Virus record (IMG/VR): IMGVR_UViG_3300037346_000419
Span: 1 to 64,000 of that record
Strand: one strand, 5' to 3'
From: a virus
Length of the DNA: 64,000 nt
Part shown: positions 1 to 64,000 of the stretch, one piece after another
How the letters are laid out: every line of letters begins with the position of its first letter
Numbering within the stretch: the stretch's first letter is position 1
The notes under the pieces: generated by a model
Told to the model about the DNA's origin: nothing
The model's database searches: none
What the model saw: the letters and a program-made list of their open reading frames with translations, nothing else
Translations under genes and position numbers: made by a program

Positions 1-3000
1 TTAAAAGATATAGAACCAGTTTATGCTCCTTACAGTAATGAACAAATACAAGCTTTTATTGATAGTAAGATACCTAATAGTAAAGTTAAAGAAGTTGTGT
101 TTCATGATACAGATGTAAAATTTGATAAATTTGAATCTAAAAGAGGAATATATTTTAATTTAAGTACAGATTATGGATTTTCCAATGCTATATATAAAAT
201 TCCAGCAATAATAAATTTAATTAATCCTATTATAGAAGATATGGATAGTTATGGTGGCGAAAATACTAATTTAAAATTTCCAGACAATGATGGTGTTATA
301 GGTACTGACCCTACCAAAAAGTTTTATGGAGAATATATTGTAAAAAATCCTTCCCAAATCACCATTCTAAACACTCCAGAAACAATAAAAGAATTTAAAA
401 AGTTTGTTGGTAAGCAAAGTAATCTAACTCTAGAACAATCTAAAAACATAGATGATTTAAAATCTATAGAAAAAAAGCAACCTCAAGTAAATGTCCAAGA
501 TGTATTAGGTGCTAGACCTTTAAATAAAAATATAGTTGTAACTGACAAACAAAAACAAAATACTGTAGCTTTTGTAAAAGAGTTACAAAAAGATTTAGGT
601 TTTAAACCTGAACTAAAAGATGTAATCACTCATTTAATAAAAACAGCAGGATTAGAAAAAACAGAAGATATGTATAATATGATTGTTGCAAAAATTGCAA
701 CAACTGGTATTGATGTGTCTGATAGTGAATCTGTTTACTCTGCTTTCTTTGGTGTTACTGAAGAGTTTATGAATGACACAGATAACTTTTTTACAGAAGA
801 AGTTATTAAAGAAGATAATAAAAAACAAGAAACTGCTTTACAAAAAAGACCTGTAACTTTACCTAATGATGTAGATTTTAATCCTGGAGAAGATAGAAGA
901 TTAATGGATAGTAGTTTAAGATTAGCTTTTAACAAACAAGATGCTGTTAGAATTTCTGATACACAGTGGGAAGTTAAAAGAAACTTAAAAGATTCAAATG
1001 AAGACCATTATGTAAAAAATGATTTTATATTAGATTCTGAATTTTTACATAGCATAGAAGAAGAATCTAAACAAAATCCTGAAGTTTTAAGAGCTGTTCA
1101 ATATGATGATACTGATGGCCCATTTAAAAGAGTTAGAGAAAATCAAACTTCAGTAAATTTAGAAATCAATTCAAGTGGAGAAGTTAAGAAAATTTCTATA
1201 CCTGTAAATAAAGGAGAAACTATTGTAACTTGGGGTCAAGCTAAAGAAGCTGCTAAAAAAGTTTTAACAGAACAAGAATATACTGCTTGGTTTAATCAAT
1301 ATGTACCTGTAGCTATAGTTTATCAAGGTAAAAAATCCACTTCTCTTGTAAAGATTAGTATGATGCATGATAAGCATTACTTTTCTGAAGAAGCAAACAA
1401 CTTAAATGAATCAGACCCAGCTTTATTAGAACAAGTAAGGATGGCAGCTATTATTGAAATTTCTGAATTTAGAAATAGATTAGCTGTTAATAAGAATTTA
1501 AATGTTAGATTATCTGCAAGAGAATTTGGACAAATTCATAAAAATCCAAGTACTGTTTCAGTTAATGAAGCTAATCCTCAAAGTCAATTAGCTGTTTTAA
1601 AAGATGTTGTAGGAGATAAATTAATATTTGAAACTTCAGATAAAGTTGAATTTGATAGTAGTAGTATTTTAAATTTAAAGCCAGGCATCTATACTAAAGT
1701 TAATGCTAAAGGAGAAGTAGTTCCTAGAAAAGGTGTTGTAGTTCATATAAATGAAATTATGGTAGATGAAAATGGTAATAAAAAGTATATGGCTTTTATT
1801 ACTTCTACTAATAATCCTTCTAATAATGAGAACTTACCAGAGCAGTTACATGACCATTTAAGTCATGCTGTGGTAGCATCTATCATATTAAACAATAAAA
1901 ACAACGTAGAGCTTCTGAAAAGCTTAGAAGAAAAATACAATTTGACTTTAACTCAAGCTCAAGAAATAGGTAAACAAATTCAAGCTGATAGTAATGTCAA
2001 TATTGAAGTGAATATTGGAGCTTATCTTGGTAAATTTATAAATTTAAGTACAAGTATAGCTGATTTAAGTGAAAACAATTTAAAGAAAGATGGCCAAAAG
2101 TATAAAATAGGTAGAGGTTTTATAATGGATGCTGGGCAAGGCAAATTTCAATTCCAAATTTATGGAGCAGAAAAAACTTCAGATTCTAAAATGGCTTTTA
2201 CTTTAGGAGGAGTAAGTCAATTCCCTACTACAACTTTAAAATACCTAGAAAGCTTTTTAGATAAAGAGACAGGAGCTTTAAGTAAAAACACATTCAATTA
2301 TAATTTAAAAGATGCAGCATCTCAAAAACCTATGAAATTAGTGGGTAAAGATGGTACTTTTAATAATCAAAAATCTGAAAGTTATTCTTCTATAATGAAG
2401 AATTTCTATAAAACAAGAATATTATCACATGAAATAACTACTATTGATGGTAATAAAAAATGGATAACTGATGTTCAACCAATTTTAAAACCTGAAATAA
2501 TAAATGCAAATAATGAAAAAGTAAATTTAAAAATATCTGAAAAAGAAATTACACAAGATGTTCTTGAAAATAATACAGATTTAGAAGTTGTTTACAAAGA
2601 GATGCTTGAACAAGGTATGTCTGAAAAAGCTGCTTTAGAACTTATTGAAACTTTGAAAGCTACAAATGAAAATTATGTTTCAAACAATAGTAATAAATTA
2701 GGGAGTAGATTACAAGTTACAGAAAAATCTAAAGGTGTATTAAAAGATTACAATACAAATAAAATTGAAGGTTTATCAGAGTTACAAGAAAAAGAAATTG
2801 TAGATTTCATTAAACATAACATTCCTGTTGCTATTGAAGATATTAATAATATTACTGCTAAAGAATTAAGAGATAGAATAGTAGAAAAGATTAATAGTAT
2901 AATTAAAGAAGAGATTGAGAAAAAAGAAAGTCAAATAAAAATATTAGAAACTCTACCCTCTGCAACTGTATTCTTAGAACAACAAAATGCAGTCTCAGAG

Positions 3001-6000
3001 AAATTAAAAGCTGTAGATAGTCAAATAGATAAAATGGCAAATTCTGTATTAGAAGAGTTTGGGGCCATATTTAATTTAGACTTAGCACAGGATATTGCAG
3101 AAAATCAAGAAAGCTTTTCAAAAAGCTCTTTGGAAAATGATTTAGTTTTATCTTTTAGTAAAGCTTTACTATTTTCTTTTTATGGTTTTCAGAAAAAAAC
3201 AAATTTTGGAACAACTGTGAAAAACAGTTTTGGTTTACCCACATATCATACTGCTAATGAAGTTAAAACACAACTTTTAGATAAGACAAGTGATATTCCA
3301 AATTCTTGGCCAGCTTTAATGGAAACTTTAAATAATAGCTATCAAATGGCTTATTTTGGACAAGCTAATAATAAGAACATAACAGAAAGAATACATTTGT
3401 ATAAAGACTTAATGGATAAGTTAGAAGCTTTTCCTCAAAATTTAAAGAATGAGATTCTTAGTAAGATGGTTACTAATAAAGTAAGTCTTATAAAAATATT
3501 ATTGAGTCCTGGAAAACAACTCCAAACTGATAGAAAACTGGAAACTTTTTCAAATGGAGAACCTAAATATGCAAGTTATAGTTCTACAATCATTGATGAA
3601 AATTCAAAAAGAGCTGATATAAAACTAAAAGAAAAAATAAAAAAGAATTTTTATGAAGTTTTTGGTGTATTAGATAAAGGACAAATTTCTTTAAATCAAG
3701 AGTACATGACTAATATTATTAGTCAATTAGATACTATCATTAAAAGTCAAGATACAAATCCTGATACTATAATTGATTTATTACATAAAATAGGTTTTAG
3801 TGATATAGAAAAGAACTCTATAAAGTATCTGTTAAACTTACAAGGAATACAAGTAAAGAATAAAACTATAAACATTTTTAGTGATACAAGTGGTTTATTA
3901 GGATTGCTTAGAAAAGAAATGCAGAAAACTTTAGAAGCATCAAAAACAGAAGGTTTCAGTTTAGATAAATCAAATAATCCTTATGAAGAAATAAACAATG
4001 TATTGAAATTTTTAGTAAGTATTGAAATCAATCTTAATAGAAACCTTTTAGGTAGTAGTATATATGTAGGAGACAAAACAGTTTCTACAACTATGCCAAC
4101 TTCTGAATTTTTTGATACTAATAAAAGATTAGCTAATCCAGAAGAAGTTGAAAAATTATTATCTTTACCTTTTCAATCAAGAAACTTCATATTAAAAGCT
4201 TTACTAACTGATGAAGTCTTTAGAGAAAACTTTAATAAGTTATCTTTCCCTTCTTTAGAAGCTTTAGCTGTACACAAAAAAGATTCTTTTGGTGACACTT
4301 CTTATGATAAAATTTCACCTACTGATTCTTTATTAGTTGCTTTAAACTTATATAGTAATACTAGATTTGAAGAATTACAAAATAGTAATTTAAGTGAAGA
4401 TTTTCCTAGTTTAGTATTTAGAATAGGAATGATGCCAAGTTTAACAATAGCTGATAAAGGTAGGACTTTATATCAAACTATACCTCTATTAAACTTTACT
4501 CAAAAAGAAGCTAATTTTGAAAATGATACTTTATCTTTATCTGAAGATGTTTTATCTTTCATGTCTCAACAAACTTTTGAAGCTGAGTTAGCTAATATTT
4601 TAGAAATACAAAAAAACAAAACTAATTACAAAAACTATAATGAAGCATCTCAAATGTTTTACTCTATTAATGATTTCAACATTATTAGTATTGAAATAAA
4701 TGGAAAAAATACAAACATACATGAGATATTACAAAATTTAACAGATGGTTATTTAAGTGAAGATATAAAAGAACAATTAATTGCAAAAGCAAAAGAAAAA
4801 ATTAATAATTATGTTGCTCATGAAACAGATACAAAAATAAAAAAAGATAGTTTTAATGTTGTAAATGGAGAAGTAGTTGAAGCTAAAATATACAACTCAG
4901 AGTCTGATAAACATTTAAGTAATATAAATACAAATTATGTTTCCAGTAAAGTTGGAGAAACTAACTATGATAAGTTAAGAGTTGTTATGGCAGAACACGC
5001 TGTTAATAATTTATTAAATCATTTTTCTACTACTCAGATATATTTAGGTAACTCTGCTTTTTATTCTAAAGTAAAAGTATCAAAAGATATTAAAAAACTT
5101 AATGATATAAGGTACTGGAAAAAGAATATGGAAAAAACAGCAGCTCTTATACAAAAAAGAACTGCAAAACTTATTGCTCCAGGAAATAAAATAGCTGACT
5201 CTGATAACATCAATAGTCAATACTCTACTGAGTTTACTCATATAGCAATAGAAGATGTAGAAAGTATGTCTTCTTTTATAAAAGAGTTAATTGAAAATCA
5301 ATATGGAGTATTAACTACAGAACAAAACTTAGCTTTAGAAGAAATTTCTAGATTAAGAGAAATACTAAATAGTACAGATAACAAAGAAACTATAAAATCT
5401 GTATTAGAGAAAATAAGTAATATAAAAGAAGAACACTTTAGTGAAGTTGCAGATTACTTTAATATAACAGGAACTGATGCTCAAGGTTATGTAACTTGGA
5501 AAGGTTATTTAGAAATGCTTGTAAGACAAAATTTAATTACTGAACAAGAAAGTGAAGATTACACAAAAAAGATAGAAGAAGGAGAATTAAGTGAAAAAGC
5601 TTTAGATAAATTAATGAAACTTAATATGCAGCCTGTTAAACCTGTATATAGTGCTAGTATAATTCAAGGTAATCAATTAGTACCTGTATATATCAAAATG
5701 TCTGAGTTTCCATTGTTTCCTCAATTAACTGCTGGTCTTAAAATTGACAAGATTAGAAAAGTGATGGAAACTATACAAGATGAAAAAAGTAATTCAAAAT
5801 TACATCCTGTAAGAGCTTCTTATCAATCTGCAAATAAAATTGGTTCTGTTGATACTCAATTAACAACAAAAGAATTATATGAATTTGATGGAAATTTAAA
5901 GAATTTAAAGAGTTTAGAAAGTAGTCTAAGTGTTTTACCTATGTCTGGTTACAGAATACAACAAGCTACTCCTAGTAAAGAAGATAAAGCATTTAAAAAA

Positions 6001-9000
6001 GGTAAAGATTCTTATATTACTATGGGGTCACAATTTTTTAAAGTTCTTTTAGGAAACTTTGTAAATAAAATTACAGATAACATATTTCCAAATGTATTTA
6101 GTACTGAGGTATTAGAACTATCAGGAGTAGAAGTAAAAGAAAATCTATCAGGTGAAGACTTAGATAAAATATATTTTAAAATGTATAATATGTTTTCTGA
6201 CTTACTTTCTTTACAATTAGAAACTGAATTAGGTTTAACTGATGTATCTTTTAATGATATGTCTATAGGAGAACAAAATGAAGCTATACAAAAAATAAGT
6301 AAGATATTAACAAAAGAAATAAATGAAAGAAATTATCCAAAGTACTTAAAAAATTCTATAGCTTTAATTGAAGAAAACAATAGAGCTTTTATGGAAGGTA
6401 CATTAATGTTTGATAATAACAGACATAAATTTGAATCTTTGTTACAATCTGTAATAGCAAATAAAATTATTAGTCATTCATTACCTGGAAATGCTCATAT
6501 CTCAGCTTCTTCTGAAGGCTTTGAAGCTATTAAGGATATGGATAGTTTAGATGAAGTAACTAAATCTAAAATAATTTGGGTTACTGAAATTGATGGAGAA
6601 TTAAAAGGAACTTTTGTAAAAGATAATAATGGTAAAGACCAAATTCACACTTCACAAGTTTTACTTAAAGCTCATTGGAAATATACAGATGAAAATGGAG
6701 TACTCAAATATGTAGATTTAACAGATGAAAAATATTATACTTTAAATAAAGAGACAGGTAGAAAAATGTTAAATTTAGATATGATTGATAAGGAATTGTT
6801 GGCTATGTTCTCTTTTAGAATACCAACATCTTCTCACCAATCAGGAGCTTTATTAGAAGTAGTAGGATTTTTACCTTCTGATTGTCAAGATTTACTTATA
6901 GTTCCTAAAGAACACACAGTTCAATTAGGAGAAGATTATGATGTGGATAAAAGAAACATTTACAAATTAAATTATTATGTAGATAATGAAGGTAATATTA
7001 AAAAATTAACAAAAGAATACAAAGATGAAGTTTTAAATTCTGAAGAATTATTAACTTGGAAAGAAAAACATGACATATTGTATAGTGAATTAGAAGGATA
7101 TTTAAATGAAGTTAGATTAGGAAAAGATTCTGAAGATTTTAAATCTTATGTTAAAAGTATTAATCACAATATAAAAGAAATGATTTTAACAAAAACTTTT
7201 ATACTATATGATATTTTTAAAAATAAAAAAGATAATAACTCTTTAGAAGAATTTATAGATTCTGTATTTTCAGATAAAATTTTACAAAAAGAATTAGCAG
7301 ACACAAATTCTTTAATTAAAGATTATAAAAATGAACAAGAAGGTGTTAATGAAATTAAAAATTTAATAAGAGATTTGTACACAGCTTTTAATTATGAAAG
7401 AAGTAGAATAGAAGGTGTATCTGAAAAATTTAAAAAGAATTTAGAGGAGAAATTTCAAATCAAACTTTTAGAAAATGCCTTGATTGATTTATATACTTCT
7501 GTTTATTCTACAACGAATTTAGATGTACAAAGAAAAATATTTAAGCCTTTAACTACTGAAGTAGTTGATACTACTGCAAACTTGATTTTTGATAAAGTTT
7601 CTAAAAATAATAATAATGAAAACTTTAGTATGTTTTCAGAGAGTTATCAAAGAGAGTTATTAAAAAATGGAGCTGATGGTCAAATAGCTATTGGAGAGTC
7701 TTCTTTAGCAGTTGTATTTGAAGCCCAACTTCAAAGAAATGAAAACACAATTAAATTAACTGATTTAGAATACAATCAAGAAGGTGTTTTAGTAGATGTA
7801 CCATTTGCAGAAGTAATTGGAACACTTCAAAATAGTAATGATATTGGAAAACATTTAAAAACTATAGATGGTAAAAGAAATGTTAGTGATATTCATGGAG
7901 AAAATCAAAATAACAACACTGATGCAGTAAATAAAGGAAACATGAGTAAGAGAAATGAAAATACTGTTACTCTTAGGGTGTATAACTTTATGGCTCATTT
8001 ACGTTTTGATTTAACACCAGATAGAATTAACACAGGAATAGAAGTAGTTTATGATAAACAAGATGATAATGTAAGCATAGGTAAAGAAGTTAAAGTTACT
8101 TATAATAAAAACTCTGTTAATGCGATTATTTCTAGTCAAAATGAAGATGGTACTTATAATGCTATTATAAATGAACAATTAAGTGTTCCTTCTTTGATGA
8201 TAAGTCAACCAGTTATAAAAGATTATGTTAGATTGATGACTAGTTATAATTCTATAACTGCTAAATATTCTGCTGAAAAACAACAACAAATAATAACTGA
8301 TTTATCTAAAATATATGGTTTTAAAATTGTTAGAAAAGAAGATGGAACAATAGATACTGCTAAGTTTGTTGATGCCTTAACTTATAATGAAGAATCTACA
8401 AATTTAACAGGTAGTCATATGTGGGACACATTAGATAAAAACCAAGCTTTAAAATTCCCTAATTCTCAAGCTACAATTTTACAAAAATTTATTAGAATTG
8501 AAAATAAAGCTTTAGAAATGGCTAGAGTTAGAAAATTGATTAACTTTAGTTCTTCTAAGATGGGTATATCTTATTTTGAAGTATTAGATAAGATAAAAGA
8601 ATTAACTAGATTAGGAAGAAATCATTTATCTCAAATTGAAAATAAAAATGAAATAACAAATCATTCTAAGTTAATTGGAGAAGTAAGTAAAGAACAATTG
8701 CCAGGTTACAAAAAAATAGGCGAATTATATTGGAAACCTACAACTATTGAAGGTACAATGTTAATCAATGCATTATTTGCAACAGAAAAATTATTACCTG
8801 CTTTCTTTCCTTATGAATCTGGAACAATATTTACTATCATAAGTCAAATTACAAATAATGAACAATTACAAGAACCAAAATTAAACTTAAAAGATAATTA
8901 TAAAATTATGACTGAGTTTGTAAATTTTATAAATTCTGATATTGGTGTATTTGAAAATGATATTGAAAATGAAAGAGAAAGATTAATGTATGAAAATAAA

Positions 9001-11442
9001 TCTACAGGTAATGTTCCATTAGGAAGAATTATAAAAGATTTAAAAGCTAATAATCATCCTATTGTATCTACAGATTTCTTTAAAGATTTAGAAATTGAGT
9101 ATGATGTAACTACAGGTATTACAACTATAAAAAGTCCTTCTGTAGAAGAAACCATATTTGACTCTTCAAACAAGTATGATACTTTTTTAAGATTATTTCA
9201 AGATGACACTACAAACTTAGGAGAGTATAATGGTGAAGTATTAACACCTTTCAAGTTAGCTCAAGATTTAGTTTCTTATGCATATTTATCAGATGATAAA
9301 AATGGAGTGTTTGGTTTTAAAAACTTTATACCTGTAGAGTATCTTAAAGAAATAGGAACTACTAAAAAATATAGAGATTTATTAGATAACATAAAAAATC
9401 AATATGATACAGATGAATTAGTTAAAATAGTAGATAATTTTGTTACTCAATATTTTCAACATAATCCAAATAAAGCTTTTGTAATTGAAGCAAAAGAATT
9501 AACAGAATCTACAGAAGATAAAAAAATAATTCCTCAATTTGTATCAGTTAGAAATACTAAAAAAGCAGATGGCTTACATCAATGGGATTTACATAAATAC
9601 AACTACATTGCAAAAAAGTATGAGCAAATTAGTGTGTTAGGAGATTCAAAATCTACAAGAGAATATAACAAAAAAGTGTTTAGTAAAACTTCTTTAATAG
9701 CAAATAACAATGTTAAAAAAGTTACAAGAGAAGTTATAATGTTAAATGGTAATAAGTATATTCAAGTAAATGGTAAAAACACTTTAGTATCAAATATAGA
9801 TAAAAATCTAACTGAAATGGGTATGCAAGAATTTGTTAATTTAGTGAAAACTTCTAAACAAATTTCTGAAGCTAATAGTATTTTATTAGCAGAATACATG
9901 GAATATATTGATAAAGATACAAAAATAGTTTGGGAAGTTCCAAGTGAAAATAGAAATGCTGAGTATAATCATACAACAAATACTATTTCTATGCATCCAT
10001 CTATTTATTCAAATATATTAGCAAGTAATAATAATAATGCTGAAGAAGCTACTCAAACTTTGCATAATATTTTCTTAGAAGAAGTATTACATTCTCTTAC
10101 AGTTGGAAACTTAAAAGAACATATTGAAGTTGATGCTAATAATCAATTTTTAAAATATAAGACTGCTAATCCTCCTATATATGTAACAATGCTTGTAGAT
10201 ATGTTTAATCAAGCTAGAGAAGCTCTTCCTTATGATGAAAACAATGATTATGATACTTACTATTCAAAAAATATATTTGAGTTCATAGCAGGTATGTATA
10301 TAGCTCCTGATTATGTTGAAAAGCTAGAAAAAGCAAATAAAGGCTTCATAGAAAGATTTGCTAGGATGTTGAAAAATATGTTTACTCATTTGTGGAATAA
10401 GTCAGAAAGAGTTTTAGAAAAAAGTTATAAAGATTATTTTCATAGTGCAGTAAAAAGCTTAGTAACAAAAACAGATATGATTTCAGAGATTACACCAGAA
10501 AAAGAGCAAAAAGAAAAACTTAGTGTTTTAGATATAAAAAATGATGATGTAAAAGTTGATGAAGATATAAAAAGAAAAACTTTAATTCAACAAACTGAAC
10601 AACCTAAAAACATAGAAAATATTTATCCACAATTGGGAAATAAAACAGAGTCTGGTAATGTAATTCTTAAATCTGTATATCAACAAGAAGGTGTAACTTA
10701 TGCTAAATCTATTGGTGGTGTGTTTAGTATGAGAGTTAATAATTCTGAAAAACACTTCGGTAATCCTTTTAGTCCTGTACCTGCTGAAATAGCTAAAGGT
10801 CTAATAGCTGTTAAATCTACTAAAGAGGCAGTTGAGAAGTATATTGATTGGGTTTTAGATAAAGGCGGAAATAATTTAACTAAAGTTCAAATTACAACAA
10901 TAGCTAAAAATTTAATAGATAATAATTCTATAAAAGAAGTACTGTATACATTTAAAAACAGAATTGAATATAATGGAAAGCTAACTGGTTATTACTCTTC
11001 TTTAAAAAGTACTAAAGGTAATATTCCTAACTATTTATCAGATAATATTTATTTAACAAAACAAGATATACTTGATATAGAAAATGAATTAATAAATATA
11101 GGCGGAGAATCTGTTGTAGATACTGCTGTTAGTGGTTTTGATAATACCCAAGAACTAGACGATGATGCACAATATGGTAAATTGGGTGCTTTAGAAGAAC
11201 ATTATAAAAGAGCAGATTGGATTAGAGAACAACTTAAATCAGGAGCTTTAAAAGGTAAATCTATTGTTTATTATAAAGAGCTTCAAGAACCTTCTCACGC
11301 AACTGCTTTAGACTATTTAATTAATAAGTATGATTGGAATAAAGAAGCACAAAACAACTCTCAAAGTGAAAAAAACACTTTATTAACCAAAGAAATCACT
11401 CAAGAAGATATTGATAACTTACCAGAGACAGACTGTAAATAA
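1..11442 (+). CDS. Giant virion RNA polymerase-like polyprotein, 5' partial
   Basis: The frame is open from base 1, so the real start is left of the window; 3,813 codons are visible. Two double-psi-barrel signatures of single-chain crAss-like phage RNA polymerases are seen: SANKIG (Lys codon 1946, base 5836) and the metal-binding DYDVD (codons 2312-2316, base 6934), preceded by FRIPTSSHQSG. A TDAQGY...KPVY stretch before the first barrel also fits the family. Codons 1-75 resemble phage ADP-ribosyltransferase domains (FHDTDVKFDKF then RGIYF). Near codon 3360 EEVLHSLT looks like a zincin helix lacking the first His. The last 230 codons look like DUF4326 (HFGNPF at 3585, PSHATALDYL near 3765). 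Family members are packaged in the virion and transcribe early genes after injection (established for phi14:2). The length and added domains are unusual; the outer domains are inferred. Confidence 0.85.
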   Translation, partial: LKDIEPVYAPYSNEQIQAFIDSKIPNSKVKEVVFHDTDVKFDKFESKRGIYFNLSTDYGFSNAIYKIPAIINLINPIIEDMDSYGGENTNLKFPDNDGVIGTDPTKKFYGEYIVKNPSQITILNTPETIKEFKKFVGKQSNLTLEQSKNIDDLKSIEKKQPQVNVQDVLGARPLNKNIVVTDKQKQNTVAFVKELQKDLGFKPELKDVITHLIKTAGLEKTEDMYNMIVAKIATTGIDVSDSESVYSAFFGVTEEFMNDTDNFFTEEVIKEDNKKQETALQKRPVTLPNDVDFNPGEDRRLMDSSLRLAFNKQDAVRISDTQWEVKRNLKDSNEDHYVKNDFILDSEFLHSIEEESKQNPEVLRAVQYDDTDGPFKRVRENQTSVNLEINSSGEVKKISIPVNKGETIVTWGQAKEAAKKVLTEQEYTAWFNQYVPVAIVYQGKKSTSLVKISMMHDKHYFSEEANNLNESDPALLEQVRMAAIIEISEFRNRLAVNKNLNVRLSAREFGQIHKNPSTVSVNEANPQSQLAVLKDVVGDKLIFETSDKVEFDSSSILNLKPGIYTKVNAKGEVVPRKGVVVHINEIMVDENGNKKYMAFITSTNNPSNNENLPEQLHDHLSHAVVASIILNNKNNVELLKSLEEKYNLTLTQAQEIGKQIQADSNVNIEVNIGAYLGKFINLSTSIADLSENNLKKDGQKYKIGRGFIMDAGQGKFQFQIYGAEKTSDSKMAFTLGGVSQFPTTTLKYLESFLDKETGALSKNTFNYNLKDAASQKPMKLVGKDGTFNNQKSESYSSIMKNFYKTRILSHEITTIDGNKKWITDVQPILKPEIINANNEKVNLKISEKEITQDVLENNTDLEVVYKEMLEQGMSEKAALELIETLKATNENYVSNNSNKLGSRLQVTEKSKGVLKDYNTNKIEGLSELQEKEIVDFIKHNIPVAIEDINNITAKELRDRIVEKINSIIKEEIEKKESQIKILETLPSATVFLEQQNAVSEKLKAVDSQIDKMANSVLEEFGAIFNLDLAQDIAENQESFSKSSLENDLVLSFSKALLFSFYGFQKKTNFGTTVKNSFGLPTYHTANEVKTQLLDKTSDIPNSWPALMETLNNSYQMAYFGQANNKNITERIHLYKDLMDKLEAFPQNLKNEILSKMVTNKVSLIKILLSPGKQLQTDRKLETFSNGEPKYASYSSTIIDENSKRADIKLKEKIKKNFYEVFGVLDKGQISLNQEYMTNIISQLDTIIKSQDTNPDTIIDLLHKIGFSDIEKNSIKYLLNLQGIQVKNKTINIFSDTSGLLGLLRKEMQKTLEASKTEGFSLDKSNNPYEEINNVLKFLVSIEINLNRNLLGSSIYVGDKTVSTTMPTSEFFDTNKRLANPEEVEKLLSLPFQSRNFILKALLTDEVFRENFNKLSFPSLEALAVHKKDSFGDTSYDKISPTDSLLVALNLYSNTRFEELQNSNLSEDFPSLVFRIGMMPSLTIADKGRTLYQTIPLLNFTQKEANFENDTLSLSEDVLSFMSQQTFEAELANILEIQKNKTNYKNYNEASQMFYSINDFNIISIEINGKNTNIHEILQNLTDGYLSEDIKEQLIAKAKEKINNYVAHETDTKIKKDSFNVVNGEVVEAKIYNSESDKHLSNINTNYVSSKVGETNYDKLRVVMAEHAVNNLLNHFSTTQIYLGNSAFYSKVKVSKDIKKLNDIRYWKKNMEKTAALIQKRTAKLIAPGNKIADSDNINSQYSTEFTHIAIEDVESMSSFIKELIENQYGVLTTEQNLALEEISRLREILNSTDNKETIKSVLEKISNIKEEHFSEVADYFNITGTDAQGYVTWKGYLEMLVRQNLITEQESEDYTKKIEEGELSEKALDKLMKLNMQPVKPVYSASIIQGNQLVPVYIKMSEFPLFPQLTAGLKIDKIRKVMETIQDEKSNSKLHPVRASYQSANKIGSVDTQLTTKELYEFDGNLKNLKSLESSLSVLPMSGYRIQQATPSKEDKAFKKGKDSYITMGSQFFKVLLGNFVNKITDNIFPNVFSTEVLELSGVEVKENLSGEDLDKIYFKMYNMFSDLLSLQLETELGLTDVSFNDMSIGEQNEAIQKISKILTKEINERNYPKYLKNSIALIEENNRAFMEGTLMFDNNRHKFESLLQSVIANKIISHSLPGNAHISASSEGFEAIKDMDSLDEVTKSKIIWVTEIDGELKGTFVKDNNGKDQIHTSQVLLKAHWKYTDENGVLKYVDLTDEKYYTLNKETGRKMLNLDMIDKELLAMFSFRIPTSSHQSGALLEVVGFLPSDCQDLLIVPKEHTVQLGEDYDVDKRNIYKLNYYVDNEGNIKKLTKEYKDEVLNSEELLTWKEKHDILYSELEGYLNEVRLGKDSEDFKSYVKSINHNIKEMILTKTFILYDIFKNKKDNNSLEEFIDSVFSDKILQKELADTNSLIKDYKNEQEGVNEIKNLIRDLYTAFNYERSRIEGVSEKFKKNLEEKFQIKLLENALIDLYTSVYSTTNLDVQRKIFKPLTTEVVDTTANLIFDKVSKNNNNENFSMFSESYQRELLKNGADGQIAIGESSLAVVFEAQLQRNENTIKLTDLEYNQEGVLVDVPFAEVIGTLQNSNDIGKHLKTIDGKRNVSDIHGENQNNNTDAVNKGNMSKRNENTVTLRVYNFMAHLRFDLTPDRINTGIEVVYDKQDDNVSIGKEVKVTYNKNSVNAIISSQNEDGTYNAIINEQLSVPSLMISQPVIKDYVRLMTSYNSITAKYSAEKQQQIITDLSKIYGFKIVRKEDGTIDTAKFVDALTYNEESTNLTGSHMWDTLDKNQALKFPNSQATILQKFIRIENKALEMARVRKLINFSSSKMGISYFEVLDKIKELTRLGRNHLSQIENKNEITNHSKLIGEVSKEQLPGYKKIGELYWKPTTIEGTMLINALFATEKLLPAFFPYESGTIFTIISQITNNEQLQEPKLNLKDNYKIMTEFVNFINSDIGVFENDIENERERLMYENKSTGNVPLGRIIKDLKANNHPIVSTDFFKDLEIEYDVTTGITTIKSPSVEETIFDSSNKYDTFLRLFQDDTTNLGEYNGEVLTPFKLAQDLVSYAYLSDDKNGVFGFKNFIPVEYLKEIGTTKKYRDLLDNIKNQYDTDELVKIVDNFVTQYFQHNPNKAFVIEAKELTESTEDKKIIPQFVSVRNTKKADGLHQWDLHKYNYIAKKYEQISVLGDSKSTREYNKKVFSKTSLIANNNVKKVTREVIMLNGNKYIQVNGKNTLVSNIDKNLTEMGMQEFVNLVKTSKQISEANSILLAEYMEYIDKDTKIVWEVPSENRNAEYNHTTNTISMHPSIYSNILASNNNNAEEATQTLHNIFLEEVLHSLTVGNLKEHIEVDANNQFLKYKTANPPIYVTMLVDMFNQAREALPYDENNDYDTYYSKNIFEFIAGMYIAPDYVEKLEKANKGFIERFARMLKNMFTHLWNKSERVLEKSYKDYFHSAVKSLVTKTDMISEITPEKEQKEKLSVLDIKNDDVKVDEDIKRKTLIQQTEQPKNIENIYPQLGNKTESGNVILKSVYQQEGVTYAKSIGGVFSMRVNNSEKHFGNPFSPVPAEIAKGLIAVKSTKEAVEKYIDWVLDKGGNNLTKVQITTIAKNLIDNNSIKEVLYTFKNRIEYNGKLTGYYSSLKSTKGNIPNYLSDNIYLTKQDILDIENELINIGGESVVDTAVSGFDNTQELDDDAQYGKLGALEEHYKRADWIREQLKSGALKGKSIVYYKELQEPSHATALDYLINKYDWNKEAQNNSQSEKNTLLTKEITQEDIDNLPETDCK
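5405..5533 (+). repeat. Donor copy of a 129-bp exact duplication
   Basis: This segment of the RNA polymerase gene is identical, base for base, to the reverse complement of 22900-23028. It encodes a stretch that includes TDAQGYVTWKGYLEMLVRQN, which looks native to crAss-like RNA polymerases, so this is taken to be the source copy. Confidence 0.95.
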
Positions 11443-11449
11443 TTTGTAC

Positions 11450-11457
11450 TACCTTTG
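11450..11457 (+). promoter_or_regulatory. Bacteroidota-type -7 promoter element
   Basis: TACCTTTG matches the TAnnTTTG -7 box. It lies 12 bases before the ATG of the 1,538-residue protein gene, just after the stop of the RNA polymerase gene. I see no TTTG at the -33 position. Confidence 0.5.
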
Positions 11458-11469
11458 TAAAAGAATAAA

Positions 11470-14400
11470 ATGAGTTGTATCGTAAATAAAGTTAAAAAGC
11501 TTATAGTAGGAAAAGCTACTTCATATATTATAAAAGACAATGAAGTTATAATACCTGTAGAAGGTGAAAGAACTTTAAAAATGGCTTATAAAATAGCAGA
11601 AGGTAAAGTCTCTGCTATTAATGAAGCTTATAATGCTGAAAAATTTGGAGCAGTTGTTTCTATAAACAATACTTATAGTGATGGAGTTGGTATAAATATT
11701 CATCCTTCAAAAATTCTTGAATCTGCAAATGAAGTAAGAATAAAGAAAAAAAGCTTAGAAGAATTTAATAGAGACTTAAAGTATTTTAATGGAGATGCTG
11801 CTTTAAAAGAGCAAGAAGATAGAGATAATACATTTGGAGCAAGAGTAAAAAAAAACAAGTCAGAAACTGAAGAAAATCCTACTCCATTAGGTGATAATTA
11901 TGTTGAAGTTTTAAATTGGAAAATTAAAAAACTTGAAGCAAAAGAAAAAGAAATTCAAAAAGTAAAATTTGTATTATCAGTACCAAATGCAAATAAAAAA
12001 GAAAATTTAAAAAGGAAAAAAATATTAGAAAAAGAAGCTCAAAAATTAGAAAATCAAATTGAATATTTAAAACAAAATAAAAATGAACTCTTATATCATG
12101 CTGTGTTAGAAGATTTAGAAGAAATTAAACAAGCTATACAAAATGATTTAATTCATAATATTGATTCAGTTAGGCAAACTTTAGAATTTTATACAAAGTT
12201 TCAAAATAAATTAGATTCTCAAGATGAAGTAGTAAGAGATATTAAAGCTATGATTACAGATTTAATAGCTACAAATGAAGCTGTTAATTACAAAGAAACT
12301 ATAAAATTATTAGAAAATAATGATAATTTAATAAAGACTATTGAAAATTATAATGAAGAAAAAGGGACAGAAATATCTGTTCAAGATACTTTAGCAGCTT
12401 TATCTGATATTGATTTAGTAACTGCTCAAACTTTAGGTTTATCTTCTTCTCAAACTGGAGATACAGTTATACCTCAATTTGTTTTAACTGAGTTTATGAA
12501 GTTGGTTAATAGAAAGCAAAACAGTGTTATTGCTATGATTGACAAACTTAGAGAGTTTAATAATCTTAATCCAAATTTAAAAAACAAAAATCTAATTTTT
12601 GAAGATGATACTACAGGACAAAAACTAACTGGTTTATATAGTTCTAAATGGGATGCAGAGATTAGTAAAAGAAACAAACTAGAATATTCTTATAGAATTT
12701 CTACTAACCCTAAAGAAAAAGCTGCTGCATACAGAAGGGTAATTGAGTGGCATCAAAAAAACACTGATGTTATTAATTTCTTTAAGATAAAAGAAATTAG
12801 AGATTTATATTTTGGAGAAAGTGCTTATAATAAGTACTTTATATATGAAGACTCTGAAATGAGTAATTATGAAATGGAACTAAGAGAAAAACTGGGGCTA
12901 TTATATGAAGAAACATTAAATACCTTAAAAGAAAAATTAGCTAACTTTGAAGAAAGAAAATTAGATGTTGATAACACTTATTTTGCAAGAAATATAGCTC
13001 AGAATGACATATGGAGTTTCTTAGATAAATATTTAAATTCAGATTTTTCTCCAATATCATTTGAATATGAAGGCCAAGAAAGAAAAGTTTATTTTAATTC
13101 TTTTTATAATGTTCCTTTTACAGCAAAAGAAGAAACTGTTAATCCTATAGGTTATGATGATGTAAAAAATGAAGTAATATATAAGACAACAAAAACAAAT
13201 TTTTATTCAGACAACTTTAAAAGTTTGAAAAAAGACCCCAAGTTACTTGAACTTTGGAGTATATACAGAGAAATGGGTAATTATATTAACACTACTTATG
13301 CTTTACAAACAAATGGTAAAGTAACTTTACCTAAAGTAAAACAAGTGTTTGCTGACCATATTCAAAAGAATTTTGAAAGTATTAGAAAAGGTGGAATAAA
13401 AGATGGAATAAAAAACTTATTTTCTGAAAGTGTACAAGTTATGAAAAGCATGTATTATGAAAAAGGAGAATATAAACCTAATCCAGATGGAGAAGTAGTT
13501 TCAAATTATGGAGATAGTGTAAGTAAAGAAATACAAAACTTAAAAGAAACATACATAGCACAAGGTATGAGTTCTGAAGCCGCTTTGGAAAAAGCTAAAA
13601 AACAAACTTTAAACTTATATTCAGATGATGTAGATAGAAATTTTACAGCAGTATTATTAAATGCAGCTTTACATGATGCAAGAGAAGAAATGGCCCCAAA
13701 AGCTAAATTATTATTAGCCACCTACTCAAAAATAAAAGATGCAAATGGAAATGATAGAGTTAATGGTATACAAAGATTAACTGCTCAAATTAATAAAATC
13801 ATTTTAAATCAAAGTTTAGATGCAAGAGGTAAACCAGGAAAATTACATAAAGAAATAAAAGGTAAAATAAAAGGTGTAGGAATACCTAAGTATTTTTCTG
13901 AATATGAAAAATTATTACTAGAGCAATTTAAAGAACTTAAAAAAGGAGAATATAAAGGAGAATTTACTTTAAGTAATGATGAAATATATTTAAGTAGAGT
14001 TTATGATAAAAAAGCTAAAAAGTTTATTCACACTCTTGAAAAAGAAGGAGAACTAAAAGAAGTAGAAGAAAGTGAATTTAATGCAGTTTATGAAAAATAC
14101 ATAGATGATAAAATTGAATCTCTTGGTATATATGCAAATATAGCAGGTATGGTTACAGGAGCTTTAAAAACAAATATTATTAAGAGTATGGTGTTATCTC
14201 CTATTAGTGGTATATATAACAGAGTAGAGGGTGTTATATCTTTAATGATTATGGATATGACAGGAGAATATTGGACACCAGGTAATAATGATAAATCAAA
14301 AGATACTATGGCTTTTGCAAATATCATGAATATGTCTTCTAAAAAGTATAAAACCAAAAAGATGGGTAAAAGAAGAGAAACAATGGAGATATTTAAACAA

Positions 14401-16086
14401 GTAGTAAAAAAGTTAGGGGATTTTCAAGATAGAAAAGATGTATTGCAAGAAAGTGCAGGTAATCAAGATGTTGGAAATAACTTAATGAAATTTTTATATA
14501 GTTGGGCTATTCATGCTCCTGAATTTAAAAATCAAGGTCAAGCAATGTTAAATGTAATGCAAGATGAAACAATACTTGATAATAATGGAAAAGAGCATCA
14601 ATTTTTTAACGGTGATAGTAAAGAATTTGCAGCTTTTGAAATAGTAAATGGAATAGTAAAAATAAAAGACAATTTTAATAAAAGTTTTTCTTTTGAGAGT
14701 TCTCAAATGGAAAATTTAATGGTAAAAGCTTCTGATACAATTAGTCACGTTAATGGTAACTACAATCAGTATGATATAATGTTATTAAAAAATAAATTAG
14801 GTGGTAGAGCTTTAGCAGCTTTTAAAACTTGGTTGCCAGAACAAGCTTATGCTAGATTTGGTGGAATGACTAAAACTGATGAAAATATTACTTTAAATTT
14901 AGCTAATCAAAAAGAAAAAAGACAAGGTAGATTTGTAGAAGGTTATAGAGGAAGTAAAGCAGCAACTTTAGCTTATGGAGCTGGTGTAGTTGCAATTTCT
15001 TATGGAGTATTACCTGGAATTGTTGGAGCATCATTAGTATTAGGAACAAGTGTGGGTCTAGCTTATGTTTATAAAAAATATATAAAGAAACTAGTAAATG
15101 ATAAAAGTACAGTAGAAGATATTGCCAGTCTTTTACATATTGCAGAGTTTCTTAAAAGTACTTTAATTGACAGTTTAAATTTTCCTTCTCGAATAGCTTC
15201 TTCTATTCCTGGAGTAAAAAAATTAAGAATTAACACTATTGATAATAAGATTAAGTTTTTTAATTCTATGAATGGTTTAGTTGCCACTGAAGGAAATAAG
15301 AGTGTTTATAAGTCTTTAACTGAAGAAGAAGCAGCTTCTTTGAGAGCTATGTCAATGGAATTAGGAGCTATGCTATCTGTTTTATTAGTTAAAATAGGAC
15401 TCGGAGTATTAATGTATGATGATGATGATGAAGAAGCAATTAAACAATATAATTTTGTACAAAATCAATTAAGTAAAAGTATAAATACTTTAAATTTTTA
15501 CACTTCTCCTCAAGCTATGTTTAGTGATGTTCAAAGAATAGGGCTTTTAAAGTATTTAGAAAATATGGCAGATGTACCTCTAGGTATAGTAGATTTAGAT
15601 GGTGAAAGAGTTATGGTGGGTTTAGGAGGAATTACGCCTATACCTACTAATTTATTAAAAATAGATAAAAATGGGATGCATGTAATGAAAAATTCTCTTA
15701 AAAATGATTATCTAATAGACAATTTTGCAGGTAAATATGGTTCTTTAAATTGGACTCAAGATTATATAAAAGATGTAGCAACTGATAGTAAATTCTCAGA
15801 AGAAAAAGATTATAAAGAGGATAGGGCAGAGTTTAGAAAACAAATAAAAGATGAATTTAGAGACATTACAAGTAGTAAAGCAATTTTATCTTCAATAGCT
15901 GATGCTCATTCAGTTAATAAATATGGACAAAAAAGAAATGGTGTAGTAAAGTTCAAATCTAAAAGTGCCATTAAAAATAGTTTAAAAAGAAGTTTAATAA
16001 AAGATTTTATAGAGCTTGGAATGACAAATAAAGAAGCTAATGAAAAGATGAAAGAAATCTTAGATAAAACTGATGAAACATGGTAA
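11470..16086 (+). CDS. Giant probable virion cargo protein (1,538 aa)
   Basis: I recognise no catalytic domain. Charged coiled-coil sequence fills roughly residues 150-215. A long Ala/Gly-rich hydrophobic segment lies at about 1164-1207, and a second hydrophobic stretch ending in a DDDDEEA acidic patch at about 1294-1320, so the C-terminal third may be membrane-active. The gene follows the giant RNA polymerase gene after a 27-base gap holding its own promoter-like element, and it ends at a convergent terminator. In crAss-like phages large proteins next to the polymerase are packaged in the virion with it; a similar ejected cargo or channel role is inferred from position, length and hydrophobic segments. 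Confidence 0.6.
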   Translation: MSCIVNKVKKLIVGKATSYIIKDNEVIIPVEGERTLKMAYKIAEGKVSAINEAYNAEKFGAVVSINNTYSDGVGINIHPSKILESANEVRIKKKSLEEFNRDLKYFNGDAALKEQEDRDNTFGARVKKNKSETEENPTPLGDNYVEVLNWKIKKLEAKEKEIQKVKFVLSVPNANKKENLKRKKILEKEAQKLENQIEYLKQNKNELLYHAVLEDLEEIKQAIQNDLIHNIDSVRQTLEFYTKFQNKLDSQDEVVRDIKAMITDLIATNEAVNYKETIKLLENNDNLIKTIENYNEEKGTEISVQDTLAALSDIDLVTAQTLGLSSSQTGDTVIPQFVLTEFMKLVNRKQNSVIAMIDKLREFNNLNPNLKNKNLIFEDDTTGQKLTGLYSSKWDAEISKRNKLEYSYRISTNPKEKAAAYRRVIEWHQKNTDVINFFKIKEIRDLYFGESAYNKYFIYEDSEMSNYEMELREKLGLLYEETLNTLKEKLANFEERKLDVDNTYFARNIAQNDIWSFLDKYLNSDFSPISFEYEGQERKVYFNSFYNVPFTAKEETVNPIGYDDVKNEVIYKTTKTNFYSDNFKSLKKDPKLLELWSIYREMGNYINTTYALQTNGKVTLPKVKQVFADHIQKNFESIRKGGIKDGIKNLFSESVQVMKSMYYEKGEYKPNPDGEVVSNYGDSVSKEIQNLKETYIAQGMSSEAALEKAKKQTLNLYSDDVDRNFTAVLLNAALHDAREEMAPKAKLLLATYSKIKDANGNDRVNGIQRLTAQINKIILNQSLDARGKPGKLHKEIKGKIKGVGIPKYFSEYEKLLLEQFKELKKGEYKGEFTLSNDEIYLSRVYDKKAKKFIHTLEKEGELKEVEESEFNAVYEKYIDDKIESLGIYANIAGMVTGALKTNIIKSMVLSPISGIYNRVEGVISLMIMDMTGEYWTPGNNDKSKDTMAFANIMNMSSKKYKTKKMGKRRETMEIFKQVVKKLGDFQDRKDVLQESAGNQDVGNNLMKFLYSWAIHAPEFKNQGQAMLNVMQDETILDNNGKEHQFFNGDSKEFAAFEIVNGIVKIKDNFNKSFSFESSQMENLMVKASDTISHVNGNYNQYDIMLLKNKLGGRALAAFKTWLPEQAYARFGGMTKTDENITLNLANQKEKRQGRFVEGYRGSKAATLAYGAGVVAISYGVLPGIVGASLVLGTSVGLAYVYKKYIKKLVNDKSTVEDIASLLHIAEFLKSTLIDSLNFPSRIASSIPGVKKLRINTIDNKIKFFNSMNGLVATEGNKSVYKSLTEEEAASLRAMSMELGAMLSVLLVKIGLGVLMYDDDDEEAIKQYNFVQNQLSKSINTLNFYTSPQAMFSDVQRIGLLKYLENMADVPLGIVDLDGERVMVGLGGITPIPTNLLKIDKNGMHVMKNSLKNDYLIDNFAGKYGSLNWTQDYIKDVATDSKFSEEKDYKEDRAEFRKQIKDEFRDITSSKAILSSIADAHSVNKYGQKRNGVVKFKSKSAIKNSLKRSLIKDFIELGMTNKEANEKMKEILDKTDETW

Positions 16087-16113
16087 GCAAAATTTTTTAT
16101 TGAACCATATAAA

Positions 16114-16137
16114 AAGGCTAGTATTTCTACTAGCCTT
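16114..16137. terminator. Bidirectional terminator between convergent modules
   Basis: A perfect 10-bp stem (AAGGCTAGTA / TACTAGCCTT) with a TTTC loop has A-rich sequence on the left and T-rich sequence on the right. It sits between the + strand giant genes and the end of the - strand module, so it can stop transcription from both sides. Confidence 0.85.
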
Positions 16138-16143
16138 ATTTAT

Positions 16144-16509
16144 TTACAAATCTAATTTTAGTTGATTTGTTTCATCTAAATAATTTATTGTAATATATGC
16201 TTTATTTTTCCAAGCTACAAATCCTAAATTTTCATTTTCAAATCTAGCATCTGACTCTTTTAAAATCATAACATTTTCTTTCAATATACTTGCTAATTGT
16301 TCTAATTTACTTTTATCTTTAGTGTAATTTATATCTCCATACCAAACTTTACCTTGAGAAGTTATAACATTTGCATTAAATATTATAATATCATCAGGAT
16401 ATTTTTCTTTGTATGCAGATTTAGAACCTAACAACATTGTACCATTGTGTCCTAGTGTAGAAATTAAAAGTTGTTTATGGTCTAATACTCTATTCTCCTG
16501 TACTTCCAT
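16144..16509 (-). CDS. Hypothetical protein (121 aa) downstream of dUTPase
   Basis: Not recognised. A soluble protein with a WYGDINYTKDKSKLEQLA stretch and no clear catalytic motif. Its start overlaps the end of the dUTPase gene by 20 bases, suggesting translational coupling in the nucleotide-metabolism operon. It is the last gene before the convergent terminator. Confidence 0.6.
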   Translation of the reverse strand: MEVQENRVLDHKQLLISTLGHNGTMLLGSKSAYKEKYPDDIIIFNANVITSQGKVWYGDINYTKDKSKLEQLASILKENVMILKESDARFENENLGFVAWKNKAYITINYLDETNQLKLDL

Positions 16510-17002
16510 ATCCTTTTTCTCCTCTTTCTGTATCTATTGTGTAATCTTCAGCTTGAATCTCTTCTATAGCTGGTCTTATTACTTCTTTAGGTACTAATTG
16601 TGCTATTCTTTCACCTTTAATAATAGTATTCAATTGTGAAGTAGTATTTGAAATAATAATTCCAATTTCTCCTTTATAATCAGGGTCTATTGTTCCTGGA
16701 GAATTTGTAACTATTAAACCTTTTTTTAATGAGAAACCACTACGAGGTCTTACCTGAAGTTCTATATTTTCTGGTATATCTGCATATAAGCCAGTTCCAA
16801 ATAAAATTCTCTCGTAACCTCTTATTTTTATGTAATTGTTTCTCTCAAAACTATGCTGAACTTTTTCTAATCTCTCTCCAGTGATTTCTTCATCACCTTT
16901 ATAGACTTTAAGAATTGTATTAGCTGTTATATCCATTCCAACAGCTTTCTCTGTTTCATATTGAGGGAGTTTAACTCCCTCATTTAATTTAAATTTTATC
17001 AT
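16490..17002 (-). CDS. dut: Trimeric dUTPase
   Basis: Hydrolyses dUTP to dUMP and pyrophosphate, keeping uracil out of phage DNA and supplying dUMP. All five motifs of trimeric dUTPases are present in order: VGMDITAN, RPRSGFSLKKG, GTIDPDYKGEIGI with the catalytic Asp, GERIAQLV, and the C-terminal glycine-rich RGEKGYGSTG. At 170 residues it is slightly longer than the usual ~150, with an insert after motif 1. It follows the ribonucleotide reductase gene by 5 bases, so the two probably act together in dNTP supply. Confidence 0.95.
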   Translation of the reverse strand: MIKFKLNEGVKLPQYETEKAVGMDITANTILKVYKGDEEITGERLEKVQHSFERNNYIKIRGYERILFGTGLYADIPENIELQVRPRSGFSLKKGLIVTNSPGTIDPDYKGEIGIIISNTTSQLNTIIKGERIAQLVPKEVIRPAIEEIQAEDYTIDTERGEKGYGSTGE

Positions 17003-17007
17003 TTATT

Positions 17008-19659
17008 TTAACCACATTTTGAATGCCCACACTCTTTACAAGTAGAACATCCTTCTTCAAAAACTACACTTCCTTTTGTTTTACAATTATCACATTCCAA
17101 AGTTGAAGTTTCTCCTTTTGGAATATATTTTTTTAGTACTCTAGCAAGAGATTTAGAAAAAGATGTAATATCTCCCTCTCCTTTATTCAATTGCTCTACA
17201 ATATATTTGTTATTAACTCCATGTCTTAAACTAATACTAGTTAATCTCAATAATAAAGCTTGTTCATTTGTTAAATTACAAGTAATATCATGAAATATAT
17301 CATTTTGTTTGAAAAAATAACTATTACTAGTTTTTTTATAAATGATACCAGGACCTGAAAATTTACCTTCTGATTCATCTAAGAAAACTTCATAAGGTTT
17401 ATTATTTAATAATCCTACAATCCATTTATAGACATGTCCTTGTGAGTGGCTTATAAATGCTTCTCCTTCTAATTCTCTAGGTCTTTTTATAGCATCATGT
17501 TCTTTAAAAGCAACTTCATCTTTAATATCAGTATTAACTAATACACCAGTTCTACAGCCATCTCTATAAACAGTTACACCTTTAAGTCCCATTTCCCAAG
17601 ATTTCATATAGATATTTGCTACTTCTTCTTTAGTTACGGTATTTGGTAGATTAATTGTGGAGCTTATTGCACTAGTAGTATATTTTTGTAAAATACTTTG
17701 CATTTTAACTCTTTTTGTCCAATCAATATCATTTGCTGTGCTACCATACCAAGGTGACACTTTGAAATATAGTTCTAAAGAATCCTTAGTTAAAGCTTTT
17801 ACATAAAGGTAAGCATTTTCCTTAGTTTTATTAGTACCTTTTAATAAAGGATTAACATCAAAAGCTACTTCATTTTGAATTTGTATAATCATCCAATCTT
17901 TAAATTTAGGATGTAAAACAGAATATTCTGTCCAAGAATCTTTATTTTGGTCAATAAAATCTATTCTAACTCCTTCTTCTCCTGGATTAACTTTCTTTCT
18001 CCTAGTATAAAAAGGCATAAATAAAGGCTCACAACCAGATGTTGTTTGAGTCATAATTGAAGTTGTTCCAGCAGGTGCAATTGTATTCCAATTTACATTT
18101 CTTCTACCATATTTCATCATTCTTAACTTTTGCTCTGGAAATTCTTCTATAAGCATTTGATAAAAATCATTTGCACCTTGAGTTTCTTTATCAGAAAAAA
18201 TATTGGTGAATTCTAAATTTTTATCCCAACCTTTAAAAGGTCCTCTAAGAATAGCTAAATCAATACTACAATCAAGTTCTGCCTTCATTTTTGTATGCAT
18301 TACAAGTTCAACAGTATCTAAAGCTACTTCTGAATCAAATTTTAAATTTAAAGCAGCTAACATATCTCCTAAAGCAGTTATACCACATCCAACTCTTCTA
18401 CCTGATTCTGCAATATCTTTAACATTTAACCATAGAGTTTTTTCAATAGCTTTTTCTTCTTCAGGTAAATTATCAGATTCTATTTTTAATAGAATTCTTT
18501 CAATATACTCAATTTCTAAATCAACTAAATTATCTCCTTGTCTCATCATTTCATAAGTGATTTTATATAATAAATCATAGTCAATTACAGCTTCTTCAGT
18601 AAATGGGTTTTGTACCATATTAAATAGATTTAATAAAATTAATCTACAAGTATCATAAACTGCCATTGGCTGTTCTCCACAAGCATTTGTTCCATCAATA
18701 AAATATTTAGAATACACAGAGGAAGGGTCGTAATTAATAACTCTATCCCAGAAAAATAGTCCTGGTTCTGCATTTTCCCAAGCATTTTGTACAATTGCAT
18801 CAAAATACTCTTTTGCTCTGATTTTTTTAGCATATATTTTAAAATCTAATGAAGAATCTTGTATTATTGTCAGTGTATTATACTCTAAATCCTCTCTTTG
18901 ACATTCTACAATTTCAGAATTTATATCACAAGGAAATCTAAGAATATAATCCTCATCATTTTTTACAGCTTCAAAAAATTTATCTCTTGTTTTTACAGAA
19001 ATATTAGCTCCTGTAATCATAGTTCTATCAATTTTTGAATTGATAAAATCTAAACTGTCAGGATGATTAATATCAATATCAAGAAGACAAGCTCCTCTTC
19101 TACCATCTTGAGCTACTTCTCTTGTTGAATTAGAATATCTTGACATAAATGATACTGGACCTGTTGAAGTACTTGAAGCATTTTTAACTTCAATTCCTTT
19201 TGGTCTAATATTAGAAATACCTAATCCATAACCACATCCTCTTTTAGCTGCTGATATCAGCATTGTGTCAGTGTACATTATACTAGAATAAGAATCTTTA
19301 GGTGGTGGTAATCTAAGGCAATTACTAAGGCTTCTATAACCTTCTTTATAACCTAAAGATGCCATAATTCTACCTTGTGGTACAATGTATTTAAAATCTT
19401 TAAACATATCAAAGATTTTTTCTTCTGTTAAAGGTATTCTTTGTAAAGCATAATCAGACATAATTTCTAAGTTAAAAGAAGCATCTTCATAATAATTTTT
19501 TTCTTTTTCAATATACTTAGATTCTACTTTAGCAAATTCTTTTGCTAGTCTTCTGTGCATGTCATTAGGTGTTATATCATTTTCTTGTGCATATTTATTA
19601 AGCCACACATCTGAAGCTAATTCATCATTATTAAAATATTCTAATAATTCTTTATTCAT
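17008..19659 (-). CDS. nrdJ: Class II (adenosylcobalamin-dependent) ribonucleoside reductase
   Basis: Reduces ribonucleotides to deoxyribonucleotides. Seen: the N-terminal reductase cysteine in LSNCLRLPP (C114), the substrate-binding KRGCGYGLG region, the thiyl-radical and glutamate motif NACGEQP, APAGTTSIMTQTTSGCEPLF of the barrel, and a C-terminal CDNCKTKG...CSTCKECGH cysteine-rich tail typical of NrdJ. At 883 residues it is full length. No activase or small radical subunit gene is adjacent, which agrees with the B12-dependent class and implies use of the host's cobalamin. Its start overlaps the GroES-like gene end by 8 bases. Confidence 0.92.
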   Translation of the reverse strand: MNKELLEYFNNDELASDVWLNKYAQENDITPNDMHRRLAKEFAKVESKYIEKEKNYYEDASFNLEIMSDYALQRIPLTEEKIFDMFKDFKYIVPQGRIMASLGYKEGYRSLSNCLRLPPPKDSYSSIMYTDTMLISAAKRGCGYGLGISNIRPKGIEVKNASSTSTGPVSFMSRYSNSTREVAQDGRRGACLLDIDINHPDSLDFINSKIDRTMITGANISVKTRDKFFEAVKNDEDYILRFPCDINSEIVECQREDLEYNTLTIIQDSSLDFKIYAKKIRAKEYFDAIVQNAWENAEPGLFFWDRVINYDPSSVYSKYFIDGTNACGEQPMAVYDTCRLILLNLFNMVQNPFTEEAVIDYDLLYKITYEMMRQGDNLVDLEIEYIERILLKIESDNLPEEEKAIEKTLWLNVKDIAESGRRVGCGITALGDMLAALNLKFDSEVALDTVELVMHTKMKAELDCSIDLAILRGPFKGWDKNLEFTNIFSDKETQGANDFYQMLIEEFPEQKLRMMKYGRRNVNWNTIAPAGTTSIMTQTTSGCEPLFMPFYTRRKKVNPGEEGVRIDFIDQNKDSWTEYSVLHPKFKDWMIIQIQNEVAFDVNPLLKGTNKTKENAYLYVKALTKDSLELYFKVSPWYGSTANDIDWTKRVKMQSILQKYTTSAISSTINLPNTVTKEEVANIYMKSWEMGLKGVTVYRDGCRTGVLVNTDIKDEVAFKEHDAIKRPRELEGEAFISHSQGHVYKWIVGLLNNKPYEVFLDESEGKFSGPGIIYKKTSNSYFFKQNDIFHDITCNLTNEQALLLRLTSISLRHGVNNKYIVEQLNKGEGDITSFSKSLARVLKKYIPKGETSTLECDNCKTKGSVVFEEGCSTCKECGHSKCG

Positions 19660-19942
19660 GAGTCCCTAAAATTTCATCATAATTAATAAGACTATATGTA
19701 TGAATCTCTTTTTCAGAAATTTTATCATGTTTTATGATATTACTACCTGAATAAGAGCTTATAAAAATTTTGTCTCCTTCTTTTACACCATTTTGTGGAC
19801 ATTCATTTCCTAAATTTAAAACAGTCCTTGTAATTTCAAACAAGTCTTCATCTGTTTCTTTTACATTATCCAATAGAATAATGTCTTTCTTTTTTTTAAG
19901 TGCTATAGTTTTAATTAGCACATTTTTTCCTATCGCTTTCAT
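19652..19942 (-). CDS. GroES-like co-chaperonin
   Basis: The 96-residue product has the length and pattern of Cpn10: an N-terminal strand (KAIGKNVLIKTI), a middle mobile region and a C-terminal strand near INYDEILG. Phage co-chaperonins replace host GroES to fold capsid proteins; that role is inferred here. I place the start at the ATG at 19942 rather than a TTG 15 bases upstream, because a promoter -7 box overlaps that TTG. It is first gene of the nrdJ-dut operon. Confidence 0.75.
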   Translation of the reverse strand: MKAIGKNVLIKTIALKKKKDIILLDNVKETDEDLFEITRTVLNLGNECPQNGVKEGDKIFISSYSGSNIIKHDKISEKEIHTYSLINYDEILGTHE

Positions 19943-19954
19943 TTTGTGAACTTG

Positions 19955-19962
19955 CAAAGTTA
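19955..19962 (-). promoter_or_regulatory. Promoter of the groES-like/nrdJ/dut operon
   Basis: On the - strand TAACTTTG matches the TAnnTTTG -7 box. The ATG lies 12 bases further on, so the untranslated leader would be only a few bases. The -33 region is T-rich but has no clean TTTG. Confidence 0.6.
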
Positions 19963-19970
19963 ATATAACT

Positions 19971-21997
19971 TTACATATTTAAAAAATACAATTCATGTTT
20001 TGCTCTAGTTCTTGCAACATACTTTAAGTTTTGCTCTTGTTGTAGTTGCTCTTTACTTTTAGCAAATTTTGAAGGTATTAAATTCTCATTTAGTATATAA
20101 ACTACATCAGATTCCAAACCTTTTGATTTATGAATTGTACATAGCATTATACCATTTTCTTTTTCTTCAAATAGAGATTTTAATTTCTCTAATAAAACAC
20201 TAACTAAATCATAGTCTCCACAAAAATGCTTATATAATAAGGTAAAATTATTAAGATTCTCTTTAAAAACATAAAATTTAATTTTTCCTTCTTCAGAATA
20301 ATCTTTTTCTAATTCTTCTGTTCTATAAGTCATTTCAATAAAAGCTTGAGTAACTGTGTTTGTGGAATAAGCTTTTAAAAATCTAATTAAAGAATTTAAA
20401 ATGTCTTCTCCTTTTAAATATACATTTTTATCTTCAGCTAACAACTGAAAATAAAGCTCTATTAAAGGATTTGTATTCCTGCAAATTACCATTGCTCCAT
20501 TTTGTATCAATTTATAGTCAGTTATAGTCTTTACAATACCTTCTGAAGAATTAAAAGGTGTCATTACATCATAGACTTCATTTGCTTTCTTTATAATTGA
20601 GTCATCGCATCTGTAACAAATATCTAAAGGTAATTGTTTTACATTTGGTTTAGATAAAAATAAATCAAAAGAAGAGGTTGAAGCCCCAGAAAAACCATAA
20701 ATAGCTTGATTTTTATCTCCAACACAAATAAATCTTTTAACTGATTGTTCAATTAACTTATCTACAATTTTATGTTGACAAATATTCAAATCCTGACATT
20801 CCGTTTTTTTGTATAGTTTTAAAACATGATAAAGATTAATTATTATCATTATACTATACCTTATACTTTCATATAAGACTAGACTATATCTTAAAAATTT
20901 CTAATTTTACATTTTTAATATTTAGATTTTTTATTGTATGAGAATTTATCCAATTTCTTTTGTAAGTATTCTCCCTTTTAGAATCATATATATGCTGAGA
21001 TAATCTTGCTTTTAAACTTGTGCAAGTTACCCCTACATACCTTACTTCTAATGTTTCTGGATTTTTTAAAACATATATTAAAAACTCTCTTTGTTTAATA
21101 TTTTTTATTCTCTACATGTTAAATCTTGTGTTATGCAAAAACAGTAATTTTTCTCCCCGTTTCCAAATAAAATAATCAATTTTAAATGTACGTATTTCTA
21201 CTAGTCGTTGAACCTTACCCATTTTAAAAGGTCTTGGCTGCTGATTGCCTATTTGACATCTCAATTATTTTTAACATTCACACTTATCTTTTCAGATTAT
21301 GTTGTAGTTAATTGAGCTTTAAGGTATTCCAGCAATTAAAGGAGTTTTAAGTGAACTAAATTTAATCCACCATTAGATAATGAGGATATATTGGAATTTG
21401 AAGGCTTTTTACAACTGGTAAATAAATCATATCATTAAAATCTATTAAAACTAAGTTTGATTCATAACTAGCATTTCTTAATTCTAAAAATCTTTGCCAT
21501 AAAACTTTTAAATCAGGTGTGATAACTAAACTTTTATCCATAGTTATAAAACAATCTCTAATAGATTCTACATCATCAATTAAAAATAATCTAGATATAT
21601 CATTCATATCCATTAAATCATAACTCATTTTAAGTTTATCTTTCCAAACTAGCTTTTTAAATATTCTTTTATTTTGAAATTGTAATTTTTTAATTAAACT
21701 AAAATTTTTACCATTATCTATTTTTATATTCTTATAACTATTTCTTATTGCACTTAAACCTAAACTATGAATTGTCATAGCTTTTCCTTGAGTTAAATTT
21801 TTACTTTCTATTTTATTTTGAATTTCTTCTTTGATTGATTTATTAAAAGCTAAAAAAAGAGTTTTTTCTTGACAATGTTCTAATAACAGTAACAAAGTGG
21901 TAGTTTTACTACCACCTGCTACAGCATTTATTAAAATATTACAATCTTCATTATTCCAAACATCTAAAATGTTTTGTTGTTTTTCACTTAGAATCAT
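19971..21997 (-). CDS. SF1 (UvrD/Rep-like) DNA helicase, split by a group I intron
   Basis: Exon 1 is 21997-21365 and exon 2 is 20801-19971; joined they give 487 residues. Exon 1 has motif I AVAGGSKTTTLL (a Ser replaces the usual Gly before the Lys) and the TIHSLG motif. It stops at YLMVD, and exon 2 opens with ECQDLN, so splicing rebuilds the Walker B motif VDECQD. Exon 2 has GDKNQAIYGFSGA (motif III), ICYRCDDSI (motif IV), TIHKSKGLESDVVY (motif V) and ARTRAKHELY (motif VI). It probably unwinds DNA in replication or recombination. Unspliced RNA gives a truncated protein without Walker B. Confidence 0.85.
20802..21364 (-). ncRNA. Group I self-splicing intron in the helicase Walker B motif
   Basis: The 563-nt intron has the four group I core elements in order on the - strand: P-like AATTGCTGGAATACC, Q-like AATCAGCAGCC, R-like GTTCAACGACTA and S-like AAGATATAGTC. 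The 5' exon ends in U (GAT) and the intron ends in G before GAA, as group I chemistry requires. Removal restores VD|ECQD exactly. A GIY-YIG remnant sits between the R and S elements. Confidence 0.92.
20884..21111 (-). pseudogene. Decayed GIY-YIG homing endonuclease inside the intron
   Basis: The 75-codon open stretch reads FLIYVLKNPETLEVRYVGVT, then SLKARLSQHI and YKRNWI, which match the N-terminal catalytic half of GIY-YIG nucleases (IYV, YVG, Arg in LKARL). There is no start: an upstream ATG is followed directly by an in-frame TAG. The C-terminal DNA-binding half is missing. The intron has probably lost autonomous homing. Confidence 0.8.
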
Positions 21998-22112
21998 TTT
22001 TTAATATTTTTATAATTTCTTCAATTTCAAACTTTTCATCAGTACCTAACCTATCAGACCAACTTACTAAGTTTTCTAATCTTTCGATACCTATTTTTAC
22101 ATTTTTTGGCAT
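21984..22112 (-). CDS. Small hypothetical protein (42 aa)
   Basis: A short helical, charged product beginning MPKNVKIGIERLENLVSWS. Its 3' end overlaps the helicase start (the helicase ATG lies inside its last codons), and its start lies just before the stop of the upstream 82-residue gene. Such tight coupling supports a real gene. Function unknown. Confidence 0.5.
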   Translation of the reverse strand: MPKNVKIGIERLENLVSWSDRLGTDEKFEIEEIIKILKNDSK

Positions 22113-22113
22113 A

Positions 22114-22362
22114 TTATAATATTTCTATAGTTAAATGAACCCATTCATCAATTATTTCAACTTCTGTTTTAACTTTATCTTTAAAAGTAACTATAACTTC
22201 ATGTTGAATCTGTCTAGCATCTTCTATATCAATTCTTGATGCTTTTTCTCTTCCTACATCTCCATTTTCTCTGGTTATATAAGTTATTGTGTTTTCATCT
22301 GCATCATCTAAATATAGATTAGTCATTAATGTATCAATGAACTTTTTTATATCTTCTTTCAT
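22114..22362 (-). CDS. Hypothetical protein (82 aa)
   Basis: Not recognised. An acidic small protein with predicted helix at the N-terminus (MKEDIKKFIDTLMTNLY) and strands after it. It overlaps the upstream secreted-protein gene by 4 bases and lies directly before the helicase, so it is probably cotranscribed with it. Confidence 0.55.
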   Translation of the reverse strand: MKEDIKKFIDTLMTNLYLDDADENTITYITRENGDVGREKASRIDIEDARQIQHEVIVTFKDKVKTEVEIIDEWVHLTIEIL

Positions 22363-22598
22363 GGTCTTTTTTTAAGTGCTAAAGCAAATCCTCTTTTATA
22401 CCCATCTTTATAGGTATCTTCATCTAAAACAATCATTGGACACATTGGAACAATTCCTAAAAAAGTACAATTATATTTATCAAAACACCAACCTTCAGTA
22501 TAACCTTTTTTAAATCCTTCACAATAAGTTCCTGTTGTGTTATAAGCGTTTATATTTAACATATAAACGCTTAAACATATTAATATTAATTTTCGCAT
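22359..22598 (-). CDS. Small secreted or periplasmic protein (79 aa)
   Basis: The N-terminus MRKLILICLSVYMLNINA has a basic end, a hydrophobic core and an Ala at the likely cleavage site, so it looks like a signal peptide. The mature part has four cysteines (EGFKKGYTEGWCFDKYNC and later), suited to disulfides outside the cytoplasm. Repeated aromatic/glycine pairs (GFKKGY, GYKRGF) suggest an internal repeat. Exported phage proteins of this kind often alter the infected cell's envelope; that is inference. Confidence 0.6.
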   Translation of the reverse strand: MRKLILICLSVYMLNINAYNTTGTYCEGFKKGYTEGWCFDKYNCTFLGIVPMCPMIVLDEDTYKDGYKRGFALALKKRP

Positions 22599-23530
22599 AA
22601 TTTTTTTATTTTAGCATATATTTCAGTCCAAGTTGGTAAACCCATAATACACTTATCATCAATATAAACATCTGCTGAAATTTTTCTACAATCTGCTCCA
22701 AACTTTTGAATAAGATGTGGCATATTACAATTTATATAATCATATTGTATGTCATTTTTATCTAAAAAAGCTATTGCAGCTCGTATTGTTGAAAATCTTT
22801 TCATATCATCTTTATAATTTTGAGTATTACAAGCTTTTACTGAAAGTATATCACCATTTAATGAAGAAATCCAATAATAATAATCTTCCTGATAAATTGA
22901 ATTTTGTCTTACAAGCATTTCTAAATAACCTTTCCAAGTTACATAACCTTGAGCATCAGTTCCTGTTATATTAAAGTAATCTGCAACTTCACTAAAGTGT
23001 TCTTCTTTTATATTACTTATTTTCTCTATAGCTTTTCCATCATATGTTCTAAATAAAAATTTATCTAATAACTTAATAGAATGACCATCATTATAAAACA
23101 TCATATGCTTTTGATTTTCAGCTTTACCAATATAAAAATTTCTTATATAATCACAATCCTTGATGATTTCACCAACAGTAAATACTACACCATCTGACAA
23201 TCTTTTTATAGAGTGAATATGATGGGAAAAATTTGAATTTAAATAATATTCTGCATTATATAGACCATCTCCTTTTCCATAAAAGCTCATTAATCCACTC
23301 ACAGGATTAAGTATATAATGACCATTATATCCATTTATTTCTATTATCTCATAATCTTTTTCAACAACTTTTTCCCAAAATTCTGGATTGTTTTCTACTA
23401 AATGAGAAGAAATTTCTGAAAACGTACCACTTCCATTAAAATTGTAAATATTTCTACCTTCTAAGAAATTTACTACAGTATTTAATTTAACACTTCCTGG
23501 ATATTTTTTAATTAATTTATATTTTTTCAT
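22586..23530 (-). CDS. Hypothetical protein with HAD-like C-terminus and an inserted polymerase-derived segment
   Basis: Residues 1-165 are not recognised. The C-terminus (YDYINCNMP, then KISADVYIDDKCIMGLPTW) resembles the end of small HAD-type hydrolases, but no N-terminal DxD nucleophile is seen, so activity is doubtful. In the middle a phage motif of the type TxDGKxIyxxDxYYW is broken: TYDGKAI is followed by 44 foreign residues and then YQEDYYYW. The foreign stretch is encoded by a 129-bp exact copy of the RNA polymerase gene plus a few bases, and stays in frame. Removing it restores a continuous motif. It overlaps both neighbours by about 13 bases. Confidence 0.7.
   Translation of the reverse strand: MKKYKLIKKYPGSVKLNTVVNFLEGRNIYNFNGSGTFSEISSHLVENNPEFWEKVVEKDYEIIEINGYNGHYILNPVSGLMSFYGKGDGLYNAEYYLNSNFSHHIHSIKRLSDGVVFTVGEIIKDCDYIRNFYIGKAENQKHMMFYNDGHSIKLLDKFLFRTYDGKAIEKISNIKEEHFSEVADYFNITGTDAQGYVTWKGYLEMLVRQNSIYQEDYYYWISSLNGDILSVKACNTQNYKDDMKRFSTIRAAIAFLDKNDIQYDYINCNMPHLIQKFGADCRKISADVYIDDKCIMGLPTWTEIYAKIKKLCEN
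22900..23028 (-). repeat. Recipient copy of the 129-bp exact duplication
   Basis: The - strand here is identical to + strand 5405-5533 with no mismatch, while sequences on both sides differ completely. The reading frame of the protein is the same in both copies. The insertion lies between codons for KAI and YQED of the 314-residue protein. Confidence 0.95.
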
Positions 23531-23708
23531 ATTTTATTTTTTCTAATTTAAATTCATATTTATCTCCAACTTTAGTTTCAATTATACCTGTCTTAAAGTC
23601 TATATTTTTTATTTCTTTATATATTTCACTATGAGGTATTTTTAATTTTTCACAAACTGCTTTTCTAAACATACTTCCTGCAATTCCATTTAATTTATAT
23701 GCGTTCAT
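23517..23708 (-). CDS. Small hypothetical protein (63 aa)
   Basis: Not recognised. Starts MNAYKLNGIAGSMFRKAVCE and has a lysine-rich second half. Overlaps the kinase gene upstream (4 bases) and the 314-residue gene downstream (14 bases), so it belongs to the same transcript. Confidence 0.5.
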   Translation of the reverse strand: MNAYKLNGIAGSMFRKAVCEKLKIPHSEIYKEIKNIDFKTGIIETKVGDKYEFKLEKIKYEKI

Positions 23709-24541
23709 ATTATTTTTTCTTTAATTAAAATTTCTTTTACTTTTTCGATTAACTTTTCAATAGTACCATTATTATCAATTACATAATCAAACTCTGCATT
23801 ATCTAAGCTTGCTTCGGATTTATGTTCATTAGACATTTCCACCATAGTTTTAGTACCTCTATTAACTCTAATAGTAATTCCATTTTCATCTTTAATAGCT
23901 TTTAACTCATTTGGGAAGCGCATATCAGTAATTATCCAATTAGGATAAATATCAATTATATCATTTTCATGAGGTTCATAATTTTCATTTACATTTTCTC
24001 CTGCTAGTTTGTGTTTTATATTTAAAAAAGATTTATACTCACTCATTAAAGCATTAACCCAAATATTTGGATGTATAATTTGTCTTCCACATTCAGTGCC
24101 TAATAATTGAAGTAAAAGTCTAGGTGTAAGTTTAACTATATACCATTTTAAATTATTAGCAATGTTTTTGTTGCCTCCTAAGTAAGGAACTAATACATTA
24201 TCTTCATTATAAAATAAAGTTTTAGTATAATACCACCATTCTTCTCCTAATTCTTTCTCTTTAAATTCTCTATCTTCTAGTTGTTCTCTAGTACAATTAA
24301 GTAATAAACAAACTATATCTTTTAATTTATCAGCAAATTTTTTATTTTCCCAATTTGTTTCTTCTGGAAAATTTAAAGGTTCATTAGATTGTAAAAAATC
24401 TACACAATCTTTTATTGTAGTGGGTTTTCCAAAAGGTGTATTTCCTATATAAGCTTGACCCTCTTGGTCAATTAACCACTGTATTATCTTTCCAACTGTA
24501 TCTTTTCCTGAACCTAGTTTCCCTGAAATTCCAATTATCAT
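23705..24541 (-). CDS. Deoxynucleoside monophosphate kinase
   Basis: Transfers phosphate from ATP to dNMPs. Seen: the P-loop GISGKLGSGKDTVG at residues 4-17, and WIITDMRFPNELKAI followed by an Arg-rich strand and HKSEASLD, a pattern of phage T4 gp1-like dNMP kinases. At 278 residues it is longer than cellular dNMP kinases, with an insert in the middle. Its ATGA overlaps the gene before it. It completes dNTP supply with dUTPase and the class II reductase. Confidence 0.82.
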   Translation of the reverse strand: MIIGISGKLGSGKDTVGKIIQWLIDQEGQAYIGNTPFGKPTTIKDCVDFLQSNEPLNFPEETNWENKKFADKLKDIVCLLLNCTREQLEDREFKEKELGEEWWYYTKTLFYNEDNVLVPYLGGNKNIANNLKWYIVKLTPRLLLQLLGTECGRQIIHPNIWVNALMSEYKSFLNIKHKLAGENVNENYEPHENDIIDIYPNWIITDMRFPNELKAIKDENGITIRVNRGTKTMVEMSNEHKSEASLDNAEFDYVIDNNGTIEKLIEKVKEILIKEKII

Positions 24542-25158
24542 GTTATATCTCTCCCTCTATTAAAATATTTTTTATCACTTTCTGGCCAATTAAATATTTC
24601 TTCTACATTTACTAGAGGTAAATCTAATTCAATATCATCAAAATCTTCAACAGTCATTAATGTTCCAAAAGTTTCATTTATAGTATTAATATATTTTTGT
24701 TTATAATCTGAATTTTTTAAAAGAACATTTCTTTCTTTATCTTTAGAAACTGAAAATAATAATTTTAACTCTTCAGAATTATACATCTCACTATATTTTC
24801 CTTTTATAAAACTATCATAAGCTTTATGAAATCTTTCAGGAATTTCTATTACTAACATGTGTCTATTTGAATTAATAAAATCAGCTTCATAACTATAATC
24901 TGTTACATAAGATGGATGTTTTCTTAAATTCACTAAAGCTGTATTTGTTATTTCAGGTTTGTAATTTTTATTAAACATTACAATAATATTTTTACCTTGA
25001 TTTAAATTTGAACCATTTAGAGTAATATCATGAATACCAACTGCCATTTTCCAAAATATATTAAAATTTAACACAAAATCATCACCATAACCTCTCAAAC
25101 TTGGCATTAAATATTTATAAGTTTTATTTATATATGTGCCATTATCTAATAATTCCAT
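24538..25158 (-). CDS. Conserved-type hypothetical protein (206 aa)
   Basis: Not recognised. A soluble mixed alpha/beta protein with an acidic C-terminal region (EDFDDIELDLPLVNVEE). It lies between a PD-(D/E)XK nuclease and the dNMP kinase, overlapping the latter by 4 bases, so a part in DNA metabolism is possible but not shown. Confidence 0.6.
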   Translation of the reverse strand: MELLDNGTYINKTYKYLMPSLRGYGDDFVLNFNIFWKMAVGIHDITLNGSNLNQGKNIIVMFNKNYKPEITNTALVNLRKHPSYVTDYSYEADFINSNRHMLVIEIPERFHKAYDSFIKGKYSEMYNSEELKLLFSVSKDKERNVLLKNSDYKQKYINTINETFGTLMTVEDFDDIELDLPLVNVEEIFNWPESDKKYFNRGRDIT

Positions 25159-25161
25159 ATT

Positions 25162-25989
25162 TTATATATTCATACATATTTCATAGGTTAAAGAATTATA
25201 ATAAACTTCAGACTTCTCTGTTCTTGATTTCAAAAATATAATATCTTCTGGCATATTATTTTCTAATTTGTAAGTTTTAATTCTTTGTTGAAGTGTTAGG
25301 TTTTTAATTGCTTCTTCTGAAGTGTAAAAAGCTTCTAACTCATAAGCACTTAAATTTCTAGTAGCTAATTCTAGTAATTCAGGAGGAGTTGGCATTAACA
25401 CATAATCTAAAAAAGCATCTAAAGCATCATATAAATGACAATAAGATATTAATTGCCATTTGTAAACACTATCAATTCCTGTTTTGTTCTTAAAACTTTT
25501 CCAAGTTTCAGGAACTTTACAATCCCTAATTATATCATGATACTTAATATCACACTCACCAGTTAAAAAACCTTTTGAAATTCTTTCAGTATTTTTAATA
25601 TATTCAGTATTATTTAATTGACTTATTATAGATATTGCTCCATCTTCACAATATCTGCCTTTCTGTAAACTAAAAGTACCTTCTAATAAACTTGCATCAA
25701 AGAATTTATAATTATTTTCTAACCACAGTTCTTGTAAGTAAGTTTTTGCCCCATCTGGTAAAGGGTCTTCTACACTATTTGTATAATCTTTTTGTAATTT
25801 AATAACATCTCTAGCAACTAACATTATACCATTAGTTTCAGAATAATCAATTAATTTATCTGGATTATAATCAGTTTTTAATTTTTCTTGGACTTTATTT
25901 TTCAATATATCCGTAGCTTTCTCTAATTCCATTTTATCAAAAAATGGCCTATTAGTACAAACTCTATGTGAACTTGAAGCTCTAATCAT
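25162..25989 (-). CDS. PD-(D/E)XK nuclease (RecB/Cas4-like)
   Basis: The core motifs are seen: KGRYCEDGAIS (Glu of motif I), GECDIKYHDIIRDCKVP (Asp, then Asp-x-Lys of motifs II-III) and YKWQLISYCHLY (the QxxxY-type motif IV). It is 275 residues, a usual size for phage exonucleases of this superfamily. It probably processes DNA ends in recombination with the neighbouring Holliday-junction-type nuclease and the Sak4-like ATPase. Overlaps the downstream-nuclease gene by 8 bases. Confidence 0.82.
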   Translation of the reverse strand: MIRASSSHRVCTNRPFFDKMELEKATDILKNKVQEKLKTDYNPDKLIDYSETNGIMLVARDVIKLQKDYTNSVEDPLPDGAKTYLQELWLENNYKFFDASLLEGTFSLQKGRYCEDGAISIISQLNNTEYIKNTERISKGFLTGECDIKYHDIIRDCKVPETWKSFKNKTGIDSVYKWQLISYCHLYDALDAFLDYVLMPTPPELLELATRNLSAYELEAFYTSEEAIKNLTLQQRIKTYKLENNMPEDIIFLKSRTEKSEVYYNSLTYEICMNI

Positions 25990-26377
25990 TTTTGTTTTTT
26001 ATATCTAAGATTTTTTTAAAATCTTCAAAACTCATATACACTAAATCATCTAACTCTTGTCTTTTATTGCCTTGACCTACTGTTTTTCTATGAATTACTA
26101 TTGTAGGTAATTCGTGTTCTATTTTTGTAGGTGGCATAAGTTCTTTTATTTGATTTTTTGTGTATTCTATAACATTTTTAATATTTAAACCTCTGTCATA
26201 CCCCACTTTTACTTGAACATTAAATGGTAAATTTGTTAAATCTATACCACAATTGTCATGTAATCTGCTTTCTAACCTAGAAGTTTGACAGAAAATGTAG
26301 CCAAGTTCTCTAAATAACTTGGCATACAATCTTTCTCCATTACTTCCTTTTCTTTTATTTGTTTTTCCTTGTCCCAT
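25982..26377 (-). CDS. Holliday junction resolvase-like nuclease
   Basis: 131 residues with the Hjc-type PD-(D/E)XK layout: GSNGERLYAKLFRELGY (Glu), CGIDLTNLPFNVQVKVG (catalytic Asp, then Gln-x-Lys). It probably cuts branched DNA before packaging. It starts 3 bases after the stop of the last gene of the ubiquitin-like cassette. Confidence 0.78.
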   Translation of the reverse strand: MGQGKTNKRKGSNGERLYAKLFRELGYIFCQTSRLESRLHDNCGIDLTNLPFNVQVKVGYDRGLNIKNVIEYTKNQIKELMPPTKIEHELPTIVIHRKTVGQGNKRQELDDLVYMSFEDFKKILDIKNKND

Positions 26378-26380
26378 GTT

Positions 26381-27274
26381 TTAAAAAGGTAAATCTATTG
26401 GATTAATACTATTAGTACTGCTAGAATCAATAGGGTCAATTCCAGCTATATATGCTGGATGAGGTAGATTTATATTATTAATATCATCAGAAAGATTATT
26501 AGATATTATATCTGAATTAAAAAAGCTATTTATTGCATCACTATTTAAATTCATTTGAAATAACGCTTTTTTAATTTCTTTAAGTTTACTTCTTTCTGTG
26601 TCTCGAAATGACAAAACAACTAAATTTTCTTCTTTACAAAAATCAGATAATATATCATTTTCAACTATATTGTTTAATTCTGTTATACTATTAAAATTTT
26701 CTTCAAAACCTTTTGAAAACAACTCTTCATCTATACTTTTTGTACTTTTAAATTGTACTGAAATACCTTTTTCATAACAACTATTTATTAAGTCTTTTTC
26801 TACTTTTTTATAAAAACTTTTATATATAGGATTTAATAAAAACTCAGTTGCTACAAGTAATTTAAAATATTTATATATGGGGACATCATTATCAAAAATT
26901 TGGTTTCTTTCATAATTTTTACAACACAAAATTAATAAGATGTTTTCTTTATCATCTAAAATAGAATAGTGACCTGAAGAAATTTCAACATCTTTCCCTT
27001 GAACTTTAAATCCATATTTTCGTATTCTATCTTTATATTTAAAGTTTTTTAAAAATTCACTATAAGTTTTTGTTTTATAAAATCTAATACTTAAATGTTT
27101 ATAATAAAATTTAATATCAGTTAAAACAGGAAGAAAAACTGAGATGTTAAAAGGGCTTATATACATAGTATCATCACAAATTGTATAATAAGGCATATAT
27201 TCTCCCAAACTTTTCACTCCTATTTTTAAAATATCAGGGTGTGCTTGAGCATCATAAATTTTGTCTATAATCAT
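26381..27274 (-). CDS. Unknown protein linked to the ubiquitin-like cassette (297 aa)
   Basis: Not recognised. It has strand-rich sequence in the first 130 residues with a CC pair (LLILCCKNYERNQIF), helices in the middle, and an Asn/Ser/Asp-rich, low-complexity C-terminal tail. It overlaps the E1-like gene by 4 bases, so it is translated with it and may be a substrate, partner or extra enzyme of the conjugation system. Confidence 0.55.
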   Translation of the reverse strand: MIIDKIYDAQAHPDILKIGVKSLGEYMPYYTICDDTMYISPFNISVFLPVLTDIKFYYKHLSIRFYKTKTYSEFLKNFKYKDRIRKYGFKVQGKDVEISSGHYSILDDKENILLILCCKNYERNQIFDNDVPIYKYFKLLVATEFLLNPIYKSFYKKVEKDLINSCYEKGISVQFKSTKSIDEELFSKGFEENFNSITELNNIVENDILSDFCKEENLVVLSFRDTERSKLKEIKKALFQMNLNSDAINSFFNSDIISNNLSDDINNINLPHPAYIAGIDPIDSSSTNSINPIDLPF

Positions 27275-27957
27275 GATATAACATTTGTATATGTGACTGG
27301 AATAAAAAACTCATAAAAAAATGGTATATCCCTAACTTTTTCTCTTTCATGAATATTTGTTAAATGATTTGTAAAAAAAGCTGTCATTAAAGAACCTATC
27401 ATTGCTGCACAATGACTTGTCTGTTTTAATGTGCATGGTGCATCTTCTACTTCATCATCATCAAAAAGATATTTTTCATACTCTTCAATTTTATCTGGAG
27501 TCACACAAAATATTTGTAATTGTTCTAATTCCAATCTACCATCTATGAAAATAGGAGTTACAGGACAATTAGGAATACTTTTTTTCCAAACTTCAAACAT
27601 ATCTTTTCTAGCTTTCATATTATCAAAAGCAGAAAACATAAAATAATGTGTAGGAGAATTTCTATCAATTTTTTCATTAAAAATATGAGGTGTTTTACCA
27701 CAAAATTCATAAATAATATTACTAATAGCATTTACTTTTGGTATGCCTAAATCTTTTACTTTAAACATTTGACCTCCCATATTATGTTCTTCTATTAAAT
27801 CATCATCATAAATAACACAATTATTTCCTATTCTACTAAGAAAAAAACTTAACCATGTGCCAATACCTCCTGCACCCCCTATCATTACTGTTTCAGGATT
27901 TTCAGAAAACCATAAAGCATCTTTAAATCTATTATACTGCGCTTCCATATTCTTCAA
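27271..27957 (-). CDS. E1/ThiF-like activating enzyme
   Basis: Adenylates the C-terminus of a ubiquitin-like protein. Seen: nucleotide-binding MIGGAGGIGTW at residues 25-35, YDDDLIEEHNMGGQMF at 50-65 (the Asp and Asn-x-x-x-Gln of ThiF/E1 adenylation domains), and APCTLKQTSHC with candidate catalytic cysteines C175 and C183. At 228 residues it is a minimal adenylation domain. It overlaps the JAB gene by 26 bases and the 297-residue gene by 4. Confidence 0.88.
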   Translation of the reverse strand: MKNMEAQYNRFKDALWFSENPETVMIGGAGGIGTWLSFFLSRIGNNCVIYDDDLIEEHNMGGQMFKVKDLGIPKVNAISNIIYEFCGKTPHIFNEKIDRNSPTHYFMFSAFDNMKARKDMFEVWKKSIPNCPVTPIFIDGRLELEQLQIFCVTPDKIEEYEKYLFDDDEVEDAPCTLKQTSHCAAMIGSLMTAFFTNHLTNIHEREKVRDIPFFYEFFIPVTYTNVIS

Positions 27958-29182
27958 ATTTTTGTAAGAAAAACTTTATTGCTAATTTTATTTTACTAAC
28001 AACTTTATATTCTATTTCTAACTCTTCAAGTTCTTCAACTATACGATTTGTAATGTAAATAAAATTTTCATCGTCTTCTTCTTCTGTAAACATATTTTTA
28101 TATAAAGGTACAAAATTCTCTAATATTTGTCTACAAATTTCTTCTATTTTTACTGCTCCAATTGTCACATTTAATTCTAAATCTTCTAAAACATCATCAA
28201 TAGTTTTTGTATCATCTTCTTTAGTATTAGTATAATTTAATAAAGCATAAATAAAATCTTGTATTAAATCTAATTCATCTTCTTCTAAAAAAGTATCATT
28301 ATCAATTTCTTCAAAATCTATGTCATCAACAAATTCTTGAAATAAATCAATTTGTTTTTTATTTGTAGTGACAACTTTTGTTAAAGGACTATTAGGAATT
28401 ATAGGATTATTTGGGATAATGTTTGCAAAACCTTTAATAGGATTTCTATTTTGAGGAGGAAAAGTTTGAACATAAATAGGTTTTTCAGCTTTCTTTATAA
28501 TAGCTTCTACTCCTTCTTTAAATTCTTGATTAACTATTATTTCTTCTTGTTCAGATATAATGTCACAATTATAAATAAATAATTTTTCTTTTTTAAATTT
28601 TAAATCTTCTTTAGATATTGTATATTTTTTACCATTTTCATCTAAAGAAATATATGGTGTTTTTGTAATATCTTTTTGTATAGCTCCTCTAAAAGCAACT
28701 TTAGCTTCAAAATCCATATAGTTATTTACTATTAAAGAAAGATAAAAATTGTGAGAATCTGAATTATCATTTAATTCACTCATATCTGTTCCAGAGAAAA
28801 AAACATTCATTGTATTGTGGCTATGTATATGCCCAATTTTCCAATTCATTCTTTCTTCATCTTTCATCATATAATCTACAAATCTATTATCAAATTCGTA
28901 TTCTGTAAAAGCTTGTGTGCCTTTATCCATTGGTAAAATATCTCTTATAATAAGAAGCATATTTTCGGGTTTTCTTATAGAGCCTATTATTTCATAAAAT
29001 AATATTCCTGACCACTCTACCTTTGCTATTTTTTTACACAGGTACTTGATTTTGAATAATATTTCTTTGGATATTTCTAATTTTATTCTCTTTTCTAATT
29101 GCTCTATTGACAACGACTTGTTTATATAAATGTTGTTCGAGGGCATTACTTGCGGATTTTGTGTATTTTGGTAATAATTCAT
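27932..29182 (-). CDS. JAB/MPN+ metallo-isopeptidase
   Basis: The full JAMM zinc motif is present: E56 (VEWSGI) and H-S-H at 120-122 followed by seven residues, S130 and D133. Enzymes of this family cut after the terminal glycine of ubiquitin-like proteins or remove them from targets. The acidic C-terminal half (residues 285-400) is rich in Asp/Glu and not recognised. Its start overlaps the upstream E2-like gene by 149 bases; no ATG occurs between residue 13 and the domain, so at least about 110 bases of overlap look real. Confidence 0.88.
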   Translation of the reverse strand: MNYYQNTQNPQVMPSNNIYINKSLSIEQLEKRIKLEISKEILFKIKYLCKKIAKVEWSGILFYEIIGSIRKPENMLLIIRDILPMDKGTQAFTEYEFDNRFVDYMMKDEERMNWKIGHIHSHNTMNVFFSGTDMSELNDNSDSHNFYLSLIVNNYMDFEAKVAFRGAIQKDITKTPYISLDENGKKYTISKEDLKFKKEKLFIYNCDIISEQEEIIVNQEFKEGVEAIIKKAEKPIYVQTFPPQNRNPIKGFANIIPNNPIIPNSPLTKVVTTNKKQIDLFQEFVDDIDFEEIDNDTFLEEDELDLIQDFIYALLNYTNTKEDDTKTIDDVLEDLELNVTIGAVKIEEICRQILENFVPLYKNMFTEEEDDENFIYITNRIVEELEELEIEYKVVSKIKLAIKFFLQKFEEYGSAV

Positions 29183-30275
29183 ATTTTACTTTTATTTCTT
29201 CTTTTGTTTCTTGTTTTTTTTCATAAACTTTAAAATCTATAATTTTACTTCTAAAAATTATAGAAGGAATTAAATTTTGATTTTTCAAATCTTTATTTAT
29301 TTCTTTTACGTTTTCTTTATAATCATCTTTATTAAATTGATAGTATATATCTTCTATTTTTGTTACAATAAGATTTTTTATATTGTCATAATCAAACTTT
29401 TTAATTATATTTATTATTGTGTTTTTAAAATTATCATTTATTATAAATTTAAGACTTCTATTTTGTACTATAACACGTAAATTTTTTATATCATTCTCAT
29501 TTATATTTTTAATTAATTGAATATTTACTATATTAAACATATTTTTAGCATCAGTTCTATCTATTGATATACTACTACTTTCTGCATTTGTTATAACATC
29601 TCTCATTTTTATATGGGGGCCACCTTCTAAGGATTCCCAAGATAAATAGTTATCTAAAGTAATAATAAATAATTCAAATGCTTCAGGAGTACATTCATTT
29701 CTATTTATAGATATTATATCAGAAATTTCACTTTCTCCATAACAAAAACTTGAACTATAAAAATTTTTATTATATTTATAACTCATTGTATTAGTATGAG
29801 AGTGTCTATAAGCATTGTGAAATTCTTGTTTATTAACTGATAATCTAATACCTTTAAAATCTTTAAAAAAGATGGATGAAGTAAATTTATGTATAGGTAA
29901 AACTATTAATAAATCTTTTATAAGATGTTCTTCTTCTACACTATTTTTAATTGTGATAGAAGGATATAATATAAAAATATTTATTTGTATAGAATTTATT
30001 AAAGTATTATCTTGCTTATTAGAAAAATTATCTATAATACTTAAATTAATATCCCAATTATCTTTATGATGTGCATTTAAAATTGGAGTAATTAAATTTA
30101 TAAAATTAGAAAATCTTATTTTATTTCTAACCCCTATACCACATACATAATCTTTTTGTATTAAAGTTTTTAAAAAATTTATGTCTCTTGATTTTCCTGA
30201 TTTGTTCCAATTATTGCATAATTTAATAATTGTATTTTCATAAGTAGTTCCTATTGTGTTTATATTTAACTGCAT
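29034..30275 (-). CDS. E2-like (UBC/RWD-fold) candidate conjugating enzyme
   Basis: Residues 98-225 show a UBC-like order: strand FILYPSITIKNS with the YP turn, KGIRLSV, an HSH motif at 158-160, SFCYGESEI with candidate catalytic C178, and ESLEGGP. That pattern recalls the divergent prokaryotic E2-like proteins found next to JAB and ThiF genes. The N-terminal 95 residues and the basic C-terminal tail are not recognised. It lies between the ubiquitin-like gene (43 bases and a terminator hairpin upstream) and the JAB gene (overlapping). Assignment rests on motif order and context, so it is moderate. Confidence 0.6.
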   Translation of the reverse strand: MQLNINTIGTTYENTIIKLCNNWNKSGKSRDINFLKTLIQKDYVCGIGVRNKIRFSNFINLITPILNAHHKDNWDINLSIIDNFSNKQDNTLINSIQINIFILYPSITIKNSVEEEHLIKDLLIVLPIHKFTSSIFFKDFKGIRLSVNKQEFHNAYRHSHTNTMSYKYNKNFYSSSFCYGESEISDIISINRNECTPEAFELFIITLDNYLSWESLEGGPHIKMRDVITNAESSSISIDRTDAKNMFNIVNIQLIKNINENDIKNLRVIVQNRSLKFIINDNFKNTIINIIKKFDYDNIKNLIVTKIEDIYYQFNKDDYKENVKEINKDLKNQNLIPSIIFRSKIIDFKVYEKKQETKEEIKVKYELLPKYTKSASNALEQHLYKQVVVNRAIRKENKIRNIQRNIIQNQVPV

Positions 30276-30285
30276 AATTTTTTAA

Positions 30286-30303
30286 AGGGGTGTTTCCACC
30301 CCT
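30286..30303 (-). terminator. Hairpin terminator or attenuator inside the ubiquitin-like cassette
   Basis: Stem AGGGGTG / CACCCCT with a 4-base loop, followed on the - strand by TTTAAAAAATT. It is among the few GC-rich stretches here. It separates the ubiquitin-like gene from the E2-like gene and may make more of the former. Confidence 0.75.
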
Positions 30304-30318
30304 ATCTAATTTGTTTTT

Positions 30319-30978
30319 TTAAAAACCTTTATTAATTTCTGCTAATTCTCTAGTTAATCTTTCAGTTTCTTCTCTGTCATCAATAGCTGCTTGGGCTGAC
30401 TCAGAATTACTATAAGTTTCAATTAAATTTAACACTCTGTTATATTTTCTTGAATCTACTAAGTCTTCCCAAGCTGTTGTCAAATCATTTTTATCAATTA
30501 CTAAAACAACTTCTGCTAGATTATTCTCAACAGAAAGAATAGCTAAAGAAGATTGAGAAGGACTAATTTGTTCTGAAACTGCTTCTGGCTCTGGAGTTTG
30601 AGTTAAATTGTTAAAATAGTTTTTTAAATCTAAAGTTGAACATTGTGTCCAACTAACTTTACAGTTGAATTTAGCCACTCCAATTTTATCAGCAGGACTT
30701 AGTTGATTTCTTAAATCATTATAATTCATATTGTTATAATCTACTCCAGATTTAGTTTTAATAGGACTGATAAACAAAGTAAAAGCTGTAGTAGGCAATA
30801 TTGCTATACTACTTTCTAAACTTGTTCTATTTACACTTTCTAAAGCTTTGAATTGATTCATATCAAATCCTTTATTTTCTACAACACTTTTCAATTCACC
30901 CCAAGTTGTTGCTGATGATTGAATTTTAATTTTTTCACCTTTTGTGGTGAATATGGTGATTTCTCTTTCGTTACTCAT
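30319..30978 (-). CDS. Ubiquitin-like (beta-grasp) protein with C-terminal extension
   Basis: Residues 5-78 fit a beta-grasp fold: REITIFTTKGEKIKIQ (beta hairpin), TTWGELKSVVENKG (helix), then FTLFISPIKTKSG. The latter resembles the end of ubiquitin-like proteins in phage and PRTRC-type cassettes. A further 140 residues follow the SG at 77-78, including a Pro/Ser linker and a helical, charged tail ending NKGF. The extension could be a pro-sequence removed by the JAB enzyme or a fused second domain. It is first of the cassette. Confidence 0.75.
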   Translation of the reverse strand: MSNEREITIFTTKGEKIKIQSSATTWGELKSVVENKGFDMNQFKALESVNRTSLESSIAILPTTAFTLFISPIKTKSGVDYNNMNYNDLRNQLSPADKIGVAKFNCKVSWTQCSTLDLKNYFNNLTQTPEPEAVSEQISPSQSSLAILSVENNLAEVVLVIDKNDLTTAWEDLVDSRKYNRVLNLIETYSNSESAQAAIDDREETERLTRELAEINKGF

Positions 30979-31017
30979 TTTATTTTTTATTTATTTTTTA
31001 TTTATTTTTATTACTCT

Positions 31018-32052
31018 TTATAGAAGATTTATATTTTTATCTCTTAAAAAATCTATTAAATTTTGTTTTCCTTTATTTTCTATTAAATCTGATGCATCTG
31101 AAATTTTATCTTTTAATAAATTTTCATTTAACCATATTTTTTCTATATTATTAATACCTAATGATATTAATAAATCATATAGTTTTATAGAAGCTTTTAT
31201 TCCAGCTTTATCATTATCAAAAAAAATAATAATTTTATTAAAAGAATTTAATAAATTTTTTAATATTTCCTTATCAGGAAACATTCCTTCATTTTGAAAC
31301 CAAATTACATTTAAATTTAGATTTTTTAATACTCTATAATCTTTATAAGATTTAGTAATTATTATATTATCTGAATTATTATCTATGAAATTTATTCCCC
31401 CAATATCATTATTATCACAATTAGTTATAAATTTTTTAACTTTTTGCTCAGGTCTATAGATTTTCTTTTTATTATCTTTAAAATCTGTATAGCAATAACA
31501 TAAATCGATGGGTCTAACAGTTATATCTCCTTTTCTTGTATTCAATAGTTTGAATTTTTGAATTGGAAAAACTTTATCATCTATTAAATTTTGTTTAGTA
31601 ATTTCATAAGGAGTCCAATAAAGACCATCTATTTTACTGAAATTTCTTGTTGCAATTAGAATCTTAAAATCTTTTTTAATAACATTGACTTTTTTGACTT
31701 TTTTTACAACTGGTTTTATAACAAAATTTTTATTTTTTATGATATTTTTATTTATAAAAGCTAAAGTTTCATAAAAATTCTTTAAATTGTATTTTAGTTT
31801 GATTGCATCAAAACAATCAATTTTTAGATTATCTGCATAATCAACAAATCTTAGGGTGTTAGCATCTAATTCAAACCAACACCCTGGATTTGTATCATCT
31901 CTAAAAGGAGATATGATATATTCAAATTCTATAGGTTCAAAACCAAATACATAAGCAAATATATCTTGTTCAGATACTTTATTAAGTATAGATTCTTTAC
32001 TAATAAAACCTTTAACTTCTATATTATCTGTTATTTTATCATAAATAGACAT
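31018..32052 (-). CDS. DnaG-type primase with TOPRIM domain
   Basis: The N-terminus (SPFRDDTNPGCWFE...LRFVDYAD) corresponds to the template-binding zinc-finger region but keeps few cysteines. The TOPRIM domain is seen in NIIITKSYKDYRVLK (a Lys stands where the catalytic Glu is usual) and IIIFFDNDKAGIKAS (Asp-x-Asp). At 344 residues it has the short form found in crAss-like phages. It synthesises RNA primers for the adjacent DnaB-like helicase and DNA polymerase. Confidence 0.8.
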   Translation of the reverse strand: MSIYDKITDNIEVKGFISKESILNKVSEQDIFAYVFGFEPIEFEYIISPFRDDTNPGCWFELDANTLRFVDYADNLKIDCFDAIKLKYNLKNFYETLAFINKNIIKNKNFVIKPVVKKVKKVNVIKKDFKILIATRNFSKIDGLYWTPYEITKQNLIDDKVFPIQKFKLLNTRKGDITVRPIDLCYCYTDFKDNKKKIYRPEQKVKKFITNCDNNDIGGINFIDNNSDNIIITKSYKDYRVLKNLNLNVIWFQNEGMFPDKEILKNLLNSFNKIIIFFDNDKAGIKASIKLYDLLISLGINNIEKIWLNENLLKDKISDASDLIENKGKQNLIDFLRDKNINLL

Positions 32053-32056
32053 CTAA

Positions 32057-32064
32057 CAAAGTTA
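32057..32064 (-). promoter_or_regulatory. Near-leaderless promoter of the primase and ubiquitin-like genes
   Basis: TAACTTTG on the - strand matches the -7 box and ends only 4 bases before the primase ATG. Transcription would begin at or next to the start codon, so the mRNA should be leaderless or nearly so. Confidence 0.6.
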
Positions 32065-32077
32065 AGGAATATATTTG

Positions 32078-32803
32078 TCACCCCCAAGAAGCTTTACTAG
32101 AATCTGTTATAGGACTATCAGTAGGTTTAACTTTATCGTTTTGCTCATTAGCTTTTGGGCTTTCCATGTAATTAGTATTTCTAGTAATTACATGTGTTTC
32201 TCCTTTTGAATTAACATATTTTAATCCATCAGCATCAACAACTTTTTCCCAAGGCCCTGGCATAGCAGGAGATAAAAATTTACCACCTTTCATGTTTTGA
32301 GGTAATTGAAGAAAAGTTCTTGTGTTATCAGCTTTTATAGCCCATTGATATTCTAAAAACACATCTACATCTCTATCTGCAAAATTTGCTGGTAATAAAG
32401 ATACTAAGATTTGCGCCCAAGATTTAAAATCTGTAGGAGGAGTTGCTAAAGATTTCTTAATTTGTTCATCTGTAACTCCAAGAGCTTTTAAAGCATGGAT
32501 TACTACTGCTCCATTTTGAGTCATTTCAGCTATTTTAGCTTCTTCATAACCTTCTCCACCTGGCTCTGTTAAAGCTCCACTTACATATAAAGCTCCAGTA
32601 ATATCATAAATTCTATTTCTGTATTCTTTATTAGGTGTAGTAACAGTTAATAGGATAGCATCTGCTGCTGCTCCATCTTTTCCTGCTGTTTCACTAAATT
32701 CAAAAGTTGTAATTTTACCTGAAGTTAAACCAAAAGTATCATAACTTGAAGATTTACCTTGAAGATTTTCATCTTCATCATTTACATATCCAAATACTGA
32801 CAT
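32078..32803 (-). CDS. Conserved-type replication-module protein (241 aa)
   Basis: I do not recognise a named domain. The protein starts with an acidic segment, has strand-rich sequence such as GKITTFEFSETAGKDG, and ends with a Pro/Ser/Asp/Lys-rich disordered tail closing in ASWG. Position between primase and the Sak4-like ATPase, soluble strand-rich core and disordered tail would suit a single-stranded-DNA-binding protein, but that is only inference. Confidence 0.65.
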   Translation of the reverse strand: MSVFGYVNDEDENLQGKSSSYDTFGLTSGKITTFEFSETAGKDGAAADAILLTVTTPNKEYRNRIYDITGALYVSGALTEPGGEGYEEAKIAEMTQNGAVVIHALKALGVTDEQIKKSLATPPTDFKSWAQILVSLLPANFADRDVDVFLEYQWAIKADNTRTFLQLPQNMKGGKFLSPAMPGPWEKVVDADGLKYVNSKGETHVITRNTNYMESPKANEQNDKVKPTDSPITDSSKASWG

Positions 32804-33108
32804 TATGCTTCTTCTCTTTCTTGTAATATTGAACTTAAATGAACTACTTCTCTTTCTGGTTGTAATTCTTCTGTGATTTCATTTTCATTTTCAATTTGCG
32901 TATCTGATATAGATTCTTCATCTGTATCATCCACTAAAACTGAAGTTAATGGTTTGTGCATTCTTAACCCTTTTAATTTAGGATGTTTAAAATGTTTTTT
33001 TAATTCGCCTAAAGTAATACCATACTCATTTGCGATTTCTTGTCTTGTTTTTCCTTGCTCTAAGAGAGATTTAATCCCACTTATGCTTATTTTAACTGGT
33101 TCTTGCAT
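32803..33108 (-). CDS. Small helix-turn-helix protein (101 aa)
   Basis: Residues 10-35 (IKSLLEQGKTRQEIANEYGI) are a typical helix-turn-helix, followed by LGELKKHFKHPKLKG as recognition helix. The C-terminal half is acidic and probably disordered. It shares one base with the 241-residue gene downstream. A regulator or replication accessory factor. Confidence 0.7.
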   Translation of the reverse strand: MQEPVKISISGIKSLLEQGKTRQEIANEYGITLGELKKHFKHPKLKGLRMHKPLTSVLVDDTDEESISDTQIENENEITEELQPEREVVHLSSILQEREEA

Positions 33109-33137
33109 TAGTTTTATTATTTATTATTTATTGTTTA

Positions 33138-34211
33138 TTAATATGTTAGTAATTTTTCAATTATAAAATTGTAGTCATTATCAATTATAGGTTCAAATAG
33201 TTCCATTGGACTTCTAACTGTATTAAAACCATCATTTTGAGTTTCTAATATATATTTTGATTCACTATTTTCTTTAATAACTTTGGCATAAAGTACAGTT
33301 TCATATTTACCTTCAAGTTGCATTTTAGTTGCCATATTACCTAAAGTTTTCAATCTATATCTCATGTCATTTCCATGTTTATACTCTTCAAGATGTGCTG
33401 TTAAAATAGCATATCTCTCTTCTTCAAACATATTTTTTGATAGTCCCATTTTTATGTGATTTGTAATATCATCATAAGTTTTAGGTATTACATGATAGGG
33501 TATTATAGGGTTATTTTTTTTACCATACTCTTCTTTTCCTCCTACCCAAACAGGATTCTTATTATCTGCATTAAACCATATATTAGTTTTACTAGGTAGT
33601 GTTCTCATACCAGTACTTTTTCCTGTCTTTATATTCTTTTAAGTTCGTTACTTCTTAAAATGTTCTCTAATGAACTACTTGTATTCTCACACAAGAATAG
33701 ACTATATCTTTATCCTATAAGGATAATCCCCTTTTCCACCCACTTGGGTGTACAGCTTCCAACAGCTTAGTCGTTGAACCTTACCCTTATTATTTTCATA
33801 ACTTAGAGTCTTGGCTGCTGATTGTCACATAATAAGAAATTTTCAAACATTCATAGTGTAATTTCTTCACTATTGTAGTTTTCTTATCTTCGAGATATTC
33901 CAGCAATTAAAGGATTTCATTATATAGATTACTCTATATAAGGGCTATATTTTAAATATTTATTGTATTTTCTATCTAAATAAATTGTAGCATTATCAAA
34001 TATACAATAATTAATTAACATAACCTGGACTACCCACAATTAGAATTGTTTCAAAACCTAAAGATTGTAAATCAGATTGTAATTGCCATATTGACATACC
34101 ATAGTCTTTCCACTTATCGTGTCCTGGCTTTTTTAATGAAGTCATGTATTCTTCATTTTGAATACCTGTTAAGGTATCAATACAGACTGTTCTTATTTTT
34201 GTTTCATTCAT
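33138..34211 (-). CDS. Sak4-like RecA-fold ATPase, intron-split and with displaced Walker B
   Basis: Exon 1 is 34211-34023 and exon 2 is 33626-33138, giving 225 residues. Splicing joins ETILIVGSPG to TGKSTGMRTLP, a perfect Walker A. Sak4 proteins aid single-strand annealing recombination. The usual order is Walker A, Walker B (VxIDxLT), then LTAHxEE. Here the Walker B unit (IRTVCIDTLTG to LQSLGF, residues 6-53) stands before Walker A. Its expected place, between SKNM and FEEERYAILTAHLEE (spliced residue 130), lacks it. The C-terminus (KYETVLYAKV, RSPMELFE) is typical. Starts 14 bases after the DnaB-like gene. Confidence 0.78.
33627..34022 (-). ncRNA. Group I self-splicing intron in the Sak4-like Walker A motif
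   Basis: The 396-nt intron has P-like AATTGCTGGAATATC, Q-like AATCAGCAGCC, R-like GTTCAACGACTA and S-like AAGATATAGTC on the - strand, nearly the same core as the helicase intron. The 5' exon ends in U (GGT) and the intron ends in G before ACA GGA AAA. Removal rebuilds GSPG|TGKST. No open reading frame is seen in it. Confidence 0.92.
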
Positions 34212-34225
34212 TTATTTTTTTATTT

Positions 34226-35356
34226 TTATTTATTTGGTATTATTAATGGTTCAAAATTTTTCCAACCCCCATACATATTAACTCTAAAGTGTTGTGGAAA
34301 CTCACAATGTCTGCTTTCCACTAAATGTAAAGTTCTTAGTTTAGGATATAAAGGATTACCTTTACTGTCTTTTATTTCTGCACCAAAATGTTTCATTAAA
34401 TTATATCTTGTATCATTTGGATTTAACATAGTTATTAGATAATCACAATCTTCAGCTACATTACCCGAATCTTTCACATCATCACTTGAGGGATGTAATT
34501 CATCTCCAAATTGTTTAAATCTTTCTACACTTGTTAAACTTCTATTTAAATGTATTACATTTACAAAGTTATAATTTATTAAATTTTTTAATATTACACT
34601 GTATTCAGACATTTTATCTACAGTTTGTTTCATTTGCATTTGCCTTTCAGGAATCAGTTTTCTTAAATGGTCTATTAATACAACAGTGAATTTTTTTGAA
34701 TCGTTTTCAACATAACTTGTTAATCTTTCATATCCTTTTTCACCTGTATATATGAGTTTACCATTTGCTTCTGCATGTTTTAAAAGGTTTTTATAAACTC
34801 CTGTAGGATTATCTGTACTTGTAATAAAAATTATTGCTCCTCTTTTAGTTAAAATATTACTATCATTATATTCTCCAAATAAAGGTATTATTCTATCTGG
34901 ATATATTTTAAATAGTAACTCTTCAATCTTTTCATCTACTTTAATTAATTCATCATTATCATCTAATAATTTCCCAAGTAAGTAATCTGCATCTAATTCT
35001 ATTACATTCTTACCTTTTTTTGTAATCCCTGGGGGTAAAGTAATATATGTAATATTGTAATCATGATACAAAAAATAACAAGCAAAATTAAATTCTTGTG
35101 TTATCCTATCCATTTCTAATGAGTAATATATAAATTCAATAGGAATGTTATTAGCTAAACAAAATAGATAAGGTTGAATGATAAAAGCATAATTTATAAA
35201 AGTGGATTTACCTGTTTTAGGAGGAGAAGCAATACCATAGTACCTAGCTTTTTGCAAACCGTTTAACGCTTTAGTAAACGGAGCTAAACCTGGCCCAAAG
35301 GGTATTCCTCTATTTTCTCCTAATTGACCTTTTTTGTAATTTTTTATAAAAGTCAT
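34226..35356 (-). CDS. DnaB-like replicative helicase (SF4)
   Basis: Walker A is ASPPKTGKSTF near residue 45, followed by FIYYSLEMDR (motif 1a of DnaB), KFTVVLIDHLRKLI (Walker B) and NVIHLNRSL (the motif 3 region). It lacks the DnaB N-terminal domain, giving 376 residues, which suits a phage SF4 helicase core. It unwinds DNA at the fork, with primase and polymerase encoded nearby. It overlaps the upstream 176-residue gene by one base. Confidence 0.85.
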   Translation of the reverse strand: MTFIKNYKKGQLGENRGIPFGPGLAPFTKALNGLQKARYYGIASPPKTGKSTFINYAFIIQPYLFCLANNIPIEFIYYSLEMDRITQEFNFACYFLYHDYNITYITLPPGITKKGKNVIELDADYLLGKLLDDNDELIKVDEKIEELLFKIYPDRIIPLFGEYNDSNILTKRGAIIFITSTDNPTGVYKNLLKHAEANGKLIYTGEKGYERLTSYVENDSKKFTVVLIDHLRKLIPERQMQMKQTVDKMSEYSVILKNLINYNFVNVIHLNRSLTSVERFKQFGDELHPSSDDVKDSGNVAEDCDYLITMLNPNDTRYNLMKHFGAEIKDSKGNPLYPKLRTLHLVESRHCEFPQHFRVNMYGGWKNFEPLIIPNK

Positions 35357-35886
35357 TATTGCATAGTGTTAGTTATGTTGTTTCTACCTAAAATATCTGT
35401 ATTTAAATTTTTATATTTATTAATCCAAGTTAATATATCACATATTTTATTAACACCTGCTCCTTTCTCAATAAAATAATGAGGTAATCTTATAAAATTT
35501 AAATCTGAACTTCTTAAATACAAATTTGTACCTTGAATAACATCTTCTTTTCTTATTTCAGGGTTGTTTGCAAAGAGTTTTTTCATTCTAATTACAGATT
35601 CTTTTTCATAACTAGCTTTTTTAGGGTTAGCTTTTTCAAATAATTTTATATATTCTTTTTCTACCCATTCAAAATTTGTTTCTGATTCTTCATATAAACC
35701 TACTTTCCAAGTTAAGCCTTTAGAATCTCCAGTAACAATATTTGTTACATTAATTTTTTTCTTTAATTCATCTGGAATATAACTTGGTTTATATCCGTAA
35801 TATAAAGATATTAAATAACAAATAGCATCATCTTTATTTATATTGTAAGCTCTTAATGTTTCAATTATTTTTTCATTAATTTTCAT
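35356..35886 (-). CDS. Hypothetical protein upstream of the replicative helicase (176 aa)
   Basis: Not recognised. Helical protein with a tandem of helices at 85-165 (ESVIRMKKLFANNPEIRKED). Directly upstream of the DnaB-like gene with an overlap of one base. A helicase loader or the missing DnaB N-terminal partner are options from position only. Confidence 0.55.
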   Translation of the reverse strand: MKINEKIIETLRAYNINKDDAICYLISLYYGYKPSYIPDELKKKINVTNIVTGDSKGLTWKVGLYEESETNFEWVEKEYIKLFEKANPKKASYEKESVIRMKKLFANNPEIRKEDVIQGTNLYLRSSDLNFIRLPHYFIEKGAGVNKICDILTWINKYKNLNTDILGRNNITNTMQ

Positions 35887-36035
35887 TCTTCATCTGTCCC
35901 ATGTATTTCATTAATATTAATTATAATTCCTAATTTAAAAGAATTATTAGCTTCTTCTATACTATTAGCTTTTATATTAATCCACTCTTTATCTTGTTTA
36001 CCAATAGGTAAATATATTATTCTATAAGTTTTCAT
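35883..36035 (-). CDS. Small hypothetical protein (50 aa)
   Basis: Begins MKTYRIIYLPIGKQDKEWIN and has strand-helix-strand character with KANSIEEANNSFKLG, the shape of small phage adaptor proteins. Its TGA overlaps the ATG of the 176-residue gene (ATGA). Confidence 0.55.
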   Translation of the reverse strand: MKTYRIIYLPIGKQDKEWINIKANSIEEANNSFKLGIIININEIHGTDEE

Positions 36036-36056
36036 AATTTTTTTAGTATTAATTCT

Positions 36057-37163
36057 CTAAATTTTCTCATTTATATATTTTATTTTTTCTTTATTAAAAT
36101 TTTCTAATGTGGAAGCTACCCACTTTTCATCTTGTGTGTTTTTTAAACAAATTATCCATATAGTAGCTTTATAATTGATTTGTTCTAATAATACTCTACT
36201 AATTTTTTGACTTGTCATACCATTTTTATCTGAATCAGCTTGTATTAAAATTAAATGGTCAATGTTCTTATAAGTAAATCCTATACCTCCAGAATTTACC
36301 ATAGCAATTGTGTCAATTTCTCCTGATTGAAATTTTTTTAAATCCTCATTTGTAGTTTTACTATGATAAGTATTTTTACAAATATCTTCAGCTTGTTTAA
36401 TATTTGCTGTAAATATTAATTTCTTACCTTTCAACTGACTTATTAAAATTTTTGCAGCTTTAAATTTACTTGTAGAATTATGAATTAATCTCATTCTATT
36501 TAGTATTTTAAATTTTAAAAATTTATTCTCATTATTTTCTATTGCTATTGCTATACTTTGAGATAAATAATTATAATTAGCTAGTTCTGAAGTTAAAAAA
36601 GTATTGTTTTTATTTCCTACTTTTAAATTCTTTTCATTACTAAGATTCACATTTAAAACTTTAATTTCATAATTAGATAATATTCCAATATTAACAGCTT
36701 CATTTATAGATAATCTATATAATAAAGGTAGTTTTAATTTTCTATACAAATCTTTCTTATTTTCATGTTTTGTTTGTGTTCCTGTCATAAAAATTGTTTG
36801 ATTACTTTTTAATTTACCATTTAACATAGTTTCTAAATTATTTTCAGTAGCAAATTGTTCTTCATCACCTATAATTATATCGTAGTGTCCTTCAATTTTA
36901 TTTAAAGATGCCCAGGTAACAGTTGTTAACTTTTTAAGATAAGCTTTAGCTTTCCACTTTACAAATTCTTGAGGTATATCTTCTTCAGCTAATTTAGCAG
37001 AAGGAGTAATCCAAAGAATTGTTTTTGGTTTTACTTTTTTGATAATATCAATCGCAATTTTTGTTTTTCCACATCTAGGAGCTAATAGAAGTCTACCATG
37101 TAATTTTGAAGGTAAACTATCTAATATTTCTTTTTGAGTTTGATTTTTTTCTTTACTTGTCAT
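36057..37163 (-). CDS. SF2 (SNF2/DEAD-like) helicase
   Basis: Motif I is LLLAPRCGKTKIA, motif Ia ILWITPSAKLA, motif II DIIIGDEEQF (DEEQ box), motif III IFMTGTQTK, then KLIFTANIKQAEDI (motif IV) and QKISRVLLEQ (motif VI with Arg). At 368 residues it is a compact helicase of the kind in crAss-like replication modules. Role: DNA remodelling or recombination. It overlaps the next gene upstream by 4 bases. Confidence 0.85.
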   Translation of the reverse strand: MTSKEKNQTQKEILDSLPSKLHGRLLLAPRCGKTKIAIDIIKKVKPKTILWITPSAKLAEEDIPQEFVKWKAKAYLKKLTTVTWASLNKIEGHYDIIIGDEEQFATENNLETMLNGKLKSNQTIFMTGTQTKHENKKDLYRKLKLPLLYRLSINEAVNIGILSNYEIKVLNVNLSNEKNLKVGNKNNTFLTSELANYNYLSQSIAIAIENNENKFLKFKILNRMRLIHNSTSKFKAAKILISQLKGKKLIFTANIKQAEDICKNTYHSKTTNEDLKKFQSGEIDTIAMVNSGGIGFTYKNIDHLILIQADSDKNGMTSQKISRVLLEQINYKATIWIICLKNTQDEKWVASTLENFNKEKIKYINEKI

Positions 37164-37363
37164 GCTATAGCTGTTATTCGATATTTAATTGTTATTAAAA
37201 AACACTCTGGTTTAAAGTCTTCAGGTAACATAGGAGAAGTAAACAAATCACTATTCTTATCTGTTATAATAAGAATAGGAATTTGCATATTTTTTAAAAG
37301 TATATCTGGTAAAAGATTTAATTGTTCTGTATTAAATACAGCATAAATATTTACATCAAACAT
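37160..37363 (-). CDS. Small hypothetical protein (67 aa)
   Basis: Not recognised. Hydrophobic strand-rich product (MFDVNIYAVFNTEQ, IPILIITDKNS). Its ends overlap both neighbours, which supports translation. Confidence 0.5.
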   Translation of the reverse strand: MFDVNIYAVFNTEQLNLLPDILLKNMQIPILIITDKNSDLFTSPMLPEDFKPECFLITIKYRITAIA

Positions 37364-37448
37364 CTTTTTTAATTAAATTAAGTGCTTTTTGTAATCCTTT
37401 TTCTTTAGTTAAAACTGTTGTTTCAAATTTTATAATTTCATCTTTCAT
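37356..37448 (-). CDS. Very small hypothetical protein (30 aa)
   Basis: Starts MKDEIIKFETTVLTKEKGLQ; stop overlaps the start of the 67-residue gene. It is supported only by this coupling and by matching codon use. Confidence 0.35.
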   Translation of the reverse strand: MKDEIIKFETTVLTKEKGLQKALNLIKKDV

Positions 37449-37449
37449 T

Positions 37450-37593
37450 TTAAATAATTTTTAATTTTTCATTTTGCTGCTGTACTTTTTCTACACATTT
37501 ACCACATAAGTCTCGCATATAAAATAGGTAGTAAGAAACATAAAATGGTTTACCACAAAGACATTGTTTTAATCTATCTTTCGTATCTTTCAT
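37450..37593 (-). CDS. Small zinc-ribbon-like protein (47 aa)
   Basis: Two cysteine pairs, QCLCGKPF near the start and DLCGKCVEK in the middle, form a CxC/CxxC zinc-binding pattern. The tail is Gln/Lys-rich. It lies 3 bases downstream of the DNA polymerase stop. A small nucleic-acid-binding or polymerase-accessory role is possible. Confidence 0.55.
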   Translation of the reverse strand: MKDTKDRLKQCLCGKPFYVSYYLFYMRDLCGKCVEKVQQQNEKLKII

Positions 37594-37596
37594 ATC

Positions 37597-39594
37597 TTAA
37601 TGGCAATCTGCATAATTTAAACCCCAATCCATACTAATATTAATTTCTACATTTAACTTAATTTGTTCATTTGTTTCTATAATACTTTTCTCTAATATTT
37701 TTTCCATTTTTTCTTTTTTATCTTTTTTACATAAAAGTAATATTTCATCATGATACTGTAAAAGTATATTCATATAATTAGTATCTAATTTATTTTTTAC
37801 ATTTCTAACCCAAGTATCAAAAAAATAAACTCCTGCACTCTGATTGAGGGTCGAAAATTTATCTTTATCTGCTTTAAGAAAATAATAAAAACCACTAACA
37901 GGGTTATATAACCATTTTTGTTTTTGGTTTATTACTACATATTCTTTTTTATAAACTTTATTACCTTTTTCATCTACAAAATCTAAAACTAATTTTTGTA
38001 CCCAATTTTTACTATCAACTATTATTACTTTTGTGTCTTTTGCAGTCTGTTTAACTGCTTTATTTCTTTCCCAATAAGTTTTATGTAATATTGTAGCAAA
38101 AGCTATATCACATTTAAGTGTTAAAGCTATTTTAGCTGGGCCAGCACCATAAGTTGCAGAAAAATTAACTACTTTAGCTTTATTTCTAACAACTTTAATA
38201 ATTTTTAATCTACCCTGTTCATCAGAGGTAAAAATATAAGTTTTATCTTTAGATTCACACCATTTAAAAAATACTTCATCATCTTTAGTTAGCATACCTG
38301 CTAAAACAGCTATATCAATATGAGGGTCAAATCCTGGTACTCTCATTGCATTTACATAATCAGGGTCATAAAAATATATAAAATGCTGTTTGGTATTATC
38401 CTCTAAACCACTAACATCACTACCACACATAATATAAGAATCATCAGGTACTATTAAAGCCCCTCTAATTTGTTCTCCATAATATGTATTTACTTTTGGT
38501 AAATTTGATATAGGTTTCTTATGTTTTAACCTTATAGTATTAGTAAAACCTTGAGCAGAAGCATAAACTTTGTTATTTTCATCTTTATTTTCTATATAAG
38601 ATTTAAATAATCCATATCTATGTTTTGCTTTATACAAACCTTCAAGAGATTCTAAATAAGGATAATCTTCAAATAAATATTTTACACTTTGACATAATCC
38701 TCCTCCAAATGGTAAAGATACTTGAGGTAAATTTTCACCTGTACTTTTACTAATTTTAAAAGTTTGAGGTTGCCAATTTAAACTAAATAACCAAGTTTGT
38801 AATTGTTTATGAGAACCTGGATTAGGTCTTTCTCTTACTTCTTCAGTTTCTTTAGGTAAATTATTCTCTTTTAAATAATCAAACCATTTTTCTCCATAAT
38901 TAGATAATGTTCCATCTATTTTATATAGTTTTTTTGGTTTAGATTTTAACAATTTACCTAATTCTTTTGGCATATTTAAAGATAATTCTTCTATTTTTTC
39001 TTCAATTTCAAACTCTAAGTTTAACATTGATTCTTGAATTAAATTAATATCTAAATCAATACCAATACTTTCTTGGTCTTTTAAACAAAGCATTTTAAAA
39101 TTTAAGTAAGAAAACACTCTATTTATTTTATCTAAATTTCCATAGACATTCATAGCATAATCCATTTGATAGTGGAACAATCTAGTGTTTATTTCAACAT
39201 CAGATTCACACCTATTAATATAAACAGCTACTGGTTGATTTCCCCAATCAGTTATTTTAGGTTTTAAAAAACCTAATCTTTCTCCCCAAAATTCTAAACC
39301 ATGTTTGAAACCTTTTACAGGATATTGATACCAAGATATAGCTAGAGTATCATATACTTTATTAAGAATTTTAATATTTAATATTTTTTCTAAAGCTGGT
39401 ATATCATATCTTATAATATTATGTCCAACTAAAATATAATCTTTTTGTATAAATTCAATTATATCTTTATGTAACACTAGACTGTTTTTTTCAATTAAAG
39501 TTTTGTTTTCATAAATAGCATAAGAAAAACAGTGTGTTTTAGTGATTTTATCTAGTAAGTTATCAGCTTCAATATCAAATATACAATACTTCAT
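37597..39594 (-). CDS. Family A DNA polymerase with 3'-5' exonuclease
   Basis: Copies the phage genome. The exonuclease domain begins at residue 1: CIFDIEADNLLD (Exo I, Asp-x-Glu) and VGHNIIRYDIPAL (Exo II). The polymerase domain has MCGSDVSGLEDN (motif A Asp), KVVNFSATYGAGPAKIAL (motif B finger helix) and LLQYHDEILLLC (motif C His-Asp-Glu). At 665 residues it is complete, with no intein or intron, unlike other key genes here. It ends the core replication block. Confidence 0.93.
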   Translation of the reverse strand: MKYCIFDIEADNLLDKITKTHCFSYAIYENKTLIEKNSLVLHKDIIEFIQKDYILVGHNIIRYDIPALEKILNIKILNKVYDTLAISWYQYPVKGFKHGLEFWGERLGFLKPKITDWGNQPVAVYINRCESDVEINTRLFHYQMDYAMNVYGNLDKINRVFSYLNFKMLCLKDQESIGIDLDINLIQESMLNLEFEIEEKIEELSLNMPKELGKLLKSKPKKLYKIDGTLSNYGEKWFDYLKENNLPKETEEVRERPNPGSHKQLQTWLFSLNWQPQTFKISKSTGENLPQVSLPFGGGLCQSVKYLFEDYPYLESLEGLYKAKHRYGLFKSYIENKDENNKVYASAQGFTNTIRLKHKKPISNLPKVNTYYGEQIRGALIVPDDSYIMCGSDVSGLEDNTKQHFIYFYDPDYVNAMRVPGFDPHIDIAVLAGMLTKDDEVFFKWCESKDKTYIFTSDEQGRLKIIKVVRNKAKVVNFSATYGAGPAKIALTLKCDIAFATILHKTYWERNKAVKQTAKDTKVIIVDSKNWVQKLVLDFVDEKGNKVYKKEYVVINQKQKWLYNPVSGFYYFLKADKDKFSTLNQSAGVYFFDTWVRNVKNKLDTNYMNILLQYHDEILLLCKKDKKEKMEKILEKSIIETNEQIKLNVEINISMDWGLNYADCH

Positions 39595-39596
39595 AT

Positions 39597-39866
39597 TTAT
39601 ACTATTTCAAAACCATGTATTACATTACCATCTGTAAGTGTTACATTATTTATATATTTATTTCTTGGAGATAATTGAATTTCTTCATTAGTCCAACATA
39701 AAAATATTTCTTTTTCAATATAATTATCTTCTTCATTATTTATTAAAGCATATACATATATTTTATTATTATGGGTTGTAAGTTTTAAAATTTCATGTTG
39801 AATTGGTAGCTTAATTATATTTTTTCCTCTTATTTTAAGAAGATATTTATGTATTTTTTGTGACAT
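39597..39866 (-). CDS. Small hypothetical protein (89 aa)
   Basis: Not recognised. Strand-rich, with YVYALINNEEDN and a C-terminal LTDGNVIHGFEIV. Lies 2 bases upstream of the DNA polymerase start and overlaps the 92-residue gene by 20 bases. Confidence 0.5.
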   Translation of the reverse strand: MSQKIHKYLLKIRGKNIIKLPIQHEILKLTTHNNKIYVYALINNEEDNYIEKEIFLCWTNEEIQLSPRNKYINNVTLTDGNVIHGFEIV

Positions 39867-40125
39867 TTTCTTTTTTTAATTTATCTAATTTAATAATTTG
39901 TGGTCTACCCTTAAAAAATAAAGAGGTCATATTACCTTTTGGTCTACTACGATAAAAAATTTTATATTCATTATTGTATATAATATGACTGCTTAGTAAA
40001 TATATACCTCTTATTTTTCTAGGTCTCATAAACATTTTACTTTTATTCCAGTTATTTACTTTAAATAGTAAACAGTAAATAAAACAATTTCCGTATTTAA
40101 GATTAAATGTCTTGATGTTTCTCAT
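39847..40125 (-). CDS. Small basic hypothetical protein (92 aa)
   Basis: Not recognised. Rich in Lys/Arg and aromatic residues (MFMRPRKIRGIYLLS, SRPKGNMTSLFFKGRPQ), so it may bind nucleic acid. Part of the polymerase transcript. Confidence 0.5.
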   Translation of the reverse strand: MRNIKTFNLKYGNCFIYCLLFKVNNWNKSKMFMRPRKIRGIYLLSSHIIYNNEYKIFYRSRPKGNMTSLFFKGRPQIIKLDKLKKENVTKNT

Positions 40126-40128
40126 TGG

Positions 40129-40296
40129 CTAATTTTTATTTTCAGAATACCTATCTATAATAGATACTAACATTTTTAGGTTTTTTCTATACGTTTTTCT
40201 ATTTTCTTTTGCATACTTTAACTGTAGTTCAAGGTTTTTAATTTTATCATTAAACTCATTTTCCATTTTACTAATAGTTACACTTACACCAGTCAT
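40129..40296 (-). CDS. Small coiled-coil protein (55 aa)
   Basis: Starts MTGVSVTISKMENEFNDKIK and continues as one long charged helix (KNLELQLKYAKENRKTYRKN). It ends just before the next gene. The frame is open further upstream, so a longer form cannot be excluded. Confidence 0.5.
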   Translation of the reverse strand: MTGVSVTISKMENEFNDKIKNLELQLKYAKENRKTYRKNLKMLVSIIDRYSENKN

Positions 40297-40367
40297 AAAA
40301 CTTTTTTTATTTTCAGCTTCATTGTAGCATATTTGCGAAGGGCAAACCTGCGCCTATACCCGATACG

Positions 40368-40469
40368 TTATATATCAATCGTAAATAGTTTAACTTCCTG
40401 TCCATCCAAAAGGCCTTTTTTATTGGCTAACTTAGCACTAACTTTTTTTATTGGCTTGCGTGGTTTCAT
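40368..40469 (-). CDS. Short ORF or gene remnant (33 aa)
   Basis: Starts MKPRKPIKKVSAKLANKKG, which resembles the beginning of phage HNH/NinG-type proteins, but no HNH motif follows. After the TAA the same frame stays open for 24 codons (RIGYRRRFALRKYATM). It may be the 5' remnant of a broken gene. Coupled by ATGA to the gene upstream. The base composition is richer in GC than around it. Confidence 0.4.
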   Translation of the reverse strand: MKPRKPIKKVSAKLANKKGLLDGQEVKLFTIDI

Positions 40470-41041
40470 AATGCTAATTTTAAAGCTGCAACTATTGCTA
40501 ATCCGCTTCTCCAAAACCAATTCTCTTTTTTACTGGCTTTTAACTTCTTACTTTTTTTGGCTAACTCACTATCTTTGGTCAAAACCTTATTAGCTAAAAT
40601 TTGGTTTTGTTTTGTTACCAATGCTATGCTGCTATCCTGATAACGTATTATTTTTGTTTTGGCTCGGCTTTCTACTTTGCACCCCTCATTACTTTCAAAG
40701 TAGTATAAGGCAGTTTGTTGGCAGCTATCCAGCTCACTCATTAAGTAATCAGTATCAAAAAGCAATTCATCAATTTTGCCCTCATTTTCTATGGTGTAAT
40801 ACTTCCAAATGACTTTGGGTATCTCTTTGTACCTTTTAATAGCTTGTGTACGTGATAGCGTTCTTAATGCGCTATCCTTTAATCTGTTTTGCTCTATGTA
40901 GAAGATTAAGCTATCCTTGCTTATTGTGATGCTATCCTTGTAGTGGTTTTTTATTATTGGCTCAACTGGCTTTTTGCAGTACATCACACCGCAAAATATT
41001 GTAAGCAAGCCAAGGATTATAATTATTGTTCTATTGCTCAT
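40466..41041 (-). CDS. Membrane-anchored coiled-coil protein, possible spanin-like
   Basis: An N-terminal membrane segment (TIIIILGLLTIFCGVMYC) is followed by a helical, charged region to about residue 165 and a hydrophobic C-terminus (WFWRSGLAIVAALKLAL). This layout is like inner-membrane spanins or Rz-type lysis proteins, but also like other phage envelope proteins. The 39-residue exported protein just upstream could be a partner. Codon use and GC content differ from the neighbours, pointing to recent transfer. Confidence 0.5.
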   Translation of the reverse strand: MSNRTIIIILGLLTIFCGVMYCKKPVEPIIKNHYKDSITISKDSLIFYIEQNRLKDSALRTLSRTQAIKRYKEIPKVIWKYYTIENEGKIDELLFDTDYLMSELDSCQQTALYYFESNEGCKVESRAKTKIIRYQDSSIALVTKQNQILANKVLTKDSELAKKSKKLKASKKENWFWRSGLAIVAALKLAL

Positions 41042-41064
41042 ATACTTTCTTAATCAAAATTTCC

Positions 41065-41184
41065 TCACCACTTGATTATGGTGTCTGTTTGGCTAATCGA
41101 GCCAAGAACACCACTTAAATTTGTTGTTGTTGCACTCACACTTACTGCAATTAGCATGGTGAAAATTAATATTATCTTTTTCAT
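41065..41184 (-). CDS. Small exported protein (39 aa)
   Basis: MKKIILIFTMLIAVSVSA is a clear signal peptide, followed by about 20 residues (TTTNLSGVLGSISQTD). No lipobox cysteine. It lies 23 bases before the coiled-coil membrane protein gene and shares its composition. Confidence 0.55.
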   Translation of the reverse strand: MKKIILIFTMLIAVSVSATTTNLSGVLGSISQTDTIIKW

Positions 41185-41195
41185 TTTGTTTATTA

Positions 41196-41408
41196 TTAAT
41201 AGTTTTTTAAAAAATTCTCTGTTCTTTTAAAATAACCTCTAGTAACAGATATAAAGTGTCCTGAGTTTTCATTTATATCTAATTTTTTTTTAGTTGTTTT
41301 AAACATCTTTGGTAAAGATGGATATTTGTTTTTATCTTTTGGTAATGCTTTTAACATTTTATGTATTTTAAATACATTTTTTACTTTAAATTCTCTTTCT
41401 ATTTTCAT
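41196..41408 (-). CDS. Small basic hypothetical protein (70 aa)
   Basis: Not recognised. Highly Lys-rich (KMLKALPKDKNKYPSLPKMF), which suits nucleic-acid binding. It is the first gene downstream of the tmRNA. Confidence 0.45.
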   Translation of the reverse strand: MKIEREFKVKNVFKIHKMLKALPKDKNKYPSLPKMFKTTKKKLDINENSGHFISVTRGYFKRTENFLKNY

Positions 41409-41431
41409 TTTTATTTATTTTAATTTTTTTG

Positions 41432-41811
41432 AGGAGCTGGAGGGTATTGAACCCTCGTCTAGCCTAACTTTTAGTAATAAAATTATACAAGTTTTTATTA
41501 TATTTCTTTTAATTCTTTATATTAGAATATAGGGGTCAACCAGTTAAGATTAACTTTCACCAATTGATTTCTTTTATACTTATAAATCAATAAATAAGTT
41601 TTTTGTCATAAGAACTACTACGCAGCAGTTAACACTAACTCTTCTGTTTCTACCTGAGCTAAGGCAATCGTTTTAGGATTAGAAATCTCTAAAGACGAAA
41701 TGATTACATTACTGTTGCCATTTAAAATTTAATAATCAATTTTTAATGTGTAGATTATCAACCACATACTTGTTTTATTACCTATATTATCTATCAAATC
41801 CATTCAGCCCC
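41432..41811 (-). ncRNA. ssrA: tmRNA (phage-encoded)
   Basis: The 380-nt RNA has all tmRNA hallmarks. The 5' end GGGGCTGAATGGATTTGAT matches the tmRNA start, and GGGGCTG pairs with the 3' CAGCTCC (7 bp, one G-U). The T arm is GAGGG-TTCAATA-CCCTC. The tag frame starts at GCC (41665): ALAQVETEELVLTAA then TAG (41620-41618). The tag ends in AA like host degradation tags but differs from ANDENYALAA types. CCA is not encoded. It would rescue stalled ribosomes and tag the nascent chain; the exact resume codon is inferred. Confidence 0.9.
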
Positions 41812-41820
41812 TGATAATAA

Positions 41821-41922
41821 AATACATGTTTGTTTATAAGTTTTTCTCATTAATTTCTTGAGTAAACAACCTGGTATTAATTTTTGATAAGCTACCAGAA
41901 CTTTCTCTTATCTACATGTATT
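41821..41922 (-). ncRNA. Structured RNA element just upstream of the tmRNA
   Basis: On the - strand the outer arms AATACATGT and ACATGTATT pair. Inside, GATAAG pairs with CTTATC, and the loop sequence CTGGTA pairs with a downstream TACCAG, making a pseudoknot. No gene is present. It could be a tmRNA leader, a separate small RNA or a cis-regulator. The outer arms contain the palindrome ACATGT, which weakens that part. Confidence 0.45.
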
Positions 41923-41925
41923 AAA

Positions 41926-41962
41926 TTAGTGCAAAGATAAGTAAAATTTATCTTTGCACTAA
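41926..41962. promoter_or_regulatory. 15-bp perfect dyad with promoter -7 boxes in both arms
   Basis: TTAGTGCAAAGATAA, a 7-base loop, then its exact inverse. Each arm contains TATCTTTG (fits TAnnTTTG), one reading left and one right. The element lies between a 54-residue gene and the structured RNA/tmRNA. It can act as a terminator of the gene, a promoter of the tmRNA, or an operator for a dimeric regulator. Confidence 0.65.
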
Positions 41963-41967
41963 TATTT

Positions 41968-42132
41968 TTAAAGTCTTTGCATACTATTTATAGCAGAAAG
42001 ATTAAGTTTTTCAATGTAAGTAGAATTTAATCTCTTACTGATTTTTGTTCCAAGCTCTTTCATATCCATGATGGCTTGTTTTTTTGCTTGTTTAAAAGCT
42101 GTGTCTGTGTTAATTTTTGTTAAGTTTTGCAT
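41968..42132 (-). CDS. Small hypothetical protein (54 aa)
   Basis: Starts MQNLTKINTDTAFKQAKKQA; helical and basic, with a second helix to the C-terminus. It ends next to the 15-bp dyad. Confidence 0.5.
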   Translation of the reverse strand: MQNLTKINTDTAFKQAKKQAIMDMKELGTKISKRLNSTYIEKLNLSAINSMQRL

Positions 42133-42144
42133 TTTATTTTTTAT

Positions 42145-42354
42145 TTATAATTCTTCAATATTTAAATTTGTTACTTCTTCACTAATAGATTCTAAATATT
42201 CTATAGTTTCTCGTTGTGTTTCTGTAAAATTTTCTTCATAAAACTTTTTATATTCATGAATTTCATCCTGTAATAAAGCGTTTAAATTTTTAATTTCTTT
42301 TAAAAGAATTACAAATTTTTTAGCATACTTTATTTTTTCGTAGTTTATTGCCAT
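42145..42354 (-). CDS. Small coiled-coil protein (69 aa)
   Basis: I chose the ATG at 42354 (MAINYEKIKYAKKF) because the longer frame would run into the tRNA-Leu gene. The product is almost entirely helical with an acidic second half (EYLESISEEVTNLNIEEL). Function unknown. Confidence 0.55.
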   Translation of the reverse strand: MAINYEKIKYAKKFVILLKEIKNLNALLQDEIHEYKKFYEENFTETQRETIEYLESISEEVTNLNIEEL

Positions 42355-42370
42355 GTTATTTTTTATTTTG

Positions 42371-42453
42371 TGGTCAAAGCGAGAATCGAACTCGCACTCC
42401 AAATTGGAACAAGATTTTAAGTCTTGCGTGTCTACCTATTCCACCATTTGACC
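42371..42453 (-). tRNA. tRNA-Leu (UAA)
   Basis: 83 nt. Acceptor GGTCAAA/TTTGACC with A73, D arm, anticodon stem CAAGA/TCTTG with loop CTTAAAA (anticodon UAA), short class II variable arm TTCC-AATT-TGGA, and T arm CGAG-TTCGATT-CTCG. CCA is not encoded. UUA is one of the commonest codons in this AT-rich genome, so the tRNA matches phage codon demand. Confidence 0.93.
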
Positions 42454-42460
42454 AACTTAC

Positions 42461-42697
42461 TTATTGTAAGTTTTCTTTTAAATCTGATATACTAATTAAA
42501 GTCATTTCAGTTTTAAAATCTTTAAGATTATTATAAGCATTATATCCTCTATGAACATTTGAATTATCAAATCCATAATAAGTATATAAGTGTGTTACAA
42601 TAATACCTGAATTATCTCTAAACCATCTTGCAAACCATGTTGCATCAGGATTAATAGAATCTATTATAACAACCCAATTTTCTGGAAACTTATTCAT
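42461..42697 (-). CDS. Small hypothetical protein (78 aa)
   Basis: Not recognised. Has aromatic-rich sequence (WVVIIDSINPDATWFARWFR) and ends in a charged helix. Lies between the lipoprotein gene and the tRNA-Leu. Confidence 0.5.
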   Translation of the reverse strand: MNKFPENWVVIIDSINPDATWFARWFRDNSGIIVTHLYTYYGFDNSNVHRGYNAYNNLKDFKTEMTLISISDLKENLQ

Positions 42698-42699
42698 AT

Positions 42700-43098
42700 T
42701 TAAAATTTAAAATCCCAAGATTTACCCAAATTTAAATGAGCATCAAAAGAATCTATTAATTTTCCCGTTTGAATATTTTTAATCTTCCAGGATATATAGA
42801 CTTTATTACCTGTTGGTACACCTACATATAAATATTTAGTTTCTAAAGGTATATTAAAAGTTGTAAAAGAACTATCAGAGTAGTCTTTTTGAACTAGAGT
42901 TTCAGTCCAACCTGATTTATACTCAACTTGAGCTGAAACTCTGTAAATAGCTTTATTATCTTTAACTTTTATTGAAAAAACAAGTTCTTCTTGAGGAAGT
43001 AATGTTTTTTGTGGTATAACTTCTTTTTGACAAGAAGTTAAAATAAAAGCTACTGACAATATTGTTATTAATTTTAGTAAGTTATTTATTTTTTTCAT
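42700..43098 (-). CDS. Phage-encoded lipoprotein (132 aa)
   Basis: The signal peptide LLKLITILSVAFILTSC ends in a lipobox (LTSC), so the Cys should be lipidated. The rest is a beta-sandwich-like exported domain. Such lipoproteins may change the host surface (superinfection exclusion) or act in lysis; neither is shown. Confidence 0.7.
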   Translation of the reverse strand: MKKINNLLKLITILSVAFILTSCQKEVIPQKTLLPQEELVFSIKVKDNKAIYRVSAQVEYKSGWTETLVQKDYSDSSFTTFNIPLETKYLYVGVPTGNKVYISWKIKNIQTGKLIDSFDAHLNLGKSWDFKF

Positions 43099-43109
43099 GT
43101 TATTTATTT

Positions 43110-43499
43110 TTACGAATTTAACATTTTTAAGATATAATCTGTAAATTTCTTTTGAAGTTTTCTAGCTTGTTCATGAGAAATTTCTATAATTAAGTTTGAC
43201 CAACCTCTAACAATAAACATATCTATTTTATTTTGATTTTCATCTAAAATATAAAAATCTGTGTTGTTTTCTAAATAAAACTTTTTATTAAGACTGTTAG
43301 GGCCACCATTAATTATATTTACTATTTGTTTACAAATGTCTTCTTCTAAATCAAACTCAAACATTAAAGATACATTTCCTGTATCTGACATAGCAAAACT
43401 TCCAAATTCATCATACTCTAAAGGAAGTTTGTAATAATTTTTTACTTTTATACACATTAATACTTCTGTATTAACTAATTGATTTTCTTTTTGTTCCAT
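43110..43499 (-). CDS. Hypothetical protein (129 aa)
   Basis: Not recognised. Soluble, strand-rich in the first 90 residues (SLMFEFDLEEDICKQIVNII), with a helix at the C-terminus (EQARKLQKKFTDYILKM). Part of the accessory gene run. Confidence 0.5.
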   Translation of the reverse strand: MEQKENQLVNTEVLMCIKVKNYYKLPLEYDEFGSFAMSDTGNVSLMFEFDLEEDICKQIVNIINGGPNSLNKKFYLENNTDFYILDENQNKIDMFIVRGWSNLIIEISHEQARKLQKKFTDYILKMLNS

Positions 43500-43533
43500 T
43501 TTTTTATTATATGTTTAAGTTTTTATTTTAAAT

Positions 43534-43791
43534 TTAATTAACTGTTTGATATATTGGGTACTTTGGACTTCTATCTATTTCAATTCTTATATCTATAGTC
43601 TTTTGAATAAAGATTGGATATAAAGGTTTTAAATTTGATTTAATTATTTTTTCTCCTTTGTAATTCTCTCTTTCTATCCAATATTTTCTTAATCTGGATA
43701 AATTTATTGAGCAAATTCTCTTGCTTTCAATATTTTCCACTTCTTTTTCAGAAAATTCCCAATTTTTGGATTTTATATTTTTTACACTCAT
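43534..43791 (-). CDS. Hypothetical protein (85 aa)
   Basis: Not recognised. I place the start at the ATG at 43791 (MSVKNIKSKNWEF) rather than the upstream TTG. Basic, with RICSINLSRLRKYWIERENY in the middle. Confidence 0.45.
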   Translation of the reverse strand: MSVKNIKSKNWEFSEKEVENIESKRICSINLSRLRKYWIERENYKGEKIIKSNLKPLYPIFIQKTIDIRIEIDRSPKYPIYQTVN

Positions 43792-43795
43792 TTTA

Positions 43796-43936
43796 TTAGT
43801 CAATTATTTTAAATGTGGAACAATCAAAGGCTTTGCAAATTTCTGCTTTGGTTAGTTTTTTTGGCTCGTTACCTTGCGCCACTTGTTCTACTAATGCCAT
43901 TTCTTTGTATGGGCTTATTAAATCTTTAATTTTCAT
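43796..43936 (-). CDS. Small HTH-like protein (46 aa)
   Basis: MKIKDLISPYKEMALVEQVA is followed by KLTKAEICKAFDCSTFKIID, which reads like a short helix-turn-helix. The base composition is more GC-rich in the middle. Possibly a small regulator. Confidence 0.45.
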   Translation of the reverse strand: MKIKDLISPYKEMALVEQVAQGNEPKKLTKAEICKAFDCSTFKIID

Positions 43937-43947
43937 ATTTTTAATTA

Positions 43948-44172
43948 TTATTTCTTTATTATTACACCATTTGGATAAAGTTCTTTTTGAACTCCTATAT
44001 ACAAGTCATTTATTTCTTCCCAATCCTCTTCTACTGGTAATATTATTGTTTGATTTAAAATTTCTTCATATATTTCTATATAACTATGATACTCATATTT
44101 TCTTTCACTTTTAAGTTTAGCTATTTTAGAATCTAGTTCTTCTTTTCTTTCTTTTGTTATGTATATACTCAT
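43948..44172 (-). CDS. Small coiled-coil protein (74 aa)
   Basis: The N-terminal helix ITKERKEELDSKIAKLKSER resembles GreA/B-type transcript-cleavage factor or antitoxin helices; the C-terminus EEDWEEINDLYIGVQKELYP is acidic. Not enough to assign a role. Confidence 0.5.
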   Translation of the reverse strand: MSIYITKERKEELDSKIAKLKSERKYEYHSYIEIYEEILNQTIILPVEEDWEEINDLYIGVQKELYPNGVIIKK

Positions 44173-44210
44173 AATATTTTATTTTTCATATTTTCTATTT
44201 AATTTATTTG

Positions 44211-44340
44211 TAGTGAGGACAGGACTCGAACCTGCACTGCTGTTTTTACCCCAAGGTCAAGCCATTTCTGACACGGCAACCTTTATCGAAATTATTTTGG
44301 GTAGGTTGATAATTGCGTTTACCAGTTCCGCCACCTCACT
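44211..44340 (-). tRNA. Abnormal tRNA-like gene with expanded middle (130 nt)
   Basis: The acceptor AGTGAGG/CCTCACT with A73, the D arm GCGGAACTGGTAAACGC and the T arm GCAGG-TTCGAGT-CCTGT are all intact and of leucine type. Between D and T arms are 79 nt where about 35 are expected. No 5-bp/7-nt anticodon arm with U33 is found; candidate stems are TTATC/GATAA (20-nt loop) and AAGGT/ACCTT. It may be a tRNA with an insertion, an intron, or a decayed gene. Anticodon not assigned. Confidence 0.6.
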
Positions 44341-44403
44341 ATTTAAAATAAAACCACTTTGTCTTTCTAATTGAGAGTATTAAATAATAAATGTTATTAA
44401 CAA

Positions 44404-44949
44404 TTACTCAACACATATATCTAATTTACCTTTTTTTTGTTTAGCTAATTCAATGTATTTATCTAAATCTTTTTGAGTGTAATTATCTTCAAGTTTAGGC
44501 AATTTAATTTTAAGGTTAGGTTCTATTTCAGACATATTTATATGTCTTGCTATATGATTATAATCAGTAAGAAGCCCTTGTCTTAAATAATTAATAGCTA
44601 CTTCAAAATATTTTACATATAATTTATTATCTGAATTATTTATTTTTAGTAAATTATATAAAGATGTACGATATCTAATAATTGAGTCGTCATATCTAAT
44701 AATTGAGTCGTTATAAGGCTTACATATCTGTTTTTGTAAGTTTTTATGTAAGTTTTCAGAGTTTATATTACAAATTTTTAATATAGTATTGGTTGCAGCA
44801 CAACCATAGCATATTTTTTTATTGTTATTATAGTTTCCAAATGTGAACATGTCAATTTCAGTTATTGGATTTTGAAGTCCTTCTACCATTGCCATAATGA
44901 TTTCTTTTGCAGTCATTGACTGGATTGTTTTTTTAAATGTTTTTTTCAT
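44404..44949 (-). CDS. Hypothetical protein with a tandem repeat (181 aa)
   Basis: Not recognised. A Cys pair (KICYGCAATN) lies near residue 47. A 21-bp unit is repeated in tandem (44671-44691 and 44692-44712, one mismatch), giving YDDSIIRYDDSIIRY. The C-terminus is charged and helical. It is the last gene before a 400-base non-coding stretch. Confidence 0.55.
   Translation of the reverse strand: MKKTFKKTIQSMTAKEIIMAMVEGLQNPITEIDMFTFGNYNNNKKICYGCAATNTILKICNINSENLHKNLQKQICKPYNDSIIRYDDSIIRYRTSLYNLLKINNSDNKLYVKYFEVAINYLRQGLLTDYNHIARHINMSEIEPNLKIKLPKLEDNYTQKDLDKYIELAKQKKGKLDICVE
44671..44712 (-). repeat. Two 21-bp tandem units in a coding region
   Basis: Two adjacent copies of a 21-base unit differ only in the last base. 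The unit keeps the frame (7 codons), so it looks like a recent slippage or duplication. Confidence 0.85.
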
Positions 44950-45355
44950 GTTTAATTTACATGTTTATGAGTTTAAATAATTGTGAATAAAAGGCTATTA
45001 TTAATATGGCTATAGAAAAGCTATATTTTAAATAGTTTAAAAAAGTGTGAATGGGGTTAGCACAACACTCACTTAACAAACTGATTATAAACAAGTTACA
45101 ACTGAAAAATCAACATAAAATTGACTCAATTTAACACTTATTTATTGCATACCATGACATATTGTTAATAAAATGTTAGTAAAATAATCTATGAATAAGA
45201 AAAACTATGAAATAATTGAAATAAAACAATTATTTTACATACCTCATTTATAATCAGTAACTAACCCCGAAATTTTCACACCGTTATCTTGATTGGATTT
45301 AATTGTTTACATTCAAAAACAAAAAAATAAAAATTAGTAAGGCGTTTTAATAAAA
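44950..45355. other. Non-coding AT-rich stretch
   Basis: I see no gene on either strand in about 400 bases. It holds weak dyads (TATAG-AAAAG-CTATA; AAGTG...CACTT), and at 45332-45346 AATTAGTAAGG running into TAAGGCGTT. It could carry regulatory sites or an origin, but nothing identifies one. Confidence 0.5.
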
Positions 45356-45385
45356 ATAACAGCAGAGATTACTCCCTGCTGTTAT
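45356..45385 (-). terminator. Rho-independent terminator of the 143-residue gene
   Basis: Stem ATAACAGCAG / CTGCTGTTAT with a 10-base loop, followed on the - strand by TTTTATT. Ten bases after the stop codon. Confidence 0.9.
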
Positions 45386-45395
45386 CATTTAATTA

Positions 45396-45827
45396 CTACA
45401 AAGCATTTGTAGCTGCGTTTTCAGCTTCTGTGGTAACAGACTCTGCAACATCTTCAGTAATCCAAGTATCAAAAGCATTCATGTCCTCAGTATACACTGT
45501 TTTCATAAATGATTCTTTACCATTTGTCAAAACTGATTCACCTGTTGTTGGGTTAATCTTTGGTGCTTGACCTGGAATAAAAGGCTCAAAAGATTGCAAA
45601 AGAATAATCTTACCTGGAAGGATTTGACCATCTTTTAAGTCACGAGATTGCATTGATTTGGTTTTACCCATAATCATAGCACTGCGATTGGATTCTACTT
45701 CCCAACCATTTTTGTCATAAGATAAGCTCTTAGACTTTACAACATAATAGCTAAACTCTGGGTTTGCTGTTTGTGTAGTTACGGCTCCTGTTTCAGGATG
45801 CGCTGAGATTCTAACTGTATTCTTCAT
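45396..45827 (-). CDS. Conserved-type hypothetical protein, own transcription unit (143 aa)
   Basis: Not recognised. Strand-rich core (VRISAHPETGAVTTQTANPE) and a Thr/Glu/Ala-rich tail. It has its own strong terminator and another terminator just upstream. It is flanked by 9-bp inverted repeats (TAAGGCGTT at 45338, AACGCCTTA at 45842) and preceded by AATTACCCTTACTAATT. The GC content is higher than in neighbouring genes, as in highly expressed genes. Abundant early or structural product is an inference. Confidence 0.6.
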   Translation of the reverse strand: MKNTVRISAHPETGAVTTQTANPEFSYYVVKSKSLSYDKNGWEVESNRSAMIMGKTKSMQSRDLKDGQILPGKIILLQSFEPFIPGQAPKINPTTGESVLTNGKESFMKTVYTEDMNAFDTWITEDVAESVTTEAENAATNAL

Positions 45828-45858
45828 GTGATTCTATATATAACGCCTTATTGGCCTA

Positions 45859-45875
45859 AATTAGTAAGGGTAATT
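45859..45875 (-). repeat. Repeated 17-base leader motif, copy 1
   Basis: AATTAGTAAGGGTAATT on the + strand, identical to 46159-46175. A shorter match (AATTAGTAAGG) is at 45332. Both full copies sit just upstream of a - strand gene, so a shared operator or leader element is likely. Confidence 0.6.
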
Positions 45876-45901
45876 GCTGTGAGCTTTTTATGAAAAAAGA
45901 A

Positions 45902-45925
45902 AAAGAGAGGTTTTACCCTCTCTTT
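45902..45925 (-). terminator. Terminator of the small membrane-protein operon
   Basis: Stem AAAGAGAGG / CCTCTCTTT with a 6-base loop, followed on the - strand by a T-rich run. It lies 12 bases after the stop of the 39-residue membrane protein. Confidence 0.85.
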
Positions 45926-45936
45926 ATATATTGTTT

Positions 45937-46056
45937 TCATACATTACTTGTTATTAGCCAGGATTGTATTATCAATACAACAGTCAATGCTACTATTATA
46001 ATAGCAATGATTGTGGCTAATATTTTCTCTGATAGTGGTCTGTTATCTTCTTTCAT
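45937..46056 (-). CDS. Small membrane protein (39 aa)
   Basis: MKEDNRPLSEKILATIIAII is followed by IVALTVVLIIQSWLI: one transmembrane helix after a charged cytoplasmic start. Third of three consecutive small membrane protein genes. Function unknown; holin-like or defence-related roles are possible. Confidence 0.55.
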   Translation of the reverse strand: MKEDNRPLSEKILATIIAIIIVALTVVLIIQSWLITSNV

Positions 46057-46059
46057 AAT

Positions 46060-46152
46060 CTAAGTTATAAATGGTAATACACAGAAACAGAACACTATTG
46101 TAGTTGTTACTACAAAGATTAGAAGTTGTCGGATTAATTCTTTCTTAGTCAT
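46060..46152 (-). CDS. Small membrane protein (30 aa)
   Basis: MTKKELIRQLLIFVVTTTIV continues hydrophobic to the end: one transmembrane helix with a basic start. Preceded by the 17-base repeat motif. It is short, but its place between two similar genes supports it. Confidence 0.5.
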   Translation of the reverse strand: MTKKELIRQLLIFVVTTTIVFCFCVLPFIT

Positions 46153-46158
46153 ATCTTT

Positions 46159-46175
46159 AATTAGTAAGGGTAATT
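46159..46175 (-). repeat. Repeated 17-base leader motif, copy 2
   Basis: Identical to 45859-45875, 7 bases upstream of the ATG of the 30-residue membrane protein. Confidence 0.6.
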
Positions 46176-46398
46176 ATTTGTTATGATGATAGATGTTATA
46201 CGCTAGTGGTATAATAGAACAAACCAAGAGCCATTTATATATGACAACAATAGATTGTTCTCTAGGAGACAGAGGATAGCAATCACTACACTCTTCAATT
46301 GGTAGAGATGTGTAGTGAAAATACATGATGATGATAGCTGAGATGATAGCTACCAATGCTAGTAGAATGAGTAGGATAATTTTTAAGTATTTATTCAT
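46174..46398 (-). CDS. Two-helix membrane protein (74 aa)
   Basis: A first membrane helix (IILLILLALVAIISAIIIMY), a loop with Cys residues (EECSDCYPLSPREQ), and a second helix (IYKWLLVCSIIPLAYNIY). Two-helix topology and size suit class II/III holins or envelope-stress proteins. It opens a run of three small membrane protein genes transcribed leftward from the divergent region. Confidence 0.6.
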   Translation of the reverse strand: MNKYLKIILLILLALVAIISAIIIMYFHYTSLPIEECSDCYPLSPREQSIVVIYKWLLVCSIIPLAYNIYHHNK

Positions 46399-46789
46399 GA
46401 CTGTAAAATTTATTTATTATAGTAATTGGGTAGGGGGACTTTCCTTTTCCAAAAATTGGTTGGGGAAATTTATAGGGTACTCTACACTCTCATTAATTTT
46501 CAAAAATATCACACCTCTAAAAAATTTTTTACATAAATTTTTTTTTCATATTATACCTTTCTATAATATGCTAAAAGAAAAAGAACCAAAAAGAAAAACT
46601 AAATATGATACCCTATTAGGCTGAAGCCTAGTAGAGTTTCGCTTCTGCTAAGAAGCAGTAGTTGAAAAACTACGTTACGAAGTTACACTATATTTTTGAC
46701 ATTATTGCAAGAAATACGTAAAAGTTTTCCACATTATAATCTTTTAAGGTTTTTATCACTCAATAGTTGCATACTATTCAAATTTAACT
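46399..46789. other. Divergent intergenic region
   Basis: About 390 bases without a gene separate the leftward and rightward modules. It contains A/T tracts (46510-46590), a hairpin cluster at 46613-46673 and, at the right edge, the promoter of the structural operon. Position and repeats would suit divergent control or a replication origin; no iterons are seen. Confidence 0.5.
46613..46673 (+). ncRNA. Three-hairpin element in the divergent region
   Basis: Three stems in 61 bases: CTATTAGGC-TGAA-GCCTAGTAG, GCTTCT-GCTA-AGAAGC and GTAGTT-GAAA-AACTAC. Two have GNAA or similar loops. No T run follows, so it is not a standard terminator on the + strand. It could be a small RNA, a processed leader or part of an origin. 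Confidence 0.45.
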
Positions 46790-46797
46790 TAACTTTG
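46790..46797 (+). promoter_or_regulatory. Promoter of the anti-defence/structural operon
   Basis: TAACTTTG matches the -7 box and lies 13 bases before the ATG of the Acb2-like gene. A GTTG at 46766 sits near the -33 position. Confidence 0.65.
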
Positions 46798-46810
46798 CTT
46801 CATAAATATA

Positions 46811-47079
46811 TGAATACACAAAAAACATTAGGACAAAAAAGAGTTATGGCAGAGTTTAACCCAGCAAAGAATGGGGTTGTAGACCAGATTAAGAATAAGA
46901 CAGCAGAGCTTATTGATTTGTTAGAAGCTCTTAAAAATGATGAAGTTAGTAAAACTTATGAAGAATCTCCTACTCAATTACAAGCTACAAGTGGTGAGAA
47001 GTTAAGAGTTATAGCTTTAGCTCAAACTAAATATGAGACTGCTTGTATGTATGCAGTTAAATCAAATTTTGTAAATTAA
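46811..47079 (+). CDS. Acb2-like cyclic-nucleotide sponge (DUF7681 type)
   Basis: 89 residues. I use the ATG at 46811, not an upstream TTG, because the promoter -7 box lies between them. The pattern FNPAKNGVVDQIKNKTAELI, then EKLRVIALAQTKYETACMYAVK matches the two-helix hairpin family of Acb2, whose hexamers sequester the cyclic nucleotide signals of CBASS and related defences (established for the family). Being first in the operon suits early expression. Assigned by sequence pattern only. Confidence 0.72.
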
Positions 47080-47441
47080 TGATTATTACAAAGAGTTTAG
47101 AGTTAGAAAAGTATGATTACTATAAGTATCATATTTCTTTAACTAATGTATTATTGAATAAAGACTTATCTAGTAAGGAAATAGATGTATTAGCTGCTTT
47201 TTTATCTTTTGAAAAAAAGTATATTGAAGAGGATATGTTTAATACTTATGTTAGGAGAGAGGTAAGAAAGAAAATGGGCTTATCTCCAGGAGGTCTTGGC
47301 AATCATTTAAAAAGCTTATTATTAAAAAAGTGTATAGATAAAAATGAGATTACAGAAAAAATAACTGTAAAGCCTTATTTTATACCTACTGAATTTGGAC
47401 AAGGTTATCAAATAAAGTTAAAACTTAAAAATGAATTATAG
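47079..47441 (+). CDS. Winged-helix DNA-binding protein (120 aa)
   Basis: SSKEIDVLAAFLSFEKKYI, then RREVRKKMGLSPGGLGNHLK (helix-turn-helix) and a strand-rich wing. It shares one base with the preceding gene. Found at this place in crAss-like structural modules; a regulator of the late operon is inferred. Confidence 0.65.
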   Translation: MIITKSLELEKYDYYKYHISLTNVLLNKDLSSKEIDVLAAFLSFEKKYIEEDMFNTYVRREVRKKMGLSPGGLGNHLKSLLLKKCIDKNEITEKITVKPYFIPTEFGQGYQIKLKLKNEL

Positions 47442-47655
47442 ATATACATTAGCTGCTGTGGATAGTTATTATTATAACACTGAAACAGGTAGAGATGAAT
47501 ATATGCACACAAAAGAAATTAGTCAAGATGTAATGGATTGGTTAGAAATTCATGATGTTAAAATTGATAATTCTGGAAATAAGGTTTATATTTGCAATGA
47601 TATACATTATGTTGTAACAGAAATGATATTACAATTAGATGGCCCTGAAGAGTAG
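47431..47655 (+). CDS. Small hypothetical protein (74 aa)
   Basis: Not recognised. Starts MNYRYTLAAVDSYYYNTETG, acidic, strand-rich. Overlaps both neighbours by 11 and 17 bases, which supports it. Confidence 0.5.
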   Translation: MNYRYTLAAVDSYYYNTETGRDEYMHTKEISQDVMDWLEIHDVKIDNSGNKVYICNDIHYVVTEMILQLDGPEE

Positions 47656-47944
47656 AGATTTAATAATTGAGTATTACGAGAAAGAAAAAGATAAGTACTC
47701 CAATTTAGATTTTTCACATTTTGAAGAAATAGCTTCTACCCCCTGGAAAATGGTAAAAGAGGAGATGCAAAACAATAACTTTTTAAATGTGAGATTGAAA
47801 TACTTTGGGGTATTTAAAGTTTATAAGAAAAGAGTAGAGTTCATGCTTAAAAATATTAAAGAAAGATTTAATAATAATAAACTTTCTGAAACTGAGTATA
47901 ATGAGTTAAAAAATAAATTAGATAAATACATAAATGAAAATTGA
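47639..47944 (+). CDS. Hypothetical helical protein (101 aa)
   Basis: Not recognised. Helical and charged, with the tail FNNNKLSETEYNELKNKLDK. It ends in TGA overlapping the next ATG. Its place upstream of terminase genes is that of small packaging or regulatory proteins. Confidence 0.5.
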   Translation: MALKSRDLIIEYYEKEKDKYSNLDFSHFEEIASTPWKMVKEEMQNNNFLNVRLKYFGVFKVYKKRVEFMLKNIKERFNNNKLSETEYNELKNKLDKYINEN

Positions 47945-48251
47945 AGACATAAAACATTATTTTATAGGACACATAAGAAATAAAATTTACCAATCAAAAT
48001 ATAGGAATATTATTAGACAACATATAATAGAACAAATAGAATATAGATTAAAAGTAGTTGATAGAGTATGTTATAATAGCGGTTCTTGTAAAATGTGTGG
48101 TTGTGCAATGCCAGCTTTACAGATGGCGAATAAGATGTGTCACAAACCTTGTTACCCACCTATGATGTCAAAGAGTAAGTGGATAAAGTTTACTAATGGA
48201 GAAAAAATTAAAATAGATTATAAAATTTATGATTTGGGAATGTTCAAATAA
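47934..48251 (+). CDS. Cysteine-rich small protein (105 aa)
   Basis: A basic N-terminal helix is followed by GSCKMCGCAMPALQMANKMC and HKPCYPP: six Cys within 30 residues, a likely zinc or disulfide site. Conserved-type gene near the terminase; role unknown. Confidence 0.55.
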   Translation: MKIEDIKHYFIGHIRNKIYQSKYRNIIRQHIIEQIEYRLKVVDRVCYNSGSCKMCGCAMPALQMANKMCHKPCYPPMMSKSKWIKFTNGEKIKIDYKIYDLGMFK

Positions 48252-48534
48252 AGATTTAGGTGTTGTACCTAAAAATACTAAGCTAGAAGTAGAGTTTGCT
48301 TTTATAGGAAATAAAGAAGAAATAAATACTATCACTACTTCTTGTTCATGTGCAAATTATAAGTTACATAATAATAAGTTAGTTCTAAGACATACTACTG
48401 GAGCTGTACCATTTTATTTAAAAAGTGTAGGAGAATATACAACAGAAATATCAGCTAATGTATTTTACAAAGATGCTCCAAAACAAATATTAACCTTTAA
48501 AGTAACTGTAAAAGAAGATGTCATTCCTGTTTAA
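48229..48534 (+). CDS. Ig-like DUF1573-type protein (101 aa)
   Basis: LEVEFAFIGNKEEINTITTS followed by CSCANYKL is the pattern of DUF1573 beta-sandwich proteins (sCxC motif), with later strands VGEYTTEISANVFY. Phage Ig-like proteins often decorate capsids or bind carbohydrate; this is inferred. Confidence 0.6.
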   Translation: MIWECSNKDLGVVPKNTKLEVEFAFIGNKEEINTITTSCSCANYKLHNNKLVLRHTTGAVPFYLKSVGEYTTEISANVFYKDAPKQILTFKVTVKEDVIPV

Positions 48535-49090
48535 AATAGAAGGTAAATTAATATTTCCAAATGAAGAGACTCTATTAATAGAACCTTTCAAAACTATATG
48601 GAAAAGAGATAAGTCAAAAAATAAAGAGTTTGCTATTGAAGATTTTGCTTACATAGAGTTTATGACTTCTATGAAAAAGAGTAATCCTTATAAGCAATAT
48701 CCTGAAGAGAGAAAGGAAAAAGTTATACTTGAAGAAATTATAACTAGGAAAGATTGGACTCCAGATGATTTAATAAAAGAAGGTATAGATAAGTTAATCA
48801 AATTTCAAAAAGAAGCATCAACTACATATAATTATTATATAGCAGCTAAGACTGCTGCTGAAGGAATGCAAAAATTCTTTCTTGAAGTGGATGTAACAGA
48901 AGTAAATGAGAAAACAAGAAATCCTATTTATAAACCTAGAGATATTACTTCAGCTTTAAATGATACTGAAAAAGTATTAAGTAATCTAAAAGCATTAGAA
49001 AAGAAAGTAGAAGAAGAGTTGTATGAAGAAACAAAAAACAGAAGTGACAAACAAATTAGTCCTTTTGCTAACCGAAACAGTTTAAAATAA
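48518..49090 (+). CDS. Possible small terminase or packaging factor (190 aa)
   Basis: Helical protein with a coiled-coil C-terminus (LSNLKALEKKVEEELYEETK). No DNA-binding motif is sure. It lies two genes before TerL, the usual place of TerS, but no family signature is seen. Confidence 0.45.
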   Translation: MSFLFKIEGKLIFPNEETLLIEPFKTIWKRDKSKNKEFAIEDFAYIEFMTSMKKSNPYKQYPEERKEKVILEEIITRKDWTPDDLIKEGIDKLIKFQKEASTTYNYYIAAKTAAEGMQKFFLEVDVTEVNEKTRNPIYKPRDITSALNDTEKVLSNLKALEKKVEEELYEETKNRSDKQISPFANRNSLK

Positions 49091-49091
49091 T

Positions 49092-50264
49092 ATGATAAGT
49101 AAGTGGAGTATATACGATAAAATAATTGAAGATACAGTTCTCGATGGAGATTCTAGGTCTTGGAATACAATAGCAAGAGACATATTTAAAAGTCAAAATA
49201 AAAAATTTATTAGAAAAGATGTAGATTTATTTAGAACTTATATAAAAAGAAAAGTTTTAAGAAATAGAAATACTATTATAGATGATACTTTAGATAAAAT
49301 AAATTTAGAGGAAAAAGATTGGAGTATAGGGTGGATAAAAGAAAAAGGTATATCTTTATTAGTTAAAAATCCTAAAGGGGGAGTAGGAATATCTCTTGAA
49401 CAAATGAGAGAAGATTTTGTAAAAGAAATGATAGAGTATTCTCCTAACTATGATGCACCTATATTAGATAAAGTAGAAGAAGCTCACTTATTAACTATAG
49501 ACATAGCTGATTTACATATAGGTAAATTATCTACTATAAGTGAACATGGAGAAACATATAATGTAAGTGTAGCTGTTGACAGAGCATTGACTGCTGTCAT
49601 GTCTTTAGTTGACAAAGCTAGTGGTTATAATATTGAACAAGTATTATTTGTTATAGGAAATGATGTTTTACACACAGATAATATAAACAGGCAAACTACA
49701 AATGGAACAAATCAAGATACAGATGGCACTTGGTATGATAATTTTAAAATGGCTAGAAACCTATATGTATCTATCTTAGAATATTTAAGTCGCAAGTTTA
49801 AAGTGCATGTAGTACATAATCCTAGTAATCATGATTTTGTAAGTGGTTATATGTTAGCTGATTCAGTGTATAGTTGGTTACATAAAAATAAAAATATTAC
49901 TTGGGATATATCTACTAGACATAGAAAATATTATAAGTATGGAGTTAATTTAATTGGAACATCTCATGGAGATGGTGCAGCTTTAGATAAATTACCATTA
50001 TTAATGGCTGAAGAAGCTAAAGAAATGTGGGGTACAACAATATTTAGATGTATATTTTTACATCATTTACATCACATGAAAAAATATAAATTTCAAACAG
50101 GAGCTGATTTTCCTGGAGTGACAGTTGAATATTTAAGAAGTCCAAGTGGTTCAGATAGTTGGCATCATAAAAATGGGTATCAACATGCTCCAAAAGCTAT
50201 AGAAGCTTTTATTAATAGTTATAAAAATGGGCCTGTAGCTAAATTAATACATATGTTTAGATAA
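49092..50264 (+). CDS. Calcineurin-like metallophosphoesterase
   Basis: Metal-binding motifs in order: IDIADLHIGK (Asp-x-His), FVIGNDVLH (GND), NPSNHDF (NH-Asp), GTSHGDG and LHHLHH. The 390-residue product has an N-terminal region (1-140) with HTH-like character. Genes of this type directly precede terL in crAss-like phages; substrate unknown. It shares a base with terL. Confidence 0.8.
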   Translation: MISKWSIYDKIIEDTVLDGDSRSWNTIARDIFKSQNKKFIRKDVDLFRTYIKRKVLRNRNTIIDDTLDKINLEEKDWSIGWIKEKGISLLVKNPKGGVGISLEQMREDFVKEMIEYSPNYDAPILDKVEEAHLLTIDIADLHIGKLSTISEHGETYNVSVAVDRALTAVMSLVDKASGYNIEQVLFVIGNDVLHTDNINRQTTNGTNQDTDGTWYDNFKMARNLYVSILEYLSRKFKVHVVHNPSNHDFVSGYMLADSVYSWLHKNKNITWDISTRHRKYYKYGVNLIGTSHGDGAALDKLPLLMAEEAKEMWGTTIFRCIFLHHLHHMKKYKFQTGADFPGVTVEYLRSPSGSDSWHHKNGYQHAPKAIEAFINSYKNGPVAKLIHMFR

Positions 50265-53200
50265 TGGAAGATTATTTAGAAGGAAAATTAGACTCAATTA
50301 GAAACCCTCAAGGAATTTGGATTAATTCTTCTGTTTTTCAAGAAGCAGGAAAAGAATTTATAAAGAAAGGATATTATTGTCCTGACCCTTGGGGTTCTCC
50401 TGCTTGGTTTAATTTTTGGACTAAAGAAAGAGAAAGAATAATAAATGGTTACTCAGTAGGAGGAGTAAAGATTACAGGAGACCATTATTTTTATTTAAAT
50501 TATTGTCCTATTCAAAAAGTTGAGAATACTTCTGGTCATAAGTCTGATAAAGTAAAAGGTTTTCCTGATTTTTGGGATGGAGATTATAATTACTTTTGGG
50601 TTAGAGAAATAGCAAGAAATGGAGTTGTTGACTCTATATATTCTGAAGGTGGAGAAGAAAGTGAAAAGATATTTAGTTTAAATTCTTTAGAAAAAACAGT
50701 AGCTTTAAAAAGATTATTTAAAGGTCTTCATTTAGAAGTAAAAATTGAAACAAATTTTTTAAATGGAGGTTTTAATCTTATTGTGGGAAAATCCAGGAGA
50801 AAGGGTTATCAACTTCCTCATTCTGAGGTAGTTATGACACCTTTTGGTAAGAAGACAATGGGTGATATAAAAGTTGGGGACATTGTTTCAACCCCCACAG
50901 GAGAAGCTAACATATTAGAAGTTTATCCTCAAGGATTAGATGATGTTTATAAAGTTACACTTTTTGATGGAAGAGAAGTTAGATGTGGAAAAGAACACTT
51001 ATGGAAAATATTTTCACAATCTTTTAGAAAAAATTACAGACAAGAAAAAGTAGTACAAACTGATTTTTTATTAAATGAAAAATTAAAAACTAAAAAAGGT
51101 TATAAGTGGTTTCTACCAATAAATGAAAAAGTTATAAATAAAAATATAAAAGCTCTTCCAATACCTGCTTATACTTTAGGGTGTATTTTAGGGGATGGTA
51201 ATGTAACTAAACAATTAAAAATATCTGGAGCTGATGAACAAATATTTGACAATATTATAAGTGAGTTAGGAAATAAATATTACTTTAAAGATTCGTACTT
51301 ATATAACAAACAATTAAAATATAATTTCACAAAAGAAGAAATTAAAGATTATAAAAGAAAAAACTTATTAAGTAAGTTTACCAGCCCTTTTAATCCTCTA
51401 TTTATAAAATTAAAAAATTTAAAGTTAAATTATAAATCTGATTTTAAATATATCCCTGATGTATATAAATATCATAGCTCTATAGAAGATAGATATAAAT
51501 TAGTCAAGGGCTTAATGGATACTGATGGCTCTATAAATGAAAATGGTGCATCTACTTTTGGAAATGTTTCTAAAAAATTAGTAGAAGATTTACAGGAAGT
51601 TTTATATTCTTTAGGTATAACTTCTACCCTCAGAAAAAGAAAAGATGATTTATTTATTATTTATATAAATACTAACAAAAATATATTTGGAATAGATAGA
51701 AAAATAAATAGAGTAAAAAATAAAGAATGTAGAAAATTTATACCAATAGTTAAAGTAGAAAAATTACAACAAAAAGAAGAATCTTCTTGTTTTTTATTAG
51801 ACTCTGAAGACCATTTATTTTTGACAAATAAATATGTAGTAACTCATAATAGTTATAAAAATGCTTCTGTTGGTGTAAGAAACTACTTTACAAAACCTGA
51901 TTCTTTAACTATATTAAATGCTTATGAAAAAAAGTTCTTGTACCCAAAAGGTATTATGACTATGGCAGTAAGTTATATTAATTTTATTAATAAACACACA
52001 GGTTTTATTATGCCAGCAGATGTTGTTAGTAAAACTGACCACATAAGAGCTTCTTATATTCAATATCAAAATGGAGTTAGAATAGAAGAAGGGTTTATGT
52101 CTGAAATAATTGCTTTAACTTGTAAAGATAACTCAGATGTAAATAGGGGGAAAGATGCAACAGATATTATTATAGAAGAATCAGGAGCATTTGGTACACC
52201 TGGATTATTAAAAGCTTTATATTCTGCATCTGAAGATTGTGTAAAAGCAGGGGCAATTCAAACAGGACAAATAACTATATTTGGAACATCGGGAGATATG
52301 GAAGGAGGTACAGCAGATTATGCTGATATGTATCAAAGACCTGAAGCTTTTGGTTTATTACCTTTTAATAACATATGGGATAAAGATAGTTATAAACAAA
52401 AAGTTGGTTTTTTCCATCCTATTCAATGGAATATGGAAGGATTTTATGATTCTGAAGGTAACTCTAATCAAGAAGATGCTAAGAATTTAGAATATGAAGC
52501 TAGAAAAAACCTAATTGAAAATGGAGCTACTTCTGAAGAAATACAAAGAAGACTACAAGAAAAACCTACAAGTCCTAGTGAAGCTTTTTCTGCTATATCT
52601 ACAAATAATTTCCCTGTAGTTGAATTAAAAGCTCAATTACATAAAGTCAAAGCTAACAATTGGCAGACTATAAAAGGTGTGCCTGTTACTTTTAAACATG
52701 AAAATGGAAAGTTAACAGCTAAACCTGTACTAGATGGTAAGAAAGAACCTATAACAAGTTTACATAATATACCAATAAATAAAAAAGGATGCGTAGTAAT
52801 ATATGAACAACCTGTTCCAGATGTTCCTAAAGGACTTTATAAAATTGGTTATGACCCTGTTAGACAAGATGAAGGTTCTTCATTAGCTGCAATAATTGTT
52901 TATAAAAGTAAACATATCGGAACAATTCATCATAGTATTATAGTTGCTGAATATGTTGGAAGAATGGAGACTCCAGAAGAAATGGATAAGATAGCTGAAA
53001 CTTTAGCTGATTATTATAACACAACTATAATGCATGAAAATGAAGTAACAGGTGTAAAGAATTATTTTAGAAGAATTAAAAGATTAAATCTATTAGCTGC
53101 ACAACCTGATGCAGTTATTAGTAAAAATATAAAGAAATCTAAAGTGGCTAGAGTATATGGATGTCATATGAATACTCAGTTAAAAGATGCAGGAGAAAGA

Positions 53201-53467
53201 TACACAAAAGAGTGGTTATTAACTATATTAGATTATGATGAAAATGGTAGTCCTATTTATGTTATTGATAAAATATATTCTATAAGATTATTAGAAGAAC
53301 TTATAAGTTATTACAGAAAAGGTAACTTTGATTTACTTTCAGCTTTATTTATGTGTTTATTTCAAGTACAAGAAGAAGAGTTAGGAATAGAGTATAATGA
53401 GAAGAAAGAAAATAAAAATGTAAAACTACTTTTAGAAATGGCTAAAGATATGCATAAAAAAGCTTAA
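50264..53467 (+). CDS. terL: Large terminase subunit with an intein
   Basis: Packages DNA into the prohead. The host protein is 720 residues; the 1,067-codon frame includes a 347-residue intein (residues 183-529). The ATPase has the phage-type P-loop GKSRRKGY (175-182) joined after splicing to SYKNAS, and Walker B DIIIEESG (near 634-641). The nuclease domain includes GYDPVRQDEGSS with a candidate catalytic Asp and NEVTGVKNYF. Without splicing the P-loop is broken, so intein excision is needed for packaging. Confidence 0.95.
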   Translation: MEDYLEGKLDSIRNPQGIWINSSVFQEAGKEFIKKGYYCPDPWGSPAWFNFWTKERERIINGYSVGGVKITGDHYFYLNYCPIQKVENTSGHKSDKVKGFPDFWDGDYNYFWVREIARNGVVDSIYSEGGEESEKIFSLNSLEKTVALKRLFKGLHLEVKIETNFLNGGFNLIVGKSRRKGYQLPHSEVVMTPFGKKTMGDIKVGDIVSTPTGEANILEVYPQGLDDVYKVTLFDGREVRCGKEHLWKIFSQSFRKNYRQEKVVQTDFLLNEKLKTKKGYKWFLPINEKVINKNIKALPIPAYTLGCILGDGNVTKQLKISGADEQIFDNIISELGNKYYFKDSYLYNKQLKYNFTKEEIKDYKRKNLLSKFTSPFNPLFIKLKNLKLNYKSDFKYIPDVYKYHSSIEDRYKLVKGLMDTDGSINENGASTFGNVSKKLVEDLQEVLYSLGITSTLRKRKDDLFIIYINTNKNIFGIDRKINRVKNKECRKFIPIVKVEKLQQKEESSCFLLDSEDHLFLTNKYVVTHNSYKNASVGVRNYFTKPDSLTILNAYEKKFLYPKGIMTMAVSYINFINKHTGFIMPADVVSKTDHIRASYIQYQNGVRIEEGFMSEIIALTCKDNSDVNRGKDATDIIIEESGAFGTPGLLKALYSASEDCVKAGAIQTGQITIFGTSGDMEGGTADYADMYQRPEAFGLLPFNNIWDKDSYKQKVGFFHPIQWNMEGFYDSEGNSNQEDAKNLEYEARKNLIENGATSEEIQRRLQEKPTSPSEAFSAISTNNFPVVELKAQLHKVKANNWQTIKGVPVTFKHENGKLTAKPVLDGKKEPITSLHNIPINKKGCVVIYEQPVPDVPKGLYKIGYDPVRQDEGSSLAAIIVYKSKHIGTIHHSIIVAEYVGRMETPEEMDKIAETLADYYNTTIMHENEVTGVKNYFRRIKRLNLLAAQPDAVISKNIKKSKVARVYGCHMNTQLKDAGERYTKEWLLTILDYDENGSPIYVIDKIYSIRLLEELISYYRKGNFDLLSALFMCLFQVQEEELGIEYNEKKENKNVKLLLEMAKDMHKKA
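50810..51850 (+). mobile_element. Class 3-type intein with LAGLIDADG endonuclease
   Basis: 347 residues between GKSRRKGY and SYKNAS of TerL. The first residue is Gln, not Cys/Ser. Block A is HSEVVMTPFGKKTMGDIKVG; block B ends CGKEHLW with His245 and Trp247 (B:12); block F has Cys509 (SCFLLDSEDHLF, F:4); block G is VVTHN with Thr527 (G:5), His528, Asn529 and +1 Ser530. The Trp/Cys/Thr triplet with a non-nucleophilic residue 1 defines class 3 inteins. LAGLIDADG helices are YTLGCILGDGN and LVKGLMDTDGS. Confidence 0.9.
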
Positions 53468-53472
53468 TTTTG
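53465..53472 (+). promoter_or_regulatory. Candidate promoter -7 box before the portal gene
   Basis: TAATTTTG fits TAnnTTTG, overlaps the terL stop and lies 7 bases before the portal ATG. No -33 TTTG is seen. Confidence 0.45.
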
Positions 53473-53479
53473 TAAAATT

Positions 53480-55927
53480 ATGAATGAAAAGAAAAATCCA
53501 AAAAATCAAATGCTTTCTACAAAAGAGAAAAATGCAGATGACAAAAGGTGGTATAAAGATTTTGCAGATGACTTAGATAGTCAACATAACTCTTTATTAT
53601 ATAGTGAAAACAATAGAAATAGTAGAATTTCAGAATTAAAAAGAATGAAAGTCAATTATGATTTATTTAATGACATATTAGATATTTCAGAATTAGCTTA
53701 TGTGTGTCAACCTTTTGGAGCTAGTGTAGGAGAACTTCCTGCAAGCATGGTAAATAGAGATATATCTTCTGGAAAGATTAAAGCTATCCTCGGTATGGAA
53801 AGTAAAAGACCTTTTGATTGGAAAGTTGTTGCAGTTAATCGAGAAGCCACAACAAGAAAAGAAGGAATTTATTTTTCTAAAATAAGAGAGTCTGTTGTAA
53901 ATGATATTATGCAACCTATTAGAGTAAGAGTAGAACAAGAATCTGAAGAACAAAATAGAGGTAAAGAATTAACTCAAGAAGAAAAAATTAAAATTCAAAA
54001 AGAGATTGAAGAGAGAATAAAATCTGAAACACCTGAAGAAGCAAAAAAGTATATGGAAAGGGAACATCAAGACCCTGCTGAAGTGTTATATCATCAATTA
54101 CTTGAATATTTAATTGAAAAATGTCAATTAAAAAGAAAATTTAATAAAGGTTTTAAACATTTAAATCTAAGTGCATCAGAAATTTATTATGTGGGAATAT
54201 TAAATAAAGAACCTGAAGCTTGGGTTGTTAATCCTATGAGATTTTCTTGTGACCCCAATTCTGAAAACGATTTTATTGAAGAAGGAGAGTGGGCTGTATG
54301 TGAATATAAAATGTCTCCTTCTATTATTATAAAATATTTAGGTGATGAATTATCTGAAGATGAAATAAAAACTATCTATGAATCTTGGCATGGAGATACT
54401 GCAATTAACTATAAAGATTTTTTTAGTATAGATGAAGGATATAATAATTACGATAATAATAATAATATATCTGTATTACACTGTGTTAAAAAATCTTTAA
54501 GAGAAGTAGCATTTTTAACTTACTTAGATGAAAATGATGAAGAGCAAGTAGTGCAAGTTAATGAAGAGTATGAGTTAAATGCTGATGCAGGAGATATTAG
54601 TCTAGAATATGAATGGCTACCTGAAGTTTATGAAGTTTGGAAAATAAAAACTTATGAACCAATTTATGTAAAAGCTAGACCTATACCTGGACAACTAAGA
54701 GATATGGATAATTTATATCATTGTCCTTTACCTTATTATGGTGCAAAAATAGATGCTCTAAACTCTAAAGCTACAGCATTAATGGATAGATTAAGAAACT
54801 ATCAATATTTTTATAATATTATTAGTTTTAGAGTAGAGCTGTTGATAGCGTCTGATAAAGGTAAAAAAGTATTAATGAATATAAATACTATACCAGATTC
54901 AGCAGGAATTAATATAAAACAGTGGCAATACTTTATGGAGTCTTCTCCTTATATGTGGTATGACCCAAGTGAAGAAGGTAATTCAGGAGGATATACAGAT
55001 GCAAGCACTGTAGCTAAAGTAATAGATTTATCTTTAATTTCAGACATACAAAAATACATAGACATACTAGAACATATTAGAATTAGTGCAGGAAAAAGTG
55101 TAGGTATAACAGATGCAGTAGAGGGGCAAATAGGGCCAAATGAAGCTGCATCAAATGCTAGACAAAACTTAACACAAACCTCTCATATATTAGAGCCTTA
55201 CTTTGAGTTGCATAATCATGTTAAAAAGAATGTGATGCAAGCTTTAATAGAAATGGCTAAAATTACTTATGCAGAACACAAACCTAAAAAATTAACTTAT
55301 TTATTAGATGATATGTCTTTGAGAACTTTAGAATTAGACATAGATTTACTAAGTGAAACTTCAATTGGTTTATTTGTTTCTAATTCTACTAAAGCTGAAG
55401 ATACTAGACAATTAATGATACAGTTAGCACATGCAGCTTTACAAACTCAAAAAATTGAATTATCTGATGTTATATCCACTATTAATCAAAGTAGTGCTAC
55501 TGAAGCTGAAGAAGTTTTAAAGGTTGCAGAACAAAACAGAAAAGAGTTTGAAATGTCTATGAGTCAACAAAATCAAAAAGCTGCTGCTGAAGAAGCTGAA
55601 AGAGAAAGACAAAGAGATAGAGAAAAACATGAAGAAAATTTAGAAAAAATTAAATTAAAAGGAGAAATTGATTTAAATAAAGAGATAGTAAAATCTTCTT
55701 TAATAGGAGCATCTTTTAATCCTGACCAAGATGCAGATAATGATGGTGTGAATGATTTTTTAGAAATAGCTAGAGATGGTCTAAATGCAGAAGTTAAAAG
55801 AGAAAATGTAAAACTTCAAAAAGATAAATTTGAACATCAAAAAGTTGTAGATGATAAAAAATTAAAACAAGTAGATAAAAAGTTAAAAATAGATGCTAAA
55901 AAAGCAGAACAAAAAAATAATAGTTAA
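53480..55927 (+). CDS. Portal protein
   Basis: 815 residues, next gene after terL, the standard portal place. Mostly helical with a beta region (GEWAVCEYKMSPSIIIKYLG), a GQIGPNEAASNARQN segment typical of podovirus-like portals, and a long, Gln/Glu/Lys-rich coiled-coil C-terminus (590-815, barrel). The portal ring is the DNA channel and nucleates head assembly. Assigned by position, size and pattern. Confidence 0.88.
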   Translation: MNEKKNPKNQMLSTKEKNADDKRWYKDFADDLDSQHNSLLYSENNRNSRISELKRMKVNYDLFNDILDISELAYVCQPFGASVGELPASMVNRDISSGKIKAILGMESKRPFDWKVVAVNREATTRKEGIYFSKIRESVVNDIMQPIRVRVEQESEEQNRGKELTQEEKIKIQKEIEERIKSETPEEAKKYMEREHQDPAEVLYHQLLEYLIEKCQLKRKFNKGFKHLNLSASEIYYVGILNKEPEAWVVNPMRFSCDPNSENDFIEEGEWAVCEYKMSPSIIIKYLGDELSEDEIKTIYESWHGDTAINYKDFFSIDEGYNNYDNNNNISVLHCVKKSLREVAFLTYLDENDEEQVVQVNEEYELNADAGDISLEYEWLPEVYEVWKIKTYEPIYVKARPIPGQLRDMDNLYHCPLPYYGAKIDALNSKATALMDRLRNYQYFYNIISFRVELLIASDKGKKVLMNINTIPDSAGINIKQWQYFMESSPYMWYDPSEEGNSGGYTDASTVAKVIDLSLISDIQKYIDILEHIRISAGKSVGITDAVEGQIGPNEAASNARQNLTQTSHILEPYFELHNHVKKNVMQALIEMAKITYAEHKPKKLTYLLDDMSLRTLELDIDLLSETSIGLFVSNSTKAEDTRQLMIQLAHAALQTQKIELSDVISTINQSSATEAEEVLKVAEQNRKEFEMSMSQQNQKAAAEEAERERQRDREKHEENLEKIKLKGEIDLNKEIVKSSLIGASFNPDQDADNDGVNDFLEIARDGLNAEVKRENVKLQKDKFEHQKVVDDKKLKQVDKKLKIDAKKAEQKNNS

Positions 55928-55931
55928 AAAG

Positions 55932-55962
55932 TTTGTAATATTAATATTTAACCTTAAATTTG
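55932..55962 (+). promoter_or_regulatory. Full Bacteroidota promoter, -33 TTTG and -7 TAAATTTG
   Basis: TTTG (55932-55935), a 19-base spacer, and TAAATTTG (55955-55962): the best promoter in the window. The ATG of the acidic protein begins 6 bases after the -7 box, so its mRNA should be leaderless or nearly so. It drives the acidic and major capsid protein genes. Confidence 0.82.
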
Positions 55963-55968
55963 TAAGCA

Positions 55969-57003
<1,035 letters not shown>

Positions 57004-57023
57004 AATAACATATAAAAATAAAA

Positions 57024-58505
57024 ATGGCACAATTAATCAACCAACTACAAGTAAGACAGGCTAAGTTCGATTCTACAAGAATGACTGACCTCAATCATTG
57101 GAGCAAAAACATGGCCTTAAAACCTGAAGTTTTTGAAGGCCCAAATCGTGAACTATTTGCATCTAAGACAAACAGTTTAAATTTATCAAAAGGTAATATA
57201 CTGGAAAGTATATTTGGTTTAAGTAAAACTAAATACATTGATGATTTAACTTGGTCTTGGAAAATGAAAGCAAAAGGTTACAGACCTATCACTATTCTTG
57301 AAAACAGAACCACAGCTAATCCATCAACTCCAGGTAAATTTCGTTTACCAATAGTTGTTTTAGTAGATTCTGATTTAGGAGCAATTGGAGAATCTTGGGG
57401 GCCAGGCTCTTCTGATAAATCTCAAGTTGTTGTTATCAAAAATAAAGTAAAAGAATCTAGAGGTTATGTTTACACTTTGCAAACATATACTGATAGTAAT
57501 GAACATTATATTAAGCCAAATTATTTAGCTGCTGGTCAAAAGTGGACTAGAATGTATTCTATTCGTGGAGAAGCTGCTGAAAGTGGTGGACACACTGAAA
57601 TGTCTACAGACATTGAGTACAAAAACAATTTGGTTAAACTTCGTAAACAATATCAAGTTACTGATTTTGGTGCACAAGCTGTATTAGAAATTGCTTTTTC
57701 TGATGAAAATGGTAAAGTTTATCGTTCTTGGATGGATATGCAAGAAGCTGAATATCAAATGGCTATGAATAAAGAAGTTGCTATGTTAGCAATGTATTCT
57801 AGACTTAGTGATACTCCAATGACTGACCCTGATAGTGGTTATCCTATTGTTCCTGGAGCAGGTTTGCAACAGCAAATAGGTTTTGGTGGTAATGTTGAAA
57901 GATTTACTACTATGTCTGCTGAATTAATTGAAGCTTTTTTTGATAAGATGGTTTATTCTCGTATTAGCCCAGGTGATTTAGGCCAAGTAATTGGTTTTTC
58001 TGGACACTATGGTATGAAAGAATTTGCTAAAGCTCTTGATATTTGGACAGGTGGAAAAGCTATTGTTAGAAATAGTGAAGACTTTTTAGCTAAAGATGCA
58101 GAAGGAGTTAATAAAAATTCTTTAAGAACAGGGTATCAATTTACTGAATATGCTTTACCTAATGGTGGAACATTTAAGTTAGTTCATAATCCTATGAATG
58201 ATGATAAATCAATTCACAGAGATATTGACCCTCTAACAGGTTATCCTAAAGAGTCTCAAAGAATTACTATTCTTGATGTTACTGGTGGTAATGGTCAGTC
58301 TATTAACTCTAAAGATAACATCTGCCTTGTTAGAAAAAACAAAGTAGCAGGTACAACTATTGTTGAAGGTAGAGTAGGCCCAGGTGGAATACCAACTGGC
58401 TCAAATGCTAAACATTCAGGAGATTACTACAGAGTAGATATATCTGATAGTATCGGAGTTCAAATTACTGATTCAACTTGTACAGGAGAATTAGTTAAAG
58501 CATAG
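57024..58505 (+). CDS. Major capsid protein (HK97 fold)
   Basis: 493 residues. The N-terminus AQLINQLQVRQAKFDSTRMT, the K/G-rich loop KMKAKGYRPITILENR and the SPGDLGQVIGFSGHYGMKEF region match crAss-like major capsid proteins. The size is typical. It lacks its own promoter and lies 20 bases after the scaffold candidate. Base composition is slightly richer in GC, as in abundant proteins. Ends in TAG. Confidence 0.9.
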   Translation: MAQLINQLQVRQAKFDSTRMTDLNHWSKNMALKPEVFEGPNRELFASKTNSLNLSKGNILESIFGLSKTKYIDDLTWSWKMKAKGYRPITILENRTTANPSTPGKFRLPIVVLVDSDLGAIGESWGPGSSDKSQVVVIKNKVKESRGYVYTLQTYTDSNEHYIKPNYLAAGQKWTRMYSIRGEAAESGGHTEMSTDIEYKNNLVKLRKQYQVTDFGAQAVLEIAFSDENGKVYRSWMDMQEAEYQMAMNKEVAMLAMYSRLSDTPMTDPDSGYPIVPGAGLQQQIGFGGNVERFTTMSAELIEAFFDKMVYSRISPGDLGQVIGFSGHYGMKEFAKALDIWTGGKAIVRNSEDFLAKDAEGVNKNSLRTGYQFTEYALPNGGTFKLVHNPMNDDKSIHRDIDPLTGYPKESQRITILDVTGGNGQSINSKDNICLVRKNKVAGTTIVEGRVGPGGIPTGSNAKHSGDYYRVDISDSIGVQITDSTCTGELVKA

Positions 58506-58515
58506 AATTAATTAT

Positions 58516-59340
58516 ATGAGTTTAAAAGAAAATTTAATAATTGAAATTCGACCCATTCCAGGTAGAGATGGTATCCGAAAGTTTTCTGAAAATTTAGAAT
58601 ACTTTTCTGGAAGCCACACTATATCTGCTTTTGTTGACCCTGTAACAAGAAAGTTTGCTACAGGGTTATCAGAAGAAGACATTGCATATTTAAAGGATAA
58701 TAACTTTCCTTATGATATTGATAATAACTACACAGGTAAAGAGCCACATCCTTTTTGGGAAAGTCAGTTAATAAAAACTGATTTAAAAAATGGCCCTATA
58801 TTTTTATATCCATCTAAAAGTTTAATTGATTTCATTAAGTATAAATACTTACTTGTAAACGATTATATTTATAAATCAGAAAAAGAACTAGAAAGTGGGT
58901 CTAAAAGTGAAGCTACTCATTATATCTATAATGAAAGTGAAGAATTAGCTACAAAAGCTACAACTTTAAATAAAAAGAATAATTTACTTGCAAAAGTAAA
59001 TGATTTAAGTCCACAAAGAAAAAGAGATTTAATTCTTATCATATTAAACGAAGTTACTGAGAATAAAGATGAAAATTATTTAGTAGTTAGATTTGATGAT
59101 ATACTAAATAATAAAGACAACTCTAAACAATTAGAAACTTTATTAAATAGAAAAGAAGAAGAAACCACTTTAGCTGCGGAAATTAAACTAGCTATTCAAA
59201 AAAATGTCTTACAAAGAACTAAGCAAGGAATATTTTACTTTGAAAATAACTTAGGTTATGGAGAAGAAGATGTTTTTACTTTCTTAAACAAAAAAGAAAA
59301 TCAAGAAATTTTAATAAACATTAAAGAAAAATTACAATAA
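58516..59340 (+). CDS. Structural-module protein (274 aa)
   Basis: Not recognised by domain. The N-terminal 90 residues look folded (IEIRPIPGRDGIRKFSENLE, DPVTRKFATGLSEEDIAYLK), the C-terminus helical (DLILIILNEVTENKDENY). Always-adjacent position to the capsid gene in crAss-like phages suggests a head or capsid-accessory component. Confidence 0.6.
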   Translation: MSLKENLIIEIRPIPGRDGIRKFSENLEYFSGSHTISAFVDPVTRKFATGLSEEDIAYLKDNNFPYDIDNNYTGKEPHPFWESQLIKTDLKNGPIFLYPSKSLIDFIKYKYLLVNDYIYKSEKELESGSKSEATHYIYNESEELATKATTLNKKNNLLAKVNDLSPQRKRDLILIILNEVTENKDENYLVVRFDDILNNKDNSKQLETLLNRKEEETTLAAEIKLAIQKNVLQRTKQGIFYFENNLGYGEEDVFTFLNKKENQEILINIKEKLQ

Positions 59341-59342
59341 TC

Positions 59343-60548
59343 ATGAAAAGTACATTATCAGATAACAAACAGCTTTTTAACGTAAAAGCTATTGCAGTAG
59401 CTGGAAAAACTCCAGACCAACTTGTTGAAGGTGAGATGGGTATATTCCCTCTAACTGGTGGAACAAGTATTGCAGACACTACAGCTTTTGCAGCACTTCC
59501 TAGTGAAGTAATGCTGATTAGCAGAGTGGGAGGTAAAATATACATCTCAATAGACCCAATTAAAAAAAGTACAATTGCTAATCAATTAGCAAAAACTTAT
59601 ACAGCCCCTGTAGTAAACATATGGGAAACTGTTGTGGATAATTGTGAATGTATCACAAGTTTGCGTTTAAATCTTAATTTAAATGAACAAAGCTTAATTC
59701 AAAGAGATGGTTTAACCTGGACTCATAATGATTTCGTAGTTGAAGTTGCTCCTGAAGAATTGAAATGTCTTTGTGATTTAACTAAGAAACCTGAGTACCA
59801 TAACAACGTTATGACTCAATTATTAGATGCAAGTGTTAATGCAATTAACTCTCCATTTTATGAATCAGAAGTAAAAATTGATGTAACTGGTGTTACAGTA
59901 TATGCTGACCAAGCTGCTTTAGATATTGCAATTCCTTCTCCTACTGCTGGTGCTGTTGCTGTAGTTACAGCAGATTTAGCTACTAAAGTTTATGATGGAA
60001 GTGCATGGATTATAGCAGGAGATTTAACTGGACTTATAGCTGATGTTCCTGCTTATGTAGAAGCACTTAAAGCTGTAAACACAAATGAATCAGGTACTAC
60101 TTTTGGCCCTAAACTTACTTTTGTAATTAAAGGTAAAGTTCAAGCTGCAGGTTTATATAGAGATTTAGAAGTAAATTATATTTATCCAAGAGGAGTAGCT
60201 TTGTCTCCTGCAATGACAGTAAATTCTAATTCAGGTAATGCTTTCACTGAAACTCAAGCTATGGTGTTTGAAATAGGTGCAGGTTATGACCTTAGAGCTG
60301 AAGAATTTGAATGTATGTCTCTTTATACTAATTTGAACAACTATAATCGTCTTTGTGATGGTATAGCTGCTCCTGAGTTAGTATATCAATTCGAGAATAA
60401 CACAAATTATGATACTCTTACTTTTGAGTTTGATACTCTTAAAGTAGAAAGAAGTGGTAGTGCAGATACAAAACGTTTTAGTATGCTTTTAGGCTCTGAA
60501 GTAGGAAGTGGAGTCCATGCTAAATTAGTAACAATGTTTATACCCTAG
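59343..60548 (+). CDS. Probable auxiliary capsid or head decoration protein (401 aa)
   Basis: Strand-rich with low-charge repeats: TGVTVYADQAALDIAIPSPT and VVTADLATKVYDGSAWIIAG form an insert of the kind in surface-exposed beta domains (about residues 185-250). Cys residues (DNCECITS, KCLCDL) are unusual. Composition like the major capsid gene suggests high expression. A capsid-surface role is inferred. Confidence 0.6.
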   Translation: MKSTLSDNKQLFNVKAIAVAGKTPDQLVEGEMGIFPLTGGTSIADTTAFAALPSEVMLISRVGGKIYISIDPIKKSTIANQLAKTYTAPVVNIWETVVDNCECITSLRLNLNLNEQSLIQRDGLTWTHNDFVVEVAPEELKCLCDLTKKPEYHNNVMTQLLDASVNAINSPFYESEVKIDVTGVTVYADQAALDIAIPSPTAGAVAVVTADLATKVYDGSAWIIAGDLTGLIADVPAYVEALKAVNTNESGTTFGPKLTFVIKGKVQAAGLYRDLEVNYIYPRGVALSPAMTVNSNSGNAFTETQAMVFEIGAGYDLRAEEFECMSLYTNLNNYNRLCDGIAAPELVYQFENNTNYDTLTFEFDTLKVERSGSADTKRFSMLLGSEVGSGVHAKLVTMFIP

Positions 60549-60556
60549 TTACTAAC

Positions 60557-61258
60557 ATGACAATAGAGGAAATGCAATATGACTTCAAACAGAAGTTAAA
60601 TAAAGGAGATAGCCAACAATATAAGAATCTTTTGATTCCTGAAATTGATTGGTTATTAAATGAAGCACAAGAACTCTTTGTCAAATTAGTAGCTAATCCA
60701 AGAGTAAGAAACCAATTAGGTTTTGAAACTTCTCAAAGAACCATAGATGATATTAGAACAATAGTTGTAAATAACTATTGTTCTACTGTCACTACTAACA
60801 TAGTAACTTTACCCGCAGATTATTGGTACTTCTTAAAAGGAGATGTAACAATGACAAAAGGCACTTGTGTAAATGTAAAAGGTAATTTTTATGTTAAACA
60901 ACATGATGATGAATTTGAAAAAAGTCCTTTTGACAAATCAAATTTTGAATGGAGACACGTAAATGGAGTATTCTATGAAGATGGAATAAGATTATTTACA
61001 GATGGGTCATTTACAATTTCAAATTTTTGTTTAAGTTATATAAAACGTTTACCATATATTCATAATGCAAAAGATTTTACAGGTGGTACATATACTTTGC
61101 CTAGTGGTGTTGTTTTAACCACTTTTGAAAATTGTCCTTTACCTGAAGGAACACATAGAGAAATAGTTGACTTAGCTGTGCTAATTGCAACTGGTAATCT
61201 TCAAATAGCTGATTACCAAAATAAATTAAATAAAATAAATTTAACTGAGTTAAAATAA
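60557..61258 (+). CDS. Head-tail adaptor (ring protein 1 type)
   Basis: 233 residues. Starts with helix MTIEEMQYDFKQKLNKGDSQ and LLIPEIDWLLNEAQELFVK, ends with EGTHREIVDLAVLIATGNLQ, the pattern of podovirus-like adaptor proteins that sit under the portal. The middle is strand-rich. It shares a base with the next gene. Confidence 0.72.
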   Translation: MTIEEMQYDFKQKLNKGDSQQYKNLLIPEIDWLLNEAQELFVKLVANPRVRNQLGFETSQRTIDDIRTIVVNNYCSTVTTNIVTLPADYWYFLKGDVTMTKGTCVNVKGNFYVKQHDDEFEKSPFDKSNFEWRHVNGVFYEDGIRLFTDGSFTISNFCLSYIKRLPYIHNAKDFTGGTYTLPSGVVLTTFENCPLPEGTHREIVDLAVLIATGNLQIADYQNKLNKINLTELK

Positions 61259-61851
61259 TGGTTACTATAAACGAATTAAAAATAAGTGAAGACTGTAAAA
61301 CTATAGAAATTAATGTTAGTACTGAAGTAGCTAATACTATAGATAAAATTTTATTATGGAATCATTTAACTTATAAAAATGAAGCAAAAGCCTTTGATTT
61401 AAGTAGCCACTTAGTTCAAACTGGGCCAAATGAAGTTCTTTCAATACTTGCTACAGATATTGGATTAACTAATATATATGGAATATTTTATTTAGAATTT
61501 ACATCTTCTGAAGCTGCTTCAATAAATACTACTTTAGGTATAGCTACGAATTTTGTAAAAGTTCATAATTGTTTCTTAAATAAAATATTAAAAATTGAAA
61601 AAATAAAAGGTTGTTTATCTGTTTCTAGCAGTGATTGCTTTAGTTGTGAAAATGATATATTTTTACTTTCTGGATTATTAGAAAGTATATATGTTTCCAT
61701 ACCTTTACAATTTTTTGAAGAAACAAATAAAATATATACTTTAATAGAAGATACATGTGATATATGTGACACTTGTCCTGATTACACAGAATTAAATTTA
61801 GTGCCTGGTTTTGGCTTTAAAACAGTAAATAATCTTATAACCCTAGTTTAA
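61258..61851 (+). CDS. Ring/connector protein (197 aa), cysteine-rich tail
   Basis: Beta-rich first half (LKISEDCKTIEINVSTEVAN), helical KGCLSVSSSDCFSCENDIFL, and a C-terminus with TCDICDTCPDY: two tight Cys clusters that could bind metal. In order between ring protein 1 and further connector genes; a second ring protein of the tail barrel is inferred. Confidence 0.6.
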   Translation: MVTINELKISEDCKTIEINVSTEVANTIDKILLWNHLTYKNEAKAFDLSSHLVQTGPNEVLSILATDIGLTNIYGIFYLEFTSSEAASINTTLGIATNFVKVHNCFLNKILKIEKIKGCLSVSSSDCFSCENDIFLLSGLLESIYVSIPLQFFEETNKIYTLIEDTCDICDTCPDYTELNLVPGFGFKTVNNLITLV

Positions 61852-61852
61852 T

Positions 61853-62425
61853 ATGGAGCAAAAAGATAAAATATTAATGGGGAGTGTAATAAACTTAGTT
61901 AATAAACAATTAATTTTAGGTAACAATATAAATATTAAGTCTTTAATATTATTAGGAGGATTAAATTCTTCTATTAATTTTTGTGAGCAGCAATTTATAA
62001 GCACTCAAGATAATACATATACAGATAAAATAAAAACTTTGGAAAAAACTAGATTAGACCTAAGTAGTAAATGTGAAGACATTTGTGCTTACAATAAAAG
62101 AATAGAAAGTAAAATGACTTTCTTTAATACAGATGCAGAACATTTTATTGCTTTAGGAGATTGTTTTAATAATATAACTTCTTGGACACCTGTTTATTTA
62201 AGTGAAGGTGTAGATTTTGTAACAGGAACTACAATTTTATTTTTAGATAAAGAAAAAACAATTACCTTTGTGGGTAGTACCACATTACCTTTAACAGATG
62301 CAACAGATATTATTATTAATGAATATATTCTCGCCAAAAAAATTGATGGAGAATTATTTAAATTTATCGGAGCTTTATATAGTGTTACTGATGCAGGTTT
62401 AATATATACAGAAATAAATTGTTAA
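61853..62425 (+). CDS. Ring/connector-associated protein (190 aa)
   Basis: Helical first half with Cys (NFCEQQFISTQDN, SSKCEDICAYNKR) and a strand-rich second half (VYLSEGVDFVTGTTILFLDK). Not recognised; position suggests a further connector ring or tail part. Confidence 0.5.
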   Translation: MEQKDKILMGSVINLVNKQLILGNNINIKSLILLGGLNSSINFCEQQFISTQDNTYTDKIKTLEKTRLDLSSKCEDICAYNKRIESKMTFFNTDAEHFIALGDCFNNITSWTPVYLSEGVDFVTGTTILFLDKEKTITFVGSTTLPLTDATDIIINEYILAKKIDGELFKFIGALYSVTDAGLIYTEINC

Positions 62426-62426
62426 G

Positions 62427-62849
62427 ATGAAAGAAATACAAAAACTAAGAAATGACATAAGATTGTTATTTAACGGAAAAAAGAATGTGAACACAACCCC
62501 TTCAGCTTTTATGGTAGTTTGTTCAGATGAAATAACAGCTTTAGAAGTAAACACTAATACTAGGACTTTTTCTTCTCCTTTTAATTTTAAATTAGAGAGT
62601 GTAGAAATATCTTTAACTGTTCCCCAAACAGGTGGTACAGTATTAACAGTGGATGTTTTTAAAAATGAGGTTAGTATTTTAACAACTAAAGTTACAATAA
62701 CAAATGGAGAATACGATAGTAGTACTTCTATAAAACCTATTATAAATTTTCCATTTTTTGAAAAAAATGATAAAATAAGAATTGCAATAACTCAAGTTGG
62801 AGATGGAACTGCTATGGGATTAAAAACAAACTTAATAGGAAAAATATAA
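62427..62849 (+). CDS. Beta-rich tail-associated protein (140 aa)
   Basis: After a short basic start, the sequence LESVEISLTVPQTGGTVLTV, VDVFKNEVSILTTKVTI and IRIAITQVGDGTAMGL form a jelly-roll-like pattern seen in phage fibre or decoration domains. Not assigned to a family. Confidence 0.5.
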   Translation: MKEIQKLRNDIRLLFNGKKNVNTTPSAFMVVCSDEITALEVNTNTRTFSSPFNFKLESVEISLTVPQTGGTVLTVDVFKNEVSILTTKVTITNGEYDSSTSIKPIINFPFFEKNDKIRIAITQVGDGTAMGLKTNLIGKI

Positions 62850-62850
62850 T

Positions 62851-63756
62851 ATGATTTGTTTAATAGATTCATATAATTTAGTAGACTATTCTGACCCTCC
62901 AAGTTACGATACTAATGCAAAACTATTTAGTGATACAATTTTTACTAATGAAGGAATATCACTTTTAAATTCTGAAAAAGTAGCAATTAACAATTTTGTA
63001 AAAAGAGCAAAAGGTTTAGACCCTGGATATGCCAATTTTGGTAGTTCTGCTATATGGGATGCAGGTATTTTATTTTGCCCTAATAGGGGAGGTAGTTTAG
63101 CTACAGCTAAATACAATGTATTTGACCCTACTATATTAATACAAAATTATTTTGGTGGTATTACTTATGACCCTGGATATGGAGTTAAAGGTAATGGAGT
63201 AAATGGAGGTATTAATTCACAAGTAGCTGTAAGGAATTATACAACAGGCCTTACACAATTAAATCAAGAAAAAGGATTAGTAGGAATTGTTTATAAAGAT
63301 ACTGTAAATGCTTCAAGAAGGGATTTTGGTAACTATGGAAGTAATGTAGGAATAGATGGAAACATGTGGTTAACAGCATCAAGAGGAGGAGTAGTATCTC
63401 CTGCAATGAGATACTATACTCATGATGAAAATATTACTATAGTACCTGCAAATACAAATGGACATTGGTGTCTTAAAGGTACACTAGGTAGTCCTAATTT
63501 AGGAAAAGTGTATTACAATAAAACATTAATACATACTTCCAATGGAAATAATCCTAGAACAGCAGCACAAGCACTTTCATTACCTAATGCAGAAATTCTA
63601 TTTTTATGTTTAAATTTTAATAGTAGAGCAGTAGTTAACTACGCAAATGCAACTGATATTTGTCATTATGTATTAGGAGATATAGGAGCAAACATAGGAG
63701 CTTGGAATGATATGATTGAAGATTTTTGCATAGAAACAGGAACAAAAACATGGTAG
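62851..63756 (+). CDS. Tail fibre or receptor-binding protein with LamG-like fold
   Basis: 301 residues, Gly/Asn-rich, strand-rich: GGITYDPGYGVKGNGVNGGI, KGLVGIVYKDTVNASRRDFG, WLTASRGGVV, VVNYANATDICHYVLGDIG. The layout matches concanavalin/LamG-like domains in phage tail fibres that bind glycans. Bacteroidota phages use such proteins on capsular polysaccharide; inferred here. Confidence 0.6.
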   Translation: MICLIDSYNLVDYSDPPSYDTNAKLFSDTIFTNEGISLLNSEKVAINNFVKRAKGLDPGYANFGSSAIWDAGILFCPNRGGSLATAKYNVFDPTILIQNYFGGITYDPGYGVKGNGVNGGINSQVAVRNYTTGLTQLNQEKGLVGIVYKDTVNASRRDFGNYGSNVGIDGNMWLTASRGGVVSPAMRYYTHDENITIVPANTNGHWCLKGTLGSPNLGKVYYNKTLIHTSNGNNPRTAAQALSLPNAEILFLCLNFNSRAVVNYANATDICHYVLGDIGANIGAWNDMIEDFCIETGTKTW

Positions 63757-63986
63757 TACAGGTATATAAATTTCCAGAGGGATTAACACCTGAAGAATTA
63801 ATCAATATTCTTAGTAGTGTTCAAACAAATATAAAAATAAATCCTATACAAGATATAGATGACAATTGGATTATATCTAAAGAAGAGTGGAATGAACCTA
63901 AATGGCAAGATTTTAAAAAAGAATATATAGAATTAACTTCACTTTTTACATTAATAGATTTTAAAGAAAAACCCTCTCCAATATAA
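63750..63986 (+). CDS. Small tail-module protein (78 aa)
   Basis: I use the ATG at 63750 (MVVQVYKFPEGLTPEELINI), which overlaps the TAG of the fibre gene. Acidic, with two Trp (DNWIISKEEW). Function unknown. Confidence 0.5.
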   Translation: MVVQVYKFPEGLTPEELINILSSVQTNIKINPIQDIDDNWIISKEEWNEPKWQDFKKEYIELTSLFTLIDFKEKPSPI

Positions 63987-63988
63987 TT

Positions 63989-64000
63989 ATGATTTTACAA
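63989..64000 (+). CDS. Start of a further tail-module gene, cut by the window edge
   Basis: ATG ATT TTA CAA begins 2 bases after the preceding stop and runs off the window. Only four codons are visible. Confidence 0.35.

Follow-up and report, generated by a model that had tools for sequence, protein, structure and literature searches.

How a fragment of one phage gene comes to lie, in frame and almost unaltered, inside an unrelated gene of the same genome is the question raised by a short inverted repeat in a metagenomic virus contig, the 81,326-base IMG/VR record IMGVR_UViG_3300037346_000419, whose first 64,000 nucleotides (the window) were analysed. A first-pass annotation, made from the letters alone, had reported that 129 bp of an RNA polymerase gene recur exactly within a small gene on the other strand. 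Comparison of the two strands confirmed this base for base: positions 22900-23028 (-) equal positions 5405-5533 (+), and the exact match stops at both ends. Self-comparison using blastn gave a common tract of 134 bp with 99.25% identity and one T/C mismatch, located at 5405-5538 (+) and 22895-23028 (-). The tract has only these two copies in the whole 81,326-base record, in DNA of 27% GC; they are about 17 kb apart on opposite strands, and the copy sits inverted. Since the record contains no other inverted exact match of at least 22 bp, a chance origin of the 129-bp identity was excluded.

Donor and recipient genes

The plus-strand copy is located in an open reading frame at 97-11442 (+). Since no stop codon interrupts this frame back to base 1 of the contig, the N-terminus of the product is probably missing off the left end. 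A profile built from 23 relatives over the stretch surrounding the segment was used in hmmsearch and matched PDB 6vr4, a DNA-dependent RNA polymerase and the one solved structure found (E 1.2e-35, profile positions 51-577), which is gp66 of the crAss-like phage phi14:2 (PMC10770324). Both the TDAQ stretch, which lies in the copied segment, and the DxDxD motif align with 6vr4, the DYDVD catalytic motif identified by motif search (residues 2280-2284; 6934-6948 (+)) being placed opposite DFDID. The copied segment is about 470 residues N-terminal of this motif. The product also matched phrog_16227 (giant virion structural proteins, E 9e-79), is homologous to gp32 of Flavobacterium phage FpV4, and was linked by tblastn to a phi14:2 structural protein and a crAss 'RNAP catalytic subunit'; no phage match to the gene was found at the DNA level. 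On the strength of these profile, PHROG and homologue matches, the donor is a crAss-like virion RNA polymerase gene. The virion-carried polymerase of crAss-like phages serves early transcription (PMC7886860).

An aligned counterpart of the segment is present in FpV4 and in each of the 28 polymerase loci fetched, and 25 relative records contain it one time apiece. It is therefore native to the polymerase, in which TDAQ is among the most conserved stretches. The TDAQGY region had been annotated as native to crAss-like polymerases; this holds for the segment, but TDAQGY as such is peculiar to this phage, which has it in both copies where the aligned relatives have TDAQEY. Over 5164-7026 (+) the polymerase departs from 17 of 100 conserved columns, more than any of 21 relatives, and G replaces the otherwise invariant E in TDAQ-E-Y.

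The minus-strand copy is located in a 314-aa open reading frame at 22586-23530 (-), whose ends are overlapped by neighbouring ORFs at 22359-22598 and 23517-23708. Residues 1-165 match phrog_11079 (E 1.1e-25), and the gene is syntenic with FpV4 gp42, each adjoining a DNA helicase gene. Membership in the phrog_11079/FpV4 gp42 family extends over the first ~240 residues only. The C-terminus of the family, NKPCLSxND, is absent, and in its place residues 249-310 (22601-22786 (-)) resemble the C-terminal half of a BT0820-family HAD-type phosphatase, as indicated by a match to NF046079 (E 2.5e-11, profile positions 51-112 of 137) and by 62% identity to phi14:2 gp071 over 50 aa. The catalytic N-terminal half of the phosphatase was not found in the record. 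No near-identical source of the phosphatase half was seen, and its fusion is therefore probably older than the polymerase insertion. With the insert at residues 169-212, read in the frame of the donor, the recipient is by these matches a mosaic drawn from three sources or more. Three homologues (L051, L064 and L050) carry extra copies of an F-T-x-DG...GD module in or beside the same region, indicating that the family tolerates in-frame additions there.

Comparison with homologues and direction of copying

The annotation had noted that a motif of the small gene reads through once the insert is removed, and had taken the fragment to have moved from the polymerase to the small gene, very recently unless the copies had been kept identical. 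In order to compare the recipient with its family, 63 relatives were fetched, the closest having 53% identity, over the N-terminus; a close relative with the empty site was not found. Neither the polymerase segment nor TDAQ is present in any of the 63, and an old domain common to both genes, which had been named as the finding that would speak against recent copying, was therefore rejected. Only one homologue aligned across the site when the insert was kept, compared with 29 when the 44 residues were removed. In a 34-row alignment, 33 of 33 homologues lacked precisely the 44 inserted residues, their gap falling between ...DGxxI and xEGD.... When every possible 44-residue deletion was scanned, the global optimum fell at the insertion site, where the summed bits rose from 3930 to 4167, and among deletions of different length 44 was sharply the best. 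Because all aligned homologues gap exactly at the 44 inserted columns, the insertion is lineage-specific and seamless, with flanks that are contiguous to the codon. The opposite course, with the recipient as donor, was rejected since the segment is found in all aligned polymerases, and copying from the polymerase to the small gene is supported. The homologues thus bear out the annotated direction and the restored motif, and support a recent event.

Neither a 35-mer of the segment nor the joined codons of the empty site were found in other viral contigs, a search that possibly does not include the records nearest to that of the window, or in bacterial genome contigs. The insert consists of polymerase coding sequence alone; it has no self-splicing signals or endonuclease, as an intron, intein or mobile element would, and the Rfam search with whole-window fast filters placed no intron there.

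Near-identity would equally be expected of an old insertion that had been homogenised by ongoing gene conversion between the inverted copies. Such a history requires the insert in related phages, yet it is absent from all homologues found; conversion tracts would also have to span exactly the repeat every time, and recombination between inverted copies would be expected to flip the 17 kb often and break both genes. The phage-specific changes in the donor affect 3 of 10 conserved columns inside the segment and 14 of 90 outside it. The segment is thus not clearly enriched in them, and nothing points to sequence exchange between the two copies. Back-conversion into the polymerase was rejected on the same ground. 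We consider gene conversion an extremely unlikely explanation.

Junctions, reading frame and mechanism

The empty site was modelled from distant homologues and, with the I codon taken as ATT, is inferred to read ...GCTA TT TATCAGG.... Relative to this site, 134 nt (the inserted copy, 22895-23028 (-)) stand in place of 2 nt (TT), a net insertion of 132 nt corresponding to 22895-23026 (-) and recipient codons 169-212. The gain of 44 codons in frame agrees with the annotation; its "four extra bases" do not, the net 132 nt being made up of the 129 identical bases and 3 more. The junctions overlap the inferred empty site by 1 nt on one side and by about 3 nt (ATT) on the other, as a polymerase that changes template and then comes back would leave them, but overlaps of 1 to 3 nt in DNA of 27% GC are weak evidence for any particular mechanism. 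The one T-to-C difference lies 5 nt inside the second (ATT) junction.

A rival reading is an assembly or library artefact, in which the contig joins the small gene to polymerase sequence although no such molecule exists. The contig comes from a metagenome, 129 is near k=127, and related contigs have end overlaps of 127, 99 and 55 bp, which are a mark of k-mer assemblers. An artefact would nevertheless need two independent false junctions in one gene without the loss of any recipient base, and would have to preserve both orientation and frame; moreover, the similarity runs 4 nt beyond one mismatch, and both genes are intact on either side, with homologues and synteny with FpV4. The annotation had argued from the intact flanks against a simple chimera; these flanks close up into a conserved motif with codon precision. 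For that reason an assembly error is unlikely, although it retains some small probability.

As annotated, the insertion is in frame, the insert being read in the donor frame and the 314-aa ORF of the recipient remaining open. Among 132-nt pieces of the polymerase gene, the gene's own frame is always open, the other two forward frames never, and those of the other strand in 0.6 to 9% of cases. Random insertions would keep the recipient open in about 6% of cases (~1/5 for frame and strand multiplied by 1/3 for length). Because an ORF-preserving insertion is unlikely a priori, this suggests that the frame has been kept by selection, either on the protein or on translation of the overlapping neighbours.

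Selection might also have acted on the inserted peptide itself, which might for instance regulate the virion polymerase or act as its decoy, with identity kept by selection or gene conversion. The segment does hold TDAQ, a highly conserved polymerase stretch, and is in frame. Its 44 residues are, however, a fragment rather than a shown domain, and selection at the protein level alone would let synonymous sites drift, whereas all of them are identical, as recency explains. The chimera is repeated in no relative, and the donor changes described above give no sign of copy exchange. No support was found for the decoy offered in the annotation, and a functional chimera appears very unlikely; the accessory protein that received the peptide is variable and modular, and most likely tolerates it as a passenger.

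Capture through RNA, in which a polymerase transcript is reverse-copied into the recipient, would account for an insert lying in the sense direction of both genes. The open frame demands the sense direction likewise, and a reverse transcriptase domain was not found in the 81-kb record. Reverse transcription or a DGR was rejected for want of an RT in the record, and RNA capture is scarcely credible here.

From a near-identical tract with a native donor, an insertion confined to one lineage, an open frame and seamless flanks, we infer a template switch, and consider it highly probable that the fragment arose by recent templated (copy-paste) insertion within one phage genome. A strand growing in the small gene, in the course of replication or end repair, would have jumped to the polymerase gene on the opposite strand, 17 kb away, or alternatively to a second genome copy; after some 134 nt had been copied from there, it would have returned to almost the same position in the recipient. 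The two junction overlaps, of 1 nt and of about 3 nt (ATT), may have aided the switch, and the T-to-C change is close by. The outcome would be a gain of exactly 44 codons in frame, with the donor neither changed nor lost. The record encodes a DNA polymerase, a Sak4-like protein and an exonuclease, and these products of the phage, the Sak4-like one as an annealing protein, could supply the intermediates. Among the three causes that the annotation had offered, template switching is the best fit, and the overlaps at the junctions are compatible with it.

Relation to known systems and other features of the window

Related genomes had been proposed as a place to look for the 129 bp in other genes. 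Self-comparison of 17 relative records (1.5 Mb) revealed no further case of a gene fragment duplicated nearly exactly within a different, distant gene; what it detected were repeats at record ends, repeats in tandem or side by side, and paralogues only. The insertion is thus a single case and not a demonstrated process. That crAss-like phages build chimeric genes by copying their own fragments into tolerant accessory genes, of which this recipient, with a polymerase fragment and half a phosphatase within 314 residues, would be an instance, is a tentative idea which we regard as rather improbable.

Templated insertions, as in MMBIR, FoSTeS and polymerase-theta end joining, have been described mainly in eukaryotes. 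The present insertion is like them in being a short tract from the same genome with apparently minimal junction homology and an unchanged donor: the tract is identical to a donor which is retained, and is here inverted. It differs from them in that it occurs in a phage and that the frame of the second gene stays open. No phage case of such a templated insertion was found in the literature searched, which was covered in part, so this is weak evidence. In coding genes of S. cerevisiae, template switching between short inverted repeats alters the coding sequence (PMC8604942), and polymerase template switching as a cause of coding change is common to both systems. In yeast, however, one arm of a short imperfect inverted repeat serves as donor for the other and at most 5 neighbouring residues change, whereas here 44 codons came from an unrelated gene 17 kb away. 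Domain mosaicism in phage proteins, where unrelated proteins have a highly similar fragment in common (PMC10684548), is likewise similar; that work concerns protein modularity across phages, whereas here both genes are in one genome and the copied fragment is smaller than a domain.

Shared fragments are abundant in phage genes, and donor, recipient and direction are seldom all visible. Here all three are visible, near-perfect identity follows from recency, and the state before insertion can be specified to the exact codon, providing a rare clean snapshot of a chimeric gene made from the virus's own DNA. The case indicates that in a compact phage genome a stretch of a structural gene can be copied into a gene unrelated to it, both remaining open. 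It is a concrete instance in which to test whether new phage proteins arise by intragenomic fragment capture.

Other features were identified elsewhere in the window. A tRNA-like sequence at 44211-44340 (-) scored 39.7 bits in Rfam, has a long insert after the anticodon region and received no ARAGORN call; it may be either intron-bearing or decayed. A group I intron at 33678-33965 (-), adjoining the 3' part of the Sak4-like ssDNA annealing gene, matched the full RF00028 model in a short-region search (80 bits, E 1e-20), and the whole-window fast-filter search did not report it. A GIY-YIG endonuclease was suspected in one intron, and Pfam gave no confirmation. A second, diverged group I intron at 20862-21344 (-) was detected as two RF00028 pieces (43 and 23.6 bits); it has 69% identity to the first over 160 nt, and interrupts the DNA helicase gene precisely at the boundary of PHROG positions 370 and 371.

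Follow-up and report, generated by a model that had tools for sequence, protein, structure and literature searches.

Background

In bacteria, ubiquitin-like (Ubl) conjugation systems have come to notice chiefly as defences against phages and as uncharacterised plasmid cassettes. Among the defences, Bil modifies a tail protein of the phage with its Ubl, favouring the host. Its BilD component combines an inactive and an active adenylation domain with a Cys domain, BilB carries a CEHH motif and BilA contains two Ubl domains (PMC11354881). On plasmids, PRTRC cassettes follow the order ParB-E-C(Ubl)-F-B(E2)-A(JAB)-ThiF, which apparently corresponds to row 6d of Iyer et al. 2006, and the PRTRC-type E2 was reported to have a downstream rather than an upstream His (PMC1779556). 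A phage-encoded Ubl and JAB, with cleavage proposed after a glycine, are also found in the Lambda-type tail proteins TAPI and TAPK, yet in a structural context and without E1 or E2 (PMC1779556).

Here, we describe a phage cassette that has the Ubl-E2-JAB-E1 order of PRTRC (C, B, A and ThiF), apart from the missing F, and that shares with Bil the four separate genes for Ubl, E2 (E2-like in the phage), JAB and E1, the Bil JAB maturing its Ubl as the phage JAB is predicted to do. It differs from PRTRC in the predicted cleavable tail of its Ubl, in an extra gene after the E1 and in its location within a phage replication block. In our reading, to which we give a probability of roughly 70%, it would encode a reversible Ubl-conjugation pathway owned by the phage.

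Results

The window, i.e. the whole stretch of DNA analysed, covers 64 kb of an 81,326-base IMG/VR virus record, and its genes for terminase, portal and major head have matches among the PHROG families. Its ORF listing has five neighbouring ORFs, all on the minus strand between 26381 and 30978 (Table 1), coding for the Ubl, an E2-like protein, a JAB peptidase, a minimal E1 and a companion protein. The initial annotation had placed the five genes at these coordinates, and all residues that it named were found (SG 77-78, Cys178, E56/H120/H122/S130/D133, GGAGGIG and Cys175).

Table 1. Features of the cassette, in coordinates of the window
Feature	Position	Strand	Details and basis
Fifth component, 297 aa	26381..27274	-	fast-evolving; acidic/aromatic C-terminal tip DLPF
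Minimal E1/ThiF-type adenylating enzyme	27271..27957	-	228 aa, TTG start, GGAGGIG; candidate thioester Cys175, codon 27433-27435
JAB/JAMM metallopeptidase, divergent C-terminal region	27932..29182	-	416 aa; full JAMM motif
E2-like conjugating protein	29034..30275	-	413 aa; candidate catalytic Cys178, codon 29742-29744
Hairpin in the Ubl/E2 gap	30286..30303	-	-13.2 kcal/mol, z -3.8; position kept across loci
Ubl gene	30319-30978	-	219 aa
Ubl beta-grasp domain, residues 1-78, ends K-T-K-S-G	30745..30978	-	AF2, Foldseek, invariant G78
Ubl precursor C-terminal tail, residues 79-219	30319..30744	-	AF2; relatives

An identical gene order was detected in 29 loci in a first IMG/VR scan with the E1 sequence as query, and in about 80 loci in a second scan with an E1 alignment. 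In all 84 sets examined, HMM searches recovered E2, JAB and E1, and in 79 they recovered the Ubl; L029 and L077 have a small Ubl-like ORF that the Ubl HMM missed, and in L015 and L074 the sequence ends inside the E2 gene. Phages in culture have the gene set as well, with its order unchanged, namely Flavobacterium phages and Bacteroides phage crAss001. Judged by the E1, the Fpv phages of Flavobacterium come closest among named phages (68.8% identity), followed by crAss-like phages including crAss001 (32%), and Megablast against phage records found no near-identical phage. No close cellular source was found either, since the E1 profile, run against ~85,000 genomes of bacteria and archaea, gave only one weak match, in Paenibacillus. 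Relatives' proteins are 20–42% (Ubl), 16–27% (E2), 19–47% (JAB) and 32–68% (E1) identical to those of the window, and the proposed catalytic residues are unchanged among unique sequences although identity is as low as this. Such a recurrence with the named residues invariant is far beyond chance. In deposited annotations the cassette genes are either mislabelled, in our reading, as “thiamine biosynthesis protein” or called hypothetical. Across the loci, the E2 and JAB genes overlap by a median of about 100 nt (149 nt in the window) and the JAB and E1 genes by a median of 4 nt.

The E1 is clearly related to that of PRTRC systems. The initial annotation had recognised it as E1/ThiF, which is borne out by a Pfam ThiF match (4.2e-10) covering a single ThiF module and by profile comparison with PRTRC ThiF (98.5–98.9%, hhalign); PRTRC ThiF was also among the nearest relatives in a plasmid search, and in the PDB the E1 profile matches the E1 domains of SUMO, UBA5, ThiF, MoeB and Cap2. 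Like its PRTRC homologue the phage E1 is minimal, and its candidate cysteine aligns with that of PRTRC. Two cysteines, Cys175 and Cys183, had been put forward as catalytic; C175 is invariant (70/70 unique sequences), as are D112, K74 and N59, whereas C183 is not conserved. R10 is conserved too, and the E1 sequence has no zinc CxxC pairs. At the position of the NxxRQ arginine, the phage E1s carry Gly or Asn (Gly in the window) against Arg in the aligned PRTRC ThiF and MccB; therefore adenylation may proceed by an unusual chemistry, or the arginine may be supplied from elsewhere.

The JAB call stands as well. The JAMM residues are invariant among unique sequences (E56 and H120 in 73/73, H122, S130 and D133 in 74/74), the protein matches the PADLOC JAB model (2.2e-7), and PRTRC_A was the best NCBIfam model in 9/19 members.

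In the E2-like protein, H160, C178, G180, E214, S215 and G218 are each conserved in 73/73 unique sequences and make up a pattern HSH...FCxG...WES, with His160 upstream of Cys178 and WES..G downstream. The AF2 model (pLDDT 77, pTM 0.65) has a helix (49–70), four strands (74–82, 94–110, 116–131 and 134–148), a loop with HSH and Cys178, and two helices (183–193 and 197–211). UBC domains are built in this order, with a helix, four strands, a Cys loop and two helices. The E2 assignment of the initial annotation is thus supported by an invariant His/Cys pair and by a modelled succession of elements like that of UBC, but Foldseek against the PDB gave no UBC match. Because of the latter, we infer the E2 identity from topology and motif and leave it at that strength. 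In BFVD, the significant Foldseek matches were to further uncharacterised proteins of viruses, crAss-like phages among them.

The Ubl could be assigned by its predicted fold. Its AF2 model reaches a pLDDT of 91–97 across residues 1–70, with strands at 5–11, 16–21, 43–47 and 66–72 and a helix at 26–35, and the top Foldseek matches in the PDB are ubiquitin, SUMO and UBX (E 2.4e-4, probability 1.00, target TM mostly 0.6–0.7). The beta-grasp fold that had been expected from residue 5 onwards is therefore present in residues 5–72. By sequence, neither the Ubl families nor the UBC families gave a significant match for the Ubl and the E2, respectively, in Pfam, NCBIfam and PADLOC (single members in each, and whole alignments in Pfam), and PDB searches with the Ubl, JAB and E2 profiles returned nothing useful.

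Gly78 of the Ubl is invariant (68/68 unique sequences) and position 77 is Ser or Ala in all 68, so the terminus reads SG or AG and not GG. The tail behind it is partly disordered and then helical in the AF2 model, ending in a charged helix followed by G-F/Y/L/M; G[FYLMW] closes 29/51 of the long Ubls against 4.5% of the other proteins of the same loci. Eight relatives (L014, L024, L068, L071, L086, L087, L091 and L077) have a Ubl that stops one residue past the glycine. No other single observation speaks as strongly for the importance of the C-terminus as these one-residue tails. They strongly imply trimming after SG by the partner JAB, from which Gly78, exposed after trimming, is the predicted C-terminus of the mature Ubl.

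A hairpin follows the Ubl gene. The initial annotation had remarked on it as a terminator, and it proved to be real, although its T-tract in the window is short. The Ubl/E2 gap is never absent across loci (median 65 nt). A stable hairpin (z < -3) occurs in 53/60 distinct Ubl>E2 gaps against 25/125 other gaps of the same loci, and a terminator-like hairpin in 45/60 against 21/125, with Fisher p-values of 2e-19 and 2e-14 that overstate the difference because related loci are not independent. The hairpin sequences of the different gaps are unrelated, and only their position is kept. It is probably a partial terminator or a processing hairpin. Since it separates the modifier gene from the enzyme genes that follow, its position suggests that the Ubl is made in excess over the enzymes.

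The fifth protein has a detected homologue in 57 loci and directly follows the E1 in 57/57, on which account we include it in the cassette. No noteworthy match to a protein family or to the PDB came up for it, Pfam and a PDB profile search included.

Regarding the surroundings, the flanking primase and resolvase reported earlier were confirmed as phrog_12622 (1e-81) and a RusA-like resolvase, phrog_244 (3e-8). The primase lies upstream of the cassette in 78/78 testable loci. The cassette is situated within the replication block and away from structural genes. Neither thiazole, molybdopterin and cysteine genes nor other metabolic genes were seen among the neighbours examined, which were also scanned with Pfam and PHROGs. 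In crAss001, according to a review, the replication module is expressed in the middle phase and the structural genes late (PMC10136315).

Discussion

The likeness to PRTRC that had been pointed out initially holds for the gene order, for the E1 and weakly for the JAB, and is undetectable by profile comparison for the Ubl and the E2. Every phage protein had its best PRTRC score with its positional counterpart, at 58% for JAB with A, and at 1.5% for E2 with B and 1.0% for Ubl with C, the last two not being significant. The phage E2 also has the C-x-G and the conserved Glu after it, yet His160 lies upstream in 73/73. Membership in PRTRC was rejected, as the scores reached 32.8 bits for ThiF (TIGR03736, cut-off 144.75) and 14.2 for A (TIGR03735, cut-off 101.8). 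With Pfam and PHROGs, neither ParB nor protein E or F was found among the cassette neighbours, and the 297-aa protein resembles neither F nor E.

Membership in Bil was likewise rejected: the phage E1 is a single ThiF module of 228 aa versus the two adenylation domains and Cys domain of BilD. The E2 pattern with its upstream His is not CEHH, the Ubl has one beta-grasp domain and a helical tail instead of two Ubl domains, and PADLOC gave no match of the cassette proteins to Bil components. A parallel in phages may be the Xanthomonas jumbo phage PhiXhv-15, having an E1 of the same family that equally lacks the NxxRQ arginine, together with a candidate Ubl ending in SGG and a candidate E2 with C-x-G, both called by eye only; it differs in that no JAB was seen, the E2 candidate has a Cys-rich extension and the genes adjoin topoisomerase genes. 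As the tested features (E1 architecture, E2 motif, Ubl and scores) set the cassette apart from both PRTRC and Bil, we file it under neither and take it for a new variant of bacterial Ubl conjugation, encoded by a phage, that would work like them.

From the invariant residues and the known enzyme families, a possible course of events can be drawn. The JAB would cut the Ubl precursor after Ser77-Gly78, as the invariant glycine and the relatives that stop one residue later suggest. The minimal E1 would then adenylate the new C-terminus and probably hold the Ubl on Cys175, from where the E2-like protein would accept it on Cys178, with His160 assisting, and pass it to lysines of the target; the JAB could also take the Ubl off again. 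Meanwhile, the hairpin would probably keep the Ubl above the enzymes in amount, and the 297-aa protein is probably an accessory or substrate-guiding factor. No E3 was identified. The pathway would most likely act in the replication phase. As the cassette keeps its place with the primase on one side and recombination genes on the other, its targets would most likely be proteins of replication or recombination, whether encoded by phage or host, during the middle phase, an estimate that draws on gene position and that we put somewhat below even odds.

Next most likely is a role in host defence or host takeover, where the cassette would tag defence or regulatory proteins of the host, or its JAB would strip host Ubl conjugates (Bil, CBASS) off the virions. 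Bacteria do deploy Ubl systems against phages (PMC10097602; Bil reviewed in PMC11354881), and the cassette is phage-borne and strongly conserved. Still, we regard this role as rather unlikely, given that all four catalytic parts are conserved, which is more than a stray deconjugase would explain, that Bil components were unmatched, and that the genes lie in the core replication block of every testable locus and not in variable accessory regions. Tagging of structural or packaged phage proteins appears improbable: it would find its precedent in the conjugation of the Bil Ubl to a tail protein, to the host's benefit, but the cassette genes stand in the replication block, apart from structural genes, and the two modules differ in timing in crAss001.

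A further alternative is that no protein is modified at all and that the Ubl is a carrier resembling ThiS, MoaD or CysO, activated by the E1, trimmed by the JAB and handing sulfur to a metabolite, tRNA or nucleotide. The E1 is indeed of minimal, ThiF/MoeB size, and bacterial sulfur-transfer operons also contain a JAB and a Ubl (PMC1779556). However, sulfur carriers need no E2-like protein, which here is always present with its invariant His and Cys, no rhodanese or biosynthetic partner gene was seen among the neighbours examined, and the E1 is without zinc CxxC pairs, so we give this alternative a similarly small chance. Finally, the missing NxxRQ arginine of the E1 could hint at a degenerate or decoy operon, made of gene remnants without conjugating activity, which we consider very improbable as the other catalytic residues remain invariant across 16–68% identity.

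In the open PMC literature, with subscription papers and preprints outside the scope, a search for crAss-like phages or Crassvirales together with ubiquitin gave only seemingly unrelated papers, and ThiF and ubiquitin are absent from the crAssBcn isolate paper and the Crassvirales review (PMC10136315).

Coming back to the reading of the cassette as a reversible conjugation pathway, we tentatively carry it one step further. Perhaps crAss-type phages possess a ubiquitin/SUMO-like pathway of their own for the replication phase, in which a hairpin-driven excess of Ubl serves to tag replisome or recombination proteins reversibly, with JAB-less kin in jumbo phages. Eukaryotic PCNA, which carries ubiquitin and SUMO, would be a loose parallel to such tagging of the replisome.

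In this cassette it is the phage that owns the predicted pathway, as a conserved core part of the replication block, in a group that includes the cultured human-gut phage crAss001. Phage-host pairs in which the prediction can be tested directly already exist, and the cassette bears on the diversification of Ubl pathways outside eukaryotes.

The Arg of the NxxRQ motif, which occurs in the PRTRC ThiF and MccB proteins aligned with the phage E1, was replaced by Gly or Asn in all 72 E1 sequences, namely that of the window (27271–27957) and all of its relatives. In the window, 149 nt (29034–29182) are shared between the reading frames of E2 and JAB, and the median overlap among relatives is about 100 nt. 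The long Ubl tails, which follow the predicted mature C-terminus (Gly78 in the window), ended in G-F/Y/L/M in 29 of 51 cases, compared with 4.5% of other proteins. A charged helix closes these tails in the window (30319–30400) and in relatives. At the other end of the cassette, the 297-aa protein (window 26381–26430 for its C-terminal part) and some of its relatives carry acidic/aromatic C-terminal tips (DLPF, NLPF, EDLPF) reminiscent of the SSB C-terminal peptide.

In crAss001, the cassette corresponds to four consecutively numbered genes, listed below with their existing annotations.

Cassette genes of crAss001 (compared locus L037)
Gene	Location	Existing annotation
gp79	within L037:5286-9696	hypothetical
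gp78	within L037:5286-9696	hypothetical
gp77	within L037:5286-9696	metalloprotease
gp76	within L037:5286-9696	thiamine biosynthesis protein

A related jumbo-phage gene set was observed in Xanthomonas phage PhiXhv-15 (PV764602.1; L092:3709-7588), where no JAB was seen. It encodes a 141-aa protein with a C-terminal KASGG and an 893-aa protein that has a Cys-rich C-terminus and contains HPH..SLCLG. Its E1 belongs to the same family as the window E1; two further Xanthomonas phages, as well as Erwinia phage Ep032, carry an E1 at least 99% identical to that of PhiXhv-15.

A PRTRC-type cassette on Aeromonas plasmid pS121-1b includes a gene for the DNA polymerase III beta-clamp (L035:2353-3507), a further hint that these Ubl systems may be tied to replication.

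Follow-up and report, generated by a model that had tools for sequence, protein, structure and literature searches.

In bacteria, the tag encoded by a tmRNA (ssrA) usually counts 9-10 aa and marks the protein for destruction, the AA end of bacterial ssrA tags being an established degron for proteases of the ClpXP type. Phages are known for years to encode tmRNAs as well, the purpose of which is unclear. In a survey, a tmRNA was present in 402 of 18,146 phage genomes (PMC9004378) and, in the part of the tmRNA database paper considered here, 10 aa is the commonest tag length and the long tags presented here are not described (PMC11915505). Like the virus considered below, mycobacteriophage Wildcat and its relatives, Bacillus phage G and methylophage Melnitz carry phage-encoded tmRNAs, that of Wildcat giving a precedent for strong expression (PMC7474061). 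The Melnitz tmRNA is permuted and in two pieces, unlike the one-piece molecule described here, while phage DS6A encodes a tmRNA-derived RNA reduced to the tRNA-like domain and devoid of a tag frame, which inhibits the endogenous tmRNA in E. coli (PMC4131195, PMC11915505). On the bacterial side, the ssrA genes of Flavobacteriaceae (Rfam family RF00023) have in common with the present locus the G3-U70 pair, T arm, helix 2, pseudoknot PK1, GGC resume codon, AA end of the tag and resume context, e.g., TTTAAAC before GGC; they nonetheless differ from the present gene, which scores under the RF00023 cut-off (33.1 bits) and has U73 and a 33-aa tag, the tag GENNYALAA of the bacterial copies retrieved having 9 aa. 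As the Flavobacteriaceae scan was selected for GENNYALAA, it gives no measure of the universality of this tag. In the bacterium Nonlabens antarcticus (G037), contig 64 bears a second, partial tmRNA-like match (247167-247489, 24.9 bits) at 0.7 kb from its own ssrA.

The window, i.e., the whole stretch of 64,000 nucleotides analysed here, comes from an 81-kb metagenomic viral record (26.6% GC) encoding a Crassvirus major capsid protein, a phage portal protein, a ribonucleotide reductase and a family A DNA polymerase; the virus is a Crassvirales-related phage. The tmRNA gene comprises the following elements:

41432-41811, minus strand: one-piece tmRNA (ssrA), from the acceptor 5' end to the discriminator base (RF00023, fold, polA synteny)
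41805-41811, minus strand: acceptor 5' strand GGGGCTG, with G3 of G3-U70 (from the sequence)
41729-41767, minus strand: PK1, an H-type pseudoknot of AUGUG/CACAU (5 bp) and UUGAUAAUC/GAUUAUUAA (9 bp) (shuffle p 0.02)
41621-41719, minus strand: tag frame with resume codon GGC, 33 aa, GNSNVIISSLEISNPKTIALAQVETEELVLTAA (frame aligned by codon with locus L250)
41615-41620, minus strand: two TAG stops in succession, in the tag frame
41433-41456, minus strand: T arm GAGGG-TTCAATA-CCCTC and acceptor 3' strand CAGCTCC, with U70
41432, minus strand: discriminator base 73, a U

The original prediction of a phage-encoded tmRNA at 41432-41811 is borne out by the covariance-model check it had called for, since RF00023 matches end to end (41429-41811, minus strand, whole model 1-374; 33.1 bits, E 4.1e-13 in the 81-kb record, and 1.6e-11 when the 64-kb window was scanned against all of Rfam) and the gene ends are exact from acceptor to discriminator. 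The score lies below the curated gathering cut-off of 47 bits, so that a gathering scan of the window reports two tRNAs only; likewise, ARAGORN detects no tmRNA in the window at default thresholds and recovers it after relaxing to 70%. The acceptor GGGGCTG/CAGCTCC and the T arm are as first described, the former forming 7 bp, including G3-U70, and the tRNA-like domain lacks an anticodon arm, while 3' CCA is absent from the gene. In the predicted fold (z -2.4), helix 2 is seen as well, along with some of the pseudoknot. The G3-U70 alanine identity pair is present in all 52 family sequences, window included. By contrast, U73 is peculiar to the window, A73 being found in the 51 other sequences read; A73 is usual in tmRNAs but not strictly defining, and U73 could weaken charging of this tmRNA.

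The neighbourhood of the gene comprises:

37597-39594, minus strand: DNA polymerase A gene (polA), the anchor neighbour, downstream of the tmRNA
41925-41963, strand not assigned: terminator-like hairpin of 18 bp between the tmRNA and the upstream genes (1 found, 0.1 expected in shuffles)
42370-42453, minus strand: tRNA-Leu (UAA)
44211-44340, minus strand: odd 130-nt tRNA-like gene

As an unbiased anchor, polA was used, and 80 polA loci were examined with a structural finder based on the acceptor, the T arm and a 5' motif. This finder recovered 25 tmRNAs, all of them upstream of polA and sharing its strand, against 0 in the opposite orientation, and a DNA profile contributed nine more tmRNAs. 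Among relatives with a polA at least 42% identical and with 6 kb or more of sequence available upstream, a tmRNA lies upstream of polA and on the same strand in 25 of 31, as against 2 of 14 more distant polA relatives. The distance to polA, with which the strand is shared, is 1.8 kb in the window, 4.0 kb in genome G004 and 3.5 kb in G019. Given this recurrence at the same place and on the same strand, and the imbalance of the finder between strands, the gene in the window is not a chance occurrence. A profile of the phage family matches it at 32.5 bits (E 6e-10), whereas a profile of 108 Bacteroidota tmRNAs reaches 13.4 bits over 27 nt only; the window tmRNA is taken as a diverged orthologue of the phage family and not as a recent host gene. 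BLASTN of the window tmRNA against known phages returned unrelated low-scoring matches only. The hairpin at 41925-41963 suggests that the tmRNA has its own promoter within 41812-41924, though by eye no clear Bacteroidota-type promoter was seen upstream of the tmRNA.

The tRNA-Leu and the odd tRNA-like gene, which had been expected nearby, are both present. Of note, genes akin to the latter occur at L073 (10018-10117, minus strand) and at loci L317-L377; their acceptor, D arm and T arm are almost invariant, the anticodon arm is not recognisable, and the central region is hypervariable, both in its sequence and in its size, for a total of mostly 82-166 nt. The acceptor and D-arm pattern retrieved 62 phage stretches, in which the T arm and 3' acceptor, lying outside the pattern, are nearly invariant. 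These anticodon-less tRNA-like RNAs look like an undescribed family.

Regarding the tag, the conserved resume position, TTTTAAAT followed by GGC, sets a reading of 33 aa, which terminates with the hydrophobic LVLTAA and then TAG TAG. The frame first proposed is thus real, long and unusual with its AA end, but ALAQVETEELVLTAA represents the last 15 residues only; a 15-aa tag beginning at ALA was rejected, as the resume position gives 33 aa and locus L250 agrees codon by codon. Some crAss-like phages recode TAG; such recoding, entailing a longer tag, was also rejected since long ORFs of the record stop at TAA, TAG and TGA. In the tag, 11 of 33 codons have G or C at third position versus about 13% in the genes of the phage (p 0.002), as expected if the codons also pair in RNA stems. 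The tag was rightly called unlike the usual bacterial tags, yet it is no one-off: with its 33 aa and AA end, it belongs to a large long-tag family of Crassvirales-related flavobacterial phages, defined by tags of 26 aa or more with AA or VA at the end.

The nearest relative of this tag is encoded at locus L250 (SDSNIVISEDNAEDVLTQIANSVVETETENEEGAKVIPMFPEPVAIAT, starting SDSNIVIS), and over the first eight codons the two align without gap from the resume codon (G/S, N/D, S/S, N/N, V/I, I/V, I/I, S/S in window/L250), the Ser codons differing (AGT/TCT and TCG/TCT) while the residue is kept. The tag type and frame of the window are backed by this one relative, the polA of which is 47% identical. 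Directly 5' of the resume codon, PK1 has an identical 5+9 bp geometry in L250 with other bases, i.e., compensatory changes. An H-type PK1 is retained in the window, L246, L247, L250 and L294; in tmRNAs with the tag core described below, it is replaced by a hairpin with a AGAGAUAA loop, which the window lacks. As a side observation, group I introns (RF00028) lie within the phage tmRNA loci L250 (1723-1986) and L096 (785-1010), the former beginning inside the T-loop sequence; in bacteria, introns at the T loop of tmRNA genes have already been described (PMC11915505).

Long tags are widespread in related phages. Genomes picked by a capsid protein related to that of the window, namely G004, G015, G019, G021 (two copies) and Flavobacterium phage FpV4, have tmRNAs above the Rfam cut-off. 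A pattern of their PK1 region retrieved four more stretches, including Cellulophaga phages phi38:1 and Calle, BLAST added phi14:2, and a pattern containing the tag core, which it thereby imposed, gave 34 stretches. The pooled searches yielded 31 distinct long-tag tmRNAs besides that of the window (26-50 aa), 27 of which end in AA, with the shared motif Q-[IVL]-x-A-N-M-x-x-V, usually followed by x-x-[IL]. Because the core was imposed by the search pattern, it was re-examined in tags found without it: QxxANM is present in 9 of 9, where its six codons show a pS of 0.90 and a pN of 0.076 (ratio 0.08; 0.08 to 0.13 across estimates). In these relatives, the QxxANM core is under selection at the protein level. 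Automatic search finds it in 24 of the 31 tmRNAs read at polA loci, and L077 has it too. A second tag type, (A/G)xxINxAEVxNAxxxNxLTAxYVSPxxxxLxAA, is common to L246, L247 and L253, and a third to L294 and L297, while the tags of L276 and L256 are short, at about 18 aa. In the window record, the core is absent, tag profile A2 having no match and only AQVE remaining, and the evidence of selection in relatives is therefore not directly transferable to the window. The tags of FpV4 and L262 (GNTNNSVVSLED...) nonetheless resemble, as judged by eye, its first residues, GNSN-VIISSLEIS, which links the tag type of the window to the core type.

For the phi38:1 and FpV4 tmRNAs, the predicted tagged ends are A-GNNTNAVNAQIEANMEAVNAILNLEVAVGV or A-GNTNNSVVSLEDNAQVEANMNMAFSLIREDVAVAA. 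As regards a source protein, the tag profile had no match in PDB and single weak matches only in PHROG (best E 0.021), and in phage genomes it matches the tmRNA locus alone. A bacterial origin of the core found no match in 397 Flavobacteriaceae genomes, the positive control being the phage records on which the profile was trained. AlphaFold2 models a single helix with confidence highest over the core, which, for a short peptide, weakly suggests a helix at the core of the relatives' tags; helical amphipathicity of the core does not clearly exceed that of shuffled sequences (z about 1). Several further observations were made on these loci. G021 (L041, L238, L242) bears two tmRNA genes, 103911-104311 and 7947-8326, each upstream of a polA-like gene, the tags of which are identical in their first half and differ in the second. 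tmRNAs are located at 81947-82361 of NC_041872 (FpV4) and at about 4031-4501 of NC_021806 (phi14:2), RefSeq having no tmRNA annotated in the stretches examined of either. At L093, a GOLLD RNA with an embedded tRNA (6195-6708) shares its stretch with a long-tag tmRNA and several tRNAs.

Considering the whole, the best explanation, to which we assign a probability of about 0.75, is that of a working tmRNA relying on host AlaRS and SmpB, where the long part of the tag is a phage-specific signal. No recognisable SmpB gene was found in the record of the window or in 20 relatives, so that host SmpB and AlaRS must serve the tmRNA, and trans-translation with these two host factors is its most likely role. 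Upon infection, the gene would yield a one-piece tmRNA, onto which host AlaRS would load alanine via G3-U70, and host SmpB would bring the charged molecule into stalled ribosomes. The stalled product would then gain an alanine plus the 33-aa tag ending LVLTAA, and the double TAG stop would free the ribosome. The hydrophobic -AA end would most likely still direct the product to a ClpXP-type protease, while the extra peptide may alter the fate of tagged proteins, e.g., by binding an adaptor of host or phage origin, a protease or another partner; adaptor binding and partner inhibition are the simplest ideas. Being superfluous for a plain degron and selected in relatives, the N-terminal part of the tag is probably a phage-specific signal, and the conserved phage-specific peptide of the relatives fits the idea of a tag changing the fate of the product. 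Going further, and more tentatively, trans-translation might be rewired, the tag being a selected phage-specific module that recruits or blocks a partner and so decides, to the advantage of the phage, what becomes of truncated proteins or of this partner, with modules turning over as hosts counter them; at least four types of such a module would exist, including QxxANMxxV and that of the window, but we would give this extended proposal somewhat less than even odds.

Alternatively, the tmRNA might be a plain rescue copy only supplementing host trans-translation, with a longer tag as the neutral result of a lost early stop. The spread of tag lengths from 18 to 50 aa, the poor conservation of the second half of the tags and the few short-tagged relatives (L276 and L256, 18 aa) all accord with a neutral extension, which would not account for a nearly invariant QxxANM with a pN/pS of 0.08 to 0.13, albeit in relatives and not in the window, nor for long frames kept in almost all relatives; this explanation is judged unlikely. 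A decoy RNA, titrating host SmpB or blocking the host tmRNA with no productive tagging, would follow the precedent of DS6A (PMC4131195, PMC11915505), and U73 could impair charging; for such a role, however, a full frame with double stop, a retained PK1 and G3-U70 would be needless, and the peptide is selected in relatives, which makes it quite improbable. Least credible is a decaying passenger derived from a host ssrA, captured when recombination took place at an ssrA attachment site, as the low Rfam score, U73, the missing QxxANM core and the frequent use of ssrA genes as integration sites (PMC11915505) might suggest, against which stand a complete gene, a place upstream of polA conserved across many phages, a better match with the phage family than with tmRNAs of bacteria, a PK1 kept via compensatory change and the intact stems and frame of L250, even though its polA is only 47% identical.

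For the working tmRNA with a phage-specific signal, a long tag conserved as protein offers a direct way of asking what the phage gains, namely by identifying which proteins are tagged and which partner the conserved peptide has, and the family includes isolated phages with cultivated hosts, i.e., Cellulophaga phages phi38:1, Calle and phi14:2 and Flavobacterium phage FpV4. Such genes are overlooked by standard annotation, as illustrated by ARAGORN defaults for the window and by RefSeq for FpV4 and phi14:2 in the stretches examined. While phage tmRNAs as such are already known, searches of the open-access literature did not turn up any description of conserved long tags from these phages, and on this basis the family is apparently undescribed; for Calle, the part considered of the report mentions a single tmRNA and not its tag (PMC8776804).

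Compared with the known phage systems, the tag of Bacillus phage G is about 13 aa (AKLNITNNELQVA) and without the core. Cellulophaga phages Calle_1, in which the tmRNA is annotated, phi38:1 and phi14:2 as well as FpV4 resemble the window in having a phage tmRNA with a long tag beginning with GN; they differ from it in that their tags contain QxxANM, which reads QLKANM in phi14:2, and in that a hairpin stands in place of the H-type PK1, the window having neither. With FpV4, the capsid protein of which is related to that of the window, the likeness extends to the segment GNTNNSVVSLED, in common with GNSN-VIISSLEIS.
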